Below, piece after piece: positions 1-64,000 of a DNA stretch of 64,000 bases; within the stretch, counting starts at the first letter, position 1; the number at the start of each line of letters is the position of its first letter. Source of the stretch: Deltaproteobacteria bacterium. GTDB taxonomy: Bacteria; Desulfobacterota; Syntrophorhabdia; Syntrophorhabdales; Syntrophorhabdaceae. The translations under genes were made by a program, and so were the position numbers. The notes beneath the pieces are model-generated. The model saw only the letters and a program-made list of their open reading frames with translations. It had not been told where the DNA came from and ran no database searches. The stretch is from the NCBI GenBank assembly GCA_029777945.1, contig JAKORG010000080.1, forward strand, positions 1-64,000, read 5' to 3'.

Positions 1-1230
1 AAAGGTATTAAAGGAAAAGAAAAAAAGGTAGATATATATCCTGTAATTTACGACACGTACCGTGAGATATTCGAGGATGGATGCCTGCCAGAGACAGAGG
101 CATACCTGAAGGAAAAAAATATAAGACTTAATCTCAAATCAACGGTAAAAACGGACATATTCAATCCATATATCACACCCCAGATTTTCACCTATGTATT
201 CTCCATGAATGGAAAACAGTCAGGCATAGACATTCAGACCATTCTCGATAAATACTTTACAGGAAAAATATATACAAAGGAAACACTTTTAAATCTTAAG
301 ATACTCGAAATGACCCCGAATTTTGGCTCTGTTATCTCCTCCATAATAGAAGGCATTGCATATAAATCTTTTATAGTTCCCTATAACGAAAAGAATACAT
401 TTGTTGCAGAATGGGAGGATGAAAAGGCATTAAAAAAATACATCCTCGATAATATGTTATACGGGGTCGAAAGATCGCATATTGTTTACGATATGTTAAA
501 GGATGCTATTTTAAAAAGATTCGGCTTTGACCTTAAAAACTTTAAACTCGGCAACCCTTTAATCGGGATGTCCCTTAAAGATATTGCAAACCACATTGAT
601 ATAAAGAACCAGATGGGACTTTTTACAAAAAATCCACAGGAGATCATCTCAGAATTAAGGACCATGTTCAAGCAATATTATAATCTTTCGGACAGGATTA
701 AAGAAGACCTTGAGGAAAAAAGAATACTCGAATTAAAAATAAAAAAATACTCTGAAAGGATAAAAGATGCTATGGACGCAATTACAGCCTCATATTTTAT
801 AAGCGGGATTGAAAGAAAAAAAATCCAGGGCCTTCTTTTAAACTTAGACGAAGACGAATTATACTGGGAAACCATAAGAAAAACAGACTGGTTTATAGAA
901 GCAAAACAAGTGGCAAAGAAAAATGGCTTTTTCCACTTTGAAATTGAATTGCCTTTTTTAATGAACGATGCCTTTGATATCATATTTATTCAACCCGGGC
1001 TTATATATCTCTGGGAAAATGAACTACCGGTAATGGAAATAACAAAGGCATACATAAAAAGGGGGGCATCCTATCTCAAAGGGGATGGAATGTTTGTAAT
1101 CATAGCAAAGGGATTTGAAGACAAACTCATAGAAGAACTCAATAGTTCAAAAAAATATACTGCCAAAAGAATAGACGATATAATCTTACTCTGTAAAAGA
1201 CAGGCTGATTTTAAAATCATACAATCTTAA
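1..1230 (+). CDS. Degenerate Eco57I/TaqI-like N6-adenine DNA methyltransferase-like protein (5' end outside window)
   Basis: The frame is open from base 1, so this is the C-terminal 409 residues of a longer protein; the first in-frame ATG (205) is internal. The order of segments matches the catalytic domain of large N6-adenine methyltransferases: LEMTPNFGSV (about 304-333) sits where the SAM loop DPACGSGSF is expected, LYGVERSHIV (about 454-483) resembles motif II (YGVDINP), FKLGNPLIG (541-567) resembles the KCGNSLIG motif, FFHFEIELPF (about 940) resembles FHWELEFPE, FDIIFIQPGL (973-1002) occupies the FDVVIGNPPY position, and a following helix plus LKGDGMFVIIA resembles LLKPGGILGYIV. A coiled helical insert lies around 660-860. 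The SAM loop and the catalytic NPPY are both changed, so methylation activity is doubtful. It may be a pseudoenzyme or a structural subunit. The gene ends tail to tail against the next one with no gap. Family assignment is inference from motif order. Confidence 0.6.
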   Translation, partial: KGIKGKEKKVDIYPVIYDTYREIFEDGCLPETEAYLKEKNIRLNLKSTVKTDIFNPYITPQIFTYVFSMNGKQSGIDIQTILDKYFTGKIYTKETLLNLKILEMTPNFGSVISSIIEGIAYKSFIVPYNEKNTFVAEWEDEKALKKYILDNMLYGVERSHIVYDMLKDAILKRFGFDLKNFKLGNPLIGMSLKDIANHIDIKNQMGLFTKNPQEIISELRTMFKQYYNLSDRIKEDLEEKRILELKIKKYSERIKDAMDAITASYFISGIERKKIQGLLLNLDEDELYWETIRKTDWFIEAKQVAKKNGFFHFEIELPFLMNDAFDIIFIQPGLIYLWENELPVMEITKAYIKRGASYLKGDGMFVIIAKGFEDKLIEELNSSKKYTAKRIDDIILLCKRQADFKIIQS

Positions 1231-1953
1231 TCATAACTCTATCTCCATACCATCTTCTCCGATTAGGCATGGCTCATGAAGCACACCCTGGAAATGCTCC
1301 CAGTCAGGATACAGATGGGATAGTATCACCTTTTTTGGCCCTGCCTTATCCAATATCCTCTGCAGGGATTTAAGGTTCAAGTGTCCTTTTACCTCCCTTT
1401 CTGGAAAAGAACACTCGGTAATCAAAAGGTCGGCATTATGTGCAAGTTTTATGAGATTTCTCGAAAAAGAAGTATCTCCTGAAAAGACAACGCTTTTTTC
1501 GTATGTAATCTTTATGGCAATACTCTCTTTATTATGACGAACTTTAATGGCCTCGAATAGAATATCGTTAAATAAATACTTATTCTTTGATAGAGTCTTT
1601 ATAGAAAGTTCGTAAAAATTGGGTTTTATCCAGGGATAGATAGATGCCATGCCATGAAAAAATCTGTGTATGCCTATCCCCCCTAAAAGTAAAAGGGGCT
1701 TTGTCCTCGGTTTTATACCATAATTACAGGCAAAAAGGAATGTGGAAAGATCTGCTGAGTGGTCTACATGAAAATGGATTAAAATCACCACATCTATATC
1801 AATTACATTATAATCAAACTCGAGGAGCCTCCTGACAACAGAGGGGCCTATATCTACAAGTATGTTTTTATCCTTTACAGTTACAAGATAAGAAGAGGAA
1901 AAGCGATTTAGCGCAGGGATTGAGGTGCCTGTTCCCAGTATCTTTATTCTCAT
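1231..1953 (-). CDS. MBL-fold metallohydrolase, RNase Z-like
   Basis: The 240-residue protein carries the metallo-beta-lactamase metal motif H60-x-H62-x-D64-H65, preceded by the strand ILGTGTS and VDIGPS typical of the RNase Z/arylsulfatase-like branch. FSGDTSF supplies the bridging Asp and SHLYPDW the last His. RNase Z processes tRNA 3' ends, and both tRNAs in this window lack encoded CCA, which would fit such an enzyme. However, the protein is short compared with RNase Z (about 300) and I do not see the exosite arm, so a general MBL hydrolase is the safer call. Its start overlaps the stop of the epimerase gene by 4 nt (ATGA), suggesting translational coupling. It is the last gene of the long minus-strand run. 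Confidence 0.8.
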   Translation of the reverse strand: MRIKILGTGTSIPALNRFSSSYLVTVKDKNILVDIGPSVVRRLLEFDYNVIDIDVVILIHFHVDHSADLSTFLFACNYGIKPRTKPLLLLGGIGIHRFFHGMASIYPWIKPNFYELSIKTLSKNKYLFNDILFEAIKVRHNKESIAIKITYEKSVVFSGDTSFSRNLIKLAHNADLLITECSFPEREVKGHLNLKSLQRILDKAGPKKVILSHLYPDWEHFQGVLHEPCLIGEDGMEIEL

Positions 1954-2903
1954 TTCTTTAAGTACCAGTCAATGGTCTCTGAAAGGCCTTTTCTAATATC
2001 GTATGTTGCAATCCAGGCTAATTCTTTCTCCGCCTTTTCAACGTTTAATGTGCTTACCTTTATATCACCTGGCCTTGCCATTGCCCTTATGGGTTCATCA
2101 AATGCTTGGGGGATAAAAACACCCTTTTCTCTTAATATCCTTACTATCTCTTTATATAAAACTATTGTAGTTGTTCCTTTTCCAGTTCCTATGTTGAATA
2201 TCCCAGTCTTTTTATTTTTTGTGGCAATGATATTGGCATGGGCAACATCTTTTACATAACAGTAATCCCTTATCATACCCTGAGGTGCATCGGGAAAATG
2301 ATTCAAGGTGGGATGTATACCATTGATAAGTTTTTCTGTAAAAATTGCCACAACCCCTGCCTCTCCATGGGGTATCTGTCTGGGCCCATAAACGTTACTA
2401 TATCTCAAAATAGTATAATCAAGACCGTATTGGTTGAAAAAAAACTTTATGTATTTTTCACTTGACAGCTTTGATATGGCATAGGGAGATGCCGGTTCTG
2501 GCACATAGTCCTCTTTTGTAGGCACGATATCTGCCTCACCGTAAATGGCACCACCCGTTGATGAAAATATAAATTTTTTCACCTTGTATTTTATTGCAAG
2601 CATAAGCAACCTAATTATGCCCTTTATATTTATCTCTGCGTCAAAAAGAGGGTCTTGAACAGAAAATGGCACAGATATCTGGGCAGCATGATGATTAACA
2701 ATGTCAGGTCTCTCTTTTATAAACACCTCTTCTACTTCTTCTTTGCAAATATCGCAAACATATAACTGTGCCTTTGGATTTATGTTTTCTTTCTTTCCCA
2801 TTGAAAGGTTATCGACAACTGCTACATCGTATCCTTCATCCACGTATGCATCTACAACATTTGAACCTATAAAACCACAACCACCTGTAACAAGGACCTT
2901 CAT
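1950..2903 (-). CDS. NAD-dependent sugar epimerase/dehydratase (UDP-glucose 4-epimerase-like)
   Basis: This is an extended short-chain dehydrogenase of 317 residues. It has the N-terminal Rossmann motif TGGCGFIGSN, the acidic residue closing strand 2 (VVDNLS), the SSTGGAIYG strand and the catalytic YAISK (YxxxK). The C-terminal half (RYSNVYGPRQ, RDYCYVKDVA, NIGTGKGTT) is typical of UDP-glucose/UDP-galactose 4-epimerases and nucleotide-sugar dehydratases, so it probably makes a nucleotide sugar for envelope polysaccharide. The exact substrate cannot be told. The start is placed at the ATG at 2903 because GGAGGTGG lies 3-4 nt before it. An upstream in-frame TTG (2915) would place that Shine-Dalgarno sequence inside the gene. 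It lies 56 nt after serA and overlaps the MBL gene by 4 nt. Confidence 0.85.
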   Translation of the reverse strand: MKVLVTGGCGFIGSNVVDAYVDEGYDVAVVDNLSMGKKENINPKAQLYVCDICKEEVEEVFIKERPDIVNHHAAQISVPFSVQDPLFDAEINIKGIIRLLMLAIKYKVKKFIFSSTGGAIYGEADIVPTKEDYVPEPASPYAISKLSSEKYIKFFFNQYGLDYTILRYSNVYGPRQIPHGEAGVVAIFTEKLINGIHPTLNHFPDAPQGMIRDYCYVKDVAHANIIATKNKKTGIFNIGTGKGTTTIVLYKEIVRILREKGVFIPQAFDEPIRAMARPGDIKVSTLNVEKAEKELAWIATYDIRKGLSETIDWYLKK

Positions 2904-2959
2904 TACCACCTCCAACTAATCAGTCTTTAAGAAGACATTCTGATAACAGTTTTGATATG

Positions 2960-4582
2960 CTATAACTCTATTACTTTTGCCTCAATCATACCGTCTATGG
3001 CAAGTATCTCACTTAAGACCTCTTCTCCAATCGGGTCATCAACGGAGACAAATGCCACCTCCTCCCCTGTCTTCTGTCTTGAAACACTAAGCCCTGAAAT
3101 ATTTATCCTGTGATTACCGAGTATTGTACCCACCTTCCCTATGATACCGGGCCTGTCGAAGATTCTAAAGTGCAAAAATGTGCCATCAGGAATCACATCA
3201 AGATGGAATCTATCGAGAAGCACAATCCTGCCGAGCTTATCAGAAAATACTGTGCCTGCAACCGAAAGCTCTTCTTTGTCTGTTTTTAAGACAAAAAGGA
3301 TAAGGTCATTATACTTATCAAACTGGTCAGTTTTTGTCTCCTCAACTATAATATTTCTATCTTTTGCAATATAAGGTGCGTTAATGTATGTAACGGATTC
3401 CTGGATATATACGCCAAGAAAACCTTTAAGGCCTGCTACTGTAAAGGGTTGATAGCTGAAAGGCACGTCGAATTTTCTCTCACATAGATCTTCCTCAAAA
3501 TTTTTACCCACCATTATAACCCTTATTGCCTCAGGCCTGCCCTTTGCAATCTGGGCTGCAAGCTTTCCTATCTTTTCTGTAAGGTTAAAATATAGTTTTA
3601 AGTTCTCCGGTAATTCAGACTTCATAAATGGTATGTTTATGGCATTCTGAAAGGGCCTTCCGTGCAAGGCATTTGCCACCTGTTCACAGATTATTCTTGC
3701 CACTGCCTCCTGGCCTTCCATTGTATTTGCCCCTATATGGGGTGTGGCAAAAACATTTTCTAATTCCAGTAACTTACTGTTTTTTGGTGGTTCTTGCTCA
3801 AATACATCAACCCCTGCTGCAAAGACCTTACCGCTCTTTAAAGCCTCGTAAAGGTCGTTTTCGTTTACAATCCCCCCTCTTGCGCAATTAACGAAGATTA
3901 CGCCATCTTTCATGAGGTTTATTTCTTTTTTTGTGATCATGTTTTTCGTATCCCTTGTAAGGGGGGTATGGAATGTAATAAAATCTACTTCCCTCAACAG
4001 GTCTTCAAGTCTGTCATAGAGCTTTACACCCAGTGATTCGGCCTTGCTCTTTTTAATGTATGGATCATAGGCAATGACCTTCATTCCAAAGCTCTTTGCC
4101 CTTATGGCCACATTGCTTCCTATTCTGCCAAGACCTACTATACCCAGAACCTTATTGTAAAGCTCTACGCCCATGAATCTCTTCCTATCCCATTTTCCAC
4201 TTTTTAATGAATTGTCTGCCAGGGGTATCTTTCTTGCTGCAGCAAGCATAATACCCATTGTAAGTTCTGTTGCTGCCATTGTATTGCCTGTAGGCGCATT
4301 CATAACGATTATACCCTTTTTACTTGCTGCCTCTATATCTATGTTGTCAACACCCACACCTGCCCGACCTATTATCTTTAGTCTACCGGGATTTTCTAAA
4401 ACATCTTCTGTAATAGCTGTTCCGCTTCTTGTTATTATGGCATCGTAATTTCCTATTATTGCCTTTAATTCTTCACCCTTTATACCTGCACGGATGTCTA
4501 CCTCTGTATCTCTGCTTCTCAATAGGACATCTATCCCTTCCTTTGATATATTATCTGTTATAAGTACCCTGAATTGATTCAT
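2960..4582 (-). CDS. serA: D-3-phosphoglycerate dehydrogenase
   Basis: The enzyme oxidises 3-phosphoglycerate to 3-phosphohydroxypyruvate with NAD+, the first step of serine synthesis. At 540 residues it is the long SerA form: catalytic/NAD domain (about 1-315) with LGRIGSN, the substrate Arg in NCARGGIV, Glu in VFEQEPP and His in TPHIGANT; an intervening domain (about 320-450); and a C-terminal ACT domain (about 465-540, LHFRIFDRPGIIGKVGTIL), the usual serine-feedback site. It sits between an LpxL-like acyltransferase gene (58 nt upstream) and the epimerase, all on the minus strand. No riboswitch-like structure was seen in the upstream 58 nt. Confidence 0.97.
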   Translation of the reverse strand: MNQFRVLITDNISKEGIDVLLRSRDTEVDIRAGIKGEELKAIIGNYDAIITRSGTAITEDVLENPGRLKIIGRAGVGVDNIDIEAASKKGIIVMNAPTGNTMAATELTMGIMLAAARKIPLADNSLKSGKWDRKRFMGVELYNKVLGIVGLGRIGSNVAIRAKSFGMKVIAYDPYIKKSKAESLGVKLYDRLEDLLREVDFITFHTPLTRDTKNMITKKEINLMKDGVIFVNCARGGIVNENDLYEALKSGKVFAAGVDVFEQEPPKNSKLLELENVFATPHIGANTMEGQEAVARIICEQVANALHGRPFQNAINIPFMKSELPENLKLYFNLTEKIGKLAAQIAKGRPEAIRVIMVGKNFEEDLCERKFDVPFSYQPFTVAGLKGFLGVYIQESVTYINAPYIAKDRNIIVEETKTDQFDKYNDLILFVLKTDKEELSVAGTVFSDKLGRIVLLDRFHLDVIPDGTFLHFRIFDRPGIIGKVGTILGNHRINISGLSVSRQKTGEEVAFVSVDDPIGEEVLSEILAIDGMIEAKVIEL

Positions 4583-4640
4583 ATGACCACCTTTTCAAAA
4601 TTTTTTTTAAAATTATCATTTAAAACCTGAAAAAATCAAG

Positions 4641-5522
4641 TCAACTGTTTCTGCCCCATCTTCTATGGACCCAAAACCATTCTTCAGGCGCCTCCATAAT
4701 TATCGTCTCAAGAAATGCGTTTAATTTTCTTGTATTGACCTCTATAAGATTCTCTATATCCCCCTTTCTTTCTATTTCTATTGGCCTACCGCATACAACG
4801 TTATATCTTAAAAATCCCCTTCTCGATAGATAGACAGGTATAACCGGCGCGCCTGTCTTCATGGCAAGTAATGCAGGGCCTTTATTTGTAAAGACCTTTT
4901 CACCAAAAAAATCCACTAAAATACCCTTTGAACGTTTCACCCTCTGGTCTGCAAGAAGGGCTACAATTTTATTTTCTTTTAGAAATCTCATTATGGCCTT
5001 GCCTGTCCATTCATTGGGGATAACCTTAAGTCCTGTGGAGGACCGGAGAGAATTTAAAAAATCATTAAGTTTTTTATGTCTTTTTAAAGGCCTTGCAAGG
5101 GCAATTATATCACGGTTTAAAAGGGTTGATGCTATACCCATAATCTCCCAGTTAGAATAATGAAACACGATGGCAAGCACACCCTTTTCCATCTCAAGGG
5201 CACTTTCTATATAATCCCTGTTTTCAATGAAAAAATGTTCGTTGTATTTTGATTTGTCCAGATAAGGGATGAGAAGTAGTTCTACAAAATTAATGCCAAA
5301 TCTTTCAAAACACCTTTTTGCAATTTCTTTAAGTTCATGCTCATCAGAATACTTAAATACCCTTTTAAGATTAGATATGGCGATGAGCCTTCTCTTTTTT
5401 AAAAGATGATAGGCAAGTCTGCCCAATGAAATGCCTGAAAATACCCTAAAACGTTCGGGCAATAAACGAAGACAACATTGGAATATTTTTATTGTTAAGA
5501 TTATAAAGAAATCTGCATTCAC
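4641..5522 (-). CDS. Lysophospholipid/lipid A acyltransferase, LpxL (HtrB) family
   Basis: This 293-residue member of the LpxL/LpxM acyltransferase family is expected to add a secondary acyl chain to Kdo-lipid A, or a related acylation, at the inner face of the cytoplasmic membrane. The N-terminal hydrophobic segment (FFIILTIKIFQCCLRLLP) is a membrane anchor. The catalytic HxxxxE motif is present as HYSNWE. ALLADQ, FFGEKVFTNKGPALLA and TGAPVIPVY follow in the order seen in the family, and the protein ends with the WVHRRW motif typical of HtrB proteins. Its start overlaps the stop of the Trm112-like gene by 4 nt. This supports a lipid A-type outer membrane. The acyl donor and position cannot be read from sequence. 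Confidence 0.88.
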   Translation of the reverse strand: MNADFFIILTIKIFQCCLRLLPERFRVFSGISLGRLAYHLLKKRRLIAISNLKRVFKYSDEHELKEIAKRCFERFGINFVELLLIPYLDKSKYNEHFFIENRDYIESALEMEKGVLAIVFHYSNWEIMGIASTLLNRDIIALARPLKRHKKLNDFLNSLRSSTGLKVIPNEWTGKAIMRFLKENKIVALLADQRVKRSKGILVDFFGEKVFTNKGPALLAMKTGAPVIPVYLSRRGFLRYNVVCGRPIEIERKGDIENLIEVNTRKLNAFLETIIMEAPEEWFWVHRRWGRNS

Positions 5523-5704
5523 CTGTGGTCTTTTGATTCAAAGGGAATTGCTTCGTCTATTAACATAATAGGTATATCTTCTTTTATGGGATAAATGAGT
5601 CTGCATGTATCGCAGACAAGCCCGTCTTCTTTCTCGTTGAGGTATATGTCACCCTTACATTTTGGACAGCACAGAATCTCAAGCAATTCTTTTTTTATGG
5701 GCAC
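5519..5704 (-). CDS. Trm112-like zinc-ribbon protein (UPF0434/YcaR family)
   Basis: A 61-residue protein with the pattern ILCCPKCKGDI and LVCDTCRLIYPI, two CxxC pairs forming a zinc ribbon, followed by the DIPIML segment characteristic of the YcaR/Trm112 family. Eukaryotic and archaeal Trm112 activate methyltransferases. The bacterial small proteins are mostly uncharacterised and often lie, as here, beside lipid A or kdsB/lpxK genes. It overlaps the downstream acyltransferase gene by 4 nt and follows rpsA after 27 nt, so all three are likely cotranscribed. Confidence 0.88.
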   Translation of the reverse strand: MPIKKELLEILCCPKCKGDIYLNEKEDGLVCDTCRLIYPIKEDIPIMLIDEAIPFESKDHR

Positions 5705-5731
5705 ATTCTCTCCTTCACCAATGCATATCAG

Positions 5732-7444
5732 TTAAAGGCTGTTCTTTTTTATAGCAGACTCTAAAATATCCCCTAATGTGGAAAGTGCACCGGTATCCTT
5801 TGAAAGATTCTCTATAAGATTTTTTTCTTCCACCTTTTTCATAAATTTTGTACTTAAGGCAATCCTCTTTTCCCTTTCATCTATGTTCAGTATTAATGTC
5901 CTTACCTTGTCGTCTATTTTAAACACCTCATTTGGCTTTTTGCCCTGAAGGTCGTCTATCTCAGAAATATGGAGGAGCCCTTCAATGCCGTCTTCAATTT
6001 CTATAAAAACACCAAAATCTGTTATGCTTGTCACATATCCTTCTACCATATTACCTATCTTGTATTTAGAACCTATGCCCCTCCACGGGTCTTCCTTGAG
6101 CTTTTTTATACTTAAGGAAAACTTCTTCTGTTCCTTGTCTACATTTAAAACAACTGCCTCAACTATGGTGCCTTTTTTCAATATGTCACCAATACCCTTT
6201 TTTCTCCTCGACCATGATACCTCAGAGGCATGGACAAGACCGTCGATACCATCTTCGATACCTATAAATACACCGAAGTCTGTCCAGTTTTTTACCTTGC
6301 CTTTTATTATGGATCCAGGGGGATATTTATTTACAAGCTCATCCCATGGGTCTGGTAAAAGCTGTTTTAGACCTAAAGAAATCCTCTTTTTCTCCTTGTC
6401 CAAATCGAGCACTTTAAGTTCAAGCCAGTCGTTCTTGTTTAGGATTTTGTTCGGATTTTTTATCTTTTTATCATATGTCATTTCGCTTAAGTGCAAAAGG
6501 CCTTCCACTCCCTGCTCAATCTCAACAAATGCACCGTAATCTACAATGCCTACAACCCTACCCTTGACCTTACTTCCTATAGGATATTTTTCATCTATTT
6601 TTTCCCAAGGGTCTGGTTTTAACCTCTTCATACTCAGAGATACCTTTTCCTTTTCAGGGTCTATTTCAATTATCTTTACCTTTATCTCATCACCTACCCG
6701 TAAATATTCCTTGGGATGTGAAATCCTGCCCCATGTTATCTCGTTTAGATGTAAAAATCCATCAACACCGCCTAAATCAACAAATACACCATAATCGGTT
6801 ATATTTCTTACAAACCCGTATAAAACAGCACCTTCTTTTGCATTCTTCCAGAACTCGGCCTTTTTCTTCTCTCTCTCTTCTTCAAGGAGTATCCGCCTAG
6901 AGAGGATAACATTGCTTTTTCCTTTACGCTGGTCAACCTTTATTACCTTAAATTTCAAGTGTCTGCCCACAAAGGAAGACGGATTCTTAACAGGCTTTAC
7001 ATCCACCTGAGAGATGGGAAGGAATGCGTTTACCCCGATATCTACTATAAAACCTTTGTTCACCTCTGATACTATATCACCTTCAATGGGGATTCCTTCT
7101 TCAAAGGATTTGTGGATCTTCTGCCATGTGCGGATATAGTCAACCCTCTGTTTTGAAAGAAGGAGAAGGCCAAACTCCTTTTCTCTCCCCACAATCATTA
7201 CCTCAACCTCATCGCCCACCTTAACAGCATGTTCACCACTTTTGTTTAAAAACTCTGAAATAGGGACCTTCCCTTCTGATTTAAGACCTACATCGATAAT
7301 AACGGTTTCAGAGTTTACATTGATCACTCTGCCTTTTAAGATGTTGCCACCTTCTTGTAGGGTTTTCATGGAGGTTTCATACAGTTCCCTCATCTCTTCT
7401 AATGTGTTTTCTTTTTGTGCTGATGTTTCAACTAATTCTGCCAT
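5732..7444 (-). CDS. rpsA: 30S ribosomal protein S1
   Basis: The 570-residue protein contains six consecutive S1/OB-fold RNA-binding repeats, each opening with G-x-x-x-x-G and containing a VDIG/VFVDL-type strand and an LHLSE/LHISE-type motif; starts are near residues 38, 117, 206, 291, 376 and 463. The first two are more divergent, as expected because they bind the ribosome, whereas the last four bind mRNA. Length fits the six-domain S1 of Proteobacteria (about 557). ispH ends 9 nt upstream; in several anaerobes IspH and S1 are a single fused polypeptide, and here they are separate with a stop between. The short C-terminal tail after domain six (from about 545) is not conserved. Confidence 0.97.
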   Translation of the reverse strand: MAELVETSAQKENTLEEMRELYETSMKTLQEGGNILKGRVINVNSETVIIDVGLKSEGKVPISEFLNKSGEHAVKVGDEVEVMIVGREKEFGLLLLSKQRVDYIRTWQKIHKSFEEGIPIEGDIVSEVNKGFIVDIGVNAFLPISQVDVKPVKNPSSFVGRHLKFKVIKVDQRKGKSNVILSRRILLEEEREKKKAEFWKNAKEGAVLYGFVRNITDYGVFVDLGGVDGFLHLNEITWGRISHPKEYLRVGDEIKVKIIEIDPEKEKVSLSMKRLKPDPWEKIDEKYPIGSKVKGRVVGIVDYGAFVEIEQGVEGLLHLSEMTYDKKIKNPNKILNKNDWLELKVLDLDKEKKRISLGLKQLLPDPWDELVNKYPPGSIIKGKVKNWTDFGVFIGIEDGIDGLVHASEVSWSRRKKGIGDILKKGTIVEAVVLNVDKEQKKFSLSIKKLKEDPWRGIGSKYKIGNMVEGYVTSITDFGVFIEIEDGIEGLLHISEIDDLQGKKPNEVFKIDDKVRTLILNIDEREKRIALSTKFMKKVEEKNLIENLSKDTGALSTLGDILESAIKKNSL

Positions 7445-7453
7445 TTATTCCCC

Positions 7454-8275
7454 CTAAAAATTTTTTACCTGCCGCTCCACCATATCTATTAAAAAATCAG
7501 GAGTAGATGCCCCTCCTGTAATACCAACCCTTTTTATACCTTTAAACCAGTCTTTGTCCATGTCCTCATCTGTCTCTATATGATATGTCTTAGGCTGAAT
7601 CTTTTTTACTGTCTCGTATAATTTTGTGGTATTAGAACTATTTTTTCCACCTACTATAATCATTAAATCCACCTTCTGTGCAAGGTTAGAGGCCTCTTGT
7701 TTTCTTATCCATGTATTGTCACATATGGTATTGAAAAAACGCAGTTCTTTTGCCTCCTTTAGAAGTTCTTTAACGATATCCAGAACATATTCCTTTTCAA
7801 GGGTTGTCTGACTTACCACACCTATCTTTCTAAAATCGATGATTTCAGGTTTCTGTAATACAATACCATCATTATCCAAATAACTCAATACACTTTTAAC
7901 TTCAGGGTGTTCCTTTTCTCCCACTATTACCACCTTGTATCCCATTTTTTTTAACATAATCGCATGTCTTCTCACCTTTTTTACAAAAGGACAGGTGGCA
8001 TCGATATACTTTAACCCCCTTTGTTTTACAAAGTCTTCCTCTTCCTTTTTGATACCGTGCGTTCTAAACACAATCACACCGTCTGTAATATTTTTTATGT
8101 CCATAACGGGTTTTATACCTTTTTGGGCAAGCATCCCCACCATCTGGGGATTATGTATTATGGGGCCTATTGTATATATCTTATCATTAGATTCGGCCTC
8201 TTTTATGACCATCTTTATTGCCCTTTTAACGCCGAAACAAAATCCAATATTTTTTGTCTTAAATACCTCTATCAT
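7454..8275 (-). CDS. ispH: 4-hydroxy-3-methylbut-2-enyl diphosphate reductase
   Basis: IspH (LytB) makes IPP and DMAPP in the last step of the non-mevalonate isoprenoid pathway, using a [4Fe-4S] cluster. Three conserved cysteines are visible in their contexts: GFCFGVKRA near the N terminus, DATCPFVKK in the middle and TICDNTWIRKQEA near residue 190. The ITGGASTPDFLI segment matches the C-terminal diphosphate-binding motif. The length (273) is at the compact end of the family, as in many Desulfobacterota and Clostridia. It overlaps cmk by 4 nt at its start and is followed 9 nt later by rpsA, the conserved cmk-ispH-rpsA arrangement. Confidence 0.96.
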   Translation of the reverse strand: MIEVFKTKNIGFCFGVKRAIKMVIKEAESNDKIYTIGPIIHNPQMVGMLAQKGIKPVMDIKNITDGVIVFRTHGIKKEEEDFVKQRGLKYIDATCPFVKKVRRHAIMLKKMGYKVVIVGEKEHPEVKSVLSYLDNDGIVLQKPEIIDFRKIGVVSQTTLEKEYVLDIVKELLKEAKELRFFNTICDNTWIRKQEASNLAQKVDLMIIVGGKNSSNTTKLYETVKKIQPKTYHIETDEDMDKDWFKGIKRVGITGGASTPDFLIDMVERQVKNF

Positions 8276-8940
8276 AACCTTACTTTTATATAGTCCATAA
8301 GTCTTTCTGTTACAGCCTCTATATCAAGCCCTGTGGTATCGATGTATATGGCGCCTTCAGGAATTTTAAGGGGTGCAATCTGTCTTTCCGAATCGTCCTT
8401 ATCCCTTTTTTTCATCTCATCTTTAAGTTTTTCTAAGTCTAATTCCAACCCCTTTGCCTTAAATTCGAGAAATCTCCTCTTTGTCCTCTCCTCTTCCCGG
8501 GCATCAAGATAGAATTTTATATCTGCATCGGGGAATACAACGGTGCCTGTATCCCTGCCTTCAATGACTACACCCCCTGACCTACCCTCTTCTCTTTGTT
8601 TTTCCGTTAAAAAATATCTCACAGTCTTATTCTGGGAGAGTTTTGATGCAAGCATGGATATTTCCGGCGTCCTTATATCCTCAGTAATGTTATTACCGTT
8701 AAATATTACAATAGCATTATTTTTAAAATGAAATTCAAGGGGAAGGTGTTTTAAAATTTCATGGAGTTTATCTTCCTCCTTTTCTAAAAATCCATAATAT
8801 TTAAAGGCATAGGCAACACCCCTGTACATTGCCCCTGTATCTACGTATTTGTAATTCAATCTCTCGGCAATCTTTTTTGCAATGGTGCTTTTACCTGCCC
8901 CGCTGGGGCCATCAATTGTAATTATGAGATGCTTCTTCAT
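8272..8940 (-). CDS. cmk: Cytidylate kinase
   Basis: Cmk phosphorylates CMP and dCMP for nucleic acid and phospholipid synthesis. The P-loop GPSGAGKST lies at residues 10-18. VDTGAMYRGVAY and VIEGRDTGTVVFPDA are the CMP-binding and substrate-clamping motifs, and DDSERQIAPL is the family-specific lid sequence. The length of 222 is typical. The gene overlaps hisC upstream (4 nt) and ispH downstream (4 nt), so the three reading frames form a coupled chain. Confidence 0.97.
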   Translation of the reverse strand: MKKHLIITIDGPSGAGKSTIAKKIAERLNYKYVDTGAMYRGVAYAFKYYGFLEKEEDKLHEILKHLPLEFHFKNNAIVIFNGNNITEDIRTPEISMLASKLSQNKTVRYFLTEKQREEGRSGGVVIEGRDTGTVVFPDADIKFYLDAREEERTKRRFLEFKAKGLELDLEKLKDEMKKRDKDDSERQIAPLKIPEGAIYIDTTGLDIEAVTERLMDYIKVRL

Positions 8941-10004
8941 CTTATTATCTTTTTTAATGCCTCTATAAATATCCTGTTTTCTTCTGACTTGCCCATTGTC
9001 ACTCTTATATAATCAGGCATGCCGTAGGCGCCCATCCAACGAACAAGTATCCTTTCCTCGAATAATCTTTTTGTTATATATTCTGCATCATGGCCTATCT
9101 TTACAAGGATAAAATTTGCCTCTGTGGGGACATACTCTAAGGAAAGTTTATCAAATTCTCTGTAAAAAAATGCCTTTTCCTTTTTATTGTTATTGAGTAC
9201 ATTTTTGAGAAAATCATTATCAGATAAGGCCGCCCTTGCAGCAACCAGTGCAATTGAATTTATGCTGAAGGGCTGTCTTGTCCTCTCTAAATATGATATT
9301 AAAGACCCTTCCCCTATACAGTAACCGATTCTCAGGCCTGCCAGGGCATATGCCTTGGAAAACGTCTTTAAGATTAAAACAGGGTATGCCTCTATAAATT
9401 TTAAAGATTGGGGAAAATCCCTATCCTCTACAAATTCTCCATATGCCTCATCAACGGCAACGAGGATGTGGTCTGGAATTTCTTTTATAAAATCAAGAAA
9501 CTCATTTTCTTTAAAAATGGTGCCTGTGGGGTTTAGAGGGTTATTTAAAAAGATAATCCTTGTATCAGAATCTATCGCATCTTTTATACCCTTCAGGTCT
9601 GTCTTCATATTTTTGAGGGGCACTTTCTTGAGATTGTAGCCATAAACCTTCGATGCGATGCCATAAAAGGGAAAGGAAGGTTCTGTAACTATTACACCCT
9701 TCTTTCCTTTGTGTCTTAATGCCTTTAATATCATCTCTATGATCTCATCGGAGCCGTCTCCTAATACCACCTGTTCTGTCTTTATACCGAATTTTAAGGC
9801 AATAGATTCTTTTAATTCGTATTCACCTCCTGGATATCTGCTTATACCGAATAGATTATCGAGCACAGCCTCTAACACTGCCTTTGAAGGCGGATATGGG
9901 TTTTCGTTTGAGGCAAGCCTAATCCATCCATCAGCGTCACCGTACATCATTGCCTTTGGATAATGGGGTATCTCCTTGATTTCTTTTTCTATATCTATAC
10001 TCAT
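8937..10004 (-). CDS. hisC: Histidinol-phosphate aminotransferase
   Basis: A fold-type I PLP aminotransferase of 355 residues. LASNENPYPPS near the N terminus, LGDGSDEIIE, NNPLNPTG, VDEAYGEF and the PLP-lysine motif KTFSKAYALAGLRIGY are all in place and match HisC, which converts imidazole-acetol phosphate to histidinol phosphate. It overlaps cmk by 4 nt and the PHP gene by 4 nt. No other histidine gene is nearby, so it may be the only HisC, or a broad-range aromatic/histidinol-phosphate aminotransferase; the sequence does not decide. Confidence 0.92.
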   Translation of the reverse strand: MSIDIEKEIKEIPHYPKAMMYGDADGWIRLASNENPYPPSKAVLEAVLDNLFGISRYPGGEYELKESIALKFGIKTEQVVLGDGSDEIIEMILKALRHKGKKGVIVTEPSFPFYGIASKVYGYNLKKVPLKNMKTDLKGIKDAIDSDTRIIFLNNPLNPTGTIFKENEFLDFIKEIPDHILVAVDEAYGEFVEDRDFPQSLKFIEAYPVLILKTFSKAYALAGLRIGYCIGEGSLISYLERTRQPFSINSIALVAARAALSDNDFLKNVLNNNKKEKAFFYREFDKLSLEYVPTEANFILVKIGHDAEYITKRLFEERILVRWMGAYGMPDYIRVTMGKSEENRIFIEALKKIIR

Positions 10005-10660
10005 AAAATTTTATCCATCACCTTTTTTGCTAAATCTTGTGCGTTTTTCTGCATGAGGAAAAAGTCATCTATTGTTAACCCTGCACCTATTACGACCTTT
10101 TTTGCAAATTCGTCGGCTATTAAATCAGAAGGACTATGGGCATCTGTATCTATTATGAGCCTTGCGCCCATCTTTTTTGCAAGGGCTGCCACATGACCAT
10201 TTGTTAAAGAATGCCCCTTTCTCGCAGTAATCTCTATTAATGTTCCTTTTTGTGCTGCAAAGGCCATATCCTCTTCTGTGATTATACCTGGATGGGCAAG
10301 TATGTCTGCACCTGACTCTATTGCCTCTCTATTTGTCCCTGTCTTTACAGGCTCAGAAATGGTCTCGCCGTGAACCACCACATACCCTATGCCGATTTTT
10401 CTCAGTTCGTCTACTATTTCTTTTATAAGTCCAGGAGGGACATGGGTTATTTCAGCCCCTGGAATTATTGCTATATCTTTATAGAAATTTGCCTTTTTTA
10501 CAAGCTTTATTATAGAGGTTGCAACATGTTCAAAGTTTGTAGTATCCACATGGTCTGAAATGCCTATAACAGTGTAACCTATAACCTTTGCCCTCCTTGC
10601 AAGTTCTGAAGGCAACAGTTCACCATCGCTTAAAAGAGAATGGGTATGCAAATCTATCAT
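10001..10660 (-). CDS. PHP-domain phosphoesterase (histidinol-phosphatase family)
   Basis: The 219-residue protein is a complete PHP domain with the metal motifs IDLHTHSLLSDGE at the N terminus, GISDHVDT, PGAEITH, DILAHPG and IDTDAHSPSD. PHP proteins hydrolyse phosphate esters using up to three metals. The gene overlaps hisC by 4 nt, so a role as histidinol phosphatase is attractive. However, bacterial HisK-type enzymes are usually longer (about 260), so a tRNA/nucleotide phosphoesterase (YcdX/TrpH-like) is possible. It lies 8 nt after the bifunctional nuclease gene. Confidence 0.85.
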   Translation of the reverse strand: MIDLHTHSLLSDGELLPSELARRAKVIGYTVIGISDHVDTTNFEHVATSIIKLVKKANFYKDIAIIPGAEITHVPPGLIKEIVDELRKIGIGYVVVHGETISEPVKTGTNREAIESGADILAHPGIITEEDMAFAAQKGTLIEITARKGHSLTNGHVAALAKKMGARLIIDTDAHSPSDLIADEFAKKVVIGAGLTIDDFFLMQKNAQDLAKKVMDKIL

Positions 10661-10668
10661 AAACTTCC

Positions 10669-11166
10669 TTACATCTTATACTTTCCAAAATCATCTGTTG
10701 AGAGGTTTTCCAGTATATCCTCCCACTCGTTTGAATCCGTAACGACCTTATCTCCCTTACCTTCCAGGTCCACCTTTGAAGATTTTTTAATAACACTTTC
10801 TTCCACAAAAATAGGTGCCCCAACCCTTATGGCAATGGCTATGGCATCGCTTGGACGGGAATCGATGGTAAGTCTTTTATTATTCACATCGAGGTGTATC
10901 AATGCATAATACGTATTATCCCTTAAATCATTCACCTCGATCTTCACAACCTTTACATCAAGGTGTTCAAAGATATTCTTTATCAGGTCATGGGTCATGG
11001 GTCTCGGCGTCTTGATATTCTCTAAGGCAGTGGCAATACTCGATGCCTCGAGGAGCCCTATCCAAATGGGTAGCACATCTTTGTCCTCAAGGTCTTTAAG
11101 TAACACTATGGGCGTATTTGTAAAAGGGTCAACAGTTATTCCTGCGACCTTCATCTCCTTCAACAT
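10669..11166 (-). CDS. Bifunctional nuclease family protein (DUF151)
   Basis: A 165-residue member of the BFN/DUF151 family: VAGITVDPFTNTPIVLLKD, LPIWIGLLEASSIA and SRPSDAIAIAIRVGAPIFV are the conserved family blocks. Members studied in plants and Mycobacterium have been reported as RNase/DNase, but many bacterial ones are uncharacterised. The conserved core ends near residue 130, followed by a short charged tail. It is cotranscribed with miaB (19 nt upstream), an association common in this lineage. The strong sequence AAAGGAGGT lies a few nt before its ATG. Confidence 0.88.
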   Translation of the reverse strand: MLKEMKVAGITVDPFTNTPIVLLKDLEDKDVLPIWIGLLEASSIATALENIKTPRPMTHDLIKNIFEHLDVKVVKIEVNDLRDNTYYALIHLDVNNKRLTIDSRPSDAIAIAIRVGAPIFVEESVIKKSSKVDLEGKGDKVVTDSNEWEDILENLSTDDFGKYKM

Positions 11167-11185
11167 TTTATACCTCCTTTTTTGT

Positions 11186-12487
11186 TTATATCCATTCGCC
11201 TCTTAATGAATTTGCATAGCCCTTAATAATCTTCACATCAACCAATCTGCCTATCATATCATCGCCTCCCTTAAAATTTACAATCCTGTTGTGCCTTGTC
11301 CTTCCTGTTAAGTCATCTTTGGAACCTTTACTTTTGCCTTCAACGAGCACCTCAAGGATCCTTCCCTCCATCGCCTTATTCTTCTTAAGGGTAATCTGTT
11401 TTTGAACAGACTGCAGGTATTTTAGCCTCTCAAGGGCTACATCACGGGAAACCTCTTCTAAAAAAAGGGCTGCCTTAGTATATTTTCTCTTTGAGTAAGC
11501 AAAAGAAAAGATTCCGTCGAATTCGATGTGTGTTATGAGATTTAAAGTTTCCTTAAAATCCTCTTCTTCCTCTCCAGGGAATCCTACAATGCAATCAGCA
11601 GTGATGGCTATTTTGCTGCATACCTTTTTTAATCTTTCTACCTTCTCCACATATTCTGAGATTGTATAACCCCTGTTCATGAGCTTTAAAATTTTATCAG
11701 AACCGGATTGGAAAGGCAGGTGTATGTGTTCACATAGTTTATTCAACTCGCCAAAACAATCAATTAGTTCATCGGAGAGATCCTTTGGATGAGATGTAAC
11801 AAATCTTATTCTTTCTATCCCGTCTATTTTGTTTAGTGCTCTTAACAATGCAGGAAATGAAATATCATCTGTGCCTTTATTATAGGAATTCACATTCTGA
11901 CCGAGCAGTGTAATCTCTTTCACACCTTCTTGGGCAAGGGATTTTACTTCCTCTATGATATCTTTACTGGGCCTACTTATTTCTCTGCCCCTTACATAAG
12001 GGACTATACAATAACTGCAAAAGTTATTGCATCCTTTCATAATGGTTACATAGGCCTTTATTCTATTTTCGATGCACCATGGCTTGATAAAAAGGGATGG
12101 ACTACATCCGTTTTCAGTGACATCGCAGAAAAAACTGCCCTTTTCACCATATTCAATGGCATCTTTTATCTTGTGGATAGTAGAAGTGCCCAGGATAAAA
12201 TCTATATAAGGCAACCTATCTTTTAAAACCTCTTTTTCCTGCTGGGCAATACAGCCAGTAACACCTATGATAACCCCTCTGGCGTCCTTTATCTTTTTAA
12301 GTCTTCCCATAAGACTGAAAAATTTTTGTTCTGCCTTTTGTCTCACAGAACAGGTGTTTACAATAATAATGTCCGATTCTTTTATCTGGTCTGTTTGGGT
12401 ATGACCATTTACTCTGAGAAGATGGGCCATCTTCTCAGAGTCGTGTTCGTTCATCTGGCAACCAAAGGTCTCAATAAAAAACTTCAT
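11186..12487 (-). CDS. miaB: tRNA-2-methylthio-N6-isopentenyladenosine(37) synthase
   Basis: MiaB is a radical-SAM methylthiotransferase that modifies A37 in tRNAs reading UNN codons. The N-terminal UPF0004 domain supplies three cluster cysteines (TFGCQMN, NTCSVR, GCIAQQE). The radical-SAM motif CNNFCSYC lies near residue 153. The C-terminal TRAM domain (GKSKGSKDDLTGRTRHNRIVNF) is complete. The length of 433 is typical. It is in the minus-strand operon 10 nt after fbp. The MiaA partner is not in the window. Confidence 0.96.
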   Translation of the reverse strand: MKFFIETFGCQMNEHDSEKMAHLLRVNGHTQTDQIKESDIIIVNTCSVRQKAEQKFFSLMGRLKKIKDARGVIIGVTGCIAQQEKEVLKDRLPYIDFILGTSTIHKIKDAIEYGEKGSFFCDVTENGCSPSLFIKPWCIENRIKAYVTIMKGCNNFCSYCIVPYVRGREISRPSKDIIEEVKSLAQEGVKEITLLGQNVNSYNKGTDDISFPALLRALNKIDGIERIRFVTSHPKDLSDELIDCFGELNKLCEHIHLPFQSGSDKILKLMNRGYTISEYVEKVERLKKVCSKIAITADCIVGFPGEEEEDFKETLNLITHIEFDGIFSFAYSKRKYTKAALFLEEVSRDVALERLKYLQSVQKQITLKKNKAMEGRILEVLVEGKSKGSKDDLTGRTRHNRIVNFKGGDDMIGRLVDVKIIKGYANSLRGEWI

Positions 12488-12497
12488 TTATAATCTC

Positions 12498-13601
12498 TTA
12501 TTTTCCTTTTATTTTAAATCTGGGATCGAGCTTTTTCATCTTTTCCACAATCCCGCCATATTCAAGTTCAGAGTATGGAAGCATAGCCATACCTGAGAAT
12601 CCCTGCTGTCTTAGCTCTGTTGCCTTTCTTGACACCTTTGACCTTATATAATCCCAGTATGGATGGTCAAATGCATCGGCAGGTTCGGTAAGTTTACCTT
12701 TATGGACGCAGAAGGCCATACATGCCACAACCGGTGGACCATCAAAATAAGATACCGGTGAGTTCATCTTTACTGGCATAAGAGGCCCTGTGTGACTACC
12801 CCTCATAAAACCTGCAACATAATGACCTATGCTATAAGGTGCCAGCACCTCCCCTGTTGCAGGAAATGCACCCTGCACACGGACGAGCATAACAGGGTCA
12901 TCCTTTCCTGTATATTTGCCTGCAATGTTATGTAGCCTTGTTGTGCTTACAACTGCTGCAATTTCTCCTGAACCCCTCGAGTAAATGGATTCAATTACAA
13001 ATCTCTCGTTATCCCTTAGAAGGGCCGCAATGTCATACAGGTCTTCTGGGGTATTCAATTCTATAACTCTGTCTCCCTCTGTATAATTTACATCCATTAT
13101 GTGAAATGTAAAGCCCTTCTCCATTGCAGGAGACAGAATTAGACCTGAATTATACATGGGATCGGCAAATCCGAGAAATAGGGGAAGGTTGTATGCGCCC
13201 GGGTCTGTCTTATCTGCGGCAAATAATAAAAATGGTTCATTTGGTCTTTCTTCGAATTCCATCTCTGCTACTGCAGGCCCCATACCCTTGACATTACCGG
13301 AAAAGGCATCCTTTAATAAATCCTGACCTGCACCGTATAGACCCTGTTCCTTTGCAATGGCAGTGCCTGCAACAAAGGCATCCCAGGCAAGTTTATGAAC
13401 CTTTTCATTGCCCACGCCTTGGGAATGGGAGAAAAGTATTGCCACATCATCTCCGGTATGGGACACAAAAAAATCATTTATAATCCCCTTTCCTTCATCT
13501 TCTATGTACTCGGCAACCCTTTTTATCAATCTTTCACTCGGTTTTATGTGCCCCCCTATACTACCAATGTCTGCCTTAATTACTGAAAGCGTAACCTTCA
13601 T
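12498..13601 (-). CDS. fbp: Fructose-1,6-bisphosphate aldolase/phosphatase (type V, archaeal-type)
   Basis: This 367-residue protein matches the bifunctional FBPA/P family: start MKVTLSVIKADIGSIGGH, metal and phosphate sites SHTGDDVAILFSH and AADKTDPGAYN, and the C-terminal half with YFDGPPVVACMAF and YIRSKVSRKATELRQQGF. The family condenses DHAP and GAP to FBP and then dephosphorylates it, committing carbon to gluconeogenesis. It is found in archaea and in deep-branching or thermophilic/anaerobic bacteria, which suits an organism growing on C1-C3 compounds or fatty acids. It overlaps surE by 4 nt. The ATG is preceded by AAGGAGGT. Confidence 0.95.
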   Translation of the reverse strand: MKVTLSVIKADIGSIGGHIKPSERLIKRVAEYIEDEGKGIINDFFVSHTGDDVAILFSHSQGVGNEKVHKLAWDAFVAGTAIAKEQGLYGAGQDLLKDAFSGNVKGMGPAVAEMEFEERPNEPFLLFAADKTDPGAYNLPLFLGFADPMYNSGLILSPAMEKGFTFHIMDVNYTEGDRVIELNTPEDLYDIAALLRDNERFVIESIYSRGSGEIAAVVSTTRLHNIAGKYTGKDDPVMLVRVQGAFPATGEVLAPYSIGHYVAGFMRGSHTGPLMPVKMNSPVSYFDGPPVVACMAFCVHKGKLTEPADAFDHPYWDYIRSKVSRKATELRQQGFSGMAMLPYSELEYGGIVEKMKKLDPRFKIKGK

Positions 13602-14353
13602 AAAGACCTCCTTAAAATTTTTTTTAGTTTATCTATGTAATAATTATTCGTTAGATCTAAACTCAACGGTGTAACAGAGACAAAACCCTTTTCTACTGCA
13701 ATGAAATCGCTTCCATCTATTTTTTCATATGTATCACCGTTACCACCTATCCAGTAATATTTATTACCCCTCGGATCTATCCTCTCTGTAATAATATCAT
13801 TATATAACCTTTTTCCGAGCCTTGTCACCAAAAAACCTTTTATTTCATCAAAAGGAAGATTGGGGATATTGATATTCAAAAAAACATCCTTTAACATCTT
13901 TTTAAGGTCATCTTTAAACAATTCTAATAATCTAAATACTACCATTGCTGCATCTTTAAAATAAAAATTCTCTCTCCCAGAAATAGACACTGCCATAGAG
14001 GCAATACCCATAAAAGCACCTTCCTTTGCAGCAGCCACAGTCCCTGAATAGTGCACATCTTGACCCATATTAGGTCCTTTATTAATACCCGATATAATAA
14101 CATCAGGTTTTTTTGGTAATATCTTATTTAAAGCAAGGCAAATACAGTCAGCAGGTGTCCCGTTGGTGCAATATATATTATGAGACAGATGCTTTATCCT
14201 CAATGGTTTATGAATAGTAACTGCATGGCTGACACATGTCCTTTCCTTTTCAGGGGCCACAACAAAAACATCGTGATGTTTTTCAAAAATTTCTTTTAGA
14301 GATATCAGCCCTTCAGAATGGATACCGTCGTCATTTGACAAGAGAATAAGCAA
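13598..14353 (-). CDS. surE: 5'/3'-nucleotidase SurE
   Basis: SurE is a metal-dependent nucleoside-monophosphate phosphatase active in stationary-phase survival. LLSNDDGIHSEGL at the N terminus holds the paired Asp metal ligands, APEKERTCVSHAVT and TNGTPADC follow, and SGINKGPNMGQDVHYSGTVAAA carries the Asn/Ser site. The length of 251 is normal. It is the first protein gene of the 14-gene minus-strand run, 58 nt downstream of tRNA-Pro. Transcription probably starts before the tRNA. Confidence 0.96.
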   Translation of the reverse strand: MLILLSNDDGIHSEGLISLKEIFEKHHDVFVVAPEKERTCVSHAVTIHKPLRIKHLSHNIYCTNGTPADCICLALNKILPKKPDVIISGINKGPNMGQDVHYSGTVAAAKEGAFMGIASMAVSISGRENFYFKDAAMVVFRLLELFKDDLKKMLKDVFLNINIPNLPFDEIKGFLVTRLGKRLYNDIITERIDPRGNKYYWIGGNGDTYEKIDGSDFIAVEKGFVSVTPLSLDLTNNYYIDKLKKILRRSL

Positions 14354-14411
14354 TGTTTCACCGTGTAAATGGGTGGATAATTTTATTTTCAGGCATCTAA
14401 ATTAATTAAAT

Positions 14412-14486
14412 CGGGGCGACGGGATTTGAACCTGCGACCTCTTGCACCCCAAGCAAGTGCGCTAAACCATGCTGCGCTACGCCCCG
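14412..14486 (-). tRNA. tRNA-Pro (anticodon GGG)
   Basis: Read on the minus strand, a seven-base acceptor stem CGGGGCG pairs with CGCCCCG; D arm GCGC/GCGC, anticodon stem CTTGC/GCAAG with loop TTGGGGT (anticodon GGG, positions 34-36), and T arm with TTCAAAT loop all form. The CCA end is not encoded; the sequence continues into AATTTAATT. It lies immediately upstream of surE on the same strand and may be processed from the same transcript. Confidence 0.95.
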
Positions 14487-14496
14487 ATACAATAAG

Positions 14497-14525
14497 ATTT
14501 TACAGCATATCTTTTCAAAAGTCTA
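14497..14525 (-). promoter_or_regulatory. Candidate sigma-70 promoter for tRNA-Pro and the surE operon
   Basis: On the minus strand TAGACT (14520-14525) and TAAAAT (14497-14502) are separated by 17 nt, with the -10 end 10 nt upstream of the tRNA 5' end. The -35 matches four of six consensus bases and the -10 five of six. It is the only reasonable element I see ahead of the 14-gene run. Confidence 0.45.
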
Positions 14526-14561
14526 TATGTTTTAAACACAAAATTAAAATTAAAAAAACTA

Positions 14562-14591
14562 TTGACAAACATGCAAGGCTCTGATTGAATA
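14562..14591 (+). promoter_or_regulatory. Promoter of panBCD
   Basis: A perfect -35 TTGACA (14562-14567) is followed after 18 nt by TGAATA (14586-14591). The predicted start near 14597 lies about 10 nt upstream of the pan-motif hairpin, so the hairpin would be at the 5' end of the transcript. Confidence 0.55.
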
Positions 14592-14606
14592 TTATTGTAA
14601 AAAAAA

Positions 14607-14642
14607 CCGCTTGGATCCAAAAGGATGACTGGACCGAGACGG
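14607..14642 (+). promoter_or_regulatory. pan-motif RNA hairpin (putative regulatory RNA of pantothenate genes)
   Basis: The segment folds as CCG/CGG, then CTTGG/CCGAG, then TCC/GGA around a 12-nt loop. There is one unpaired A on the 5' side (14615) and one on the 3' side (14639). A hairpin with two bulged adenosines directly upstream of pantothenate genes is the published description of the pan RNA motif, reported from Firmicutes, Chloroflexi and deltaproteobacteria. The folding is seen directly; assignment to the motif is from memory of its description and was not checked against a covariance model. Only one copy is visible, whereas tandem copies are common. Confidence 0.7.
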
Positions 14643-14661
14643 AAGGAGATTTAATTAGTAG

Positions 14662-14691
14662 CCTTCTGAACCGTGTTCAGGAGGTTTTTTT
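14662..14691 (+). terminator. Intrinsic terminator (attenuator) upstream of panB
   Basis: CCTTCTGAAC (14662-14671) pairs over ten positions, one a G-T wobble, with GTTCAGGAGG (14675-14684) around a 3-nt loop, followed by seven T (14685-14691). It lies in the 5' leader between the pan-motif hairpin and the panB start (14707), so it can end transcription before the operon. This suggests control by attenuation. Confidence 0.88.
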
Positions 14692-14706
14692 ATTATAGGT
14701 AAAAAA

Positions 14707-15501
14707 ATGGAACAAAAGACTGTTCCCTATATAAAAGATCAAAAGGGCAAAAAAAAACTTACCATGCTTACTGCCTACGATTATATCATGGCATCCATAT
14801 TAGACGAACAGGATGTGGATATGATACTTGTCGGTGATTCAGTAGGCACCACTGTTCTCGGCTATCCCAATACCATACCCGTCACAATAGAAGAGATGAT
14901 CCATCACACAAAGGCTGTAGTAAAGGCCACAAAAAATGCCCTTGTTATAATAGATATGCCCTTTATGTCTTATCAGGAAAGTGTTGAACAGGCAAAAGGG
15001 AATGCCGGTAGAATGATGAAGGAAAGCCTTGCCAGTGCCGTAAAACTCGAAGGCGGGCAAAACATGAAAGATACCATTAAGGCAATCGTTGATATTGATA
15101 TCCCTGTTATGGGTCATGTGGGTCTGACACCACAATCAATCCATAGAATGGGCGGTTATAAGGTTCAGGGCAAAGGAAAAGAAGCGGAAAGACTTATACA
15201 GGATGCCTTAGCTATTGAAGAGGCTGGAGCCTTTTGTGTTGTCCTTGAATGTGTACCCAGAGACCTTGCAAAGGAAATAACAGGTATGCTCAAAATCCCT
15301 ACCATAGGGATAGGTGCAGGACCAGACTGCGATGGACAGGTTTTGGTAATATACGACCTGTTAGGTCTCTCAGGTGATTTTAGGCCGAAATTTGTAAAAA
15401 GATATGCAAATCTGAAAGATGAAATATCTAAGGCAGTAAAAACATACATTGAGGAGGTTAAAGAAGGCACATTTCCTGATGACAGCCATTCTTTTCATTG
15501 A
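14707..15501 (+). CDS. panB: 3-methyl-2-oxobutanoate hydroxymethyltransferase
   Basis: PanB transfers a hydroxymethyl group from methylene-tetrahydrofolate to alpha-ketoisovalerate, giving ketopantoate. LVGDSVGTTVLGY, GHVGLTPQSIH and FCVVLECVPRDLAKEI are the metal/substrate and catalytic-Glu blocks of the family, and IGIGAGPDCDGQVLV follows. The length of 264 is typical. It is the first gene of panB-panC-panD, six nt before panC. The ribosome site before the ATG is weak (AGG at 14697-14699). Confidence 0.97.
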   Translation: MEQKTVPYIKDQKGKKKLTMLTAYDYIMASILDEQDVDMILVGDSVGTTVLGYPNTIPVTIEEMIHHTKAVVKATKNALVIIDMPFMSYQESVEQAKGNAGRMMKESLASAVKLEGGQNMKDTIKAIVDIDIPVMGHVGLTPQSIHRMGGYKVQGKGKEAERLIQDALAIEEAGAFCVVLECVPRDLAKEITGMLKIPTIGIGAGPDCDGQVLVIYDLLGLSGDFRPKFVKRYANLKDEISKAVKTYIEEVKEGTFPDDSHSFH

Positions 15502-15507
15502 AAAGCC

Positions 15508-16353
15508 ATGAAGATAATAAATAGCATCTATGAAATGCAAAAACAAGCAGAGGCACTAAGGGCTTCAAAAAAAATAATAGGCTTTGTGCCCACAATGGGT
15601 TATCTTCATGAGGGACATTTGAGCCTTGTGAGAAAGGCAAGGGAACTAAGCGATATAGTGGTGGTTAGCATCTTTGTAAATCCCACCCAGTTCGGACCAA
15701 ATGAAGATTTAGACAGATATCCCAGGGATTTTGAGAGAGATAGAAAACTTCTCGAGCAAGAAAACACAGACATCATATTTTATCCAGAGGCAAAGGATAT
15801 GTATCCTGAGGGCTTTTGCACATACGTGCAGGTAAGGGGCATGGAGGATTTTTTATGCGGTAAATCGAGAAAAGGACATTTTATAGGAGTGGCAATGGTT
15901 GTCATAAAACTATTTAATATAGTAAAGCCCCATTATGCTGTATTTGGTTTAAAGGATTATCAGCAATTTAAAATCATTGAAAGAATGGTTAAAGACCTCA
16001 ATATGGACCTTGAAGTAATTCCATACCCTACGGTAAGGGAAAAGGATGGTCTTGCCTTAAGCTCAAGGAATACCTATCTAAGTGAAGAAGAGAGAAAAAA
16101 GGCGCTCATTATATACGAATCGATTAAAACCTTAAAAGAGATGTTTAAAAAAGGAATAAGGGATCCTAATGCATTAAAGCAAAGGGCCAAAGAAATGCTT
16201 GAATCAGAAGGAGGGGTAATCATTGATTATATAAGTATTTGTGATACAGAAACTCTTGAAGAGTTGACAATTATAAAAGACAAGGCCTTATATGCCATTG
16301 CCTGTTTTGTAGGAAAGACAAGGCTTATTGACAATTCAATCCTGGAGGTTTAA
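15508..16353 (+). CDS. panC: Pantoate--beta-alanine ligase
   Basis: PanC joins pantoate and beta-alanine with ATP to form pantothenate through a pantoyl-adenylate. It has the nucleotidyl-transferase signatures [12 protein letters not shown] (HIGH-like) and [10 protein letters not shown] (KMSKS-like), plus [22 protein letters not shown] and FGLKDYQQF. The 281-residue length is typical. It is 6 nt after panB and 2 nt before panD, in one operon. Confidence 0.97.
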
Positions 16354-16355
16354 AC

Positions 16356-16727
16356 ATGTTTAAGACTATGATGAAATCAAAAATACACAGGGCAAGGGTT
16401 ACAGAAAGCAATTTGCATTATGAGGGCAGTATCACCATAGATGAGGCCCTTATGGAACAGGCAGATATTTTGCCATACGAACAGGTGGATATATACAATG
16501 TAACAAATGGTGAACGCTTTACAACATATGCCATAAAAGGAGAAAGAAATTCAGGTATTATCTGCATTAACGGTGCAGCAGCCCATAAGGCAAAAAAAGA
16601 TGACCTCATAATAATTGTAACCTATGCAAGCTATGATGAAAAAGAGCTGGCATCTTTTAAACCGAAAAAGGTATACGTGGATAACAACAACAGGATAAAA
16701 AATCAATTAAGGGTTGTGACGAACTAA
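16356..16727 (+). CDS. panD: Aspartate 1-decarboxylase (pyruvoyl-dependent proenzyme)
   Basis: PanD decarboxylates aspartate to beta-alanine. The self-cleavage site G24-S25 lies in YEGSITID, giving a pyruvoyl group on the alpha chain, the same numbering as in E. coli. R54-containing [10 protein letters not shown] and the ICINGAAAH block (substrate and oxyanion sites) are present. The length of 123 is normal. Having PanB, C and D adjacent means pantothenate can be made from aspartate and ketoisovalerate, apart from the ketopantoate reductase step (PanE/IlvC), which is not in the window. Confidence 0.96.
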
Positions 16728-16807
16728 AGTAAGAAATTTATTAACTCTCGTTGAATATTATCATTTTCGTTTAATGGGCTTATGGACTATTCTATTTTCT
16801 CAAAAGA

Positions 16808-17374
16808 TTATAAATTTTTTCCCATAGAAAATGCATTGCCGAGAAAGTGACCTATCCCAAAATATTTTCTCAGCTCAGGCGCGTATATAATAGGTTTTAC
16901 CTTCTCAATATCAATTAAACTTGCTTTTAAAATAACAGATTCATCTGCCTTTAAGTCGAGTATCTCTGCTATAAACTGTGTATGAAGCCCTATCTCATTA
17001 ATCTGAATGACACGGCATTCGAGAATAAAAGGAAATTCTTCAATATAAGGTGCCTCAACTACATCTGATTTAACAGGTGTTAATCCTGTTTTGGCAAATT
17101 TATCCACATCTCTGCCAGAATAAATACCAAAAAAATCCACTTCTTTTACATATTTTTCCGAAGGTATGTTAACAGTAAATGCCTTGTTTTCCATGATATT
17201 TTCATATGTGTAAGTTGCCTTTCTCAGCGATATGGATATACACGGCGGGTCTGAACAACATATCCCTCCCCAGGCAACAGTGGCGGCATTTGGTCTTTTA
17301 TTTCTGTCATAAGTTCCTATGACAAATATAGGTGCAGGATGGACAACGGTCTTTCTTCCAAGTGATTTCTTCAT
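16808..17374 (-). CDS. Flavin reductase family protein (FMN-binding split barrel)
   Basis: The 188-residue protein has the FlaR-type FMN-binding pattern: [46 protein letters not shown] and [12 protein letters not shown]. Homologues in anaerobes (flavoredoxin-like) bind FMN tightly and act as electron-transfer proteins or NAD(P)H:flavin reductases. The true substrate is unknown. It is downstream of rnc and a small gene on the same strand and converges with panD. Its start is preceded by the tail of the small gene at 17385 (10-nt gap). Confidence 0.85.
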
Positions 17375-17384
17375 ATTTATCCCC

Positions 17385-17573
17385 TCAAATATCCTCTGTC
17401 TTATTTTCTCTTTTTCTGGCTTCTTCTTCCTTTTCAGCCAGATCGTATAATTCTCTTAAGTATATACACAAATGCTCCCTTGAGTATAAAGGCGCATTTG
17501 GGTTGTAAATAACCATATTTTTAGGTTGTTCTACACTTTTTTCTTTATCTTCTTCTAAAATTTTACCTGACAT
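17385..17573 (-). CDS. Small conserved-looking protein of unknown function (62 aa)
   Basis: The start is placed at the ATG at 17573, which overlaps the end of rnc by 11 nt; a longer in-frame version would lie inside the rnc coding region and has the Arg/Gln-rich composition of a shadow frame. The 62-residue product is hydrophilic and ends in a charged helix ([18 protein letters not shown]). [21 protein letters not shown] is its most protein-like part. There is no recognised domain and no clear Shine-Dalgarno sequence; translation would rely on coupling to rnc. Confidence 0.5.
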
Positions 17574-18228
17574 TGAGTAAATCGAGCATGGCCTTTGCAG
17601 CCTTTTGCTCTGCCTCCTTTTTTGTCTTGCCCTGACCCTTTGCCTTGTATCCATTCCCCAGATAGACATTTACGGTAAAACCGTTTTTTATCTTTCTTAT
17701 AAACTTATATTTTGGAAGTATACCCCACTTTTTCTGCGTATATTCCTGGAGTGTATTTTTTGGGCTCTTTTCAGAAAGCCTTTCATCTGTAAAATAGGAT
17801 TTGAATAACCTGTTTATTACACCCCTTGTTTTATTAAAACCTCCATCTAAATATACGGCTCCTATCAGTGCCTCAAGCATATTGGATAGCACCTTTGATT
17901 CCTCAGGGACACCATTATCACCGTTTCCGTAATTTAGATGTTTCCCAAGCTCTAATTTTTTTGCAATCTCTGTTAAGGTATCCCTTCTTACAAGACATGA
18001 GCGGGCATTGCTTAAAAACCCTTCGTCTTTCTTCTTGTATTTATTAAAAAGAATAATGCTTATAATGCAGTTAAGTATGGCATCACCGAGGTATTCAAGT
18101 TTTTCGTTATCAGATTTACGAGTCTCTTTCCTCTCATTAAAAAAAGAAGTGTGGGTAATGGCCTGTTCTAATAATGCCCTATTCTTAAATGTATATCCGA
18201 TAATCTCTTCAACAGGAGTAGGATTCAT
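17563..18228 (-). CDS. rnc: Ribonuclease III
   Basis: RNase III cleaves double-stranded RNA in rRNA and mRNA processing. The nuclease domain carries NEKLEYLGDAILN (signature with metal-binding Glu/Asp) and later SNMLEALIGAVYLDGG. The C-terminal dsRNA-binding domain runs from NTLQEYTQKKWG to the QGKTKKEAEQKAAKAML helix. The start at MNPTPVEEI (18228) gives 221 residues, the usual size. A longer in-frame start at 18285 would translate through a 10-bp perfect hairpin and add an atypical N terminus. It follows an acyl-CoA synthetase gene on the same strand. Confidence 0.93.
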   Translation of the reverse strand: MNPTPVEEIIGYTFKNRALLEQAITHTSFFNERKETRKSDNEKLEYLGDAILNCIISIILFNKYKKKDEGFLSNARSCLVRRDTLTEIAKKLELGKHLNYGNGDNGVPEESKVLSNMLEALIGAVYLDGGFNKTRGVINRLFKSYFTDERLSEKSPKNTLQEYTQKKWGILPKYKFIRKIKNGFTVNVYLGNGYKAKGQGKTKKEAEQKAAKAMLDLLNVR

Positions 18229-18252
18229 AATAAACCGACTACAGATTAAATT

Positions 18253-18276
18253 GTAGGGGAGGATAACCTCCCCTAC
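18253..18276 (-). terminator. Perfect 10-bp stem-loop between acyl-CoA synthetase and rnc
   Basis: GTAGGGGAGG (18253-18262) and CCTCCCCTAC (18267-18276) pair perfectly around a 4-nt loop. On the minus strand the stem is followed by A/T-rich sequence (AATTTAATC) but no run of T. It may be a weak terminator, an RNA-stability element or a site for RNase III autoregulation of rnc. Confidence 0.5.
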
Positions 18277-18285
18277 GTATTTCAT

Positions 18286-19857
18286 CTATATCTTAAATGC
18301 CTCTTCCATTCCAGAATATTTCTTTCTTAATTTAGGTTTTTCTATCTTACCAGTTGGATTACGAGGAACCTCACCGAAAAAGACCTTTCTCGGTCTCTTA
18401 TATTTGGGCAATCCTTCGCAGTGTTTCATTACATCTTCTTCTGTTAAGGTCTTGCCAGGTGCTACCTCTACTATAACAGCCACAATTTCTCCAAGCCTCT
18501 CATCAGGCAAACCTATTGCAGCCACATCTTTTACATTGGGCAGGGTATGGATAAAGTCTTCAACCTCAACGGGAAATACATTCTCACCACCTGTAATTAT
18601 AACATCCTTCTTTCTATCCACAAGCCATATAAAACCATCTTCATCTTGTCTTGCCATATCTCCGGTATAAAGCCATCCATCCCTTATGGTCTTTGCCGTT
18701 GCTTCAGGATTTTTATAGTATTCACGCATTACACCATCACCACGGACTATAAGTTCTCCTGGTTCACCTAATTTTACATCGTTGCCGTTATCATCTACGA
18801 TCCTTGCCTCCCAGTTGAAACCAGGTTTTCCAATAGCGCCTATCTTATGTTCATTTCCTATACCGAGATGAACACATCCAGGACCAGTTGATTCACTTAA
18901 ACCAAAATTTGTGTCATACTGCATGTTCGGGAAATATTTTTTCCAGTGTTTTATTAAAGCCGGAGGCACTGGCTGTGCACCTATATGCATAAGCCTCCAC
19001 TGGTCGAGCTTATAATTTTCAAGTTTTATCTCACCGCTATCGAGTTTTAAAAGAATATCCTGCGCCCAAGGAACAAGTAAAAATATAATGGTGCCCTGCT
19101 CTTCACTTATTGCCTCAAATATCCATTCAGGGGAAACACCTTTTAATAAAACGCCCTTTCCTCCCACAATAAAACTTCCAAACCAGTGCATCTTTGACCC
19201 TGTATGGTAGAGGGGTGGTATAAGCACAAATGTATCATCCTTTGTCTGATGATGGTTTGCATTCTCTGTTATACAGGCACAAAGCATATTTTTATGGGTA
19301 AGCAGTATTGGCTTTGGCTGACCTGTTGTTCCAGATGTAAAATAAAGACCACATTCATCAGACTGAAAAAGCTCTACATTTAATGGGGTAGAAGGCGATG
19401 CAGCTACTACTTTTGCATAAGACTCTGCAAAGGATGGGACGTTGTTTCCTAAGCATATATAGTTTTTTACACCGGGGAGTTTATCCTTTATTGCCTCAAT
19501 CCTTGGTGCAAACTCTTCATCAAAAACTATCAGCTTTGGTTCAGCGACATCGCAGCAATATTTTACATCTTCTGCTGTAAATCGAAAATTAAGAGGAACT
19601 ACCCACGCCCCTGTCTTTACAATCCCGAAATAGGCAACAAGCCAATCAATGGAATTCATCATGAAATGGATAACCTTATCGCCCTTTTTTATGCCCCTTT
19701 CGGTAAGTGCATTGGCAAACTGATTTGCCTTTGAATCGAATTCCTTCCAGGTAATTTCATACCTTTTCTTTTCAGCAGGAATTCTCTCCACAAGTGCCAC
19801 ATCATTGGGATACATCCTTGCGTTTCTGGCCAATATTTCAGCTATTGTAATATCCAT
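18286..19857 (-). CDS. AMP-forming acyl-CoA synthetase (class I adenylate-forming enzyme)
   Basis: The 523-residue enzyme activates a carboxylic acid to its CoA thioester through an acyl-AMP. The P-loop-like YFTSGTTGQPKP, the NFGLSESTGPG aromatic/adenine motif, YTGDMARQDEDGF, DRKKDVIITGGENVFP and the catalytic-Lys tail NPTGKIEKPKL are intact. The substrate (medium-chain, aromatic or cyclic acid) cannot be read. It is transcribed divergently from a paralogue at 19975 across a 117-nt intergenic region. GGAGGGG lies before its ATG. Confidence 0.9.
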   Translation of the reverse strand: MDITIAEILARNARMYPNDVALVERIPAEKKRYEITWKEFDSKANQFANALTERGIKKGDKVIHFMMNSIDWLVAYFGIVKTGAWVVPLNFRFTAEDVKYCCDVAEPKLIVFDEEFAPRIEAIKDKLPGVKNYICLGNNVPSFAESYAKVVAASPSTPLNVELFQSDECGLYFTSGTTGQPKPILLTHKNMLCACITENANHHQTKDDTFVLIPPLYHTGSKMHWFGSFIVGGKGVLLKGVSPEWIFEAISEEQGTIIFLLVPWAQDILLKLDSGEIKLENYKLDQWRLMHIGAQPVPPALIKHWKKYFPNMQYDTNFGLSESTGPGCVHLGIGNEHKIGAIGKPGFNWEARIVDDNGNDVKLGEPGELIVRGDGVMREYYKNPEATAKTIRDGWLYTGDMARQDEDGFIWLVDRKKDVIITGGENVFPVEVEDFIHTLPNVKDVAAIGLPDERLGEIVAVIVEVAPGKTLTEEDVMKHCEGLPKYKRPRKVFFGEVPRNPTGKIEKPKLRKKYSGMEEAFKI

Positions 19858-19890
19858 TTTACCCCTCCTGCATTTTGATTAAAATTAATG

Positions 19891-19926
19891 TTGACAACAT
19901 ATTTGGTTACAGTTTATCATGGTAAC
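19891..19926 (+). promoter_or_regulatory. Promoter and inverted repeat between the divergent acyl-CoA synthetase genes
   Basis: TTGACA (19891-19896) and TATCAT (19915-19920), spaced 18 nt, form a plus-strand promoter for the gene at 19975. An imperfect dyad GTTAC (19906-19910)/GTAAC (19922-19926) spans the -10, placed where a repressor such as a TetR/FadR-type regulator could act on both genes. Operator status is inference. Confidence 0.45.
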
Positions 19927-19974
19927 TATCATAAAGCAATAACAAAAAAAGATAAACAAAGGAGGTAGGGGGCT

Positions 19975-21573
19975 ATGAATTTTGCAATGTTTTCTGGTTT
20001 AAATGCGAGTAAATTTCCAAAAAGAGAGTTTATTATTGAAAGCTATCCTTCAAAGGGATTAAGAAGGAGCCTTACTTGGGAACAATTTGACGATCAGGCA
20101 AATAAACTCGCAAATTATCTCATGAAAGAGTGTGGGGTTAAGAAAGGTGATATAGTTCTTCACCTTATGATGAACTGTATGGAATGGTATGCAAGCTATA
20201 TTGGTGTTTTAAAAACAAGGGCAACTGTAACACCGCTCAATTTCCGTTTTGCCAGTGCTGACATAAAATATGCAGCAGATGTAACAAAGTGTAAGGTATT
20301 TATATTTGGCGACCAGTTCAATGCAAGGGTTGAGCCCATCATGAAAGATATGGATTATTGTAAACATTACATTTGTCTTGGCAGTAACATCCCTGCTGGT
20401 GTTAAATCATATAATGAAATAGTTGAAAAAGGCGATGGCACTCCTGTCTGTGTTGAAACAGATGACGATGATATGGCAGAATTTATGTTTACATCAGGGA
20501 CAACAGGGGCACCAAAACCTGTATCCCATACCCATAAATCCCTCTTCTATATTGGTATTGGTAATGCCTTGACATACAACGAAGGTTATAGCAGTGTTTA
20601 CCTTGCTCCACACCCATTCTATCACAGCGGGACACTGTTTTTATCTTTCTCGTGCTACATAGCGGCAGGAAAGGTCCTCATGCCCATGGAACTGCAACCT
20701 GAATATTATCTGAGAAGTATTGCAGATGAAAAATGCACAGGAGGCTGGAACACTGTTCCTACCTGGTCAGACCTGATAGCTGCCATAAAATCAGGTCAGA
20801 TTGACCTTTCTAAATATGATTTGTCTGCTTTGAGGCATATTGAAATAGGTGCCCAGCCTGTTCCGTATGTCCTTCTTGAAGACACAAAGAAGATTTTTCC
20901 AAATCTGCCAATAGCCAATATCTATGGCATAACAGAGGGCGGTGGCGGTGGTCTTACAAACTGTTACGACGAAGATATTATGAGAAAGCCGGGCTCCATT
21001 GGAAAGGCTACGGTCTTTATGGAGGCAAAGATTGTAGACAGTGAAGGCAATGAGCTGCCTCCTGGCCAAGTCGGAGAAATTGTGTTAAAAGGTCCAAGGC
21101 TCATGAAAGAGTATGCCTTTAACCCTGAAATGACAGCAAAGACAATCAAAAACGGCTGGTTGTATACAGGGGATTTAGGCTATAAAGACGAAGAAGGCTT
21201 TATCTTCTTTGCCGATAGGTCAAAAGACTTAATCATAAGAGGCGGTGAGAATATATTCCCTGCAGAGATTGAAGATGTTTTGAGAAAACATCCAAAGATC
21301 GCAGATGTAGCAGTGCTTGGCTATCCGCATCCAAGGCTCGTTGAAATAGTAATGGCAGTTATACAGACAAAAGAAGGTGAAACCTTAACAGATGAAGAGG
21401 TTATAAATTTCGTAAAGGAAAAAGGTCTTGCCAAATATAAATGGCCTGAAAAGATAATATATGCCCCAATACCTCGTAACCCAGCAGGTAAGATTGAAAA
21501 ACCAAAATTAAGAGATATATATGTAAAACCGGCAAAAGAGGCAATGGAGAAGGAATTCAAAAAGCAGAGTTAA
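19975..21573 (+). CDS. AMP-forming acyl-CoA synthetase
   Basis: This 532-residue paralogue of the divergent neighbour has FTSGTTGAPKP, NIYGITEGGGGG, YTGDLGYKDEEGF, DRSKDLIIRGGENIFP and the C-terminal catalytic-Lys motif NPAGKIEKPKL. The same fold and order as the neighbour but a different acyl-binding region (HPFYHSGTLFLSFSC) suggests a different acid substrate. The AAGGAGGT ribosome site lies 11 nt before the ATG. An intrinsic terminator follows at 21579. Confidence 0.9.
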   Translation: MNFAMFSGLNASKFPKREFIIESYPSKGLRRSLTWEQFDDQANKLANYLMKECGVKKGDIVLHLMMNCMEWYASYIGVLKTRATVTPLNFRFASADIKYAADVTKCKVFIFGDQFNARVEPIMKDMDYCKHYICLGSNIPAGVKSYNEIVEKGDGTPVCVETDDDDMAEFMFTSGTTGAPKPVSHTHKSLFYIGIGNALTYNEGYSSVYLAPHPFYHSGTLFLSFSCYIAAGKVLMPMELQPEYYLRSIADEKCTGGWNTVPTWSDLIAAIKSGQIDLSKYDLSALRHIEIGAQPVPYVLLEDTKKIFPNLPIANIYGITEGGGGGLTNCYDEDIMRKPGSIGKATVFMEAKIVDSEGNELPPGQVGEIVLKGPRLMKEYAFNPEMTAKTIKNGWLYTGDLGYKDEEGFIFFADRSKDLIIRGGENIFPAEIEDVLRKHPKIADVAVLGYPHPRLVEIVMAVIQTKEGETLTDEEVINFVKEKGLAKYKWPEKIIYAPIPRNPAGKIEKPKLRDIYVKPAKEAMEKEFKKQS

Positions 21574-21578
21574 TAACT

Positions 21579-21612
21579 TTTAGGGGATCTAATGTTTTTT
21601 AGACCCCCTAAA
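21579..21612 (+). terminator. Stem-loop terminator after the acyl-CoA synthetase gene
   Basis: TTTAGGGG (21579-21586) pairs with CCCCTAAA (21605-21612); an inner TCTA/TAGA pairing extends the stem around a T-rich loop. It lies just after the stop codon at 21573. The tail downstream is A/T-rich rather than a pure T run. Confidence 0.6.
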
Positions 21613-21677
21613 TAATTATTAAAAAGGTTAAAGGTATTATCATTTTAATGAAAAATACATAATCTAAGTAGTATTCT

Positions 21678-21950
21678 GTGCAGGAAAAAGTCAAAAAAGG
21701 TTTAATTTTTATAATAATCGGCATAATTTTACCCTTTATTTTTTTATTATTTGCATCAGGTTATCAAGAAGGCGCTGGTTTTATTAAAAATCTTTTAGGA
21801 TTAAAAATCTATGTAAAAATATTTGGTAAAAATATCGGCATACCTTATAGATTTACCGTAGCCCTTGGAGTCATTATTGTCTATATTGGGATTGCAATTA
21901 TTTTAAAAAAAGGGGAAGATAAATCATCTAAGTCTGAACTCGATAGGTAA
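21678..21950 (+). CDS. Small two-helix membrane protein, unknown function
   Basis: A 90-residue protein read from a GTG start. Two hydrophobic segments are clear: GLIFIIIGIILPFIFLLFASGY (about 8-29) and VALGVIIVYIGIAIILKK (about 62-79), with basic residues at both ends. I do not recognise a family. Its last 27 nt overlap the 3' end of the convergent TonB-like gene. No good ribosome site is seen, so the start is uncertain. Confidence 0.5.
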   Translation: MQEKVKKGLIFIIIGIILPFIFLLFASGYQEGAGFIKNLLGLKIYVKIFGKNIGIPYRFTVALGVIIVYIGIAIILKKGEDKSSKSELDR

Positions 21951-22688
21951 CTGGACTAATAACCGCTCATGTTTTTTTTGAAAATCCTTTATCTTAAAAA
22001 GGGCTTCTTTTGCTGCTTCATCGAGTACATGATAACCAGAGCTTTTTAGAACCTTCACCTCGTTTATAAAACCTGCTTCGTTTATAACAAAAGAAAGGAT
22101 AACCTTTCCTTCCCAGCCCATCCTTCTTGCCTTTTCAGGATATGTAATATTTTTCATAATTATGTCTCTCAGATATGCATAGTCGGCAATATTTATGCCA
22201 CCATGTCTGGCCCCAGGGCCATATTTGCCTCCCCAGCCTTTACCTGATTCACCAATGCCTGTACCAGTGCCACTCCCACCGTATCCATATCCTTCAAGGC
22301 CTGTATTGACACTTTGAGCATTTGATGCGCCCTTTTGTGCAAAATCTGACGATTTATTATCTATAAAGGGGTTCAAAGAGACCTCGTTTTTTTCTAAAAC
22401 CTTGCCTGACAATGTTTCTAATGTTTCTATATGCCTATAATCAGTAAATTCGTTCTTTTTTTGTGCCTCACCCTTTTCTTGTCCCCCCTTTTTGGCATTG
22501 CCTGTGCCCTTTTTCCCATTCCATATTCCTGTATTATTAAAATTACCAATACCTGACCCGATGGTGATAGTTGTAAAATCTACGGAAACGTAATCTAAAA
22601 CCTTATGTGCTTTGACAGGAATAAAAAAAAGTATAAGAATTATTATTAAATGGACAAAAAAAGATAAAAAAAACGATTTACACCACAT
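21924..22688 (-). CDS. TonB-family protein (energy transducer-like)
   Basis: The 254-residue protein has an N-terminal membrane anchor (about 6-24, FFLSFFVHLIIILILFFIP), a Gly/Lys-rich linker in the periplasm with a GYGYGGSGTGTGIG stretch near 140, and a C-terminal TonB domain (about 165-254): YPEKARRMGWEGKVILSF, VLKSSGYHVLDEAAKEAL and the LPIEFRL end. The family transmits proton-motive force from ExbBD to outer-membrane receptors. No exbB/exbD is in the window, and the linker is not Pro-rich as in classical TonB, so another TonB-domain role is possible. Confidence 0.82.
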   Translation of the reverse strand: MWCKSFFLSFFVHLIIILILFFIPVKAHKVLDYVSVDFTTITIGSGIGNFNNTGIWNGKKGTGNAKKGGQEKGEAQKKNEFTDYRHIETLETLSGKVLEKNEVSLNPFIDNKSSDFAQKGASNAQSVNTGLEGYGYGGSGTGTGIGESGKGWGGKYGPGARHGGINIADYAYLRDIIMKNITYPEKARRMGWEGKVILSFVINEAGFINEVKVLKSSGYHVLDEAAKEALFKIKDFQKKHERLLVQLPIEFRLR

Positions 22689-22695
22689 ATTTTTA

Positions 22696-22724
22696 ATTCT
22701 ATAATAGTATTAATGGATTGTCAA
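22696..22724 (-). promoter_or_regulatory. Sigma-70 promoter of the TonB-like gene
   Basis: On the minus strand TTGACA (22719-22724) is followed after 17 nt by TAGAAT (22696-22701). The start would lie very close to the ATG at 22688, giving a nearly leaderless transcript. Confidence 0.6.
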
Positions 22725-22759
22725 AATTATGTAAAACAGTTAAAAGATAAGGATTTTAT

Positions 22760-23008
22760 GTGATTTCTTTTATTTTACTGTTATTAATTGTGCTCTTTGT
22801 TATATTCTTTACAGTTCAAAACTCAACCCCTGTTACGATATCTTTTCTTTTATGGCGTTTTGAGGCATCACTGGCTATTGTAATATTCCTGTCCGTTATA
22901 TCAGGCATCATCATTACCATTTTTTTCTTCCTCTGGCGTAAGATAAAAACACAGAATATCAAAAAAGAAGAAAAATCTGGAATAAAACAGAAAATAGACC
23001 ATTTATAA
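22760..23008 (+). CDS. LapA-family (DUF1049) membrane protein
   Basis: An 82-residue protein starting at GTG. Two transmembrane helices flank the family signature VQNSTPVTISFLLWRFEASLAIVIF; a basic cytoplasmic tail follows (KIKTQNIKKEEKSGIK). LapA/LapB homologues of E. coli act in lipopolysaccharide assembly, but lone DUF1049 proteins are common and of uncertain role. It is convergent with the symporter gene 19 nt downstream. Confidence 0.72.
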   Translation: MISFILLLLIVLFVIFFTVQNSTPVTISFLLWRFEASLAIVIFLSVISGIIITIFFFLWRKIKTQNIKKEEKSGIKQKIDHL

Positions 23009-23027
23009 AACACATTCTTTATAAAAT

Positions 23028-24608
23028 TTATATGTGTCTAAAGGCCTTCTTTAACACACCTTCATCAACAGGCTTTGTGAAAAAAGATAGGACAACAAAA
23101 ACAATACAAGAAACGGGGAGGGCAAAGATCTGAGGATCAATCACATTAAAAGGATGACCACCAAGTGTATCTTTTCCAAAGAGCAATCTGCATATGCCCA
23201 GTAACTTTGATTCGCTCTCGTGGAAAAAGATTGTCCAAAAAAGGAATGAAAAGAAACCTGTTAATATGCTCGCCTTTGCTGCAGTCTTTGTAGCCCTTTT
23301 CCAGTACAGTCCGAAAAAATATGTAGGCACAAACGTTGAACCGCATAAACCGAAAAAAAATGCAGTAGCCTTTGCTACTGTTCCTTCCGGCATAGTTAAA
23401 CCCAGAATAAGTGTGGCGAATATGCTAAAGACAATGCCGACCCTTGTTATTATGGTAGTCTCTGCAACGGATTTTCCTTTAAGAAGTGCCTGTTCAAAGA
23501 TATCCCTGCTTAGAGATGCCCCAAGGGCATGAAACTGGGCACTATTGGCACTCATGGCTGCTGCCATAAGTGTAACAAGAAATATTGCAACAAACCATTG
23601 GGGATAAAACTTATCTATGTACAGAGGTATAATTTTATCAACGTTTCCGGCAACAGCCTCAATGGATAAGATTTTTAGATGTTTATAGAACATGAGATTT
23701 GTAATCACACCTACGGCAAAGGCAATTCCAGTTGTGAGAAGGATGTATAAGGCCGTAAAAGGAATGGATCTGTTTAGTTCTCTGTCCGATTTAAGGGTCA
23801 TAAATCTTACATTGAGTTGAGGTTGACCTAAGACCCCAATACCTACCCCTAAAATAAACGTCGTGATTACTGTCCACCAAACAGGTGAACCCATCTCTGG
23901 AAATGAAATAAAACCTCTATGTCCATTTATGATTAATTCTTTCGGTATAATCTCTGTGAGGGACATCAACTCCCTATGTGCATTTATTACACCACCAGCA
24001 GAGGCATATGTTGTTATACCCACTACAACCATAACCACTACCATAATGGCACCTTGAAATACAGATGTATAAAGAACGCCCTTTAATCCTCCCCAAATAA
24101 CATAGCATGCATTTATAAGGAGAAAAACAAGAAAGGCCGTTGTAAAAGGCACCTTAAGATATACCTCTATAAATCTCGATATACTTATGAGTATAGCAGA
24201 TGTATAAAAAGGCATAAAAAAAAGAATTATAAACCCTGAAAAACCTTGAATAAACCTCGAATTATACCTTCTACCCAAAAGTTCTGGAAAAGTATGGGCA
24301 TCAAGGGCCTTGCCCATCTTTCTTGTCCTCTTCCCAAACAACACAAAGGCAAGCCATACGCCAACAAAAATATTTAAAAAGGCAAGCCATGACATGGTAA
24401 AACCGTATAAGGCACTTATACCGCCAAACCCTATTATGGCAGATGTGCTTATATAAGTGGAGCCGTAGCTTAATGACATTATAACAGGATGAACCTGCCT
24501 GCCTGCAAGGAGATAGTCAGAGACGCTTATGGTCTTTCTAAAACCAAGATAGCTGAGGTAAATCGTTATGGCAAGGTATATTAAAGTAAATGTGATTAGA
24601 TACAGCAT
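23028..24608 (-). CDS. Sodium:solute symporter (SSS family)
   Basis: The 526-residue integral membrane protein shows about 13 hydrophobic segments. SYGSTYISTSAIIGFGG near residue 50 and LVTLMAAAMSANSAQFHALG near 345 are the paired sodium/substrate-site helices of the SSS family. Upstream on the same strand, 3 nt away, is a 60-residue membrane protein that belongs to the 'symporter small accessory protein' type, so the two probably work as a pair. The substrate (for instance acetate, proline or another carboxylate) is unknown. Confidence 0.88.
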   Translation of the reverse strand: MLYLITFTLIYLAITIYLSYLGFRKTISVSDYLLAGRQVHPVIMSLSYGSTYISTSAIIGFGGISALYGFTMSWLAFLNIFVGVWLAFVLFGKRTRKMGKALDAHTFPELLGRRYNSRFIQGFSGFIILFFMPFYTSAILISISRFIEVYLKVPFTTAFLVFLLINACYVIWGGLKGVLYTSVFQGAIMVVVMVVVGITTYASAGGVINAHRELMSLTEIIPKELIINGHRGFISFPEMGSPVWWTVITTFILGVGIGVLGQPQLNVRFMTLKSDRELNRSIPFTALYILLTTGIAFAVGVITNLMFYKHLKILSIEAVAGNVDKIIPLYIDKFYPQWFVAIFLVTLMAAAMSANSAQFHALGASLSRDIFEQALLKGKSVAETTIITRVGIVFSIFATLILGLTMPEGTVAKATAFFFGLCGSTFVPTYFFGLYWKRATKTAAKASILTGFFSFLFWTIFFHESESKLLGICRLLFGKDTLGGHPFNVIDPQIFALPVSCIVFVVLSFFTKPVDEGVLKKAFRHI

Positions 24609-24611
24609 TTC

Positions 24612-24794
24612 TTAGGGTAGCTTTTCTATAAGCTCTATCTCCTCCTTTTCCCATCTAATCTCTTCTCTGTAGTCTCCGTCCTTTTCTTCTACGCCTTTAT
24701 TCCAGTTTAATATCCCGTATAAGATGCAAAAAAAGGTGGAAATTGGGGTTAATACATACCCTAAAAATATAAGTATATCTGTAAAGGCAAGCAT
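24612..24794 (-). CDS. Symporter small accessory protein
   Basis: A 60-residue protein with one long hydrophobic region (LAFTDILIFLGYVLTPIST through FCILYGILNW, about 2-30) followed by an acidic/basic cytoplasmic tail (DYREEIRWEKEEIELIE). A protein of this size and tail 3 nt before an SSS symporter gene is a recurring pair in anaerobes. Its role in assembly or gating of the transporter is inferred from linkage only. Confidence 0.72.
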   Translation of the reverse strand: MLAFTDILIFLGYVLTPISTFFCILYGILNWNKGVEEKDGDYREEIRWEKEEIELIEKLP

Positions 24795-24848
24795 AATTTT
24801 TATTTGATTAGCATGTATTTTCCTATTTTGTCAAGAAATTATGCCCTT

Positions 24849-25868
24849 TTATGCCCCTGCCCTGATGGTTATGATATCTCCGTCCTGCACAATATAAGTC
24901 TTTCCTTCAAGCCTCCAGACACCTGCCTTTTTGCACCCCCCAAAGCCGTTGTATTTTATAAAATCTTCATAGGCAACAACTTCAGCCCTTATAAATTTAT
25001 TGTAAAAATCCGTATGGATTGTCCGTGCAGCCTCGTGGACTGATTCTCCTTTTCTCAAATGCCATGCATGACATTCTTTTTCTCCTACTGTAAAAAAGGT
25101 TATCAAACCCATAGTTTCAGTGGCCAGCCTTATCATCCTTTCCCTTATCGCCTCTTTAATTGAGTATTCTGTCATAAAGTCCTTTCTATCATTCTCGTTC
25201 ATTATGCCGATTTCTGCCTCTAAACTTGCACATACTGCAATACAAGGTATGTCTTCTTCTATTTTGTCCTTGAATGCCTTTTCTATGTTATTTACATCTG
25301 ATAACTTATCTTCAGAACAGTTTATTATAACCATCAAAGGTTTTTGTGAAAGAAATTGAAAGCCCCTTATGATTCTTTTCCCATCCTCAGAAATCGCCAG
25401 AGTCAAAAGAGGCCTTTCTTCGTTTAGATGGGATAGACATAGTTTAAGCATCTCGTTTTCATATTGAAGCATTGGATTTTCTTTTCTTTCTCCCTGTTTG
25501 GCAATTCGCTCAAGCCTCTGCTCCACCTGCGCCATATCGGATAGTATAAACTCATTTATAACAGATCTGTATTCTTGGACAGGTTCTTTCTCTGTGTCTT
25601 CAAAATAAGGCAAAATAAGGATAAAGGCATCTGCCTGTCTTATCCTTTGAAAAATATCAGGGTTTAGAGAAGGGGTATCTTCGATTTCTATTCTGGCATA
25701 AACTGTTTTTTTTGCCTTAAAGAAATTACTCAGATTTTCAAGTCTATAATCAGGCACATCTATTATAGATATATGGGAAGCCTGTTTTGATTCCTCACCC
25801 AAACCAGTTAATGCTTTAAAAATAGTTGTCTTACCAACATTATTTTTTCCTATAATGGCTATATGCAT
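24849..25868 (-). CDS. YchF/OBG-like P-loop NTPase
   Basis: The 339-residue protein has an N-terminal G domain and the C-terminal TGS-type domain of YchF, recognisable in FYNKFIRAEVVAYEDFI, GGCKKAGVWRLEGKTYIVQDGDIITIR. YchF proteins bind ribosomes and prefer ATP. The P-loop is GKNNVGKTT instead of the usual GLPNVGKST, and the fourth motif (NCSED) is not the standard NxxE, so this is a divergent paralogue rather than the housekeeping copy (about 363 residues). It has a coiled middle region (VEQRLERIAKQGERK). It lies between the symporter pair and the pseudogene. Confidence 0.75.
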   Translation of the reverse strand: MHIAIIGKNNVGKTTIFKALTGLGEESKQASHISIIDVPDYRLENLSNFFKAKKTVYARIEIEDTPSLNPDIFQRIRQADAFILILPYFEDTEKEPVQEYRSVINEFILSDMAQVEQRLERIAKQGERKENPMLQYENEMLKLCLSHLNEERPLLTLAISEDGKRIIRGFQFLSQKPLMVIINCSEDKLSDVNNIEKAFKDKIEEDIPCIAVCASLEAEIGIMNENDRKDFMTEYSIKEAIRERMIRLATETMGLITFFTVGEKECHAWHLRKGESVHEAARTIHTDFYNKFIRAEVVAYEDFIKYNGFGGCKKAGVWRLEGKTYIVQDGDIITIRAGA

Positions 25869-25879
25869 TTTATCACCCC

Positions 25880-26667
25880 TTAAAATTCCTTTAGGTTCGT
25901 ATTATTATTTCGCACGATTTTATTTATTGCAGTGTTATTTTTAAAGGTAATTTTTATTTTTTTGTAATCTTCTATGTCTTTGGATATTCCCTTTTTCTTT
26001 TGTGTCACCCTTTTTACCTTCTCCCAATCTATAAAATTTAAAACCCCTGCCTTTTCAACCTCTTTTTTCTCTTCTTCGAGATTATTGAACTTTTTATACA
26101 CATCATACACATCCCTATGAACTTTAAGATTTACCCTTTTATTATCCAATAAAGCGACTTTTACATGCCTATAGATTATCTCACCCTCCATATGGGTTTA
26201 TTTAAAAGCTCCATTACCCTTTGAACAAATTTGGGAACATACCACAGGGTTTTTACTCTTACCTATTATAATAAATTTTCCCTCTGGTGTTTTCCATTGG
26301 ATATTTTCAATACCCTGTTTTTTCACAGGCATTCCAAGACCCACAGGGAATTGAGAATCAAGGGCCCCATCTTTAAAAAATAAAGCATCCTATCCGGTAT
26401 ATTTATTATAATCCCCGTTTCAATAAACTTGGACACTATCTTTCCTGAATTTATCTTAAACTGCATCCCAGGTTTAAGTTTTGTGTTCGGGTCTATTTTA
26501 TTGTCCTCAATGAGCACCTTTTTTCTACCCCGAGCTTTGAAGCAATGAGTTCTATGGTATCACCTTTCTACTGTATAGAGACCTTCATTGCCTATAATCG
26601 TACCTATATTTCCTAATATAAGGACTGGCAAAAAAGCAAAGGCTATAATCTTAAAAAAAATGTTCAT
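25880..26667 (-). pseudogene. L,D-transpeptidase (LysM-YkuD) pseudogene, frameshifted and missing its catalytic core
   Basis: The pieces of one protein can be read in changing frames on the minus strand. They are a signal-anchor start (MNIFFKIIAFAFL, ATG at 26667), a LysM piece (LYTVER / GDTIELIASKLG), the LKPGMQFKINSGK to IIINIPDRMLYF region, then DGALDSQFPVGLGMP to WKTPEGKFIIIGKSKN, then LWYVPKFVQRVMELLNKP, and finally GEIIYRHVKVALLDN to NFIDWEKVKR. At least four single-base frameshifts separate these pieces. The YkuD segment with the HGT and SHGC catalytic motifs is absent: LLNKP joins directly to GEIIYRH near 26185. The last piece alone is an open frame (25880-26191). The enzyme would have cross-linked peptidoglycan; this copy cannot. 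Confidence 0.85.
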
Positions 26668-26775
26668 ATGACTGTTTTTACATTTTTTTAAAATTTAACA
26701 TTTTTATAAAAAAAATCTCCACATCATCTTTTGATTGAATTGAATTGAGTTATGTGAGATATTAAGACATTCTTT

Positions 26776-27399
26776 ATGGGTTTAATTGGCCTTTTATTTA
26801 AAGACCCTATGGTCTTTGTGATTGTCTCGGTACCGCTTTTATATTCCATAATAATCCATGAACTTGCCCACGGCTGGGTGGCCTATAAGATGGGAGATCC
26901 TACTGCAAAATGGCTTGGCAGATTAAGCCTGAATCCCTTACGACACCTTGACCCTATTGGCACTTTGATGCTTTTCTTCTTTGGCTTTGGCTGGGCAAAA
27001 CCAGTGCCTGTAAACTTTTCCAATCTCTCCGATGAGCGAAAAGGTCTTATCTTTGTCTCCTCAGCAGGTATTGTTGCCAACATACTCCTTGCCTTTTTTT
27101 CCCTCTTTTTTTTAAGGCTCTTTTCACCTTCACCTTTTGAAGTATTATCCACAATGGTCTATTATTTTGCCAAGATCAATATTATGCTTGCTGCCTTTAA
27201 CCTTATCCCTATCCCACCCCTTGACGGCTCTAAAATACTCATGGGGTTTGCTTCGAGAAGATTACAATTAAGTCTAATGAGACTCGAACCTTATGGAATG
27301 TTTATAATTATAGGGCTGTTGTATCTCGGTATTCTTGACCCGTTGATCGCACTTTTTAAATGGGCCATCCTTTATGTAATTAATTTTTTGATTCCTTGA
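26776..27399 (+). CDS. Site-2 protease family membrane metalloprotease (M50)
   Basis: The 207-residue protein has HELAH (zinc ligands and catalytic Glu) in IIIHELAHGWVAYKMGD near residue 29, and the second metal motif NLIPIPPLDGSKIL near 150. About five transmembrane helices are visible. It is the short FeS-independent type without PDZ domain, common in thermophilic and anaerobic bacteria. Its target is unknown; related proteases cut membrane-anchored transcription regulators. Its 3' end overlaps the convergent PTS gene by 20 nt. Confidence 0.88.
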   Translation: MGLIGLLFKDPMVFVIVSVPLLYSIIIHELAHGWVAYKMGDPTAKWLGRLSLNPLRHLDPIGTLMLFFFGFGWAKPVPVNFSNLSDERKGLIFVSSAGIVANILLAFFSLFFLRLFSPSPFEVLSTMVYYFAKINIMLAAFNLIPIPPLDGSKILMGFASRRLQLSLMRLEPYGMFIIIGLLYLGILDPLIALFKWAILYVINFLIP

Positions 27400-28189
27400 A
27401 AACCGAATTGTTTGCAAGCTTTATGGCTATGCAATCGTATGAGGCAAACCCACCTTGATAATTTACTACATTCTTTCTTATTACCCGCCATCCCCCATAT
27501 TGAAAAACACCTTCTGTTTCAAGTTTTTCGACGATATTACCTGCCGTATTTAACTGGTCTGTAAGGTTAATGTTTTGAGAAAGGACAATGTGCTTCATAT
27601 TGGGGCCTGTAATAAGGGTAACGGGTTCTATAATGAGATTGGTGAGATCCTGTATTATTGTAGTTTCAATGGAAGGTTTTGTCTGCAATCTTATCATACG
27701 GGCCCTTGTATCAGGACTTGTCTTTGTTTTGGTAGATTCAATAATATCAAGAAGATAGAGTCTCACATCGTCTAAATCGTTTACTTCAGGCAACTTTTCT
27801 AATTCAGGGTAATTTTGAAGTGCCTTTGCCAGCATTGATATCTCTTTTAAATAATGATTCCGCTGGTTATCAGGAACAAGATACATCACAATAATTGAAA
27901 CAGGCTTACTATCAGGGGCACCGTAATCAATGCCAGTAGGGCTCCAGCCTACAACGCACATTAGGTCTTCATCAAAAGGCACCCTTGCATGGGGGCATGC
28001 CCACCCTTTGCCGATTGCTGTTGTAGCAGCCTGTTCCCTTTTCATCACAAGACCTACTATATCCGTTTCTGGCGGTATCTCTGGAAATGCCTCGATTATG
28101 TGGGCAAGAAACTGTAAGGCATGGGCTTTATCGTTTTCGGGTAACTCAAAAAGCCTCCCTTCCTGAAGCGCATCTAAAAGGGTATCCAT
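27380..28189 (-). CDS. PTS EIIA (PtsN/fructose-type)-domain protein with C-terminal extension
   Basis: The 269-residue protein has an N-terminal EIIA domain (about 1-150): IVGLVMKREQAATTAIGKG and the phospho-acceptor region ACPHARVPF with H67. The rest (about 160-269) does not match any domain I know and contains an IIEPVTLITGPN-like strand. It lies 2 nt downstream of mgtA on the same strand, so the two are cotranscribed. No EI, HPr or EIIBC gene is nearby, which suggests a regulatory phosphotransfer role, perhaps on the Mg2+ transporter. The latter is inference. Confidence 0.8.
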   Translation of the reverse strand: MDTLLDALQEGRLFELPENDKAHALQFLAHIIEAFPEIPPETDIVGLVMKREQAATTAIGKGWACPHARVPFDEDLMCVVGWSPTGIDYGAPDSKPVSIIVMYLVPDNQRNHYLKEISMLAKALQNYPELEKLPEVNDLDDVRLYLLDIIESTKTKTSPDTRARMIRLQTKPSIETTIIQDLTNLIIEPVTLITGPNMKHIVLSQNINLTDQLNTAGNIVEKLETEGVFQYGGWRVIRKNVVNYQGGFASYDCIAIKLANNSVFKESKN

Positions 28190-28191
28190 TT

Positions 28192-30846
28192 TTAATCACC
28201 TCCGAATCTTTTAAAAAACCAGTTTTTTACAATGCTCGTTAAAACTGCATATGCTATAAGAAATGCAATTATCCAGACCCAGTATAATGCCGGTAGGGGA
28301 ACCATACCTAAATGCACTGCAAAGGGTGAATATGGCAACCATGCACCTATTAACATGATTAAAAGGGTTGTTACAGTCATATGTAAAGATGCCCTGCTCT
28401 CTATAAAAGGTATGCGCCTTGTCCTTATGACATGGACTATCATGGTCTGGGTCAAAAGGGATTCTACAAACCACCCTGTTTGAAACAGTTTTTCAAGCAT
28501 TCCCTTTTCTACCAGTGAAATCTCTTCTGTCACAAAGGCATTGCATTTAAAAACAAACCACATAAGCCCGAATGTAAGGTAATCAAATAAAGAACTGATT
28601 GGTCCAATAAAGAGCATAAATCTTTTAATGTTTTCTACATTCCATTTAACAGGCCTACTTATGAGCTCTTCATCCACATTATCCATGGGTATGCCTGTCT
28701 GGGAAAAATCATACAAAAGGTTGTTCATGAGAATCTGCACTGGTCTCATAGGTAAAAATGGTAGAATGTAACTTGCCCCTAACACGCTGAACATGTTTCC
28801 AAAGTTTGAACTTGCAGCCATCCTTATATATTTTAACATGTTTGCAAAGATCCTTCTTCCTTCCATAATACCTTCTTCAAGGACAAGCAAACTCTTCTCA
28901 AGCAATATTATATCTGCCGATTCCTTTGCCACATCCACTGCAGAGTCTACAGAGATACCTACATCTGCTGCCTTCATCGCCGGTGCATCATTTATGCCAT
29001 CACCCATAAACCCTACTATATGACCGTTTTTTCTGAGTTCGGCAACGATCTTTTCTTTTTGAAGAGGGGTTAATTTTACAAATACATTATTTTCCTCTAT
29101 AGCCCTTGAAAATTCTTCACCAGACATCTCTGATAATTCTGAACCAGTAACAATGCGTGTTACATGAATGCCCACGTCACGACATATCTTTTCTGTGACA
29201 AACCCGTTGTCACCTGTTAATACCTTTACATCAACACCTGCCTTTTTTAGAAGCCCTATTGCCTCTGAGGCATAGACCTTTGGAGGGTCAAAAAAGGCAA
29301 TGTAACCGAGAAGTATCAAATCCTTTTCGTCATCCACAGAAAAAACCGTTTTTGTCCTTGGAAATTCCCTATAAGCAATGCCCAGCACCCTGAAACCATC
29401 GCGGTTTAACCTTTCCACCTCTTCAAAGAGGTCAAAACGAATCATATCTATGAGAGGATAAATCTCTTCCCCTATTTGATAACTACTGCAACAGGCATAT
29501 ATCTCTTCCACAGCACCTTTACAGATAAGCACATGGTCCCCTTCATAATCAACTACAATAGACATGCGTCGTCTTTGAAAATCAAAGGGTAACTCATCGA
29601 TAAGCTTACAGTTTTGTTCTGCATCGAGGTCTGCATATTCGATTACTGCCCTATCAATGAGGTTACGAAGCCCTGTCTGAAAATAACTGTTCAGGTATGC
29701 ATAATTGAGCACATCCTCGCTTGTATGACCCAAAATATCCACGTGTCTTTCTAAAACAACCTTATCCTGGGTTAAAGTCCCTGTTTTATCGGTGCAGAGT
29801 GTATCTATAGCACCAAAGTTTTGAATTGAGGGCAGGCTCTTTACAATGACCTTTTTCTTTGCCATATTCAATGCGCCCTTTGCCAGATTTACCGTTACAA
29901 TCGTAGGCAACATCTCTGGGGTTAATCCCACGGCTACGGAAAGACCAAATAAAAGGGCATCTACCCAGTTTCCTTTTGTAAACCCCACTATAAAAAATAC
30001 GATAAACACCATAACAACCATAAATCTGACCATGAGCCATGTAAACGAACGAATGCCTTTGTCAAAACTCGTTTCTTCCCGGTCTTCTGATAGTCGCTCT
30101 GCTATGGCACCGAAAAGGGTTCTCTCTCCAGTATTTACAACAAGACCCCTTGCTACACCACTTGTAACAGAGGTGCCCAGAAAACATGCATTAGGTAGCT
30201 CTAAGGCCGATTGCACCGGTTCTGTGGTATTTACTGCAGACTTTTCTAAAGGCAAGGATTCTCCTGTTAAAGCCGATTCACTGACAAAAAAGTCTTTGGC
30301 AGATATGATTCTCAAATCAGCTGGTATAACAGAACCCGTTTGGAGAATCACAATATCTCCTGGGACTATCTCTGAAATCTTTACCTCTTTCCCCTTCCCA
30401 TCCCTTATAACATAAGACCTTGATTGAACTCGCTTTCCCAGGGCTTCCACTGCCTTACTGGAGCGCTTATCAAGAATATAGGACAACCCTATACTCAAAA
30501 AGATCATTGCACTTACTATCCCTGTGGATTTTATTTCGCCTATTAATGCCGAAACAACGGCAATAATAAGGAGCTGAATTATAAGTGGGCTTTTGATTCT
30601 TCTATAGATGTCGGCCCAGAAACCCAAACGCCTTAAATGTGAAAGTTCATTAGGGCCGTATTCATCTAATCTCTCCTCAGCCTCTTTCTCATTTAATCCC
30701 TGAAATGAGCTATTAAGTGCAAAGAGGGCACTATTTATAGGTATTGAACAGAGTTCTATTAATCTCCGTTCGTGCTCACTCATTAATCTTTGAGAGATTA
30801 GCTGAGCCCTCACATCTGAAATTTTTGAAAAAAAACCTCTATTCAT
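28192..30846 (-). CDS. mgtA: Magnesium-translocating P-type ATPase
   Basis: The 884-residue P3B-type ATPase imports Mg2+. An N-terminal cytoplasmic segment, then PGDIVILQTGSVIPADLRI and LTGESLPLEK (A domain), phosphorylation site CTDKTGTLTQ, DPPKVYASEA, VKVLTGDN, MGDGINDAPAMKAADVGISV (hinge) and a C-terminal membrane block with the family's NNLLYDFSQ are present. The length is close to MgtA/MgtB (about 900). It lies behind a roughly 300-nt leader with a short ORF and hairpin, and is followed 2 nt later by the EIIA-domain gene. Confidence 0.95.
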   Translation of the reverse strand: MNRGFFSKISDVRAQLISQRLMSEHERRLIELCSIPINSALFALNSSFQGLNEKEAEERLDEYGPNELSHLRRLGFWADIYRRIKSPLIIQLLIIAVVSALIGEIKSTGIVSAMIFLSIGLSYILDKRSSKAVEALGKRVQSRSYVIRDGKGKEVKISEIVPGDIVILQTGSVIPADLRIISAKDFFVSESALTGESLPLEKSAVNTTEPVQSALELPNACFLGTSVTSGVARGLVVNTGERTLFGAIAERLSEDREETSFDKGIRSFTWLMVRFMVVMVFIVFFIVGFTKGNWVDALLFGLSVAVGLTPEMLPTIVTVNLAKGALNMAKKKVIVKSLPSIQNFGAIDTLCTDKTGTLTQDKVVLERHVDILGHTSEDVLNYAYLNSYFQTGLRNLIDRAVIEYADLDAEQNCKLIDELPFDFQRRRMSIVVDYEGDHVLICKGAVEEIYACCSSYQIGEEIYPLIDMIRFDLFEEVERLNRDGFRVLGIAYREFPRTKTVFSVDDEKDLILLGYIAFFDPPKVYASEAIGLLKKAGVDVKVLTGDNGFVTEKICRDVGIHVTRIVTGSELSEMSGEEFSRAIEENNVFVKLTPLQKEKIVAELRKNGHIVGFMGDGINDAPAMKAADVGISVDSAVDVAKESADIILLEKSLLVLEEGIMEGRRIFANMLKYIRMAASSNFGNMFSVLGASYILPFLPMRPVQILMNNLLYDFSQTGIPMDNVDEELISRPVKWNVENIKRFMLFIGPISSLFDYLTFGLMWFVFKCNAFVTEEISLVEKGMLEKLFQTGWFVESLLTQTMIVHVIRTRRIPFIESRASLHMTVTTLLIMLIGAWLPYSPFAVHLGMVPLPALYWVWIIAFLIAYAVLTSIVKNWFFKRFGGD

Positions 30847-31145
30847 AAGAACTTTTTACAGGTCTTAATTATTAAATTCAGTAAATAAAATTTTAAAATT
30901 AAAAAAGTCTTTGTGCTAATGGTTCACCTCTTTTTTGGTCATGGGATGGCAAAGGGACCTGAGGTGAACCAGTTGGCGAAATAAGAGGAAAATTTCGGCT
31001 CAGCTCACAGGCCTTTTTGCCTCCATGAGCGATCCAGGGTCATAAATCTCTTCAGAAGGGTGCTCCTGGCCTTTCATCGATGAACCTTGACTGCCATCAG
31101 AGTCGCCCATAAAAATCCTCCCTTTTATGATAATCTCTTATCTTC
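30847..31145 (-). promoter_or_regulatory. Structured 5' leader of mgtA
   Basis: This 299-nt stretch is between the predicted start (about 31145) and the mgtA ATG. It holds a 36-codon ORF (31000-31110), then a long-range perfect 10-bp pair, GGTTCACCTC (30921-30930) with GAGGTGAACC (30961-30970). Nested inside is a GGTC/GACC pair. A T-run on the minus strand (about 30901-30906) follows after a gap. Taken together it resembles an attenuation-type leader. I do not recognise the M-box (Mg2+ riboswitch) core in it. The structure is seen directly; the regulatory role is inferred. Confidence 0.6.
31000..31110 (-). CDS. Candidate leader peptide of mgtA (36 aa)
   Basis: ATG at 31110 is preceded by GGGAGG (31117-31122) with 6-nt spacing, one of the best ribosome sites in the window. 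The product has 36 residues, is hydrophilic, lacks hydrophobic helices, and contains an acidic-plus-proline stretch SEEIYDPG and ends RPVS. In Salmonella, MgtL leader translation with acidic/proline codons destabilises ribosomes at low Mg2+ and controls mgtA. The present ORF lies in the equivalent position, but is not homologous as far as I can see. Confidence 0.5.
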   Translation of the reverse strand: MGDSDGSQGSSMKGQEHPSEEIYDPGSLMEAKRPVS

Positions 31146-31151
31146 GTTTAA

Positions 31152-31180
31152 GTTATATACCTATAATATTTATCAGTCAA
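31152..31180 (-). promoter_or_regulatory. Sigma-70 promoter of mgtA operon
   Basis: On the minus strand TTGACT (31175-31180) and TATAAC (31152-31157) are separated by exactly 17 nt, each matching five of six consensus bases. It predicts a transcript start near 31145, about 35 nt before the leader ORF. Confidence 0.7.
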
Positions 31181-31297
31181 GAAATTTTATCCCTTATGTA
31201 TGCTTTATTGTATTCTTTTAAAACTCAGCGATAATAAAAAAGAAAAAGGGATAGAAAAGACTCGATAATATTTTGCAGATAAAATGCTTATAAATTT

Positions 31298-31318
31298 AGA
31301 GGGGGTCTTGCCCCCTCT
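31298..31318 (-). terminator. Terminator-like hairpin after the TRAP receptor gene
   Basis: AGAGGGGG (31298-31305) pairs perfectly with CCCCCTCT (31311-31318) around a 5-nt loop, 16 nt beyond the dctP-like stop on the minus strand. It is followed there by A/T-rich sequence (AAATTTAT). Confidence 0.7.
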
Positions 31319-31333
31319 ATGGAATTAACCTGT

Positions 31334-32365
31334 TTATTTTTTATATTTTTTTACGTAATTCTGGATGAATTTAACTGCCTCTTTGCCGGGAAGTCCTTTT
31401 TTCTCCACATTATTGGCATATTCTTCAAACAGGGGGGTTGCCTTCTCCACCCATTTTGCCTGTTCTTCCTTAGAAAGGGTAATAATCTTTCCACCCTTGC
31501 TTAAAAGTAGCTTCTTTCCACTCTGTTCTATGTCATTCCACATTTTTATTGATTTATTTATATACTCCTCGCTCATCTTGTCTATGATATCCTTTATGTC
31601 TTTTGGCAGGGAATTCCATTTATTCTTGTTCATAACCACCATAAAGAGTGCCGTATAGGCCACATCATAGCACTCAGTGGAATACCTTATGAAATCGGCA
31701 AATTTCCATGTTTCCATGGTTTCATAACATGCAAGAAGTCCATCAGCCACACCCTTTGAAAGGGCATCGTAAACATCACCCATAGGCATTGCTACAGGTG
31801 TGCCACCGAGCCTTGACATGAGTTTTGCATTTGAACCAAAAGTCCTTATCTTCAGATCCTTTAGGTCTTCAAGTTTATAAACGGGTTTTGATTTTGTATG
31901 GAGTATACCCGGTGCCTGGGCATGGAACCACAATACCTTTACATGGTCCATTTCTTTAGGCTGGAACTTTTTGTAATAATCATTTGCGAGTTTTGTTGTG
32001 ACGGTACCACTTGGATAACCTAAAGGTAAATCTATGAGCTCCATCATAGGAAATCTTCCTACTGTATAACCTGCCACGTGCTGTGTTACATCTGCAATAC
32101 CCTTTACAACACCGTCATAGGATTGAGGTGCAGGTATTAATGTCCCTGTAGGATAATAACTCACCTTTACCCTACCGTTTGTCCTTTTTTCTAAATCCTC
32201 TCCCCATTCTTTTAAAAGCTTGTCTTGAGCAACACCTACAGGAAACCAGTTCGAAATCTTAATCTGTATCTTATCCTGGGCAAAAGATACAGAAGTCATG
32301 GATAAAACCATGAAGAGAAATAGAAATGTTGCAGAGACTGTTAAAACGAAACACAACTTTTTCAT
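31334..32365 (-). CDS. TRAP transporter substrate-binding protein (DctP family)
   Basis: The 343-residue protein starts with a signal peptide (MKKLCFVLTV to VSFA, cleavage after about residue 29) and matches the DctP fold: QIKISNWFPVG, GADVTQ-like GIADVTQH, KPVYKLEDLKDLKIRTFG (conserved Arg contacting the carboxylate), GVADGLLACYETM and ALFMVVMNKNKW. It binds carboxylic acids in the periplasm. No DctQ or DctM membrane gene is adjacent, so it is an orphan receptor. Its own hairpin terminator follows. The upstream gap (32366-32567) holds TATACT (32534-32539, minus strand) but no convincing -35. Confidence 0.9.
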   Translation of the reverse strand: MKKLCFVLTVSATFLFLFMVLSMTSVSFAQDKIQIKISNWFPVGVAQDKLLKEWGEDLEKRTNGRVKVSYYPTGTLIPAPQSYDGVVKGIADVTQHVAGYTVGRFPMMELIDLPLGYPSGTVTTKLANDYYKKFQPKEMDHVKVLWFHAQAPGILHTKSKPVYKLEDLKDLKIRTFGSNAKLMSRLGGTPVAMPMGDVYDALSKGVADGLLACYETMETWKFADFIRYSTECYDVAYTALFMVVMNKNKWNSLPKDIKDIIDKMSEEYINKSIKMWNDIEQSGKKLLLSKGGKIITLSKEEQAKWVEKATPLFEEYANNVEKKGLPGKEAVKFIQNYVKKYKK

Positions 32366-32567
32366 AAGACCCCCTTATTTGTTTTTTTATTGCCTCAACC
32401 TTAAGGCAATTTTGATGCCATTATTTGAGATGTTAAAAAAACACCATAAAATCACATAATAGTTAAAAATTGAACACATATCATCTTTGCATTGTTGTGC
32501 CTATTTGGAACATGCTGTTACCTTTAGAAACATAGTATACAATTCTACAAAAATTTACAAAAACCAT

Positions 32568-33710
32568 TTATTTTCCCAAAAGTCTTCTTCCGATAATTAG
32601 TTTTTCCACTTCCTTTGTGCCCTCGAATATCTCAAGCACCTTTGCATCCCGCCAATAGTGGGCCACATCATATTCTTCAATAATGCCATAACCACCGTGT
32701 AATTGTATTGCCTCATCGGACACCTTTACCGCTATCTCTGCTGCATACCATTTTGTCATGGCAATCAATGCATGGTCCATTTCCCCTCTATCCACCTTAT
32801 CACTTGTGCAGTATAGCAAACTTCTTGCTGCTTCTACAAGGGTTGCCATCTCTGCAATCTTTGTCTGAACCACAGGTGAATCTGCCAATGGGACACCGAA
32901 TTGCTTTCTCTTTTTCACATGATCCATTGCCTTTTCTAAGGCACCCTGGGCCGTTCCTACGCCAAAACCAGCTGCTTCAAGTCTCGAACGATTAAGGAAT
33001 TCCATAATATTATAAAAACCCTTTCCTTCCTCACCGAGAAGGTTTTCCTTTGGCACTGTTACATCTTTAAATGTAACCTCGCCTGTATCAGAACATCTAA
33101 TGGATAATTTATTTTTTATTTTATTTGCCTCATAACCGGGTCTGTTGGTTTCAACGATTAGAGTGCTAAAACGTTCGTGTTTTTTCTTTGCATCTGGATT
33201 TGTAATACAGAGCACTATAAGAAAATCTGCTCTATTTGCATTGGTTATAAAAGTTTTGTTACCAGAGATAACATATTCATCCCCTACCTTTTTTGCTGTG
33301 GTTTTTATTGAGGCAACATCACTTCCAGCATCCGGTTCGGTAATGGCCACACCCATCTTCGCCTCACCTTTACAAACAGGGGTTAGGTATTTTTTTTTCT
33401 GTTCTTCACTGCCAATTAAAGAAATAAGCTGTGTGCCAAAAAATGTTGAGGTTATTGAATGGGCAATTCCACAATCCACTCGTGCTAATTCCTCACATAT
33501 AATACTATGTTCGAGATAACCAAGGCCTGCCCCCCCGTATTTTTCTTCTACAAAAACACCCAGCAAACCGAGTTCTGCTGCCTTTTTCCATAAAGATTCA
33601 TCAAAGGCCCCATTTTCGTCCAACATACGGGCTACCTCTCTAAATTCTCCCTCTGCAAATTCCCTTACTGCCTGCTTAATGTCCTTCTGCTCAGGTGTCA
33701 GTTCAAACAT
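32568..33710 (-). CDS. Acyl-CoA dehydrogenase
   Basis: The 380-residue flavoenzyme oxidises an acyl-CoA at C2-C3, passing electrons to ETF. FAD/substrate motifs VAITEPDAGSD, GNKTFITNA, CSDTGEVTFKDVTVP, RKQFGVPLADSPVVQ and the C-terminal IQLHGGYGIIEEY and EIFEGTKEVEKLIIGR are present; the Glu of FEGT is the usual catalytic base position for short/medium chain enzymes. The chain length is not decided. No ETF gene is in the window. It is transcribed away from the histidine kinase gene on the same strand and follows it by 99 nt. Confidence 0.93.
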   Translation of the reverse strand: MFELTPEQKDIKQAVREFAEGEFREVARMLDENGAFDESLWKKAAELGLLGVFVEEKYGGAGLGYLEHSIICEELARVDCGIAHSITSTFFGTQLISLIGSEEQKKKYLTPVCKGEAKMGVAITEPDAGSDVASIKTTAKKVGDEYVISGNKTFITNANRADFLIVLCITNPDAKKKHERFSTLIVETNRPGYEANKIKNKLSIRCSDTGEVTFKDVTVPKENLLGEEGKGFYNIMEFLNRSRLEAAGFGVGTAQGALEKAMDHVKKRKQFGVPLADSPVVQTKIAEMATLVEAARSLLYCTSDKVDRGEMDHALIAMTKWYAAEIAVKVSDEAIQLHGGYGIIEEYDVAHYWRDAKVLEIFEGTKEVEKLIIGRRLLGK

Positions 33711-33809
33711 AAGTTAACCTCCGTTTTATGTTTTTGTGTTTGTGTAAATAATGCAATAACCGTGCCGTTTAGACATAAGAGGCATTTTAAATAATTTTTA
33801 AAGCTAAAG

Positions 33810-35366
33810 TCATGTAAATGTTTTTATTAAGGCTTGATTGTATTCTTCCAATGCAGGTAAAGAGATTCTAAAAATACTTCCCTTTCCAAGAGAGCTTTTC
33901 ACATCTATCTTCCCGCCCATCCTGTGTAAAAACTCATAACATAAGGTAAGCCCAAGCCCCACACCTTTTCCTGTTTCTTTTGTTGAGAAAAAAGGTTCGA
34001 ATATCCTGTCGATAAGGCTTTCATGGATGCCTACCCCATTATCTTCAACTTCCACTATTACAGAATCCTCTAATGCATATGACCTTATAATTATAATGCC
34101 ATTATCCCTTTCTTCTACAGCATCAATGGCATTCTGTATTATGTTTGATAAACACTGTTTCATGGCATTTAGGTCACCTTTTACCAAGGGTAGGTTTTGG
34201 GAGATGTCCTTTATCAAAACGATTTTTAATTTTTTAAAGTTTATCTGGTCTAAAATTTCATTAAGGCATTGACTTATATCTATTTTTACAGCTTCAAAGC
34301 CTTCTTTTTTTGTCAAATCAATCATATCTTTTATGATATTTTTGCATCTAAAAGCCTGTTGCTGAATTACATCTAAAGAACTTTCAAGGTCTTCTAAATC
34401 TTCAGATGATATGCTACCTTTTTTGAATTCCTTAAATAGCTCAAAGGCCAGCTCAGAATTGGCCACTATAGTTGCAAGAGGATTATTCAATTCATGGGCA
34501 ACCCCTGTCATTAATCTTCCTATTACAGACATTTTTGCATCTTGAATCGATTGAATCTTTGCCTTTACTTTTTCAGTATTGTCTTCTATAATACACAAAA
34601 GACATTCGATATTTCCATCGTTTCCTCTTAAGGGAACACCTCTAAAATGAATATACTGGCCTTTATCTCCCCTGTAGTTGGTAAAAGGAAAATCCTGTAG
34701 TTCAAACGGTTCGCCTTCAAGGCCTTTTTTTATATATTCGGCAAGACCGCAGTTTATTGTATATTTATTATTTAGCCAGTTAAATTTTAAAAGTTTTTCC
34801 TCTGCCTCTGCACCGAGACCGGAAAGAATGGCTAATGCAGGATTTACACTCATAAATTTCCCAGTTTTATCGATAGTAAATATAGCCACAGGGGCATTGT
34901 CTATTATGGCCTTGTTAAAATCATTGAGCCTTCTTAACTCATCTTCTGCCTTTTTTTGAAATGTAATATCCTGAATCATCTCTACCATAAATTTCTTTTT
35001 TTCATTTCTATTAGTTTTCTTACCTGATAGTTTTAACGGGATTGTTGTTATAAGAAAAACCTTAGGGTTTTCTTCAGAATCATTCCTGATTTCTGAAAAT
35101 TCAATGGTGTCATTTATAAATGCCCTATCTGCCGGACAACCTATACAGGGAATATCCCTTTTAAAGATGAGCCTAAAGCACTCTTTTTTTTCAAAATGGC
35201 CAAAACAGCTTTTATCTACGAATTCTCTCAAGGTATTATTTGCCCACAGGAGTTTTTTATTCTCATCCATAAGATAAATAGCCATGGGTAGTGCATCAAA
35301 AATAGACAGGATTATGTTCTGTTCAATTTTAAATTTTGCCATGGAGGTATCTTCTTCCATATTCAA
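33810..35366 (-). CDS. PAS-domain sensor histidine kinase
   Basis: The 518-residue cytoplasmic kinase has two PAS regions (about 17-120 and 140-265), the second followed by a PAC motif (FRGVPLRGNDGNIECLLCIIEDN). HisKA with phospho-acceptor VAHELNNPLA (His near 287) and HATPase (NIIQNAIDAV, VEVEDNGVGI, GKGVGLGLTLCYEF) follow. The first PAS contains a cysteine cluster (CFGHFEKKECF, DIPCIGCPADR), suggesting a metal or Fe-S/redox-sensitive signal. It lacks transmembrane helices. A receiver-only protein is divergently encoded 121 nt away and is the likely partner. Confidence 0.85.
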   Translation of the reverse strand: MNMEEDTSMAKFKIEQNIILSIFDALPMAIYLMDENKKLLWANNTLREFVDKSCFGHFEKKECFRLIFKRDIPCIGCPADRAFINDTIEFSEIRNDSEENPKVFLITTIPLKLSGKKTNRNEKKKFMVEMIQDITFQKKAEDELRRLNDFNKAIIDNAPVAIFTIDKTGKFMSVNPALAILSGLGAEAEEKLLKFNWLNNKYTINCGLAEYIKKGLEGEPFELQDFPFTNYRGDKGQYIHFRGVPLRGNDGNIECLLCIIEDNTEKVKAKIQSIQDAKMSVIGRLMTGVAHELNNPLATIVANSELAFELFKEFKKGSISSEDLEDLESSLDVIQQQAFRCKNIIKDMIDLTKKEGFEAVKIDISQCLNEILDQINFKKLKIVLIKDISQNLPLVKGDLNAMKQCLSNIIQNAIDAVEERDNGIIIIRSYALEDSVIVEVEDNGVGIHESLIDRIFEPFFSTKETGKGVGLGLTLCYEFLHRMGGKIDVKSSLGKGSIFRISLPALEEYNQALIKTFT

Positions 35367-35487
35367 TAAAAATTAATTTATCATATTTTACAAGGGAGAT
35401 AAATTTTTACTTTTGTTCCCCTTGCTCTTGACATTTAAATAAAAATAAGTTTTAAAAGAAATGCTATTTCAAAAAAAGAGGTGTTAT

Positions 35488-35958
35488 ATGGAAAAAAGTG
35501 TTCTTGAAGGTAAAAAGATTTTAGCAGTAGATGACGAACCGGATATTCTAAAAGTTTTAGAAGAAGAGTTAAAAGAGGCAGCTCCTAACTGTTTTTTTGA
35601 TAAAGCATTAAATTTTGAAGAAGCAATGGAAAAAATGGAAAAAAATATTTATGACATTGTAATACTCGATATTATGGGTGTAAGGGGCTTTGATTTGCTC
35701 GAGTACGGCATTAAAAGGGGTTTTAGGGTTGTAATGCTCACTGCCCATGCATTAAATGCAGATGCATTGGAGAAGTCTTATAAAATGAAGGCACACGGTT
35801 ACCTACCAAAAGATAAACTCGGTGAGATTGTACCTTTTCTTGAAGATATAATGAAACATGATTTTTTAACAGGTTGGAAACGTTTGTTAGAAAAATTAGA
35901 AACTTTCTTTGACAAGAATATTGACCCTGACTGGAGAAAGAGAATAAAATTTTATTGA
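35488..35958 (+). CDS. Response regulator, receiver domain with short C-terminal tail
   Basis: The start is placed at the ATG at 35488 (156 residues), preceded by AGAGGTG; an earlier in-frame ATG at 35461 lacks a ribosome site. Receiver residues are VDDEPD (acidic pocket), the phospho-Asp in ILDIMG, T in MLTAHA and K in LPKDKLGE. The tail (TGWKRLLEKLETFFDKNIDPDW) is typical of a receiver family common in Desulfobacterota with no DNA-binding domain. TTGACA lies at 35428. It probably acts with the histidine kinase across the divergent promoter region. Confidence 0.82.
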   Translation: MEKSVLEGKKILAVDDEPDILKVLEEELKEAAPNCFFDKALNFEEAMEKMEKNIYDIVILDIMGVRGFDLLEYGIKRGFRVVMLTAHALNADALEKSYKMKAHGYLPKDKLGEIVPFLEDIMKHDFLTGWKRLLEKLETFFDKNIDPDWRKRIKFY

Positions 35959-36065
35959 TTTTAATTTAATAAAATCTGGCTTGTTTAGCAAAATTTTTAT
36001 AAAAAAGAAAAAATTGACTTTAAATTTATTTAAAAATTTATATTATTATTTTATAATAAATTAGC

Positions 36066-37454
36066 ATGCCTTCTTACAATAAAGAATTAGAAAAGGCAAA
36101 TATTAAGTTCCTCCATATTGAACCTGATGAAACCCTAAGACAGAATCTAAAAAATATAGTTGAAGAAGAAATAAAATTATTTTTTCAAGCCGAGAATATT
36201 TTAATTGCCAAAAAACTTTTTCATAATTATAAACCCGAAATAATAATTATAAATATAGATTTGTCTTTAAAGGAAGAAGGAAAAGAGTTTCTTGATGAAA
36301 TTAAATTTTTTCTAAAACAGAACCAAATAATAATAACATCACCTAAAGAGAAGTGTGATTATATCCCTGAGTTAATTGAATTGGGTGTTAATAATTTTAT
36401 TTTTACACCTTTTAAAAAAGAAAACGTTTTACATGTTTTTAAAAATTCTGCTGAATTTATTGAATTAAAAGACGATTTTGATAAATTAAACAAAATAATG
36501 CTGGATATTGTAAAGGAGCTAAACGATTGCAAAAAAGACAGGGAAAAAATCATATCTGAAAGGGATGAATATAAAAATATTACGGACTTAGCGCCCGTAG
36601 GTGTAATGCTACTCGATTTTGAATACAAGATTAAATATTTAAATAAAACTTTTACAAAAATCTTTGGTTATGAAATAAACGACATTCCCGATGGGAAGAC
36701 ATGGCTTTCGCTGGCATACCCTGACCCATTATATAAACATGAAGTTATTTCAAGCTGGTCAAAGGAAGTTCAAAAAGGTTTTCTAAATGATAGAAGAGAT
36801 CCCTTGGTTTTTACCGTGTCATGCAAAGATAGCACAACAAAGAGGGTGAATTTTACACCTTTTAAATTAGAAACGGGAGACTTTTTAATATTTTTTGAAA
36901 ATCTCGATGAATATGAAAAATACAAAAATAAGTTTGTCTTTACCCCGAACATTGACACACTTACAGGATTGCCGAATAGACGTTCTTTAGAGGCATCATT
37001 AAGACAATTAATAGAAAAGGCAAAAAGTTCTACTTATAAAAGGGGAAGTAATAGCGTAATGATATTTGCCAATATAGATGATTTTCAAGAAATAAATCAA
37101 AACTATGGACACATTGCCGGTGATGAGGTGTTAATTACAGTTGCAAAATTATTTAAAAATAGTTTGAGGACTGGAGACAGTGTTTTTAGGTTTGAAGGGG
37201 ATGAATTTGTTGTTTTATTAAAGGGCACGTCTATGGCAGAGGCAAAACTCGCTGCAGAAAGGCTTCAGAAAACAATTAATCAACATACCTTTGTCTTTGA
37301 TTATACAAAGTGTTCATTGAATATAACTATGGGTGTTATCCAAATAGATGGTTCTATGGATACAACAACACTTCTTTCAAATGCCGTCCAAATTGTCAGA
37401 AAATCAAAAAAAGAAGGTAAAAACATAATAAGTGTTTATCATAAAAACAATTGA
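36066..37454 (+). CDS. Diguanylate cyclase-like protein (receiver-like, PAS and GGDEF)
   Basis: The 462-residue protein has a receiver-like N terminus (about 1-120) with IIINIDLSL at the phospho site position, a coiled linker (about 140-170), a PAS domain (about 172-290) and a GGDEF domain (about 298-460). The GGDEF sequence is EGDEF in RFEGDEFVVLLKG, so the first Gly is replaced and c-di-GMP synthesis is uncertain; TLTGLPNRRSLEA and DNFKxxN-like NIDDFQEINQNYGH are otherwise conventional. No inhibitory RxxD site is obvious. The ATG has no ribosome site; TTGACT lies at 36014. Confidence 0.82.
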   Translation: MPSYNKELEKANIKFLHIEPDETLRQNLKNIVEEEIKLFFQAENILIAKKLFHNYKPEIIIINIDLSLKEEGKEFLDEIKFFLKQNQIIITSPKEKCDYIPELIELGVNNFIFTPFKKENVLHVFKNSAEFIELKDDFDKLNKIMLDIVKELNDCKKDREKIISERDEYKNITDLAPVGVMLLDFEYKIKYLNKTFTKIFGYEINDIPDGKTWLSLAYPDPLYKHEVISSWSKEVQKGFLNDRRDPLVFTVSCKDSTTKRVNFTPFKLETGDFLIFFENLDEYEKYKNKFVFTPNIDTLTGLPNRRSLEASLRQLIEKAKSSTYKRGSNSVMIFANIDDFQEINQNYGHIAGDEVLITVAKLFKNSLRTGDSVFRFEGDEFVVLLKGTSMAEAKLAAERLQKTINQHTFVFDYTKCSLNITMGVIQIDGSMDTTTLLSNAVQIVRKSKKEGKNIISVYHKNN

Positions 37455-37493
37455 TAGATTTAAAAGATAAAATGGATAAGCATTAATTTTTAG

Positions 37494-37521
37494 TTGACAA
37501 AAAACCAATAGCATTATATTT
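37494..37521 (+). promoter_or_regulatory. Promoter of the VOC-saccharopine dehydrogenase-aminotransferase operon
   Basis: TTGACA (37494-37499) followed after 16 nt by TATTTT (37516-37521). A perfect palindrome lies just downstream. A small hairpin AGCCA/TGGCT (37563-37580) followed by ATTTTT lies between the palindrome and the gene's ribosome site. Confidence 0.55.
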
Positions 37522-37533
37522 TTAAAAAAATAT

Positions 37534-37550
37534 GTTGTATACAGTATACA
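37534..37550. promoter_or_regulatory. Perfect 17-bp palindromic operator (GntR-like)
   Basis: TTGTATAC-A-GTATACAA is symmetric over all 8+8 positions. The TNGTATAC type is typical of operators bound by GntR/FadR-VanR subfamily repressors. It sits where a repressor would block transcription, about 13 nt downstream of the -10. The regulator gene is not in the window. Being a repressor site is inference. Confidence 0.65.
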
Positions 37551-37606
37551 AAAAAATATTTTAGCCACAATGGTCTGGCTATTTTTAAAAAAAAAGGGGG
37601 GGTATA

Positions 37607-38029
37607 ATGAAAATAGAGAAAATAGACCATATTTGCTTTGCAGTTAAAAATCTTGAAGAAACAAAAAAGATATATAGAGAACACTTTGGATTAACCCCTA
37701 CCTTTGAATATATTGCAGAATCTGAAAAGATAAAAGTTGCAAGATATTATATAGGCGAAGTAGCAGTTGAGTTTATGGAATCCACATCACCTGATGGTGA
37801 AGTAGCAAAATTTATAAACAAGAGAGGGGAAGGGGCCTATCTTATTTCATATAAAGTTGATGACCTAACAAAGGCAATTCAGGAGCTAAGGGAGAAAAAC
37901 ATTCAATTAATTGATGAAAAACCTAGAGAGCTTTTCGGCACAAGGTATGCCTTTGTGCATCATCCTAATAAATTGCATGGTGTCCTTACAGAGCTTATAG
38001 AAGGAGAATTTGATATACATCAAAAATAA
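37607..38029 (+). CDS. VOC-superfamily protein (methylmalonyl-CoA epimerase-like)
   Basis: A 140-residue vicinal-oxygen-chelate protein with two beta-alpha-beta-beta-beta units: IDHICFAVKNLEET supplies the first metal His, VAVEFMEST a Glu, and HPNKLHGVLTELIE the C-terminal His/Glu. It is most like methylmalonyl-CoA epimerase, which epimerises the acidic alpha-carbon of a CoA ester. However, the typical GxGxHH motif reads GEGAYLISYKVDD, so another racemase or dioxygenase-like task is possible. It is the first gene of a three-gene operon and has the GGGGGG-rich ribosome region before its ATG. Confidence 0.75.
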   Translation: MKIEKIDHICFAVKNLEETKKIYREHFGLTPTFEYIAESEKIKVARYYIGEVAVEFMESTSPDGEVAKFINKRGEGAYLISYKVDDLTKAIQELREKNIQLIDEKPRELFGTRYAFVHHPNKLHGVLTELIEGEFDIHQK

Positions 38030-38053
38030 AAATTTTTACAGAAGGAGTGAAAA

Positions 38054-39199
38054 ATGAAGGCATTGGTTATTGGTGGAACAGGCGGCATGGGTCAGGGTGT
38101 AGCAAGGGATCTTATAAAGCAGGCACAAGCAAAAGAGGTAATACTCGGTGATATTAATGTAAATCCTGAAAGAGTACAAGAGAAATTAAGGACAAGTGAA
38201 AAGATATCATTAAAAAAGATTGATGTATTTGACCATGTGGGTCTTGTGAATGCAATAAAAGGTATGGATATAGTTATAAATTGTGCCGGTCCTTTTTACA
38301 AAACAGCCGTTGCAGTGGCAAGGGCAGCGATTGAGGCAAAGGTTAATTATATAGACATTTGCGATGACTATGAGGCAACGGAAATACTCTTTGCCTCTGA
38401 AATAAATGAGATGGCAAAACAAAAAGGTATAACAGTTCTAACAGGCATGGGTTCAGACCCGGGGACAAATAACGTTCTTGTAAAGTGGTATACAAATAAG
38501 TTAGATACAGTTGAAGAAATATATCTTTACTGGGTAGTAAGTATTGCAGAACTTGCTGGTGCAGCATGGGACCATAGCCTACATATGGTCCTTGGTAAGA
38601 TACCTCAGTATATAGATGGTAAAATAGAGTATGTGGATGGTGGAAGTGGTGAAGAGATAGAGAGATTCTTAGAACCATTAGGGGAATGTCTGATAAGTTA
38701 TGTGGGCCACCCTCAGCCCCTTACCATACCCCGTTATATAAAAGGGGTGCAAAAGGTGGTTATAAAAGGTGCGTTAATCCCTCTTTGGGTGGATAAGCTA
38801 ATCAAAGAGCAAAGGGATACTGGATTTTTAAGCAAAGAACCCGTTGAGGTAAAAGGCCAGAGGGTAATTCCCTATGACTTAACCTTAAAGCTTTGGGATA
38901 CAATACCGAAGGGCAGGGATAATGGACCTCAGGCATCGGGATTAAAGGTCATTGTAAAGGGAACAAGAGGTGGCAATGAAGTTACATATACTGCTGATAT
39001 AGTGGGTAGAATGGCACCTGGAACAGGACTACCTGCATCAATTGCAGCTCTCATGTTTTTTGCTGGTGATATAAAGGAAAAGGGTGTAGTTGCACCTGAG
39101 GGATGTATAGACCCTGATAAATTCCTTGCTGAATTAATAAAAAGAGGAGCAAGGATCCACCAAACAGAAACAATAAAATCAATGGTAAAAATAGGATGA
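38054..39199 (+). CDS. Saccharopine dehydrogenase-family oxidoreductase
   Basis: The 381-residue protein starts with the NAD(P)-binding Rossmann motif VIGGTGGMGQGVA, then VINCAGPFYKTAVAVARAAIEAKVNYIDICDD and GMGSDPGTNNVLVKW, the hallmarks of the saccharopine dehydrogenase/Lys9 family. These reduce or oxidise a secondary-amine or amino-acid adduct. In this operon, between a VOC protein and a class III aminotransferase, it may act on an amino acid with NAD(P)H, but the substrate is unknown. An AGAAGGAG ribosome site lies before the ATG. Confidence 0.85.
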   Translation: MKALVIGGTGGMGQGVARDLIKQAQAKEVILGDINVNPERVQEKLRTSEKISLKKIDVFDHVGLVNAIKGMDIVINCAGPFYKTAVAVARAAIEAKVNYIDICDDYEATEILFASEINEMAKQKGITVLTGMGSDPGTNNVLVKWYTNKLDTVEEIYLYWVVSIAELAGAAWDHSLHMVLGKIPQYIDGKIEYVDGGSGEEIERFLEPLGECLISYVGHPQPLTIPRYIKGVQKVVIKGALIPLWVDKLIKEQRDTGFLSKEPVEVKGQRVIPYDLTLKLWDTIPKGRDNGPQASGLKVIVKGTRGGNEVTYTADIVGRMAPGTGLPASIAALMFFAGDIKEKGVVAPEGCIDPDKFLAELIKRGARIHQTETIKSMVKIG

Positions 39200-39235
39200 T
39201 TTTTTAACTAATGGATATAAAAGGAGGAAAAGCTT

Positions 39236-40492
39236 ATGAAAGAAGCGCAGAGATTAAATATATCAAAAAGCCTTGCCCTATATGAAGAAGCAAAAACACT
39301 TGTTCCAGGTGGTGTTCTTGGTGCAAGGAAACCTACTGATTTTATAATGGGTGAATATCCAATATTTCTTGAATATGGAAAGGGATGTAGACTAATTGAT
39401 GTGGATGGGAATGAATATATTGATTTTTTATGTGGTTATGGCCCTATCATCCTTGGCTACAGAGAAGAAGAAGTAGACGATGCTGTAATAAAACAGATAA
39501 AGGAAAAAGGCTTTTGCTTTTCTTTAACACAACCATACCAAAATGAATTAGCAAAAAAATTAAATAAACTTATTCCTTCTGCAGAATTAAGTATTTTTCT
39601 TAAGACAGGTTCTGATGCTACAACTGCAAGTATTCGAATTGCAAGGGCTTATACAAATAGAATAAAAGTTATGCGATGTGGATATCATGGTTGGCATGAT
39701 TGGTGTGTGGAGATGAAAGGTGGTATCCCCATGAAATATTACGAAGATGTATTTGAATTTCAATACAATAATCTTGATTCCCTTAAAAATCTAATGGCAG
39801 TTCATGGAAAAGAAACTGCTGCTATAATCATGACCCCATTTGGGCACCATTTACACCAAAAAATGCAGGAACCCAAACCCGGTTTTCTTGAAGGTGTGCG
39901 AGGCTTGGCTGATGAATACGGTGCAGTATTAATATTCGATGAGGTTAGGACATGTTTTAGGCTCAGAATGGGAGGCGCTCAAGAATTGTACGGGGTAAAA
40001 CCTGATTTGACTGTTCTTGGAAAAGGGATGGCTAATGGTTATGCCATAAGTGTTGTAACAGGCAAGTATGACGTAATGATGGCTGCTGCTTCTAAACTTT
40101 TTATTTCATCAACATTTTTTCCAAATAGTGATGGTTACATCGCAGCCTTAAAAACAATAGAAATACTCGAAAGAGATAAAGTGCTTGATAATATCTGGGA
40201 AAAGGGTAAAAGATTTTTAGATAAGGTGCAGAAAGTATTGGATAAATACGATACAGGGGCTGAACTATCAGGGGTAGCTCCTATGTTTTTTATAACATTT
40301 GAAACAGGTGATGCTGAGTTAAGACGTGCAAAAAGGACAGAATTTTATACTCAAATGATAAGAAGGGGATTTTTCTTCACACCCCATCATCATGCCTATA
40401 TTTGTTATCGCCACACAGAAGATGACCTTGATCTCACTGTTAGTGCAATAGATGAATCCCTTGCCTGTGTTAAGGAAAAATTTGATAAGTAG
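39236..40492 (+). CDS. Class III aminotransferase (glutamate-1-semialdehyde aminomutase-like)
   Basis: The 418-residue PLP enzyme has LVPGGVLGARKPTDF, GKGCRLIDVDGNEYIDFLCGYG, TGSDATTASIRIARAYT, GYHGWHDW, LIFDEVRTCFR and the PLP lysine in LGKGMANGYAISVV, in the order of GSA aminomutase and related omega-aminotransferases. Its clustering with a saccharopine dehydrogenase-like gene rather than hem genes argues against a haem role; it more likely handles an amino acid or amine. AAAGGAGG lies 7-9 nt before the ATG. A strong bidirectional terminator follows at 40510. Confidence 0.87.
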   Translation: MKEAQRLNISKSLALYEEAKTLVPGGVLGARKPTDFIMGEYPIFLEYGKGCRLIDVDGNEYIDFLCGYGPIILGYREEEVDDAVIKQIKEKGFCFSLTQPYQNELAKKLNKLIPSAELSIFLKTGSDATTASIRIARAYTNRIKVMRCGYHGWHDWCVEMKGGIPMKYYEDVFEFQYNNLDSLKNLMAVHGKETAAIIMTPFGHHLHQKMQEPKPGFLEGVRGLADEYGAVLIFDEVRTCFRLRMGGAQELYGVKPDLTVLGKGMANGYAISVVTGKYDVMMAAASKLFISSTFFPNSDGYIAALKTIEILERDKVLDNIWEKGKRFLDKVQKVLDKYDTGAELSGVAPMFFITFETGDAELRRAKRTEFYTQMIRRGFFFTPHHHAYICYRHTEDDLDLTVSAIDESLACVKEKFDK

Positions 40493-40509
40493 TGTTTTAC
40501 TCTAAAAGT

Positions 40510-40535
40510 AAAGGGGCTTTTAATTAGCCCCTTTT
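40510..40535. terminator. Bidirectional intrinsic terminator
   Basis: AAAGGGGCT (40510-40518) pairs perfectly with AGCCCCTTT (40526-40534) around a 7-nt loop, with T-rich flank on the plus side and the matching A-run on the other. It separates the convergent aminotransferase and pseudouridine synthase genes. Confidence 0.85.
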
Positions 40536-40593
40536 AAAAGAAATTAATTAAGTCAGATAAGGAATATTATGTTAACTTTTTTATTAGATAAAA

Positions 40594-41304
40594 TTATATG
40601 TTTATAGATTTTATGCTATTGACTTCCTTCTCAGTTAAAAATCTATACTGACCTGGTATAAGATTACCTATATTTATATTTCCTATTCTGACTCTAATGA
40701 GTTTTAAAACTGGATGTTTTATAGCAAGGCACATTTTTCTTATCATCCTATTTTTTCCTTGTTTTACAATAAAAACATACCAGTTATTCTTTTGGGCTGC
40801 TTTTAAAAAACTTATCTTTTCCACTTTACAAAAAGATCCATCAATTACTATGCCTTTTTTTAATTTTATTAAATCTCCTTTTTCTAATGCACCCTTAACC
40901 TTAACAAGGTATTCTTTTTCTATTCCGTATTTTGGATGCATGATTTTATTTGCAAACTCACCGTCATCGGTAAATAAAATTAAACCCTCTGAATTATAAT
41001 CAAGTCTTCCCACTGGAAAAAGTTTTCCATCAATATCAATGAGATCTCTTGCTAAGTTCCTTCCTTTATCATCCTTTAAATCAGAGATATACTTCACAGG
41101 CTTATAAAGGGCAATGTATAAATGTTTTTTACTTTGTTTAATCCTTATATCATCGATAGTTACAATATCTTTTTTATAATCAATATTAAAAAATGGTTCT
41201 AATATAATGTTATTATTTACTTTTACACGCCCAGATTTTATTAATTCTTCAGATTTTCTTCGTGAGGCAATCCCACAATCTGAAATAAATTTTGATAATC
41301 GCAT
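40594..41304 (-). CDS. Ribosomal large/small subunit pseudouridine synthase (RsuA/RluB family)
   Basis: The 236-residue enzyme converts uridine to pseudouridine in rRNA. An S4-type RNA-binding domain (RLSKFISDCGIASRRKSEEL) precedes the catalytic domain, with the catalytic Asp in VGRLDYNSEGLILFTDDG, and YLVKVKG and IRKMCLAIKHPVLKLIRVRIG at the C terminus. RluB, RluE and RsuA cannot be told apart safely. It is the last gene of a minus-strand group with moaA (49 nt upstream). Confidence 0.92.
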   Translation of the reverse strand: MRLSKFISDCGIASRRKSEELIKSGRVKVNNNIILEPFFNIDYKKDIVTIDDIRIKQSKKHLYIALYKPVKYISDLKDDKGRNLARDLIDIDGKLFPVGRLDYNSEGLILFTDDGEFANKIMHPKYGIEKEYLVKVKGALEKGDLIKLKKGIVIDGSFCKVEKISFLKAAQKNNWYVFIVKQGKNRMIRKMCLAIKHPVLKLIRVRIGNINIGNLIPGQYRFLTEKEVNSIKSINI

Positions 41305-41353
41305 TTTTGCCTTTCAATCTTTGATTAAGATGATAGAAATAAAGCCTATAAAA

Positions 41354-42328
41354 TCATCCCCCAATATTTCTTAGACTACGCTGGCATTTTTTTATCTGGC
41401 CTAATTCGTATTTTCTTTGAGGTTTTTCTTTTATAACGCCTTTTATAAACGCCATAATCTCTTCATTAGAGGCATTTTCCCTTATAAGTTTTTTAACATC
41501 GTATTCAGTATCTGAAAAAAGACATGGCATAATCATTCCGTCTGAAGTAAGTCTAATCCTATTACACTCTGAACATATATGGGTGGACATAGGGCTTATG
41601 AAACCAACCTCGCCCTTTCCGCCCTTTATTTTAAACATCTTTGCAGGTCCTTTATGTTGATTGACAGTAGGTTCTAAATCGAATACAGTTCTTATAACTT
41701 CTTCCACTTTCTTTGAAGTTACGATTTTTGAGGGTCCCCACAAATCAGGATCCCCAAAGGGCATAAATTCAATAAATCTCACATGAATATCCCATTTCAT
41801 TGCAAGAGACGCAAAATCTATGATTTCGTCATCGTTGAAACCTTTTATTATCACCGTATTAATTTTTATAGGATAAAGACCTTCTTCAATAGATCTTTTT
41901 ATGCCTGTAAAAACATCATTTATGGCATCCACACCTGTTATAAATTCGTATCTGTCTTTTTTTAGCGAATCAAGGCTGATGTTTACCCTTTTAAGACCTG
42001 CCTGTTTTAATTCTGTAACTTTTTCACCAAGGAATACGCCGTTTGTGGTAAGGGCTATGTCCTCTATGCCTTCAATTTTGTTTATCTCTTCAATTAGATA
42101 AGAAATATTTTTTCTTACAAGAGGTTCACCGCCTGTTAATCTCACTTTTTTAATACCGAGGTTGGCACATAACTTAACAAATCTAATTATTTCCTCATAA
42201 GTTAATATCTCATCATGTTTTTTGAATTGGAGGTTTTCGTTTACACAATATCTACATCTGAGATTACACCTATCAGTTATGGAGATGCGTAAATAATTAA
42301 TAACCCTGTTAAAATTATCTTTAAGCAT
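41354..42328 (-). CDS. moaA: GTP 3',8-cyclase (molybdenum cofactor synthesis)
   Basis: MoaA is a radical-SAM enzyme that rearranges GTP in the first step of molybdopterin synthesis. The N-terminal cluster motif is TDRCNLRCRYC, LTGGEPLVR follows, and the C-terminal second cluster is CSECNRIRLTSDG plus a later Cys (MPCLF). The protein ends in the conserved GG (NIGG), which is needed for activity. The length of 324 is usual. MoaC and other mo genes are not in the window. Confidence 0.95.
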   Translation of the reverse strand: MLKDNFNRVINYLRISITDRCNLRCRYCVNENLQFKKHDEILTYEEIIRFVKLCANLGIKKVRLTGGEPLVRKNISYLIEEINKIEGIEDIALTTNGVFLGEKVTELKQAGLKRVNISLDSLKKDRYEFITGVDAINDVFTGIKRSIEEGLYPIKINTVIIKGFNDDEIIDFASLAMKWDIHVRFIEFMPFGDPDLWGPSKIVTSKKVEEVIRTVFDLEPTVNQHKGPAKMFKIKGGKGEVGFISPMSTHICSECNRIRLTSDGMIMPCLFSDTEYDVKKLIRENASNEEIMAFIKGVIKEKPQRKYELGQIKKCQRSLRNIGG

Positions 42329-42384
42329 GTCTTTTTAATATAATTCTTTAAAACTTATTAATAATCCCTCAAAACCGAAAGTGT

Positions 42385-42588
42385 TTATTTGATAACCTTA
42401 TATCCTTCTTTTTCTATGGCAGCCTCTATTTGCTCCAATTTTGTCATTGACTCATCGTATTCAACATAAGCACTACCTATAGAAATATCAACCTTTTTTA
42501 TACCACCTACGCCTGTTATTGCCTTTCCAACGCTGGCAACACAATGCTGACATGACATACCATTGATTTTAATAACTACCGAAGCCAT
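42385..42588 (-). CDS. Heavy-metal-associated (HMA) domain protein, copper chaperone-like
   Basis: A 67-residue ferredoxin-like HMA domain with the metal site GMSCQHC at residues 9-15, VASVGKAI helix and a final KVIK. It resembles CopZ, which carries Cu(I) to a P-type ATPase, but no copA gene is nearby. It lies 15 nt downstream of carB on the same strand, so it may be read through from it. Confidence 0.88.
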   Translation of the reverse strand: MASVVIKINGMSCQHCVASVGKAITGVGGIKKVDISIGSAYVEYDESMTKLEQIEAAIEKEGYKVIK

Positions 42589-42603
42589 AGTATTTCCTTT
42601 CTT

Positions 42604-45600
42604 TTATTCTATTTCATTATGATATTCTTGCAGAGATTTCACATCAATAATACCATTGTTTTCAATAAATGCCTTTATACCTTCTGCTGCTGCCTTTGCT
42701 GCCGCTGTTGTAGTTATATAAGGAATCTTATATTTTATGGCTGCTTTACGTATATACGAATCGTCATATTTACTGTTTTTGCCTGCTGGTGTATTTATTA
42801 TAAGGTGAATCTCTTTATTATGAATGGCATCCACAATATTGGGTCTTCCTTCATGAATTTTTTTAATAGGTATAGATTCAACTCCATTTTCTGTTAAAAA
42901 TCTATGTGTCCCGTTTGTAGCAAAAATTTTAAACCCAGCTTGCCTTAAATATCTTGCCACTTCAAGTATATCTGTCCTATCTTTAGCATTTACTGTTATT
43001 AAAACATTTCCTTTTACTGGGAGTTTTTGACCTGCTGCCTCTTGTGATTTAAAATATGCAAGACCAAAAGAATTTGCAATTCCTAATACCTCTCCCGTTG
43101 ATTTCATCTCAGGTCCTAATGTGGGGTCAACCTCTGGAAACATATTAAAAGGAAAAACAGCCTCTTTTACACCAACATGACTGTATGTTCTGTGTTTTAA
43201 TTTAATATCTTTTAATTTTTTCCCCAACATGAGTTGTGTTGCAATACGCGCCATTTGTATACCTGTAACTTTTGAAACCAAAGGAACAGTTCTGCTTGCC
43301 CTTGGATTTGCCTCAAGTATGTAGACCTTATCATCTGCTATGGTATATTGGATATTCATGAGTCCTACCACTTTTAGTTCAACGGCAATTCTTTTCGTGT
43401 ATTCATTTATTAAATCGATGTGTTTTTGTGAAATCGATCTTGGAGGGATAGCACATGCACTGTCTCCTGAATGAACACCTGCAAATTCAATATGTTCCAT
43501 GATTGATGGCACAAATGCATCTTCTCCGTCGGCTATGGCGTCTGCCTCAACCTCAATGGCATTCTCAAGAAATTTATCTATAAGGATAGGCCTTCCAGGA
43601 GTGATGTCAACTGCTGCCTTAACATATGATGTGAGCATGTCCTCATCATATACTATCTCCATGCCTCTGCCACCAAGGACATAAGAAGGCCTCACCATTA
43701 AAGGATATCCAATAACTCTTGCCACCTCAATTGCCTCTTCAAGAGTTGTGGCAGTTCCACTTTCAGGTTGTGGAATGCCTAATTTTTCTATTACATGTTT
43801 AAATCTTTTTCTATCTTCAGCTAAATCTATGCTTTCAGGTGATGTTCCTAAAATTTTTACACCTGCCCTTGCAAGCTCATTAGCAATATTCAAAGGGGTT
43901 TGCCCACCAAATTGCACTATAACACCAATGGGTTTTTCTTTATTATAGATGCTCAGCACATCTTCAACAGTTAAGGGCTCAAAATACAATTTATCAGAAG
44001 TATCGTAGTCTGTAGAAACCGTTTCTGGATTACAATTAACCATTATTGATTCGTATCCTTCATCTCGCAAGGCAAATGCAGCATGAACACATGTATAATC
44101 GAATTCTATTCCCTGACCTATTCTGTTAGGGCCTCCACCTAATATCATGACCTTTGGTCTATCACTCACCTCTACCTCATCAGGGGCATTATATGTAGAA
44201 TAATAGTATGCAGCCTCTGCTCCACTTACGGGCACCTTACACCACCCTTGAACCTTTCCGAGGCTCAACCTTTTGTTCCTTATTTCTTCTTCTGTAATAT
44301 TTAAAATTTCTGCAAGGTATCTATCAGAAAATCCATCTTCCTTTGCCTTTATTAATAAATTATCAGGAGGCAAACCACCTTTATACTTCAAAATCTCTTC
44401 CTCAAGTTCCACAAGCTCCCTCATCTGCTCAATAAACCAGCGTTTTATCTTTGTCCTTTCATACAATTCATCAATGGATGCACCCTTTCTTAATGCCTCA
44501 TACATTACGAACTGTCTTTCAGAGGTTGGTTCCTTTAACATAGCCAATAATTCATTAAGTGATAACTTATTAAAATTTTTAGCAAATCCAAGCCCATACC
44601 TTTTAATTTCAAGTGAACGTATTGCCTTCTGAAGCGCCTCTTTATACGTCTTTCCTATACTCATTACCTCGCCTACTGCCTTCATTTGCGTGCCGAGTTT
44701 ATCTTCTGCCTCTCTAAATTTTTCAAAAGCCCATCTTGCAAATTTAATGACTACATAATCTCCTGATGGAGTATATTTATCGAGAGTGCCACCACGATAA
44801 TAAGGTATATCTTTTAAGGTATATCCTCCAGCGAGTTTAGCAGATATATAAGCAATAGGAAAGCCTGTTGCTTTTGATGCAAGGGCTGATGACCTTGATG
44901 TCCTGGGGTTTATTTCAATTACTACAACCCTGCCATCCTGTGGATTGTGGGCAAATTGTATATTTGTGCCACCTATTACCTGGATTGCTTCAACAATTTT
45001 ATATGAATATTCCTGTAACCTTTTTTGTAAATCCTCTGAGATTGTAAGCATCGGGGCAACACAAAAGGAATCGCCCGTATGAACACCCATTGGGTCTATA
45101 TTTTCTATAAAACAGACCGTTATCATATTATTTTCTCTGTCTCTTACCACTTCAAGCTCGAGCTCTTCCCAACCAATTACTGCCTCTTCTATAAGGATCT
45201 GACCTATGAGACTTGCTGATATCCCCCTGCTTGCAATGGTTCTTAGTTCTTCTTGATTGTATGCTATGCCACCACCTGTGCCACCTAAGGTGTAAGCAGG
45301 CCTAATAACTACTGGATAACCCAATTCTGATGCAATCTTTATCGCCTCTTCCACTGAATAAGCAGGTGAGCTTTTAGGCATGGGTATACCCAGTTTTTCC
45401 ATTGTCTTTTTAAATTCAATCCTATCTTCCCCTCTTTCTATGGCATCTGCCTGAACACCTATTATTTTTACATTATACTTTTCGAGAATCCCTTTTTTAT
45501 ATAATTCTGCGGCAAGATTAAGACCTGTTTGACCACCAAGATTCGGTAGCAAACCATCTGGTCTCTCTTTTTCTATGATTTTCTCCAATGTTTCAACTGT

Positions 45601-45813
45601 CAGAGGTTCTATGTATATTATATCTGCCATACCAGGGTCTGTCATTATTGTAGCTGGATTTGAATTAACAAGGATTATTTTATATCCTGCTGCCCTTAGC
45701 GCCTTACAGGCCTGTGTCCCAGAGTAATCGAATTCACATGCCTGACCTATAATAATTGGCCCTGAACCAATAATTAATACCTTTTCGATTCCTTGAATTT
45801 TTTTCATGTCCAT
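42604..45813 (-). CDS. carB: Carbamoyl phosphate synthase large subunit
   Basis: The 1069-residue enzyme makes carbamoyl phosphate from bicarbonate, ammonia and two ATP for arginine and pyrimidine synthesis. Two homologous halves each start with an ATP-grasp domain: KVLIIGSGPIIIGQACEFDYSG and PKVMILGGGPNRIGQGIEFDY. The second half shows PLMVRPSYVLGGRGME. The C-terminal MGS-like allosteric domain (about 935-1069) contains VNAKDRTDILEVARYL and IIN. No carA is adjacent. The gene is transcribed divergently from the ECF transporter. Confidence 0.97.
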   Translation of the reverse strand: MDMKKIQGIEKVLIIGSGPIIIGQACEFDYSGTQACKALRAAGYKIILVNSNPATIMTDPGMADIIYIEPLTVETLEKIIEKERPDGLLPNLGGQTGLNLAAELYKKGILEKYNVKIIGVQADAIERGEDRIEFKKTMEKLGIPMPKSSPAYSVEEAIKIASELGYPVVIRPAYTLGGTGGGIAYNQEELRTIASRGISASLIGQILIEEAVIGWEELELEVVRDRENNMITVCFIENIDPMGVHTGDSFCVAPMLTISEDLQKRLQEYSYKIVEAIQVIGGTNIQFAHNPQDGRVVVIEINPRTSRSSALASKATGFPIAYISAKLAGGYTLKDIPYYRGGTLDKYTPSGDYVVIKFARWAFEKFREAEDKLGTQMKAVGEVMSIGKTYKEALQKAIRSLEIKRYGLGFAKNFNKLSLNELLAMLKEPTSERQFVMYEALRKGASIDELYERTKIKRWFIEQMRELVELEEEILKYKGGLPPDNLLIKAKEDGFSDRYLAEILNITEEEIRNKRLSLGKVQGWCKVPVSGAEAAYYYSTYNAPDEVEVSDRPKVMILGGGPNRIGQGIEFDYTCVHAAFALRDEGYESIMVNCNPETVSTDYDTSDKLYFEPLTVEDVLSIYNKEKPIGVIVQFGGQTPLNIANELARAGVKILGTSPESIDLAEDRKRFKHVIEKLGIPQPESGTATTLEEAIEVARVIGYPLMVRPSYVLGGRGMEIVYDEDMLTSYVKAAVDITPGRPILIDKFLENAIEVEADAIADGEDAFVPSIMEHIEFAGVHSGDSACAIPPRSISQKHIDLINEYTKRIAVELKVVGLMNIQYTIADDKVYILEANPRASRTVPLVSKVTGIQMARIATQLMLGKKLKDIKLKHRTYSHVGVKEAVFPFNMFPEVDPTLGPEMKSTGEVLGIANSFGLAYFKSQEAAGQKLPVKGNVLITVNAKDRTDILEVARYLRQAGFKIFATNGTHRFLTENGVESIPIKKIHEGRPNIVDAIHNKEIHLIINTPAGKNSKYDDSYIRKAAIKYKIPYITTTAAAKAAAEGIKAFIENNGIIDVKSLQEYHNEIE

Positions 45814-45857
45814 ATCTCTCTTCCTATATTAATTTCACATAGTTTATAAATCTGCTT

Positions 45858-45887
45858 ATACTAACAAAGCATCTGGATTTTAGTCAA
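45858..45887 (-). promoter_or_regulatory. Promoter of carB
   Basis: On the minus strand TTGACT (45882-45887) is followed after 18 nt by TAGTAT (45858-45863). It faces away from the ECF promoter 17 bp further on. Confidence 0.45.
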
Positions 45888-45903
45888 GGGTTTTTAATAA
45901 CCG

Positions 45904-45933
45904 TTGACATAAACTTTAACCCTGTCGTATACT
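45904..45933 (+). promoter_or_regulatory. Promoter of the ECF transporter operon
   Basis: TTGACA (45904-45909) and TATACT (45928-45933), spaced 18 nt, form a strong sigma-70 promoter. The start near 45940 leaves only about 15 nt of leader before the ATG at 45955, so no riboswitch can fit between them. Confidence 0.75.
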
Positions 45934-45954
45934 CACAAAAAAAAGAGAAGACAG

Positions 45955-46701
45955 ATGGTATTTGCAATAAAAATGTGGAATAACATAAGAATGATTGTTC
46001 TTGTTGCTGTTGTTGCAGCAATTTATGCTGCAACACTCATAGCCTTTAAAACTGCTATTCCACTTATTCCAGGTATCACAGAAGTCCGTGTGGCAAATAT
46101 ATTTCCTATGACATTTGGACTTCTTTTTGGTCCTGCAGGTGCATGGGGCCTGGCAATTGGTAATCTTATAGGAGATATTTTTGGTGGAACATTTGGGCCT
46201 GCCTCTATCGCAGGGTTTTTTGGAAATTTTCTACTCGGTTTTCTGCCTTATACTATGTGGACTACTTTTATACCTTTTTGTGAAAATCAATATAAATGGA
46301 ATAAAAAAAGTTATAAAAGCTGGTGGGCATATATTTCTATTAATTTAATATCTTCTATAGCATGTTCAATAATAATAGGTGTTGCAGTGGATATACTGGG
46401 TATTGCCCCTTATGAAGTTATTTCAAAGATAATCACATTAAACAACTTTATAGGAGGCCTGATAGGAATAATACTTTTAATTTCAGTTTATGATGTTACA
46501 ACAAAACAATTAGGATTATTTTGGATAGATGTGTTGAATGTTGATGTTAAAAAAATTTCTAAAACAAGTATGGTCGGTTCATGGCTTGTTACAGTTGGGT
46601 CAATAATTGGTATTGTGGGAAGTTTTATAGTAGATGTTTCAATCCTTAATATAAAGTGGTTATCAGTCATTTTTATTGTTATCGGTTCCATTCTTCTTTA
46701 A
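45955..46701 (+). CDS. ECF transporter S component (QueT-like membrane protein)
   Basis: The 248-residue protein has about six hydrophobic segments. VRVANIFPMTFGLLFGPAGAWGLAIGNLIGDIFGG (about 43-78) is the most conserved-looking region and resembles QueT-type substrate-binding subunits that import a queuosine precursor. The length is greater than classical QueT (about 165), with an extra C-terminal pair of helices (about 200-248). Followed 3 nt later by a double-ATPase gene and then an EcfT gene, it is likely the specificity subunit of a group I-type dedicated transporter. The substrate is unknown. Confidence 0.75.
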   Translation: MVFAIKMWNNIRMIVLVAVVAAIYAATLIAFKTAIPLIPGITEVRVANIFPMTFGLLFGPAGAWGLAIGNLIGDIFGGTFGPASIAGFFGNFLLGFLPYTMWTTFIPFCENQYKWNKKSYKSWWAYISINLISSIACSIIIGVAVDILGIAPYEVISKIITLNNFIGGLIGIILLISVYDVTTKQLGLFWIDVLNVDVKKISKTSMVGSWLVTVGSIIGIVGSFIVDVSILNIKWLSVIFIVIGSILL

Positions 46702-46704
46702 GCA

Positions 46705-48405
46705 ATGGGCATTGCGATAAAGATAGATTCACTGCATTTTAAATATAGGTCGGCAAGTAAAGATAGTTTAGCCAATATAAATTCAGAGATAAAGGAAGGT
46801 AATTTTGTTGTTATTTTCGGCCATGGAGGGGCAGGAAAAACCACACTCTGTTTTTCTATGAACGGCTTGATTCCAAGATTTTTACACGGCGAAATGAAAG
46901 GTAATGTTTTTGTTAAAAATAAAAAGACCACAGATTATCGTATAAACGAAATGGCAAAGACCGTAGGACTTGTTTTTCAAGATTTTGAGGCACAATTGTT
47001 TTGTTCAAACGTAGAGCTTGAAGTTGCATTCGGCCTTGAGAATCTTTGTTTAAATATTGAAGAAATGGAGGAAAGAATAAAAAAATATATTGATTTTGTG
47101 GGATTATTGGAAAAAAGAAAAGCCCAGACCTCTTCTTTATCTGGGGGACAAAAACAAAGGCTTGCCATAGGCGCCGTTCTTGCAATGGAGCCTGATGTGG
47201 TCGTCATGGATGAACCCACAACAGACCTTGACCCCATTGGTAAAAACCATATCTTATCCATATCACAGATGTTGAGGAATAAAAAAAGAACACTTGTTAT
47301 GGTGGATACTGATTATGAGGTGGCAATGGATGCCGATTATGTATGGTTGATGAAAGATGGCGAGGTTGTTATAAAAGATTCGCCAAGGCAAGTATTAACT
47401 AACCTTGATTTATTAAAATCCTGCGGTGTTATGGTGCCCCAAACTTTAGAGTTCTTTAAAAAAATGGGATGGGAGGAGATGCCCCTAAATTCTAAAGAAA
47501 CTATAATGCATATTAAAGAAAACCATCCCGAAATAATTGTGCCCCACAGGACATTAAAGATTAATAGAAAACCTGTGGGTTCCGAAAAAGGCATTATTGA
47601 GACAAAAGACCTTTATTTCAGATATCCCTCAAGCCCAGATGATATTTTAAAAAATTTAAATTTAAAGATATATGAAGGCGAGATTGTTGCAATACTCGGT
47701 CAAAATGGTTCAGGAAAGACTACCCTTGCCAAACACTTTAATAGACTTTTAAGGCCAACCTCAGGGGAGGTATTAATAAAAGGCAGAAAGACTACCGACT
47801 ATAAACAACATGAGCTTGCACGGATTGTTGGCTATGTTTTTCAGAATCCAGATCACCAGATATTTTCATCAACCGTGTGGGATGAGGTGGCATTCGGATT
47901 AAAAATGCTTGGTGAAGACGAAAAAAATATAAAGAAAAACACAGAGGAGGCAATCTTTGTAACAGGTCTGACAGGATATGAGAATAAATCTCCCTTTCTC
48001 CTTACAAAAGGAGAAAGACAGAGGGTTGCCTTTGCCTCTATATTATCCATTAAACCAGAAGTGATAGTGCTTGATGAGCCCACAACAGGGCTCGATTATG
48101 CCCATCAGATAAGTGCAATGAATATGTTGAAAGAGTTGAATAATAAAGGCAGGACAATTGTTATAATAACACATTCTATGTGGATAGCAGAACAATTTGC
48201 CACAAGGGTCATCATCATGAAAGATGGAATTATCATTGCCGATGGACCAACGAGAGATATATTTTTTGATGAAGATGTTCTAAAAGAGGCTTCCCTTGTG
48301 CCTTCTCAGATTGTGAGGGTTAGTAATTGGCTTAAAACACAATCTCTATCCGTAGATGAACTTGTTGAGGAGCTAAAGGGTGAATCTTTCTCTGTATCAA
48401 GATAA
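46705..48405 (+). CDS. ECF transporter ATPase, fused double ABC domain
   Basis: The 566-residue protein carries two complete ABC ATPases in one chain. The first (about 1-255) has the P-loop GHGGAGKTT, LSGGQKQRL and MDEPTTDLDP; the second (about 295-545) has GQNGSGKTT, LTKGERQRV in place of LSGGQ, and LDEPTTGLDY. This is the EcfA1-EcfA2 pair in a single polypeptide, as in several archaea and anaerobes. The two signature motifs differ, so the two ATP sites are probably not equivalent. It overlaps ecfT by 26 nt. Confidence 0.93.
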   Translation: MGIAIKIDSLHFKYRSASKDSLANINSEIKEGNFVVIFGHGGAGKTTLCFSMNGLIPRFLHGEMKGNVFVKNKKTTDYRINEMAKTVGLVFQDFEAQLFCSNVELEVAFGLENLCLNIEEMEERIKKYIDFVGLLEKRKAQTSSLSGGQKQRLAIGAVLAMEPDVVVMDEPTTDLDPIGKNHILSISQMLRNKKRTLVMVDTDYEVAMDADYVWLMKDGEVVIKDSPRQVLTNLDLLKSCGVMVPQTLEFFKKMGWEEMPLNSKETIMHIKENHPEIIVPHRTLKINRKPVGSEKGIIETKDLYFRYPSSPDDILKNLNLKIYEGEIVAILGQNGSGKTTLAKHFNRLLRPTSGEVLIKGRKTTDYKQHELARIVGYVFQNPDHQIFSSTVWDEVAFGLKMLGEDEKNIKKNTEEAIFVTGLTGYENKSPFLLTKGERQRVAFASILSIKPEVIVLDEPTTGLDYAHQISAMNMLKELNNKGRTIVIITHSMWIAEQFATRVIIMKDGIIIADGPTRDIFFDEDVLKEASLVPSQIVRVSNWLKTQSLSVDELVEELKGESFSVSR

Positions 48406-49174
48406 AGATACATGGATCCATAGACTTGATCCAAGGACAAAAATAACGGGCATTATTCTAATATTTGCCATGTGCCTGTGCTTTAATGATCCTATTTATA
48501 TTGCTATTTTAACCCTGGGTGTTTTATTCATACTTTTCTTTGCCCGTTCCCTTAAGTCATTATGGACGTTGAGATATATACTTATACTTCTATTTTTATT
48601 CAGTATGATAATATGGCCCTTTTTTGTTAAAGGAAAAACTGTGTGGTTATGCATAAAAGGTTTTTATATTCACAAAGAGTCTATTTTATATGCCATTGCC
48701 ATGGGCTTGAGACTGTCTACATTTGTTATGGCTGGTATGATATTAATTTCAACAACAAAAAATGAGGACATAACGAATGGTTTAATTATGATGGGTCTAC
48801 CCTACCCTATTGCGTTTGCCATATCCACTGCATTAAGACTCGTCCCTACCTTTGCAGGGGCAGGCGCAACAATCGTTCAGGCTCAAATTTCTCGTGGGCT
48901 TGATTTGGAATCTAAAAACATATTTAAACGATTCAGTAAATTCATACCCTTTGCTGTGCCTATATTTATAATTGCCATTAGATACACAAATCTTTTATCC
49001 ATGGCACTTGAGTCAAGAGGCTTTAGTCCTGCATCACCGAGAACCATGTATCGCAGGCCTTATATGAAAAAAAATGATTGGATAGTATTGATATCTTTAT
49101 TAATAGTTTTTGTCATAATTTTATATATTCGTATTTTTTTACAAGCAGGTATAGTTATAAAAGATAGATTATAA
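48380..49174 (+). CDS. ecfT: ECF transporter T component
   Basis: The 264-residue membrane protein starts at a GTG that overlaps the ATPase gene by 26 nt and has GAGGAG 7 nt upstream. RLDPRTKITGIILIF is the usual N-terminal motif, and the coupling-helix motifs with Arg are ARIxxRG-like: AQISRGLDLES and ALESRGF. Such T units join the S component to the ATPases. An A/T-rich gap follows, then the pilin's terminator on the opposite strand. Confidence 0.9.
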   Translation: MNLSLYQDKDTWIHRLDPRTKITGIILIFAMCLCFNDPIYIAILTLGVLFILFFARSLKSLWTLRYILILLFLFSMIIWPFFVKGKTVWLCIKGFYIHKESILYAIAMGLRLSTFVMAGMILISTTKNEDITNGLIMMGLPYPIAFAISTALRLVPTFAGAGATIVQAQISRGLDLESKNIFKRFSKFIPFAVPIFIIAIRYTNLLSMALESRGFSPASPRTMYRRPYMKKNDWIVLISLLIVFVIILYIRIFLQAGIVIKDRL

Positions 49175-49208
49175 AAATTTATCAAATTTATTGGGTCTAT
49201 TATGGCAA

Positions 49209-49232
49209 TAAAAAAGGGGCCAGAAGGCCCCT
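49209..49232 (-). terminator. Intrinsic terminator of the pilin gene
   Basis: On the minus strand AGGGGCC and GGCCCCT (49226-49232 and 49215-49221) pair around a 4-nt loop, followed by six T (49209-49214 read in complement). It ends the pilin transcript and also lies in the convergent gap with ecfT. Confidence 0.9.
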
Positions 49233-49250
49233 CTTTAACAATAAAATAGG

Positions 49251-49703
49251 CTATTGACCTTTAGGTTTGTAGGCATCATCAATAGTTCCACCCCATGACC
49301 ATGTTGGGCTACCAGATAAGTTTGACCCAGTCAAAGTTAACGTTTTTGTATCTACACCAGAGCCTACATTTGCAAGGGTTACAGTAATAATTACACCATC
49401 TGTCCCGTTGTTCACCACGTTAACTGCACTCATATACTGGCTCGGAACAGTGATACCTAGGTTGCTTTGAACAGCATTACTATCTGTTAATTCTAAACCA
49501 CTTAGATTACCCTTCTCAGTATAGTATGCAGTAATAGCATTCTTTACAGCACCCATTGCATTTACAACACCAGAAACCTTTGATTTTTTCGTGTATCCAG
49601 TGTAGGCAGGTATGGCGATTGCAGCCAGTATGCCGATGATGGCAATAACGATAAGCAGCTCGATCAACGTAAAACCTTTACTATTTCTTTTAACCTTAAA
49701 CAT
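49251..49703 (-). CDS. Type IV pilin major-subunit-like protein
   Basis: The 150-residue prepilin has a short positively charged leader and the PilD cleavage site [26 protein letters not shown], with Glu5 of the mature protein and a hydrophobic spine helix. The C-terminal globular part (about 60-150) is rich in Thr, Ser, Gly and Asn with no Cys pair, so the disulfide loop of classical type IVa pilins is absent. AGGAGGTG lies before the ATG and a promoter (TTTACA-16-TATAAT) at 49744. No assembly genes are close, so this may be a solitary pilA or a pseudopilin. Confidence 0.9.
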
Positions 49704-49743
49704 AAAACACCTCCTATAAATTTAAAATAGTATTACATTTTTT

Positions 49744-49771
49744 AATTATAACATTGTTTTTATTTTTGTAA
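49744..49771 (-). promoter_or_regulatory. Promoter of the pilin gene
   Basis: On the minus strand TTTACA (49766-49771) and a perfect TATAAT (49744-49749) are 16 nt apart. Confidence 0.65.
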
Positions 49772-49829
49772 ATATTTTTTTGAAATTATTTTTCCAAGCA
49801 AAAAAGAAAAGTTTAGATAATATACTTTT

Positions 49830-49857
49830 TTGAAAGACCTTTTTTATATGATATAAT
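49830..49857 (+). promoter_or_regulatory. Promoter of the repeat-protein gene
   Basis: TTGAAA (49830-49835) and TATAAT (49852-49857) with 16 nt spacing. It is directed away from the pilin promoter. Confidence 0.65.
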
Positions 49858-49889
49858 TAAATAAATTTATCTTTTATTTGGAGGATGCT

Positions 49890-50804
49890 TTGCAGACAGC
49901 AAAAGACATCATATTTAAAATTACCCCTGATGTAAAAAAAGAGATAATAAAGATAATTGATGAACGGATTAGGGAAGCCCATGTTACAAAAGAGGATTTT
50001 AGTGAACTAAAAGAAATAATACGGAATCTGGGTATAAAAACTACAGAGCTTGCAGAGGCTCAAAAAAGGACAGAGCAAAAGGTTGAAGAGCTTGCAGAGG
50101 CTCAAAAAAGGACAGAACAGAGGGTTGAAGAGCTTGCTGAAGCTCAGAAGAAAACAGAGCAGAGGGTAGAAGAGCTTGCTGAAGCACAGAAGAAAACAGA
50201 GCAGAGGGTAGAAGAGCTTGCAGAGGCTCAGAAGAAAACAGAGCAGAGGGTAGAAGAGCTTGCAGAGGCTCAGAAGAAAACAGAGCAGAGGGTAGAAGAG
50301 CTTGCTGAAGCACAGAAAAGGACAGAAAAGAGGTTAGAAGAGCTTGCTGAAGCACAGAAAAGGACAGAGGAAGCTCTTATTGAACTCACTAAAGAACATG
50401 CGGTTACAAGAAAGATGCTTGGTGGCCTTTCAGACACTGTAGGATATAGGCTTGAAGATGAAGCTTTTAAGGCACTCCCCCGTCTTCTTGAAGATCATTA
50501 TGGTATTACTGTTAAAGGTAGGATAAAAAGGACTTTTATAAAAGATAATAAAGGAAGAGATATAGAAGTAAACATTTTTGGTGAAGCATTGAAGAAAAAT
50601 AAAATTATTATAATAATAGGTGAATCAAAAAGTCAACTATCTAAAAACGATATAGACAGATTTATAAATAGAAAACTCAAGCCTTTTAAAGGTGTATTTG
50701 AAGACATCTTCCCTGTTATTGTTACATACATGATTACCGAACCTGATGTGGAAGAATATGCAAAAAGTAAAGGAATATCGGTATTCTTTTCATATGATTT
50801 TTAA
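49890..50804 (+). CDS. DUF3782-type protein: coiled-coil repeats with PD-(D/E)XK nuclease-like domain
   Basis: The start is the TTG at 49890, with GGAGGA at 49880-49885; an earlier in-frame TTG at 49878 would overlap that site. The 304-residue product has a helical head (about 1-50), eight 14-residue repeats ([14 protein letters not shown] type, each two heptads), then a globular domain (about 170-304). The latter has GYRLEDEAF, a strand DIEVNIFG and [12 protein letters not shown], in which Asp/Glu and E-x-K resemble a PD-(D/E)XK nuclease core. Such proteins are common and uncharacterised in anaerobes. The coiled-coil probably forms a stalk. Function unknown. Confidence 0.75.
50046..50381 (+). 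repeat. Eight tandem 42-bp coding repeats
   Basis: Eight copies of a 14-codon unit lie head to tail. The four central ones are nearly identical in protein sequence ([14 protein letters not shown]), the outer ones vary at the K/R positions and at the end. At DNA level codons differ (gca/gct, gag/gaa), so several copies have drifted. Copy number could vary by slippage. Confidence 0.9.
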
Positions 50805-50817
50805 TGTATTGTTTTAC

Positions 50818-52965
50818 TTACTTTTTTAAAATCAATTGTTCTGCGAGTTTTAAATATTTTTCCTGCCATTTTTTGTCTTCTTGAGGAACAAGAGAATAAG
50901 CATAATTAAAAAGAATTTTTGCGTCTTTTACATTACCGGAAAGCATAGCAGCCATGCATACATCATAAAAAAATTTATAGTCTTTTTGGGTAAAAGGATC
51001 TGTAATTAATTTAAATGTTTTATACGCCTTTTTAAATGCCTTTTTTTTCATATACGTGTTACCGATTTCTCGGTATATCTCAACTTTATTTATTGTTCTG
51101 TTAAGGGCGTTTTCATAACTTATTAAGGCTTCGTCAAATTTTTGTAAGCCCTGCAAAGCATCGCCTTTTAATTTATAACCTATAGGTAATTCTGGGTAAG
51201 ACCTTATTATTTTTTCTACATATTTTAGTGACTGTTCAAACTCTTGCCTTTTGTTATAAATCAATGCCAGTATTTGATTTGTGAGGATACAGTCAGGATA
51301 AATATTATGCATTTTTAAAACCTCGGTGAGAATATTCTCATCCTTTTTTTCTGTAATAATTTTGTCTATATTTATTTGGTAAAGATTATACGGATCTATT
51401 TCTTTTAATTCATATTCCTTTGCAATTATGGGAAAGCTTACCTTATCCACATACAGAATACCTGTTTCATCAAAAAAAACCGCTGTGTAATCAGGATATT
51501 TTTTTATTAGTGTTTTAAATTGGCTATTTCCTGATGGTGCTATAATAAATTGAGGCCTATATTTACCTATAATGTAATTTAATCCCGTCTCTGAAGTAAA
51601 GGCATTGTTGGCAGTAAATATGTCTTCATTTAAAAATAAAAAAGGTATCTCCATGTCCATAAAAATTTTGTATTTGGGATATAACACCCACTGTAGATAC
51701 CCTCCATAATTTGGATGGTTAAAAACCTTTCCATGGGCATCTATTCTATTTAAAAAAGTGCATATGCCTTCAGGAAGATTTCTTTGAGAAAATGGATATT
51801 TTTTAGGCATATAGGCAAATGTCTCTTTTACTGTCAAAAAAGATGACACTATAAATAAGGTGGTTAAGATTGCAAAAACAGGCTTTAAAAATTTTTCCCT
51901 GAGATTATTTATCTCCAACAATTGAATAAAATCTTTTAAGATTGGCAGAGAAAAAAGTGCGTATTCATATCTGAAACGATTTGCCTTGCTTAGAAGTATA
52001 ATACCGGCAACAAAAAGAATAAAATGGCTTATATTTTTTCCTTTTTTATTAAAAATTTTTATTATAATGGCAATACATGATGAAAAAAAGATTATATTAA
52101 ATATAGTGCCAAAGGGCATTGTCATTTTTATAACCTGAAAGGAAAATAGTTCCTCTATCTTTATCTTCGCTATCTCAAATATATAGAGCGATGCAAATTC
52201 AGTGGGTATAAATGGCACCCAGGTTAAGTCTGTCCGGTGGGGGGTTAAAAAAACAGAGCCTATACTTACAATAAGGGGTATTAAAAACAAAAGCTCCCTG
52301 TTTTCGATATGTTTTTTTTCTTTTATTTTGTTTAGAAAAAAATCTATTAAATATGCAAGGATTATTAAAATCATTACTGGATAAACAATACCGTGAAGAT
52401 TAACCCATAGAATGGAAACAACAGGCAAAAAGAAGGTGTATCGTGGCTTCAATTCCAGAATATAGATAAAAAGCACAATAAAAAGGTATGTGAACATATG
52501 GGGTCTTATAAGATGAAAACGGGGAATTAAAAAAAGGACAAAGAGAGAAAAAGTAATTGCCCTATAGATTGTAGGCTTGTCTTTTAAATTTTTATTAAGA
52601 ATTAGATAAATTAATAACATAATAGCAATAAAAATTAATGCCCTTAAAAAGACAAGACCATAATAACCGGAAAATGTGTAAATCTTATAGACAAGCAATT
52701 GAAAAAGCCAATAATAGTCCACCCATTCCCTTGGAGGTTCGATGAATGAAAAAAAACTGCTGTCCCTTGGAATAGAATTATGCTCAAGGATATATCTACC
52801 GCCATTTAGGTGGTACCACAAATCCGTATCGCCAGCATATATAGGCCATTGAAATAGATAAAACAAAACATAACTGATTAAAAATATGATATAAATAATA
52901 CAATAATTACTGAACAACCAATTTTTATTTTCTTTAAAAAACATATTAAAGCGCGTAAGAATCAT
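50818..52965 (-). CDS. Multi-pass membrane protein with C-terminal TPR region
   Basis: The 715-residue protein has about ten to twelve hydrophobic segments in its first 400 residues with a DTDLWYHLNGGRYI motif near residue 45 typical of large membrane glycosyltransferases/O-antigen-ligase-like proteins. A periplasmic region (about 400-560) contains HPNYGGYLQWVLYP. TPR-like repeats fill about 560-700 (AYSLVPQEDKKWQEKYL at the end). It may act on surface glycans or on glycosylation of pilin or other proteins, but I do not recognise a specific family. An inverted repeat lies just upstream (52983). Confidence 0.65.
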   Translation of the reverse strand: MILTRFNMFFKENKNWLFSNYCIIYIIFLISYVLFYLFQWPIYAGDTDLWYHLNGGRYILEHNSIPRDSSFFSFIEPPREWVDYYWLFQLLVYKIYTFSGYYGLVFLRALIFIAIMLLIYLILNKNLKDKPTIYRAITFSLFVLFLIPRFHLIRPHMFTYLFIVLFIYILELKPRYTFFLPVVSILWVNLHGIVYPVMILIILAYLIDFFLNKIKEKKHIENRELLFLIPLIVSIGSVFLTPHRTDLTWVPFIPTEFASLYIFEIAKIKIEELFSFQVIKMTMPFGTIFNIIFFSSCIAIIIKIFNKKGKNISHFILFVAGIILLSKANRFRYEYALFSLPILKDFIQLLEINNLREKFLKPVFAILTTLFIVSSFLTVKETFAYMPKKYPFSQRNLPEGICTFLNRIDAHGKVFNHPNYGGYLQWVLYPKYKIFMDMEIPFLFLNEDIFTANNAFTSETGLNYIIGKYRPQFIIAPSGNSQFKTLIKKYPDYTAVFFDETGILYVDKVSFPIIAKEYELKEIDPYNLYQINIDKIITEKKDENILTEVLKMHNIYPDCILTNQILALIYNKRQEFEQSLKYVEKIIRSYPELPIGYKLKGDALQGLQKFDEALISYENALNRTINKVEIYREIGNTYMKKKAFKKAYKTFKLITDPFTQKDYKFFYDVCMAAMLSGNVKDAKILFNYAYSLVPQEDKKWQEKYLKLAEQLILKK

Positions 52966-52982
52966 GATTTTTGAGTGGTTTT

Positions 52983-53008
52983 ACATTACTATACTTTGAA
53001 AGTAATGT
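52983..53008. repeat. Inverted repeat with 8-bp arms upstream of the TPR membrane gene
   Basis: ACATTACT (52983-52990) and AGTAATGT (53001-53008) are perfect complements around 10 nt. It lies between the HD-GYP gene's stop (53074) and the membrane-protein start (52965). It may be a regulator site or an RNA hairpin; no T-run follows. Confidence 0.45.
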
Positions 53009-53073
53009 TCAAGGGTAAATATATGTAGCAAACTATGATGAATTTAGTAATTTATTAAAAGGATTGCCTTACA

Positions 53074-54198
53074 TTATCTTCTTTTAATATCTTCCTCAGC
53101 AGATGAGTATTTCTGGGCAACTTCAAAGCACTGGTCTGATATTTTTAAAAAGGCATCTACCACATCCGGGTCAAAGTGTATGCCGTAACCTGATTTTATG
53201 ATCTCTACTGCCTGTTCGTGAGGAAATGCAGGTTTGTATATTCTTTTAGTTATAAGAGCATCATAAACATCTGCTACTGCCATAAGTCTTGCTGAAATGG
53301 GGATGTCGTCACCAGTCAAACCTTCAGGATAACCTGTGCCACACCACTTCTCCTGATGGGAGTATGCAATTTCCTTTGCAATATCAAGAAACGACCTTAT
53401 TTTACCAATTCTTTGCTCGGCAGATAAAATTGCATCCCTTCCTAAAATTGTATGTTTTTGCATGATTGTAAATTCTTCAGGTGTAAGTTTCGCAGGTTTA
53501 AGGAGGATATTATCTGGCACTCCCACCTTGCCAATATCATGTAAGGGTGCTGATTTATACAGTAGTTCTATGTTTGCATCTGTGAGAAAATGTTTGAATC
53601 TCGGATGATTTTTTAACTTATTAGCAATTAATTTTACATATATTTGTGTCCTTTTTATATGATTACCTGTTTCTGTATCTCTGGTTTCTGCGAGGGACGC
53701 TAAGGCCATAATCGTTACATCCTGAATGGCAACTATTTCTTGAGTGCGTTTTAATATCTCTTTTTCTAAAAATTTGTTTTTATCTTTTAAAAAGTCCCTT
53801 GCATCTTTCAACATTAGATGGTTTTTTATCCTTGCAAGGAGTATAGGGGGGCTTATTGGCTTTGTAATATAGTCAACAGCACCTAACTCAAGCCCCTTCT
53901 TTTCTTCCTGAACACCTGTTTGAGATGTTAAAAAAATTACAGGTATATCACAGGTTTCAGGATTTAATTTTATTTGCCTTAAAACCTCGTAACCATCCAT
54001 ACCGGGCATAACTATATCAAGAAGAATTAAATCGGGTTTATCTGACAGTTCAAGTGTTTTCAATGCCTTTTCACCATTTGTTGCAATCTTCGTTCTGTAT
54101 AGGTCTTTTAAAAGGGCACTTAGCATCACAATTATATCTGGAGAATCGTCTACAATTAATATAGAATGTATTTTTGGTTGATATATGAGCTCATTCAT
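53074..54198 (-). CDS. Response regulator with HD-GYP phosphodiesterase domain
   Basis: The 374-residue protein joins a receiver domain (about 10-130; LIVDDSPD, phospho-Asp in LLDIVMPGMDGYE, FLTSQTG, YITKPISP) to an HD-GYP domain (about 160-355). Metal and signature motifs are TGNHIKRTQ, LHDIGKVGVPDNIL, YSHQEKWCGTGYPEGL and MAVADVYDAL. HD-GYP proteins hydrolyse cyclic di-GMP, so this may oppose the GGDEF protein at 36066. The partner kinase is not adjacent. TATAAG/TATATT-type AT-rich sequence precedes the start. Confidence 0.93.
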   Translation of the reverse strand: MNELIYQPKIHSILIVDDSPDIIVMLSALLKDLYRTKIATNGEKALKTLELSDKPDLILLDIVMPGMDGYEVLRQIKLNPETCDIPVIFLTSQTGVQEEKKGLELGAVDYITKPISPPILLARIKNHLMLKDARDFLKDKNKFLEKEILKRTQEIVAIQDVTIMALASLAETRDTETGNHIKRTQIYVKLIANKLKNHPRFKHFLTDANIELLYKSAPLHDIGKVGVPDNILLKPAKLTPEEFTIMQKHTILGRDAILSAEQRIGKIRSFLDIAKEIAYSHQEKWCGTGYPEGLTGDDIPISARLMAVADVYDALITKRIYKPAFPHEQAVEIIKSGYGIHFDPDVVDAFLKISDQCFEVAQKYSSAEEDIKRR

Positions 54199-54311
54199 AT
54201 GATTAATATACTTATAACTTCATCTAAAATCGAGTTTTTTATAAAATATCTTCATATTATGCTCATCATACTTGCAAGATATACCTCTTATATATTATAT
54301 AATTAAGGCAC

Positions 54312-54383
54312 GCCGACATAGCTCAGTGGTAGAGCAGCACACTCGTAATGCGCAGGTCGTGGGTTCAAATCCCACTGTCGGCT
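54312..54383 (+). tRNA. tRNA-Thr (anticodon CGT)
   Basis: Acceptor GCCGACA pairs with TGTCGGC; D arm GCTC/GAGC; anticodon stem GCACA/TGCGC with one A-C mismatch and loop CTCGTAA (anticodon CGT); T arm GTGGG/CCCAC with loop TTCAAAT; discriminator T. CCA is not encoded. TATAAT (54298-54303) lies close upstream. Confidence 0.93.
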
Positions 54384-54483
54384 GATAAATTTCCCACACA
54401 AAGCTTTTATCATAACAAATGGTAATAACCTTTGTCTTTTAACCCAACAAATACCATTTAAGTAACAAACCGCTCAATTATCC

Positions 54484-54521
54484 TTGACATTTTAGTTAAG
54501 GGATGTAATATAGTCCCTTAA
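54484..54521 (+). promoter_or_regulatory. Promoter and inverted repeat before the YihY-family gene
   Basis: TTGACA (54484-54489) and TAATAT (54506-54511) are 16 nt apart. An 8-bp perfect dyad TTAAGGGA (54496-54503)/TCCCTTAA (54514-54521) brackets the -10 and start, suggesting an operator. No Shine-Dalgarno lies before the ATG at 54528. The remainder of 54199-54527 holds the tRNA and nothing else I can identify. Confidence 0.55.
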
Positions 54522-54527
54522 TAATAG

Positions 54528-55853
54528 ATGATTAAAACAATAAAGCATTTTGCAAAAAATACTATCTGGGAAATAGATATAGATAAGTTACCAGTATATA
54601 GAGCATATCCCATATTAATTCTAAGGATAATTTTTCTTGCCTTATTCAATTTCTACAAAAAAAATACCATGGATCATGCCTCTGTGCTTACATATTACAC
54701 AATACTGAACATTGTCCCTATCATTGCAGTTGTATTTAGCATTGCTAAGGGTTTTGGTATAGAAAGATTTGTTGAAAAGCAAATTATGAAGATTGCATTA
54801 AATGCAAAGTGGCAGGTAGAAATTACACAACAGATTATAAGGTTTTCCATAAATCTTCTCGAACAGGCAAAGGGTGGTATAATTGCTGGGATAGGTATAA
54901 TACTTCTTTTATGGACTGTAATAGCCATACTTGGAAAAATCGAATTTGCATTTAATAAAATTTGGGGCATAAAAAAGGAGAGGACATTATCAAGAAAGTT
55001 TATAGATTACATGGCCATTTTTATTATTGCACCAATACTGTTTACGATTTCGAATAGTATAACAATTCTTATATCAACAAAGCTTGGGCCTGTAATGGCA
55101 TTTTTAGGTTTTAAAGGAATAACGATAAATTTTATAAGCATATTGCTCAAATTATTATCTTACATTTCTTTTTGGTTATTGCTAACAGCAATGTATATGA
55201 TTATGCCAAACACCAGGATACCTTTTATACCAGCAATAACAGGAGCAATAATCTCTGGGACATTATTACAACTCATTCAATATGTTTATATAAATTTTCA
55301 AATAGGTGTTACCAAATATGGAGCAATATACGGAAGTCTTGCAGCACTGCCACTTTTTTTTATATGGATAAAAACGAGCTGGATTATTGTTCTTTTCGGC
55401 GTTGAGATTGCGTATGCAACGGAAAATAGAAATGTTTATACCTGGAAACCTCACTATTTGGATGTTAGCGTCTACACCAAGAAGATTTTGTTGCTTTCTG
55501 TATTTAAACTTATATGCAAACAATTCTATGAAGTAAAACAACCCTTAACTATAAAAGAAATTTCCAGTATCTTAAAGGTACCTATATTCATTATAAAAGA
55601 TATTATGCAAGCCCTTATTTCTTCAAAGCTCGTTATAAAAGTTTCAGAAGATAATAAGGATAGCTTGTTTCAACCTGCAAGGCCGCCAGAAGAATTAACC
55701 ATCGAAGATGTGCTTTTTGCCTTTGAAAATGCTGGAATCATATACGATACCGGAAAATCGGAATATCTTAAAGAAACAAAAGAATTATTAGATAGATTTA
55801 ATATATCAATAAAGAATCTGCCAGAAAACTATAATATAAAAAAGATAATTTAA
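54528..55853 (+). CDS. YihY/virulence factor BrkB family membrane protein
   Basis: The 441-residue protein has a YihY core (about 30-285) with six hydrophobic helices; ASVLTYYTILNIVPIIAVVFS, WTVIAILGKIEFAFNKIW and YGAIYGSLAALPLFFIWIKTSWIIVLFGVEIAYA are the family landmarks. The C-terminal part (about 310-441) is cytoplasmic and resembles a winged-helix (LTIKEISSILKVPIFIIKDIM), as in the longer RNase BN-like members. The function is unsettled; older naming as ribonuclease BN is not supported. A stem-loop ends the gene. Confidence 0.88.
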   Translation: MIKTIKHFAKNTIWEIDIDKLPVYRAYPILILRIIFLALFNFYKKNTMDHASVLTYYTILNIVPIIAVVFSIAKGFGIERFVEKQIMKIALNAKWQVEITQQIIRFSINLLEQAKGGIIAGIGIILLLWTVIAILGKIEFAFNKIWGIKKERTLSRKFIDYMAIFIIAPILFTISNSITILISTKLGPVMAFLGFKGITINFISILLKLLSYISFWLLLTAMYMIMPNTRIPFIPAITGAIISGTLLQLIQYVYINFQIGVTKYGAIYGSLAALPLFFIWIKTSWIIVLFGVEIAYATENRNVYTWKPHYLDVSVYTKKILLLSVFKLICKQFYEVKQPLTIKEISSILKVPIFIIKDIMQALISSKLVIKVSEDNKDSLFQPARPPEELTIEDVLFAFENAGIIYDTGKSEYLKETKELLDRFNISIKNLPENYNIKKII

Positions 55854-55893
55854 GTAAGAACAACCTGGGATAGCGATTTCAGTTGTCTTACTT
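55852..55893 (+). terminator. Stem-loop after the YihY gene
   Basis: AAGTAAGA (55852-55859) with CAAC (55861-55864) pairs with GTTG (55882-55885) and TCTTACTT (55886-55893), 12 bp with one bulged A. It starts within the stop codon and is followed by A/T-rich sequence. It may serve both convergent genes. Confidence 0.55.
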
Positions 55894-55915
55894 TAAATTA
55901 TCTTTTTAATTAAAA

Positions 55916-56743
55916 TTATAAGTCAGGTGGTAAATCTTTTAGCTGGGCCAAAGAAAATACTGGTCCGTCCTTACACACATATTTAGAACCAATGTTACAT
56001 CTACCACAGATACCAATACCGCATTTCATTCTTTTCTCAAGGGTTGTTATTATCTGATCATCTTTAAAATTTAATTTTACGAGATTCTGCAATACAAACT
56101 TAATCATTATAGGTGGACCGCAGGTAATAGCTATAGTGTTATCAGGTTTTGGAGCTACCTCATTTAAAACTGTTGGCACAAAGCCTGTTCTTTTATCCCA
56201 ACCAGGATATTCATTGTCCACTGTTAAAATAAGATTTACATCTGGTCTAGATTCCCATTCTTTTAAATCATCTTTATAGCATAGGTCTGGTGGTGTCCTT
56301 GCCCCATAAATTATTGTGATATCTTCATAGTCTTTTCTGTTATCGAGCATAAAAAGTATAAGGGTCCTAAGGGGGGCAAGCCCTATACCACCCCCGATAA
56401 AAAGTATATTTTTACCTTTCATCTCCTCATAGGGAAACCAATTTCCGAGTGGTGCCCTGACACCTATCTGGTCACCTTCATGAAGTTCGTGTAATGCTGT
56501 TGTAACTTCACCTACCTTCATTACACTAAACTGGAGATATTCCATTCTTGTAGGGGGTGAATTTATAACAAATGTAGATTCTCCAACGCCAAAGACCGAC
56601 AATTGTCCAACCTGTCCTGGTTCAAATTTAAAGGTCTTCATCTTTTCATGGTCATTAAATACAACTTGAAATGATTTTATATTTGGAGTTTCTTCAATGA
56701 TTTTCGTAATAGTTGCTAATTCAGGCAGGTAGGGATTTTTCAT
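55916..56743 (-). CDS. flxA: FlxA-like FAD/NAD(P)H oxidoreductase subunit
   Basis: The 275-residue protein is a ferredoxin-NADP reductase-type flavoprotein: an FAD barrel (FEPGQVGQLSVFGVGESTF, INSPP) and a NAD-binding half (ILFIGGGIGLAPLRTL, IYGARTP, TCGPPIM). It ends in a [2Fe-2S] site, MKCGIGICGRCNIG and CKDGPV, as in dihydroorotate dehydrogenase B and sulfhydrogenase gamma subunits. In the Flx-Hdr complex it accepts electrons from NADH. It overlaps flxB by 4 nt and is the last gene of the operon. Sulfhydrogenase/AsrB-type naming would also fit. Confidence 0.85.
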   Translation of the reverse strand: MKNPYLPELATITKIIEETPNIKSFQVVFNDHEKMKTFKFEPGQVGQLSVFGVGESTFVINSPPTRMEYLQFSVMKVGEVTTALHELHEGDQIGVRAPLGNWFPYEEMKGKNILFIGGGIGLAPLRTLILFMLDNRKDYEDITIIYGARTPPDLCYKDDLKEWESRPDVNLILTVDNEYPGWDKRTGFVPTVLNEVAPKPDNTIAITCGPPIMIKFVLQNLVKLNFKDDQIITTLEKRMKCGIGICGRCNIGSKYVCKDGPVFSLAQLKDLPPDL

Positions 56744-57822
56744 GCTTCTCCCCCATTTGATGTTAAAGTCTTATTTTCACTATTTGTATCTGACAATTCA
56801 TCTACAACTTTACTGATATCTACTGAAACAGGACAGTATCTTATACACCTGCCACACCCACAGCATGCGAGCACACCGTTGTATTTTTCAGGATAATATA
56901 AGAATTTATGTCCAACCCTATTTTTAAATCTATGAAATTTTGTGGGCCTTGGATTATGGCCGCTTGCTTCCAATGTAAAATGGGGAAACATACAGGCATC
57001 CCAGCTACGCAATCTTTCTGCTTCCCAAATCTTATTTTCATCTGTTATGTTGAAGCAGTAGCATGTTGGGCAGAGAAAAGTACATGCACCACAGCTTAAG
57101 CATTTACTAAGGGCTAATTCCCAAAAACTATCGTCATTAAATTTCTCTTGAGATATTTGGGGTTTTCCAGCCTTTTTAAAAGGGTTTTTTACCTTATTTT
57201 TTACATCTTCCTGTTTCTTTTGCGCTTCCTCAAGATATTTTGAACCGTCTTCAATGAATTTTGATTGGATTACTGCCTTTCCTTTTTCTGTTACAGGTTC
57301 TAATACGAATCCGCCACTTACTTCTGTCATTAAAATATCTGAACCTTCTTTGTCTGATGGGGTGCTACCAACGGCTGTGCAAAAGCATCCTGGAGAGACA
57401 TTCGGACAACTAAAGCCAATTATAACGGTTTTCTCACGCCTTCCCACATAGTAAGGATCTGGTATGTCTGAATCCTTGTATACCCTATCGTAAACTGTAA
57501 AACCCTTTGCATCACAGGGTCTTGCAGCAAAGATAACTGTATCTTTAAAATCCATCTTCTCCTGTATTTTTACATCAATCTTATCAGGTTGTTCCTCTTT
57601 TTTTGAAAAAGTGAATGTTAATAAAGTTTCGTATTGGGGAAATATAACAGTTTTAGGCGGAATATTTGCAGGTCTATCGAGGCAGATAGTACTGTTTTCC
57701 TGAAACAGTTTAAAGGCAACTACATCATCATCTGCTACTGGAACATAAACAACAGATTTTGTTGCTAATTCCTTTAAAAATTCCACTAAATTTTCTTTTT
57801 TAAGAAAGCCTAACTCTGTCAT
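56740..57822 (-). CDS. flxB: FlxB-like iron-sulfur protein
   Basis: The 360-residue protein resembles the beta subunits of sulfhydrogenases/AsrA: N-terminal GFLKKENLVEFLKEL, AARPCDAKGFTVYDRVY and GFSCPNVSPGCFCTAVG, and two ferredoxin clusters near the C terminus (CLSCGACTFLCPTCYCF and CCGCGRCIRYCPVSVD). It would pass electrons from the FAD subunit. It overlaps flxC by 4 nt and flxA by 4 nt. The final segment (DTNSENKTLTSNGGEA) is not conserved. Confidence 0.82.
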   Translation of the reverse strand: MTELGFLKKENLVEFLKELATKSVVYVPVADDDVVAFKLFQENSTICLDRPANIPPKTVIFPQYETLLTFTFSKKEEQPDKIDVKIQEKMDFKDTVIFAARPCDAKGFTVYDRVYKDSDIPDPYYVGRREKTVIIGFSCPNVSPGCFCTAVGSTPSDKEGSDILMTEVSGGFVLEPVTEKGKAVIQSKFIEDGSKYLEEAQKKQEDVKNKVKNPFKKAGKPQISQEKFNDDSFWELALSKCLSCGACTFLCPTCYCFNITDENKIWEAERLRSWDACMFPHFTLEASGHNPRPTKFHRFKNRVGHKFLYYPEKYNGVLACCGCGRCIRYCPVSVDISKVVDELSDTNSENKTLTSNGGEA

Positions 57823-58778
57823 CCGATTTTATGCTCCTTAATTTTCAACTCATCTACATTAAAGGTATACATTGGTGGTTTATCATCAGGGTTTACCCCT
57901 GGCACATAATCAAACAATTCTTTCATTTCCAGATTAATCTTTCTCTTCAATGTATTTACTGGTATCCCCATGGGACATGCCCTTTCACACTCACCACACT
58001 CAACACACCTTCCAGCAAGATGAACTGTATGTATCAAATGAAACATGAATTTCTCTGTTAATGTAGCGCGCTGGCTTATCCAATGCGGTTCACGGCTCTC
58101 TGCAATACAGCTATCCTGGCATACACACATGGGGCAGGCATTTCTACACGCATAACAGCGAATACAGCGGTCGAACACCTTTTGCCAGTACGCCAGTTTT
58201 TCTTCAAGGCTCTTTTTATCAAATTCAATTATATCTTCATAGACACTCTCTTTTGGTTTATCTGACTTTATAGGGTCTCCGATTAAAATATCGTATATTA
58301 GAGGTGTTGGATACTGACATGTCTTACATTTATCAGGTGCTATATCCATTAAGGATAAAGTCTTGGTCTCTTTTTCGGTCTTTACATTAACATTGCCATT
58401 GTCTTCAAATGTTATATCATCGATATTTGCAAAATCTACTGCCTTTAATAGCTTTTTTAAGCTTATTACGCCACTACAAGGTAAACCGATTATTTTTACA
58501 TTCTCTCTATTTATCAGACCTTCTTGAATATATTGAACTATGGTTCTGCTATCGCAACCCTTAACTATAACCCCTACCTTTTTTCTTTTTAATGACGGCA
58601 GATATGAAGCGAGATTGTGAACACATCTCTGATCCCATATTAATTGATCAACCTTATCTTGAGTATTTATAAATAAAGGTGTTGCATGGACTTTATCGAA
58701 TCCTTCTGTATAACCAATAACGATATCTACTTCGTTTAATATTTGTTTTACAGCATCTTTTAGCTTATCTACTGACAC
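57819..58778 (-). CDS. flxC: FlxC-like iron-sulfur protein
   Basis: The 319-residue protein has an N-terminal domain (about 1-190) with KVGVIVKGCDSRTIVQYIQE, IGLPCSGVI and DKCKTCQYP, similar to the FrhB/HdrC-linked subunits, followed by two ferredoxin cluster motifs (RCIRCYACRNACPMCVC and RCVECGECERACPMGIP). It lies 3 nt after the MvhD-like gene and overlaps flxB by 4 nt. It would connect the FAD/NAD module to the Hdr module. Confidence 0.82.
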   Translation of the reverse strand: MSVDKLKDAVKQILNEVDIVIGYTEGFDKVHATPLFINTQDKVDQLIWDQRCVHNLASYLPSLKRKKVGVIVKGCDSRTIVQYIQEGLINRENVKIIGLPCSGVISLKKLLKAVDFANIDDITFEDNGNVNVKTEKETKTLSLMDIAPDKCKTCQYPTPLIYDILIGDPIKSDKPKESVYEDIIEFDKKSLEEKLAYWQKVFDRCIRCYACRNACPMCVCQDSCIAESREPHWISQRATLTEKFMFHLIHTVHLAGRCVECGECERACPMGIPVNTLKRKINLEMKELFDYVPGVNPDDKPPMYTFNVDELKIKEHKIG

Positions 58779-58781
58779 GCT

Positions 58782-59207
58782 TTAAGCCTCCCTTGTAAGA
58801 TTCAACGGGCCCAATTTATGAATTACTTCAGTGAAATCTTTAACTACCTGCTGCCATCTTGCACCTTCTGATGCAGAAACCCATGTATAGTGAAATCTTC
58901 TGTGGTCGATTCCCAGAAAAGGAAGCAATCTCTTTAACATCTCAAGACGCCTTCTGGCATAAAAATTACCATCAGAATAGTGACAGTCCCTTGGGTGACA
59001 ACCAGATACGAGAACCCCATCTGCACCATTTAATAATGCTTTTACAACAAATAATGGGTTCACCCTACCAGAACATGGAACTCTTATTATTCGGAGGTCT
59101 GTTGGCTGTTTGAAACGGCTTACTCCTGCTGTATCTGCACCACCATATGAACACCAGTTACATAGAAAACCAACGATTTTCATTTCTTTATTTTCTAAGC
59201 CAGACAT
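58782..59207 (-). CDS. flxD: FlxD/MvhD-like [2Fe-2S] protein
   Basis: The 141-residue protein is the MvhD/FlxD type: FLCNWCSYGGADTAG, VPCSGRVNPLFVVKALLNGADGV and SGCHPRDCHYSDGN hold five cysteines, and RRFHYTWVSASEGARW is the conserved C-terminal block. It carries electrons from the hydrogenase or Flx module to HdrA. It overlaps hdrA by 13 nt. Confidence 0.92.
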   Translation of the reverse strand: MSGLENKEMKIVGFLCNWCSYGGADTAGVSRFKQPTDLRIIRVPCSGRVNPLFVVKALLNGADGVLVSGCHPRDCHYSDGNFYARRRLEMLKRLLPFLGIDHRRFHYTWVSASEGARWQQVVKDFTEVIHKLGPLNLTREA

Positions 59208-61156
59208 AATGCATTTACCTCCGCCAGCAACTGATTATCTGTGAAATGCTGAAGCTGGATTGCACCACACGGGCAGGTTGATGTACATACACCACAGCCG
59301 GCACAGACAGTCTCTATTACATCGGCCACAATCCTACCATCTCGTAATTCTTTATCTTTTATGGCCTGGAATGGGCAGGTTCTTACACACTTTAAGCAGC
59401 CAATACATTTATTTATATCTACTTTAGCTACAGCAGGGTCTGATTCAAGCATATCCTTTGAGAAGAGTGCCAGGACTTTACTTGCCGCTGCACTACCCTG
59501 ACCAACTGATGCAGGAATATCCTTCGGGCCCTGACATGCACCGGCAAGGAATACACCTGATGTGTTTGTCTCAACAGGTCTTAATTTTGGATGGCTTTCA
59601 ACGTAAAAACCGAATGTATCATAAGAAATGTGTAATTTCTCTGCAAGGTGAGCGGCATCAGGATTTGAAAGCACTGCTGTTCCAAGGACAACAAGGTCTG
59701 CTTCTATCTCAACCTGTGAACCAAGAAGTGTATCCACTCCTTTTACAACCATCTTCTTTCCCTTTGGATAGATCCTCGATACACGACCTCTTATATATTT
59801 AACACCATAATCTTCTTGAGCCCTGCGGGTAAACTCATCGTAGCCCTTGCCAGGAGATCTAATGTCCATATAGAATACGTATGATTGAGAATCTGGTATG
59901 TGGTCTTTTGTAAGGATTGCCTGTTTTGCAATATACATACAACAGAAATTCGAACAATAAGGAATCCCAATAGACTTGTCCCTCGAGCCAGCACATGATA
60001 CAAACACAATCGTCTTTGGTTCTATATGATCTGAAGGTCTCAAAATGTGACCTGCTGTAGGGCCTGAAGCGTTTAAAAGTCTTTCGTATTGTATACCAGA
60101 TATTACATCAGGATATCGACCACCACCATACTCAGGTAATTTTTCGAGGTCAAGCAGACTGTAACCTGTGGCAACGATTATTGCACCAACTTCTTCTGTT
60201 ACTATTTCATCCTGCATTTCATAATTTATTGCCTTTGTGGGACAAATCTTTGCACATACCCCACATTTACCTTTTGTAAAATGTCTGCAATAATTGGGAT
60301 CTATCTTTGCCTTCTTTGGAATGGCCTGTGGGAATGGAATATTTATAGCCTTTGTAGGTGCTACACCAAAATTAAAGTAGTCATAGGCATTACGGGATGG
60401 ACATTTCTCCATGCATGCACCACAACCTGTGCATTTTGTCCAATCAACGTAAGTTGCCTTTTTTCTTATCTTAATCTGGTAATTACCTACATAACCTTTA
60501 ATTTCATCTATTTCTGAATAGGCGTAAAGTTTAATCTTATCGTGTTGTGCCACATCCACCATTTTTGGTCCAAGGATACATATAGAACAGTCTATGGTGG
60601 GGAATGTTTTATCCAATCTTGACATCATGCCACCAATACTCGGGCTCTTCTCAACGAGCACAACCTCAAGTCCACCATCTGCACAATCAAGGGCAGCCTG
60701 CATACCTGCAACACCACCGCCTATTACGAGCACCCTCTTATTAATTCTGAAGGATGACGAATAAAGAGGCCTATCCTGCATGACTTTGGCAACTGCCATT
60801 TTTACAACATCTATGGCCTTTTTCGTATTTGCTTCCTTGTCTTCACCTATCCAGGAGATATGCTCACGTATGTTAGCCATTTCGAAATAGTATCTATTTA
60901 AACCTGCCTTCTCTACGGTTTTTCTAAACGTAAGCTCATGCATCCTTGGTGAACAGGCAGCCACTACAATTCTATTGAGATTATGGTCTTTTATAGCCTG
61001 CTTTATTTCATCCTGACCGGGCTCCGAGCATGTATACATATATGTTGTTGCATAAGCCACCCCTGGAATTTTTCTTATAGCCTCTGCAACTGCCTTAACA
61101 TCTACTGTTCCTGCTATATTATTGCCGCAATGACAAATAAAAACACCAACCCTCAT
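59195..61156 (-). CDS. hdrA: Heterodisulfide reductase-like subunit A (FAD, electron bifurcation)
   Basis: The 653-residue HdrA has FICHCGNNIAG at the N terminus, the FAD-binding GGGVAGMQAA near 148, cysteines in CSICILGP, and four [4Fe-4S] motifs: CTGCGACMEKCP, CRHFTKGKCGVCAKICP, CIGCLKCVRTCP and CAGCGVCTSTCP. The flavin is the bifurcating site in methanogens and in bacterial Flx-Hdr. A normal Cys codon, not Sec, is present at each visible cluster position. The preceding hdrB gene ends directly before it. Confidence 0.95.
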   Translation of the reverse strand: MRVGVFICHCGNNIAGTVDVKAVAEAIRKIPGVAYATTYMYTCSEPGQDEIKQAIKDHNLNRIVVAACSPRMHELTFRKTVEKAGLNRYYFEMANIREHISWIGEDKEANTKKAIDVVKMAVAKVMQDRPLYSSSFRINKRVLVIGGGVAGMQAALDCADGGLEVVLVEKSPSIGGMMSRLDKTFPTIDCSICILGPKMVDVAQHDKIKLYAYSEIDEIKGYVGNYQIKIRKKATYVDWTKCTGCGACMEKCPSRNAYDYFNFGVAPTKAINIPFPQAIPKKAKIDPNYCRHFTKGKCGVCAKICPTKAINYEMQDEIVTEEVGAIIVATGYSLLDLEKLPEYGGGRYPDVISGIQYERLLNASGPTAGHILRPSDHIEPKTIVFVSCAGSRDKSIGIPYCSNFCCMYIAKQAILTKDHIPDSQSYVFYMDIRSPGKGYDEFTRRAQEDYGVKYIRGRVSRIYPKGKKMVVKGVDTLLGSQVEIEADLVVLGTAVLSNPDAAHLAEKLHISYDTFGFYVESHPKLRPVETNTSGVFLAGACQGPKDIPASVGQGSAAASKVLALFSKDMLESDPAVAKVDINKCIGCLKCVRTCPFQAIKDKELRDGRIVADVIETVCAGCGVCTSTCPCGAIQLQHFTDNQLLAEVNALCLA

Positions 61157-62125
61157 TTATGGGTTCTCCTCTTCTTGTGTCTCTTGTTTTTTTACTTCTT
61201 TTTTCTTTCCCTTTTCTTGTTCCTGTTTTAACAGTTCGTGCTGTTCCTTTGTGAGTCTTGAGTGAACAAAATTATCAGCACTTACTATTAATTTATCTAA
61301 ACCAAGCTCTTTTGGTGAGTATCCATATGCAAGACCCATTATCTGGGTAAAATATAGAACAGGTATATTAAAATTTGATCCAGTTGTTTTATTTATCTGT
61401 TCCTGTCTTAAATCGAGATTCTGCTGACAGAGTGGACATGCAACAGCAATACAGTTAGCACCGGCCTCAATTGCCATAGATATTACCTTTGCAGATAGTC
61501 TATTGACCATATCTTTCTTTGGGACACCAAATGCAGCACCACAACATTCAACTTTGAACGCAAAATCGCATACCTCAATACCTATGGCAGATAAAATTTT
61601 ATCCATTGAAATTGGATTTTCAGGGTCATCAAATTGGGCTAATTTTGGCGGTCTGTTTGTTATACATCCGTAATAAGGGGCAACTTTCATATCTGGGATT
61701 ACATGGGTTACCCTTTTTGTTATTTCATCTAATCCTACATCTTCATACAGAACCTGAAGGGTTGATTTTGCATATACGCCACAGTTATATTTTTCATCGA
61801 GTAGTTCGTTTACCTTTTCTTTAAAGGTTTCATCCTTTTCCATAAAATATTGAGCCTTCTTGAATGCCATAAGACATGCTGGACAAGGCACCGCTACAGT
61901 GTCCAACCCCATTTTTTCTATTATTGAGAGATTTCTTGCAGCCAGGGCTGCTGCAAATACATGGTCTATTGTATGTGCTGGTGTTGAACCGCAACAACTC
62001 CAGTCTTCAGGCTCAATGTAATCTACCCCTAATGCATCAAATATGAGCCTCACTGATTTGTCATATTCTACTGCAGTCCCCTCAAGGGAACAACCTGAAT
62101 AATATGCATATCTCTTATTAGCCAT
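61157..62125 (-). CDS. hdrB: Heterodisulfide reductase-like subunit B (CCG domains)
   Basis: The 322-residue protein has two CCG domains: WSCCGSTPAH with VPCPACLMAFK, and VECCGAAFG with VACPLCQQNL, which bind the noncubane clusters that reduce a disulfide in HdrB. A Lys/Glu-rich tail (EQEKGKKKEVKKQE) follows and is not typical. It overlaps hdrC by 8 nt and abuts hdrA. The disulfide substrate in bacteria is thought to be a thiol/disulfide such as DsrC, which is not in the window. Confidence 0.95.
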   Translation of the reverse strand: MANKRYAYYSGCSLEGTAVEYDKSVRLIFDALGVDYIEPEDWSCCGSTPAHTIDHVFAAALAARNLSIIEKMGLDTVAVPCPACLMAFKKAQYFMEKDETFKEKVNELLDEKYNCGVYAKSTLQVLYEDVGLDEITKRVTHVIPDMKVAPYYGCITNRPPKLAQFDDPENPISMDKILSAIGIEVCDFAFKVECCGAAFGVPKKDMVNRLSAKVISMAIEAGANCIAVACPLCQQNLDLRQEQINKTTGSNFNIPVLYFTQIMGLAYGYSPKELGLDKLIVSADNFVHSRLTKEQHELLKQEQEKGKKKEVKKQETQEEENP

Positions 62126-62684
62126 GTTTCTTCAAGCTTTCCTGATATCTTTCGAAAATCTTTGCCACTTTTTCACTTCCCCTAATCTTCTTTGGTAAAA
62201 AATGTATCTTGTTATGTGCCAATACCTTTGGTCCTAAATCCGAATCTGTAAAAAGATGACCTGACCTCAAATTATATGAAATGAGTGTTCCCACCTCATA
62301 TAATCTTCCAAACTTTTTAATAGAATCAAGAAAAGAGTCATAAAATGTCTTTATATCCTTCTCCGATACCTTATTTTCCCTTCGAGCCATAATTCTCAAA
62401 ACATCCATAATATGTGCCACGTCGATTTCGCATGGACATCTTGTTGTGCATGTCTCACATGTTGCGCAAAGCCATATTGCCTTTGAAGTGAGGATTGTCT
62501 CTTTTTGACCTGTCTGAATGAGTCTCATTACCTGGCTTACAGGGTAATCAAAGAAATTCGAATAGGGACATCCAGCAGTGCAATTTCCACACTGGTAACA
62601 GAGAGAAGGATCCTGGCCGCTTTCTTTTTTTACCTCTTCAATGAAATTCCAATCAGTGCTTTCTGTTAAGTTGATGGTTTTCAT
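62118..62684 (-). CDS. hdrC: Heterodisulfide reductase-like subunit C
   Basis: The 188-residue protein has two [4Fe-4S] ferredoxin motifs, CYQCGNCTAGCPYS (near residue 29) and CATCETCTTRCPCE (near 73), and the HdrC-type helix LRIMARRENK. It starts the operon hdrC-hdrB-hdrA-flxD-flxC-flxB-flxA. Its promoter region (62716-62745) has a TTGACA -35 and a Rex-like dyad. The Shine-Dalgarno sequence is weak. Confidence 0.93.
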   Translation of the reverse strand: MKTINLTESTDWNFIEEVKKESGQDPSLCYQCGNCTAGCPYSNFFDYPVSQVMRLIQTGQKETILTSKAIWLCATCETCTTRCPCEIDVAHIMDVLRIMARRENKVSEKDIKTFYDSFLDSIKKFGRLYEVGTLISYNLRSGHLFTDSDLGPKVLAHNKIHFLPKKIRGSEKVAKIFERYQESLKKHG

Positions 62685-62707
62685 TTTTTATACATCCATT
62701 ATTTTAT

Positions 62708-62745
62708 TTGTGAAACATTTAGCATGATTTTAAATTCCTTGTCAA
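62708..62745 (-). promoter_or_regulatory. Promoter of hdr-flx operon with Rex-like operator
   Basis: On the minus strand TTGACA (62740-62745) is followed at 17-18 nt by CTAAAT/TAAATG (62716-62723). On the plus strand TTGTGAAACATTTAGCAT (62708-62725) matches the published Rex consensus TTGTGAAATATTTCACAA at 14 of 18 positions and covers the -10. Rex represses NADH-linked genes. The site is degenerate on one arm, so binding is inferred. Confidence 0.5.
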
Positions 62746-62770
62746 CATTTTTTTAAAAAATTTTATTTTT

Positions 62771-62879
62771 TATAGTGAATTTTGCAATTTTTTATTAACA
62801 CCAAAATGTATATTTTAAAGAAATTCTTGTTATTTCATTTATATATATCAATTTTTCGAAATTATAATTTTTCACTATA
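62771..62879. repeat. Separated inverted repeat in the hdr-ppdK gap
   Basis: TATAGTGAA (62771-62779) and TTCACTATA (62871-62879) are perfect 9-bp complements about 90 nt apart. The TAGTGAA/TTCACTA arms resemble half-sites of NAD-type or fatty-acid regulators, but this is only a match by eye. The intervening sequence is A/T-rich. Confidence 0.35.
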
Positions 62880-62893
62880 ATAAACACATGAAA

Positions 62894-64000
62894 TTATTTT
62901 TTGCTTTTTCCAGCCTTTTCTTTAATGGCTGCCCTTGCCGCAGCAAGTTTCGCAAGGGTCACCCTATAAGGTGAACAACTTACATAATCAAGTCCAATTC
63001 TATGGCAGAATTCAACGGAATTTGGTTCTCCCCCATGTTCACCGCAGATTCCGATTTTCAGATTTTTTCTTGTCTTTCTTCCAAGGTCAACGCCCATTTT
63101 CATTAGCTTTCCCACACCCTCTTCATCTATTCTCTGAAATGGGTCATAAGGATAAATTCCATTTTCTACATAAAATCTTAAAAATTTTCCTGCATCGTCT
63201 CTACTCATTCCAAGTGTTGTCTGTGTTAAATCGTTTGTTCCGAATGAGAAAAACTCTGCCTCTTTTGCAATCTCATCAGCAGTAATGGCAGCCCTTGGAA
63301 TCTCTATCATAGTTCCAATTTTATAATCAATTTCCATTCCGTATTTTTTCATTACCGCATTGGCCACTCCCACCACCACCTCTTTTTGTTTTGCAAGTTC
63401 TGCTACATCTCCTACGAGGGGTATCATTATTTCAGGTTTTACATCAATACCTTTTTTCTTTACCTCACAAGCTGCCTCGAAGATGGCTTGGGCCTGCATT
63501 TCCGTTATCTCAGGATAAACAATACCTAACCTGCAGCCTCTGTGACCTAACATAGGATTTGCCTCATGGAGGCTTGCCACCTTTGCAGAGAGTTTATCGT
63601 ATGGAATTTTTGTAGTCTCTGCAAGGGCCTTTATCTCTTTTTCCGTATGAGGTAAAAATTCATGTAGAGGTGGATCCAGGGTTCTAATGGTAACGGGCAA
63701 GCCATTCATTACCTTAAATATGCCTATAAAATCTTTTTTCTGCATGGGAAGTAATTTTTTAAGCGCCTTTTTTCGTCCTTCCAGGTCATCTGCAAGGATC
63801 ATTTCACGGACTGCATCAATCCTGTTACCTTCAAAAAACATATGCTCTGTCCTGCAAAGGCCTATTCCTTCGGCACCGAAGGCCACTGCTATAGATGCCT
63901 GTTTTGGTTCATCTGCATTGGTTCTGATACCCAATCTTCTTACCTCATCTGCCCATGACATGAGAAGTGCAAAATCTTGATAAACCTGTGATTTTTCAGG
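62894..64000 (-). CDS. ppdK: Pyruvate, phosphate dikinase (C-terminal part; 5' end beyond window)
   Basis: The open frame runs past the window edge, so only the last 368 residues are seen; the Met at 63961 lies in the conserved FMSWADE-like segment and is not the start. The PEP-binding TIM barrel is complete: [65 protein letters not shown] and the catalytic Cys in [18 protein letters not shown] interconverts pyruvate and PEP with ATP/AMP and pyrophosphate, serving gluconeogenesis. The gene ends 209 nt from hdrC, both on the minus strand. Confidence 0.96.

Follow-up and report, generated by a model that had tools for sequence, protein, structure and literature searches.

How is the Mg2+ transporter gene mgtA regulated in a member of the Syntrophorhabdaceae in which no M-box precedes it? 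The question is raised by a stretch of 64,000 nucleotides (referred to here as the window) from contig JAKORG010000080.1 of GenBank assembly GCA_029777945.1. An earlier note, made from the letters of the sequence alone, had read the region before mgtA as a leader peptide and a long-range pairing that follow the logic of the enterobacterial mgtL leader without sharing its sequence. Searches with Rfam agree with what the note had said to be missing. They gave no match at gathering in the window, no plausible match below gathering in the leader (E <= 10), and no explanatory match in ten related loci (E <= 0.1); the M-box (ykoK) model in particular found nothing in the window, the leader, or the ten related loci, and in the same three sets there was no covariance match to a known riboswitch. 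Nor did Mg_sensor, the Rfam model for mgtA leaders of enterobacteria, give a match.

The mgtA locus and its leader ORF

The downstream gene had been correctly recognized as mgtA, scoring 1091 bits against a cut-off of 611 in a profile search with TIGR01524, and its product is 90% identical to that of the closest named record, JAOAFK010000080 (Syntrophorhabdaceae). The promoter proposed earlier can be read directly on the minus strand (Table 1), and its -10 TATAAC is kept in the sister genome G001 together with a TTGAC-type -35; an automatic promoter scan passes over TATAAC because it requires T as the final -10 base. The PTS-IIA/PtsN-like gene that follows mgtA is likely co-transcribed with it. 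Such a neighbor stands behind mgtA in at least 22 of the 24 mgtA loci checked, and this conserved operon suggests post-translational control of the transporter. The PTS-IIA/PtsN-like protein carries an extra C-terminal domain. Upstream of the leader lies a TRAP-transporter gene, not mgtC. The genome of the window (G000; other G numbers denote further genomes, and L numbers loci) yielded no MgtE match, and none of its proteins scored above the TIGR03719 cut-off of 807 for EttA (best 79 bits; genome 97% complete). IRD itself does not need EttA.

Table 1. Coordinates of the leader elements and adjoining genes within the window
Feature	Position	Strand	Basis
Promoter: -35 TTGACT 31180-31175, 17-nt spacer, -10 TATAAC 31157-31152	31152..31180	-	Direct reading
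Shine-Dalgarno sequence of ORF1, GGGAGG	31117..31122	-	Direct reading; similar motif precedes ORF1 in 29/31 representative leaders
ORF1, 36-codon leader peptide MGDSDGSQGSSMKGQEHPSEEIYDPGSLMEAKRPVS	31000..31110	-	Homologues upstream of mgtA, mgtE, and NRMT genes
Asp3 and Asp5 (DSD), N-terminal acidic codons, proposed ribosome-destabilizing site	31096..31104	-	Most conserved peptide motif
Second acidic/Pro cluster SEEIYDPG, codons 19-26	31033..31056	-	Peptide comparison
Possible helix P0 in ORF1 (GCTCA/TGAGC), beside or overlapping element 1	31003..31030	-	
Element 1, across the ORF1 stop codon, GTGAGCTGAGCCGA; can pair with hairpin 5' arm 30972-30960	30995..31008	-	
Element 2, anti-Shine-Dalgarno arm GGTTCACCTC	30961..30970	-	Alignment and covariation
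Inner stem GGTC 30959-30956/GACC 30940-30937 and apical loop	30937..30959	-	Covariation
Element 3, sequestered Shine-Dalgarno sequence GAGGTGAACC	30921..30930	-	Covariation; model R1 55.5 bits
Possible coupling ORF2, 25 codons, AUU-opened (start inferred), ATGA overlap with mgtA	30843..30920	-	Comparison
mgtA, Mg2+-translocating P-type ATPase, 884 aa, regulated gene; ATG at 30846	28192..30846	-	TIGR01524
PTS-IIA/PtsN-like gene, beginning 2 nt 3' of mgtA	27380..28189	-	

ORF1, its ribosome site, and the stretch SEEIYDPG are all present as the note had described them. The note had also named conservation of the reading frame in related genomes as a check on its proposal, and the frame proved to be kept in 36 of 36 homologous leaders. 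This set was gathered from oriented mgtA loci and wider searches, with 31 of its members used as representatives. Upstream of mgtA in relatives, ORF1 has matches with E-values of 1e-10, 6e-8, 8e-8, and 0.005. Its length ranges from about 30 to 62 codons, mostly 36-46, and stops fall within 30 codons in the +1 and +2 frames of 35/36 and 34/36 leaders, respectively. Pooled pS is 0.28 against a pN of 0.16, with pairwise dN/dS between 0.20 and 0.88; as judged from these values the excess of silent change is moderate, and RNA constraints act on the same sequence. The stop codon itself varies among the representatives (TAG 14, TGA 12, TAA 5). Together, these comparisons support ORF1 as a conserved, translated-looking leader ORF.

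The peptide is best conserved at its start, M-x-[DEN]-[SP]-D-G-S, with a DSDG-like motif in most leaders; position 3 or 5 is acidic in 30/31 representatives. The position of Asp3 and Asp5 fits that of the destabilizing acidic codons of mgtL and mgtQ (PMC11282234, PMC8092293). Further along, 21/31 representatives have either a pair of acidic residues or a cluster of acidic residues and proline within codons 11-32, in many cases EE..DPG; the EE..DPG cluster is absent from several mgtE leaders, which counts against a drop-off model.

Some leaders may fold further within ORF1. At the place of P0, the helix GAUCGC:GCGGUY of relatives reaches a Fisher p of 0.002 with a swap test that is not significant, and the helix is unsupported in G000, so P0 is suggestive only. 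A hairpin over ORF1 codons 6-11, GGCAGU-CAYA-GUUGCC, can be seen in G023, G349, G401, G316, G363, G366, and others, with compensated forms (GGCUG..CAGCC) in G580 and G297. This N-terminal hairpin occurs in 14/28 leaders against 6.2 expected and is supported in some lineages, with none in the window.

Two predicted, mutually exclusive pairings in the leader RNA

The 10-bp pairing between GGTTCACCTC and GAGGTGAACC exists exactly as noted earlier, yet it is not long-range: it closes a local hairpin whose 30-nt loop contains a further, inner stem (GGTC/GACC). The alignment of seventeen mgtA leaders reads GGTTCACCTC-n-GGCCGC...GCGGCC-A-rich-GAGGTGAACC. In this hairpin, formed by elements 2 and 3 (2:3), 92% of cells are paired; sliding the partner lowers this to 34-47%. 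Of its 17 pairs, 9 have changed on both sides, a number equaled by 1 of 500 shuffles. The inner stem shows changes on both sides in 4/6 pairs across the family. Conservation of the pairing in relatives, which the note had also named as a check, is thus evident as compensatory change. Folded alone, the leader of G000 is slightly better than its shuffles (z -1.6), and single-sequence folding at this z does not prove a structure; the beyond-chance evidence for the leader comes from comparison, that is, from ORF1 homologues in relatives and compensatory change in the hairpin. The hairpin begins 5-13 nt after the ORF1 stop in most leaders. A scan of the locus for intrinsic terminators found none.

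The hairpin's 5' arm, together with the flank upstream of it, has a second possible partner (1:2): in most leaders the last ORF1 codons, and in G000, G143, and G244 the stop-codon region. Examples from other genomes are UGAACUGAUU:AAUCGGUUCA (G012), UGAAUCGGUU:AGCCGGUUCA (G020), and GGUGAACUG:CCGGUUCACC (G290). When the ORF1 end and element 2 were aligned with MAFFT, RNAalifold yielded no consensus; the reason is that element 1 moves along with the stop codon, staying close to it as the distance from stop to hairpin varies. The 1:2 pairing was tested by per-sequence partition functions against two null models. Across 30 leaders, its mean pairing probability is 0.74; dinucleotide shuffles reach 0.44 and real coding windows 0.37. 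Fisher's method gives about 1e-8 and paired Wilcoxon tests 1e-7 and 2e-8, combined p-values that are inflated by relatedness among the leaders. Cognate 1:2 duplexes are stronger than swapped ones (p 0.013), and in G000 alone the values of 0.57 versus 0.32 are not significant (p 0.19-0.21). The combined statistics support the 1:2 pairing, short of proof.

The full G000 leader is computed to favor 2:3 (P 0.63) over 1:2 (P 0.34); as long as element 3 is still untranscribed, P(1:2) is 0.90. The full-length fold is dominated by 2:3 in roughly one leader in three, those of G349, G363, G270, and G366 among them, and 1:2 would need to act kinetically there. We predict two mutually exclusive folds, the one indicated by covariation (2:3) and the other by combined statistics (1:2). 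In the proposed switch, the 10-bp pair of the earlier note would be the OFF hairpin; the note had missed the competing pairing with the ORF1 end.

The 3' arm of the hairpin is a strong Shine-Dalgarno sequence, and what follows it differs among genomes. An ATG, GTG, or TTG lies within a few nucleotides 3' of element 3 in 25/31 representatives, and this start is that of mgtE itself, of mgtA itself (G297, G143, G580, and their kin), or of a short ORF2. In eight genomes (G000, G023, G463, G325, G096, G290, G598, and G582) the ORF2 stop and the mgtA start share the four bases ATGA, and in all of these except G000 such an ORF2 has a normal start codon. No standard start codon follows the Shine-Dalgarno sequence in G000, G001, G012, and G022; G020 has only a TTG that opens 5 codons. 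The next codon in G000 is AUU (ATT in the DNA), so the final link between hairpin and mgtA is weaker there than in relatives. In the G000 lineage, mgtA has a weak site of its own further downstream. Release of the Shine-Dalgarno sequence may thus not be the whole mechanism in this lineage, and mgtA in G000, G001, G012, and G022 could also be controlled via Rho or through its own weak site.

The 90-codon ORF2 of G023, which stands between leader and mgtA and ends in ATGA, resembles by eye the N-terminus of MgtE (KNKNPLFVPELREILASGD..., compared with the MgtE of G363). Pfam gave no significant domain for this ORF2. The resemblance suggests that this ORF2 is a remnant of mgtE and that mgtA has moved in behind what was once an mgtE leader.

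Distribution ahead of Mg2+ transporter genes

A covariance model built from mgtA leaders only was used to scan 395 genomes of the phylum. It found 25 places at E <= 1e-6, every one of them before a Mg2+ transporter gene, one gene being broken: 14 precede mgtA, 10 precede mgtE, and 1 precedes a broken NRAMP-like (NRMT) gene in G362. The mgtE leaders belong to G363, G080, G370, G123, G380, G109, G147, G366, G081, and G270; the mgtE gene of G363 was confirmed by profile (TIGR00400, E 2.5e-96), and the other nine assignments were read from clear sequence similarity. A second leader copy in G362 (E 1e-4) precedes an intact, full-length NRAMP-like gene. The best PDB match of the NRAMP-like protein is 7qia (EleNRMT; E 9e-67, the next being 3e-16), and the protein shows DxxG-TxxA/T, the binding-site motif of NRMTs (PMC8806188). 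The two leader copies (L150:1412-2135 and L151:2219-367) occur with a conserved 66-aa ORF2, MKLKKPTPKSTLSPVFFETAAFLLAAFFPTARGPVLVLQGLKILAVWASGAQHSGNRSSPSSTASS, before the NRMT gene, and one of the NRMT copies breaks off after some 60 codons.

Genes of three unrelated importer families, MgtA, MgtE, and NRMT, are preceded by the ORF1-hairpin unit. Its presence before mgtE and NRMT genes makes the link to Mg2+ stronger than the author of the earlier note could know. The unit is a patchy family within one phylum and not a single-locus curiosity; in Geomonas and most mgtA loci of non-relatives (L077-L103) the hairpin was not found.

Other mgtA orthologues of the same clade have acidic leaders of unrelated sequence. 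An acidic/Pro ORF beginning MEDDPGGQ stands upstream of mgtA in L014, L019, and L013, and another of the form MxxDxQ[EP]PP...D...WKxxR in L052, L054, L056, and L063-L065, each with its own hairpin; these two types may have arisen independently as variants of the same sensor. In L016, L017, and L018, leaders that begin MGESENSEN or MGEQDASE precede a hairpin that adjoins the mgtA ATG with its 3' arm, GTGGGTC or GTGAGTC. A copy of this arm lies near the ORF end, the same layout in a different sequence.

Proposed control and its relation to known systems

We propose that the leader controls Mg2+ importer genes as a translational attenuator, a reading to which we assign a probability of roughly 0.6. 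Comparison between genomes shows that ORF1 is coding, that the 2:3 hairpin forms a conserved pairing, that relatives have a start codon behind the masked Shine-Dalgarno sequence, and that the association is with Mg2+ transporter genes only. In our model, a ribosome would translate ORF1 directly behind RNA polymerase. At high Mg2+ it would pass the acidic and proline codons, reach the ORF1 stop, and cover element 1, whereupon element 2 would pair with element 3, hiding the Shine-Dalgarno sequence and keeping the transporter off. At low Mg2+, the nascent DSD and SEEIYDPG peptide would destabilize the ribosome and cause early drop-off, and the bare element 1 would capture element 2 before element 3 is transcribed, leaving the Shine-Dalgarno sequence open. 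Initiation would then be released at the transporter itself (mgtE and, in some species, mgtA) or at an ORF2 that overlaps the mgtA start by ATGA, presumably from AUU in G000. The converse idea, that a ribosome terminating at ORF1 opens the hairpin and activates expression, we rejected as the main one: it has the wrong sign for an importer, and, given the size of ribosome footprints, the stop-to-arm spacing in most leaders would mask element 1 and leave the anti-Shine-Dalgarno bases free.

The drop-off step and its dependence on Mg2+ are taken by analogy from experiments on MgtL and MgtQ (PMC11282234, PMC8092293, PMC11552253). Early acidic codons in mgtL and mgtQ lead to ribosome drop-off, which favors transporter expression at low Mg2+ (PMC11282234, PMC8092293). 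The destabilization is opposed by Mg2+ and by bL31, and the acidic residues must fall within about the first 30 residues (PMC11282234, PMC8092293, PMC11552253).

Several alternatives share part of this evidence. Control could instead pass through Rho, as in Salmonella mgtL, with completed translation of ORF1 exposing a C-rich, G-poor stretch that aborted translation folds away. The 69 nt between ORF1 and element 3 contain 23 C and 9 G, no standard mgtA start lies behind the Shine-Dalgarno arm in the G000 lineage, and both mgtL and corL of Salmonella work via Rho (PMC11552253). We nevertheless consider Rho unlikely as the main route, because a start follows directly after element 3 in most representatives and is often that of mgtE or mgtA, which argues for control of initiation; an intrinsic terminator was not found either. 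Quite unlikely, in our estimation, is a new riboswitch in which the RNA itself binds Mg2+ and ORF1 is incidental or serves only to load ribosomes. Strong conservation of the hairpin in sequence and structure, the additional helices inside ORF1 in some lineages, and the equally broad range of transporter classes served by M-box riboswitches (PMC4072509) would all fit such an RNA. However, masking of the Shine-Dalgarno sequence already explains the conservation of the hairpin, no large aptamer-like conserved core is seen in the leader and Rfam offers no match, and ORF1 is constrained at the amino-acid level, with its frame kept in all leaders and its acidic codons at fixed places.

The remaining alternatives retain a function for ORF1. 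It might sense a signal other than Mg2+ through translation speed, such as proline, charged-tRNA supply, or ribosome stress, and proline is indeed found in most peptides; the Salmonella leaders mgtP and mgtM answer to charged tRNA-Pro and ATP, respectively (PMC8092293). The acidic residues are better conserved than proline, however, no run of codons for one amino acid occurs, and all 25 strong places lie before Mg2+ transporter genes, and we regard this reading as very unlikely. Least likely, in our view, is that the ORF1 product is a small protein acting in trans, for example on the transporter, next to a hairpin that is an ordinary site of translation control or processing. Conservation of the peptide over many families and the precedent of MgtR and MgtU, small regulatory peptides of Salmonella Mg2+ transporters (PMC8092293), speak for it, but the peptide is short, acidic, and mostly without an obvious membrane segment, its C-terminal half is highly variable, and a trans-acting product would need neither a stop held near the hairpin nor an element 1 at that stop.

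Attenuation of translation thus remains our preferred reading, and it has a broader form. We see even odds that the unit constitutes a new family of Mg2+-sensing leader peptides, independent of the enterobacterial one, in which the DSDG/EEDDPG peptide is the sensor and a portable cassette of ORF1 and anti-Shine-Dalgarno hairpin has moved among MgtA, MgtE, and NRMT genes. Within the literature we compared, leader peptides of the mgtL/mgtQ type are reported for enterobacteria and close kin only (PMC11282234, PMC8092293, PMC11552253). A search of the open-access literature brought up no description of an mgtE leader peptide of the ORF1 kind. If the broader form is true, ribosome instability at low Mg2+ would be a general sensor at which evolution has arrived repeatedly, and the unrelated acidic leaders of the same transporter clade (MEDDPGGQ, MxxDxQEPP, and MGESENSE) would make destabilization a recurrent, general means of sensing Mg2+. 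The cassette is compact, has clear start, stop, and stem signatures and its own covariance model, and lends itself to reporter assays in E. coli. Just as the M-box drew attention to NrmT, it could help to find Mg2+ transporters that are still unannotated in uncultured bacteria.

Among known systems, some resemble the unit only in outline. In trp-type attenuators, a ribosome translating the leader likewise chooses between two exclusive helices, with a terminator and tryptophan codons in place of the masked Shine-Dalgarno sequence and acidic codons found here. The M-box is also a single cis element that serves unrelated families (corA, mgtE, mgtA, and NrmT), but it is a large aptamer RNA that senses Mg2+ directly and acts mostly via a terminator (PMC4072509). 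The corL leader of corA likewise combines uORF control of a Mg2+ transporter with alternative folds; it differs in its transporter, its single conserved proline, and its dependence on Rho, and we saw no relation in sequence (PMC11552253).

The closest systems are mgtL and mgtQ. Like ORF1, mgtL has early acidic and proline codons (EPDP in MgtL; PMC11282234), and, according to Chadani 2017 and Gall 2016 as cited in PMC11552253, full translation of mgtL turns expression off, aborted translation turns it on, and the RNA has two exclusive folds, as in our model, whereas its output in Salmonella runs through Rho and that of the ORF1 unit is likely the Shine-Dalgarno hairpin (PMC11552253). The mgtL logic of the earlier note accordingly holds for the acidic/Pro leader ORF and the two exclusive predicted folds, and not for the output, which is likely Shine-Dalgarno release and not Rho-type. 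We saw no homology to mgtL in peptide or RNA, and the ORF1 unit also serves mgtE and NRMT genes. In mgtQ-mgtB of Salmonella (Choi et al. 2021, PMC8092293), a short ORF likewise has early acidic codons, Asp2 and Glu5, that abort translation, and exclusive stem-loops sequester or release the Shine-Dalgarno sequence of a Mg2+ transporter gene, again giving translational control. However, mgtQ has 8 codons and lies between mgtC and mgtB, whereas ORF1 has about 36-46 codons and lies in a 5' leader, and expression of mgtB drops when mgtQ is untranslated, whereas non-translation of ORF1 is predicted to leave the transporter on (PMC8092293). The ORF1 unit is also unrelated to mgtQ in sequence, occurs in a different phylum, and has its element 1 at the end of ORF1. 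Because there is no sequence match and phylum, position, and size differ, the unit belongs to neither system; by analogy, it would work most like mgtQ-mgtB and, in its predicted sign, like mgtL.
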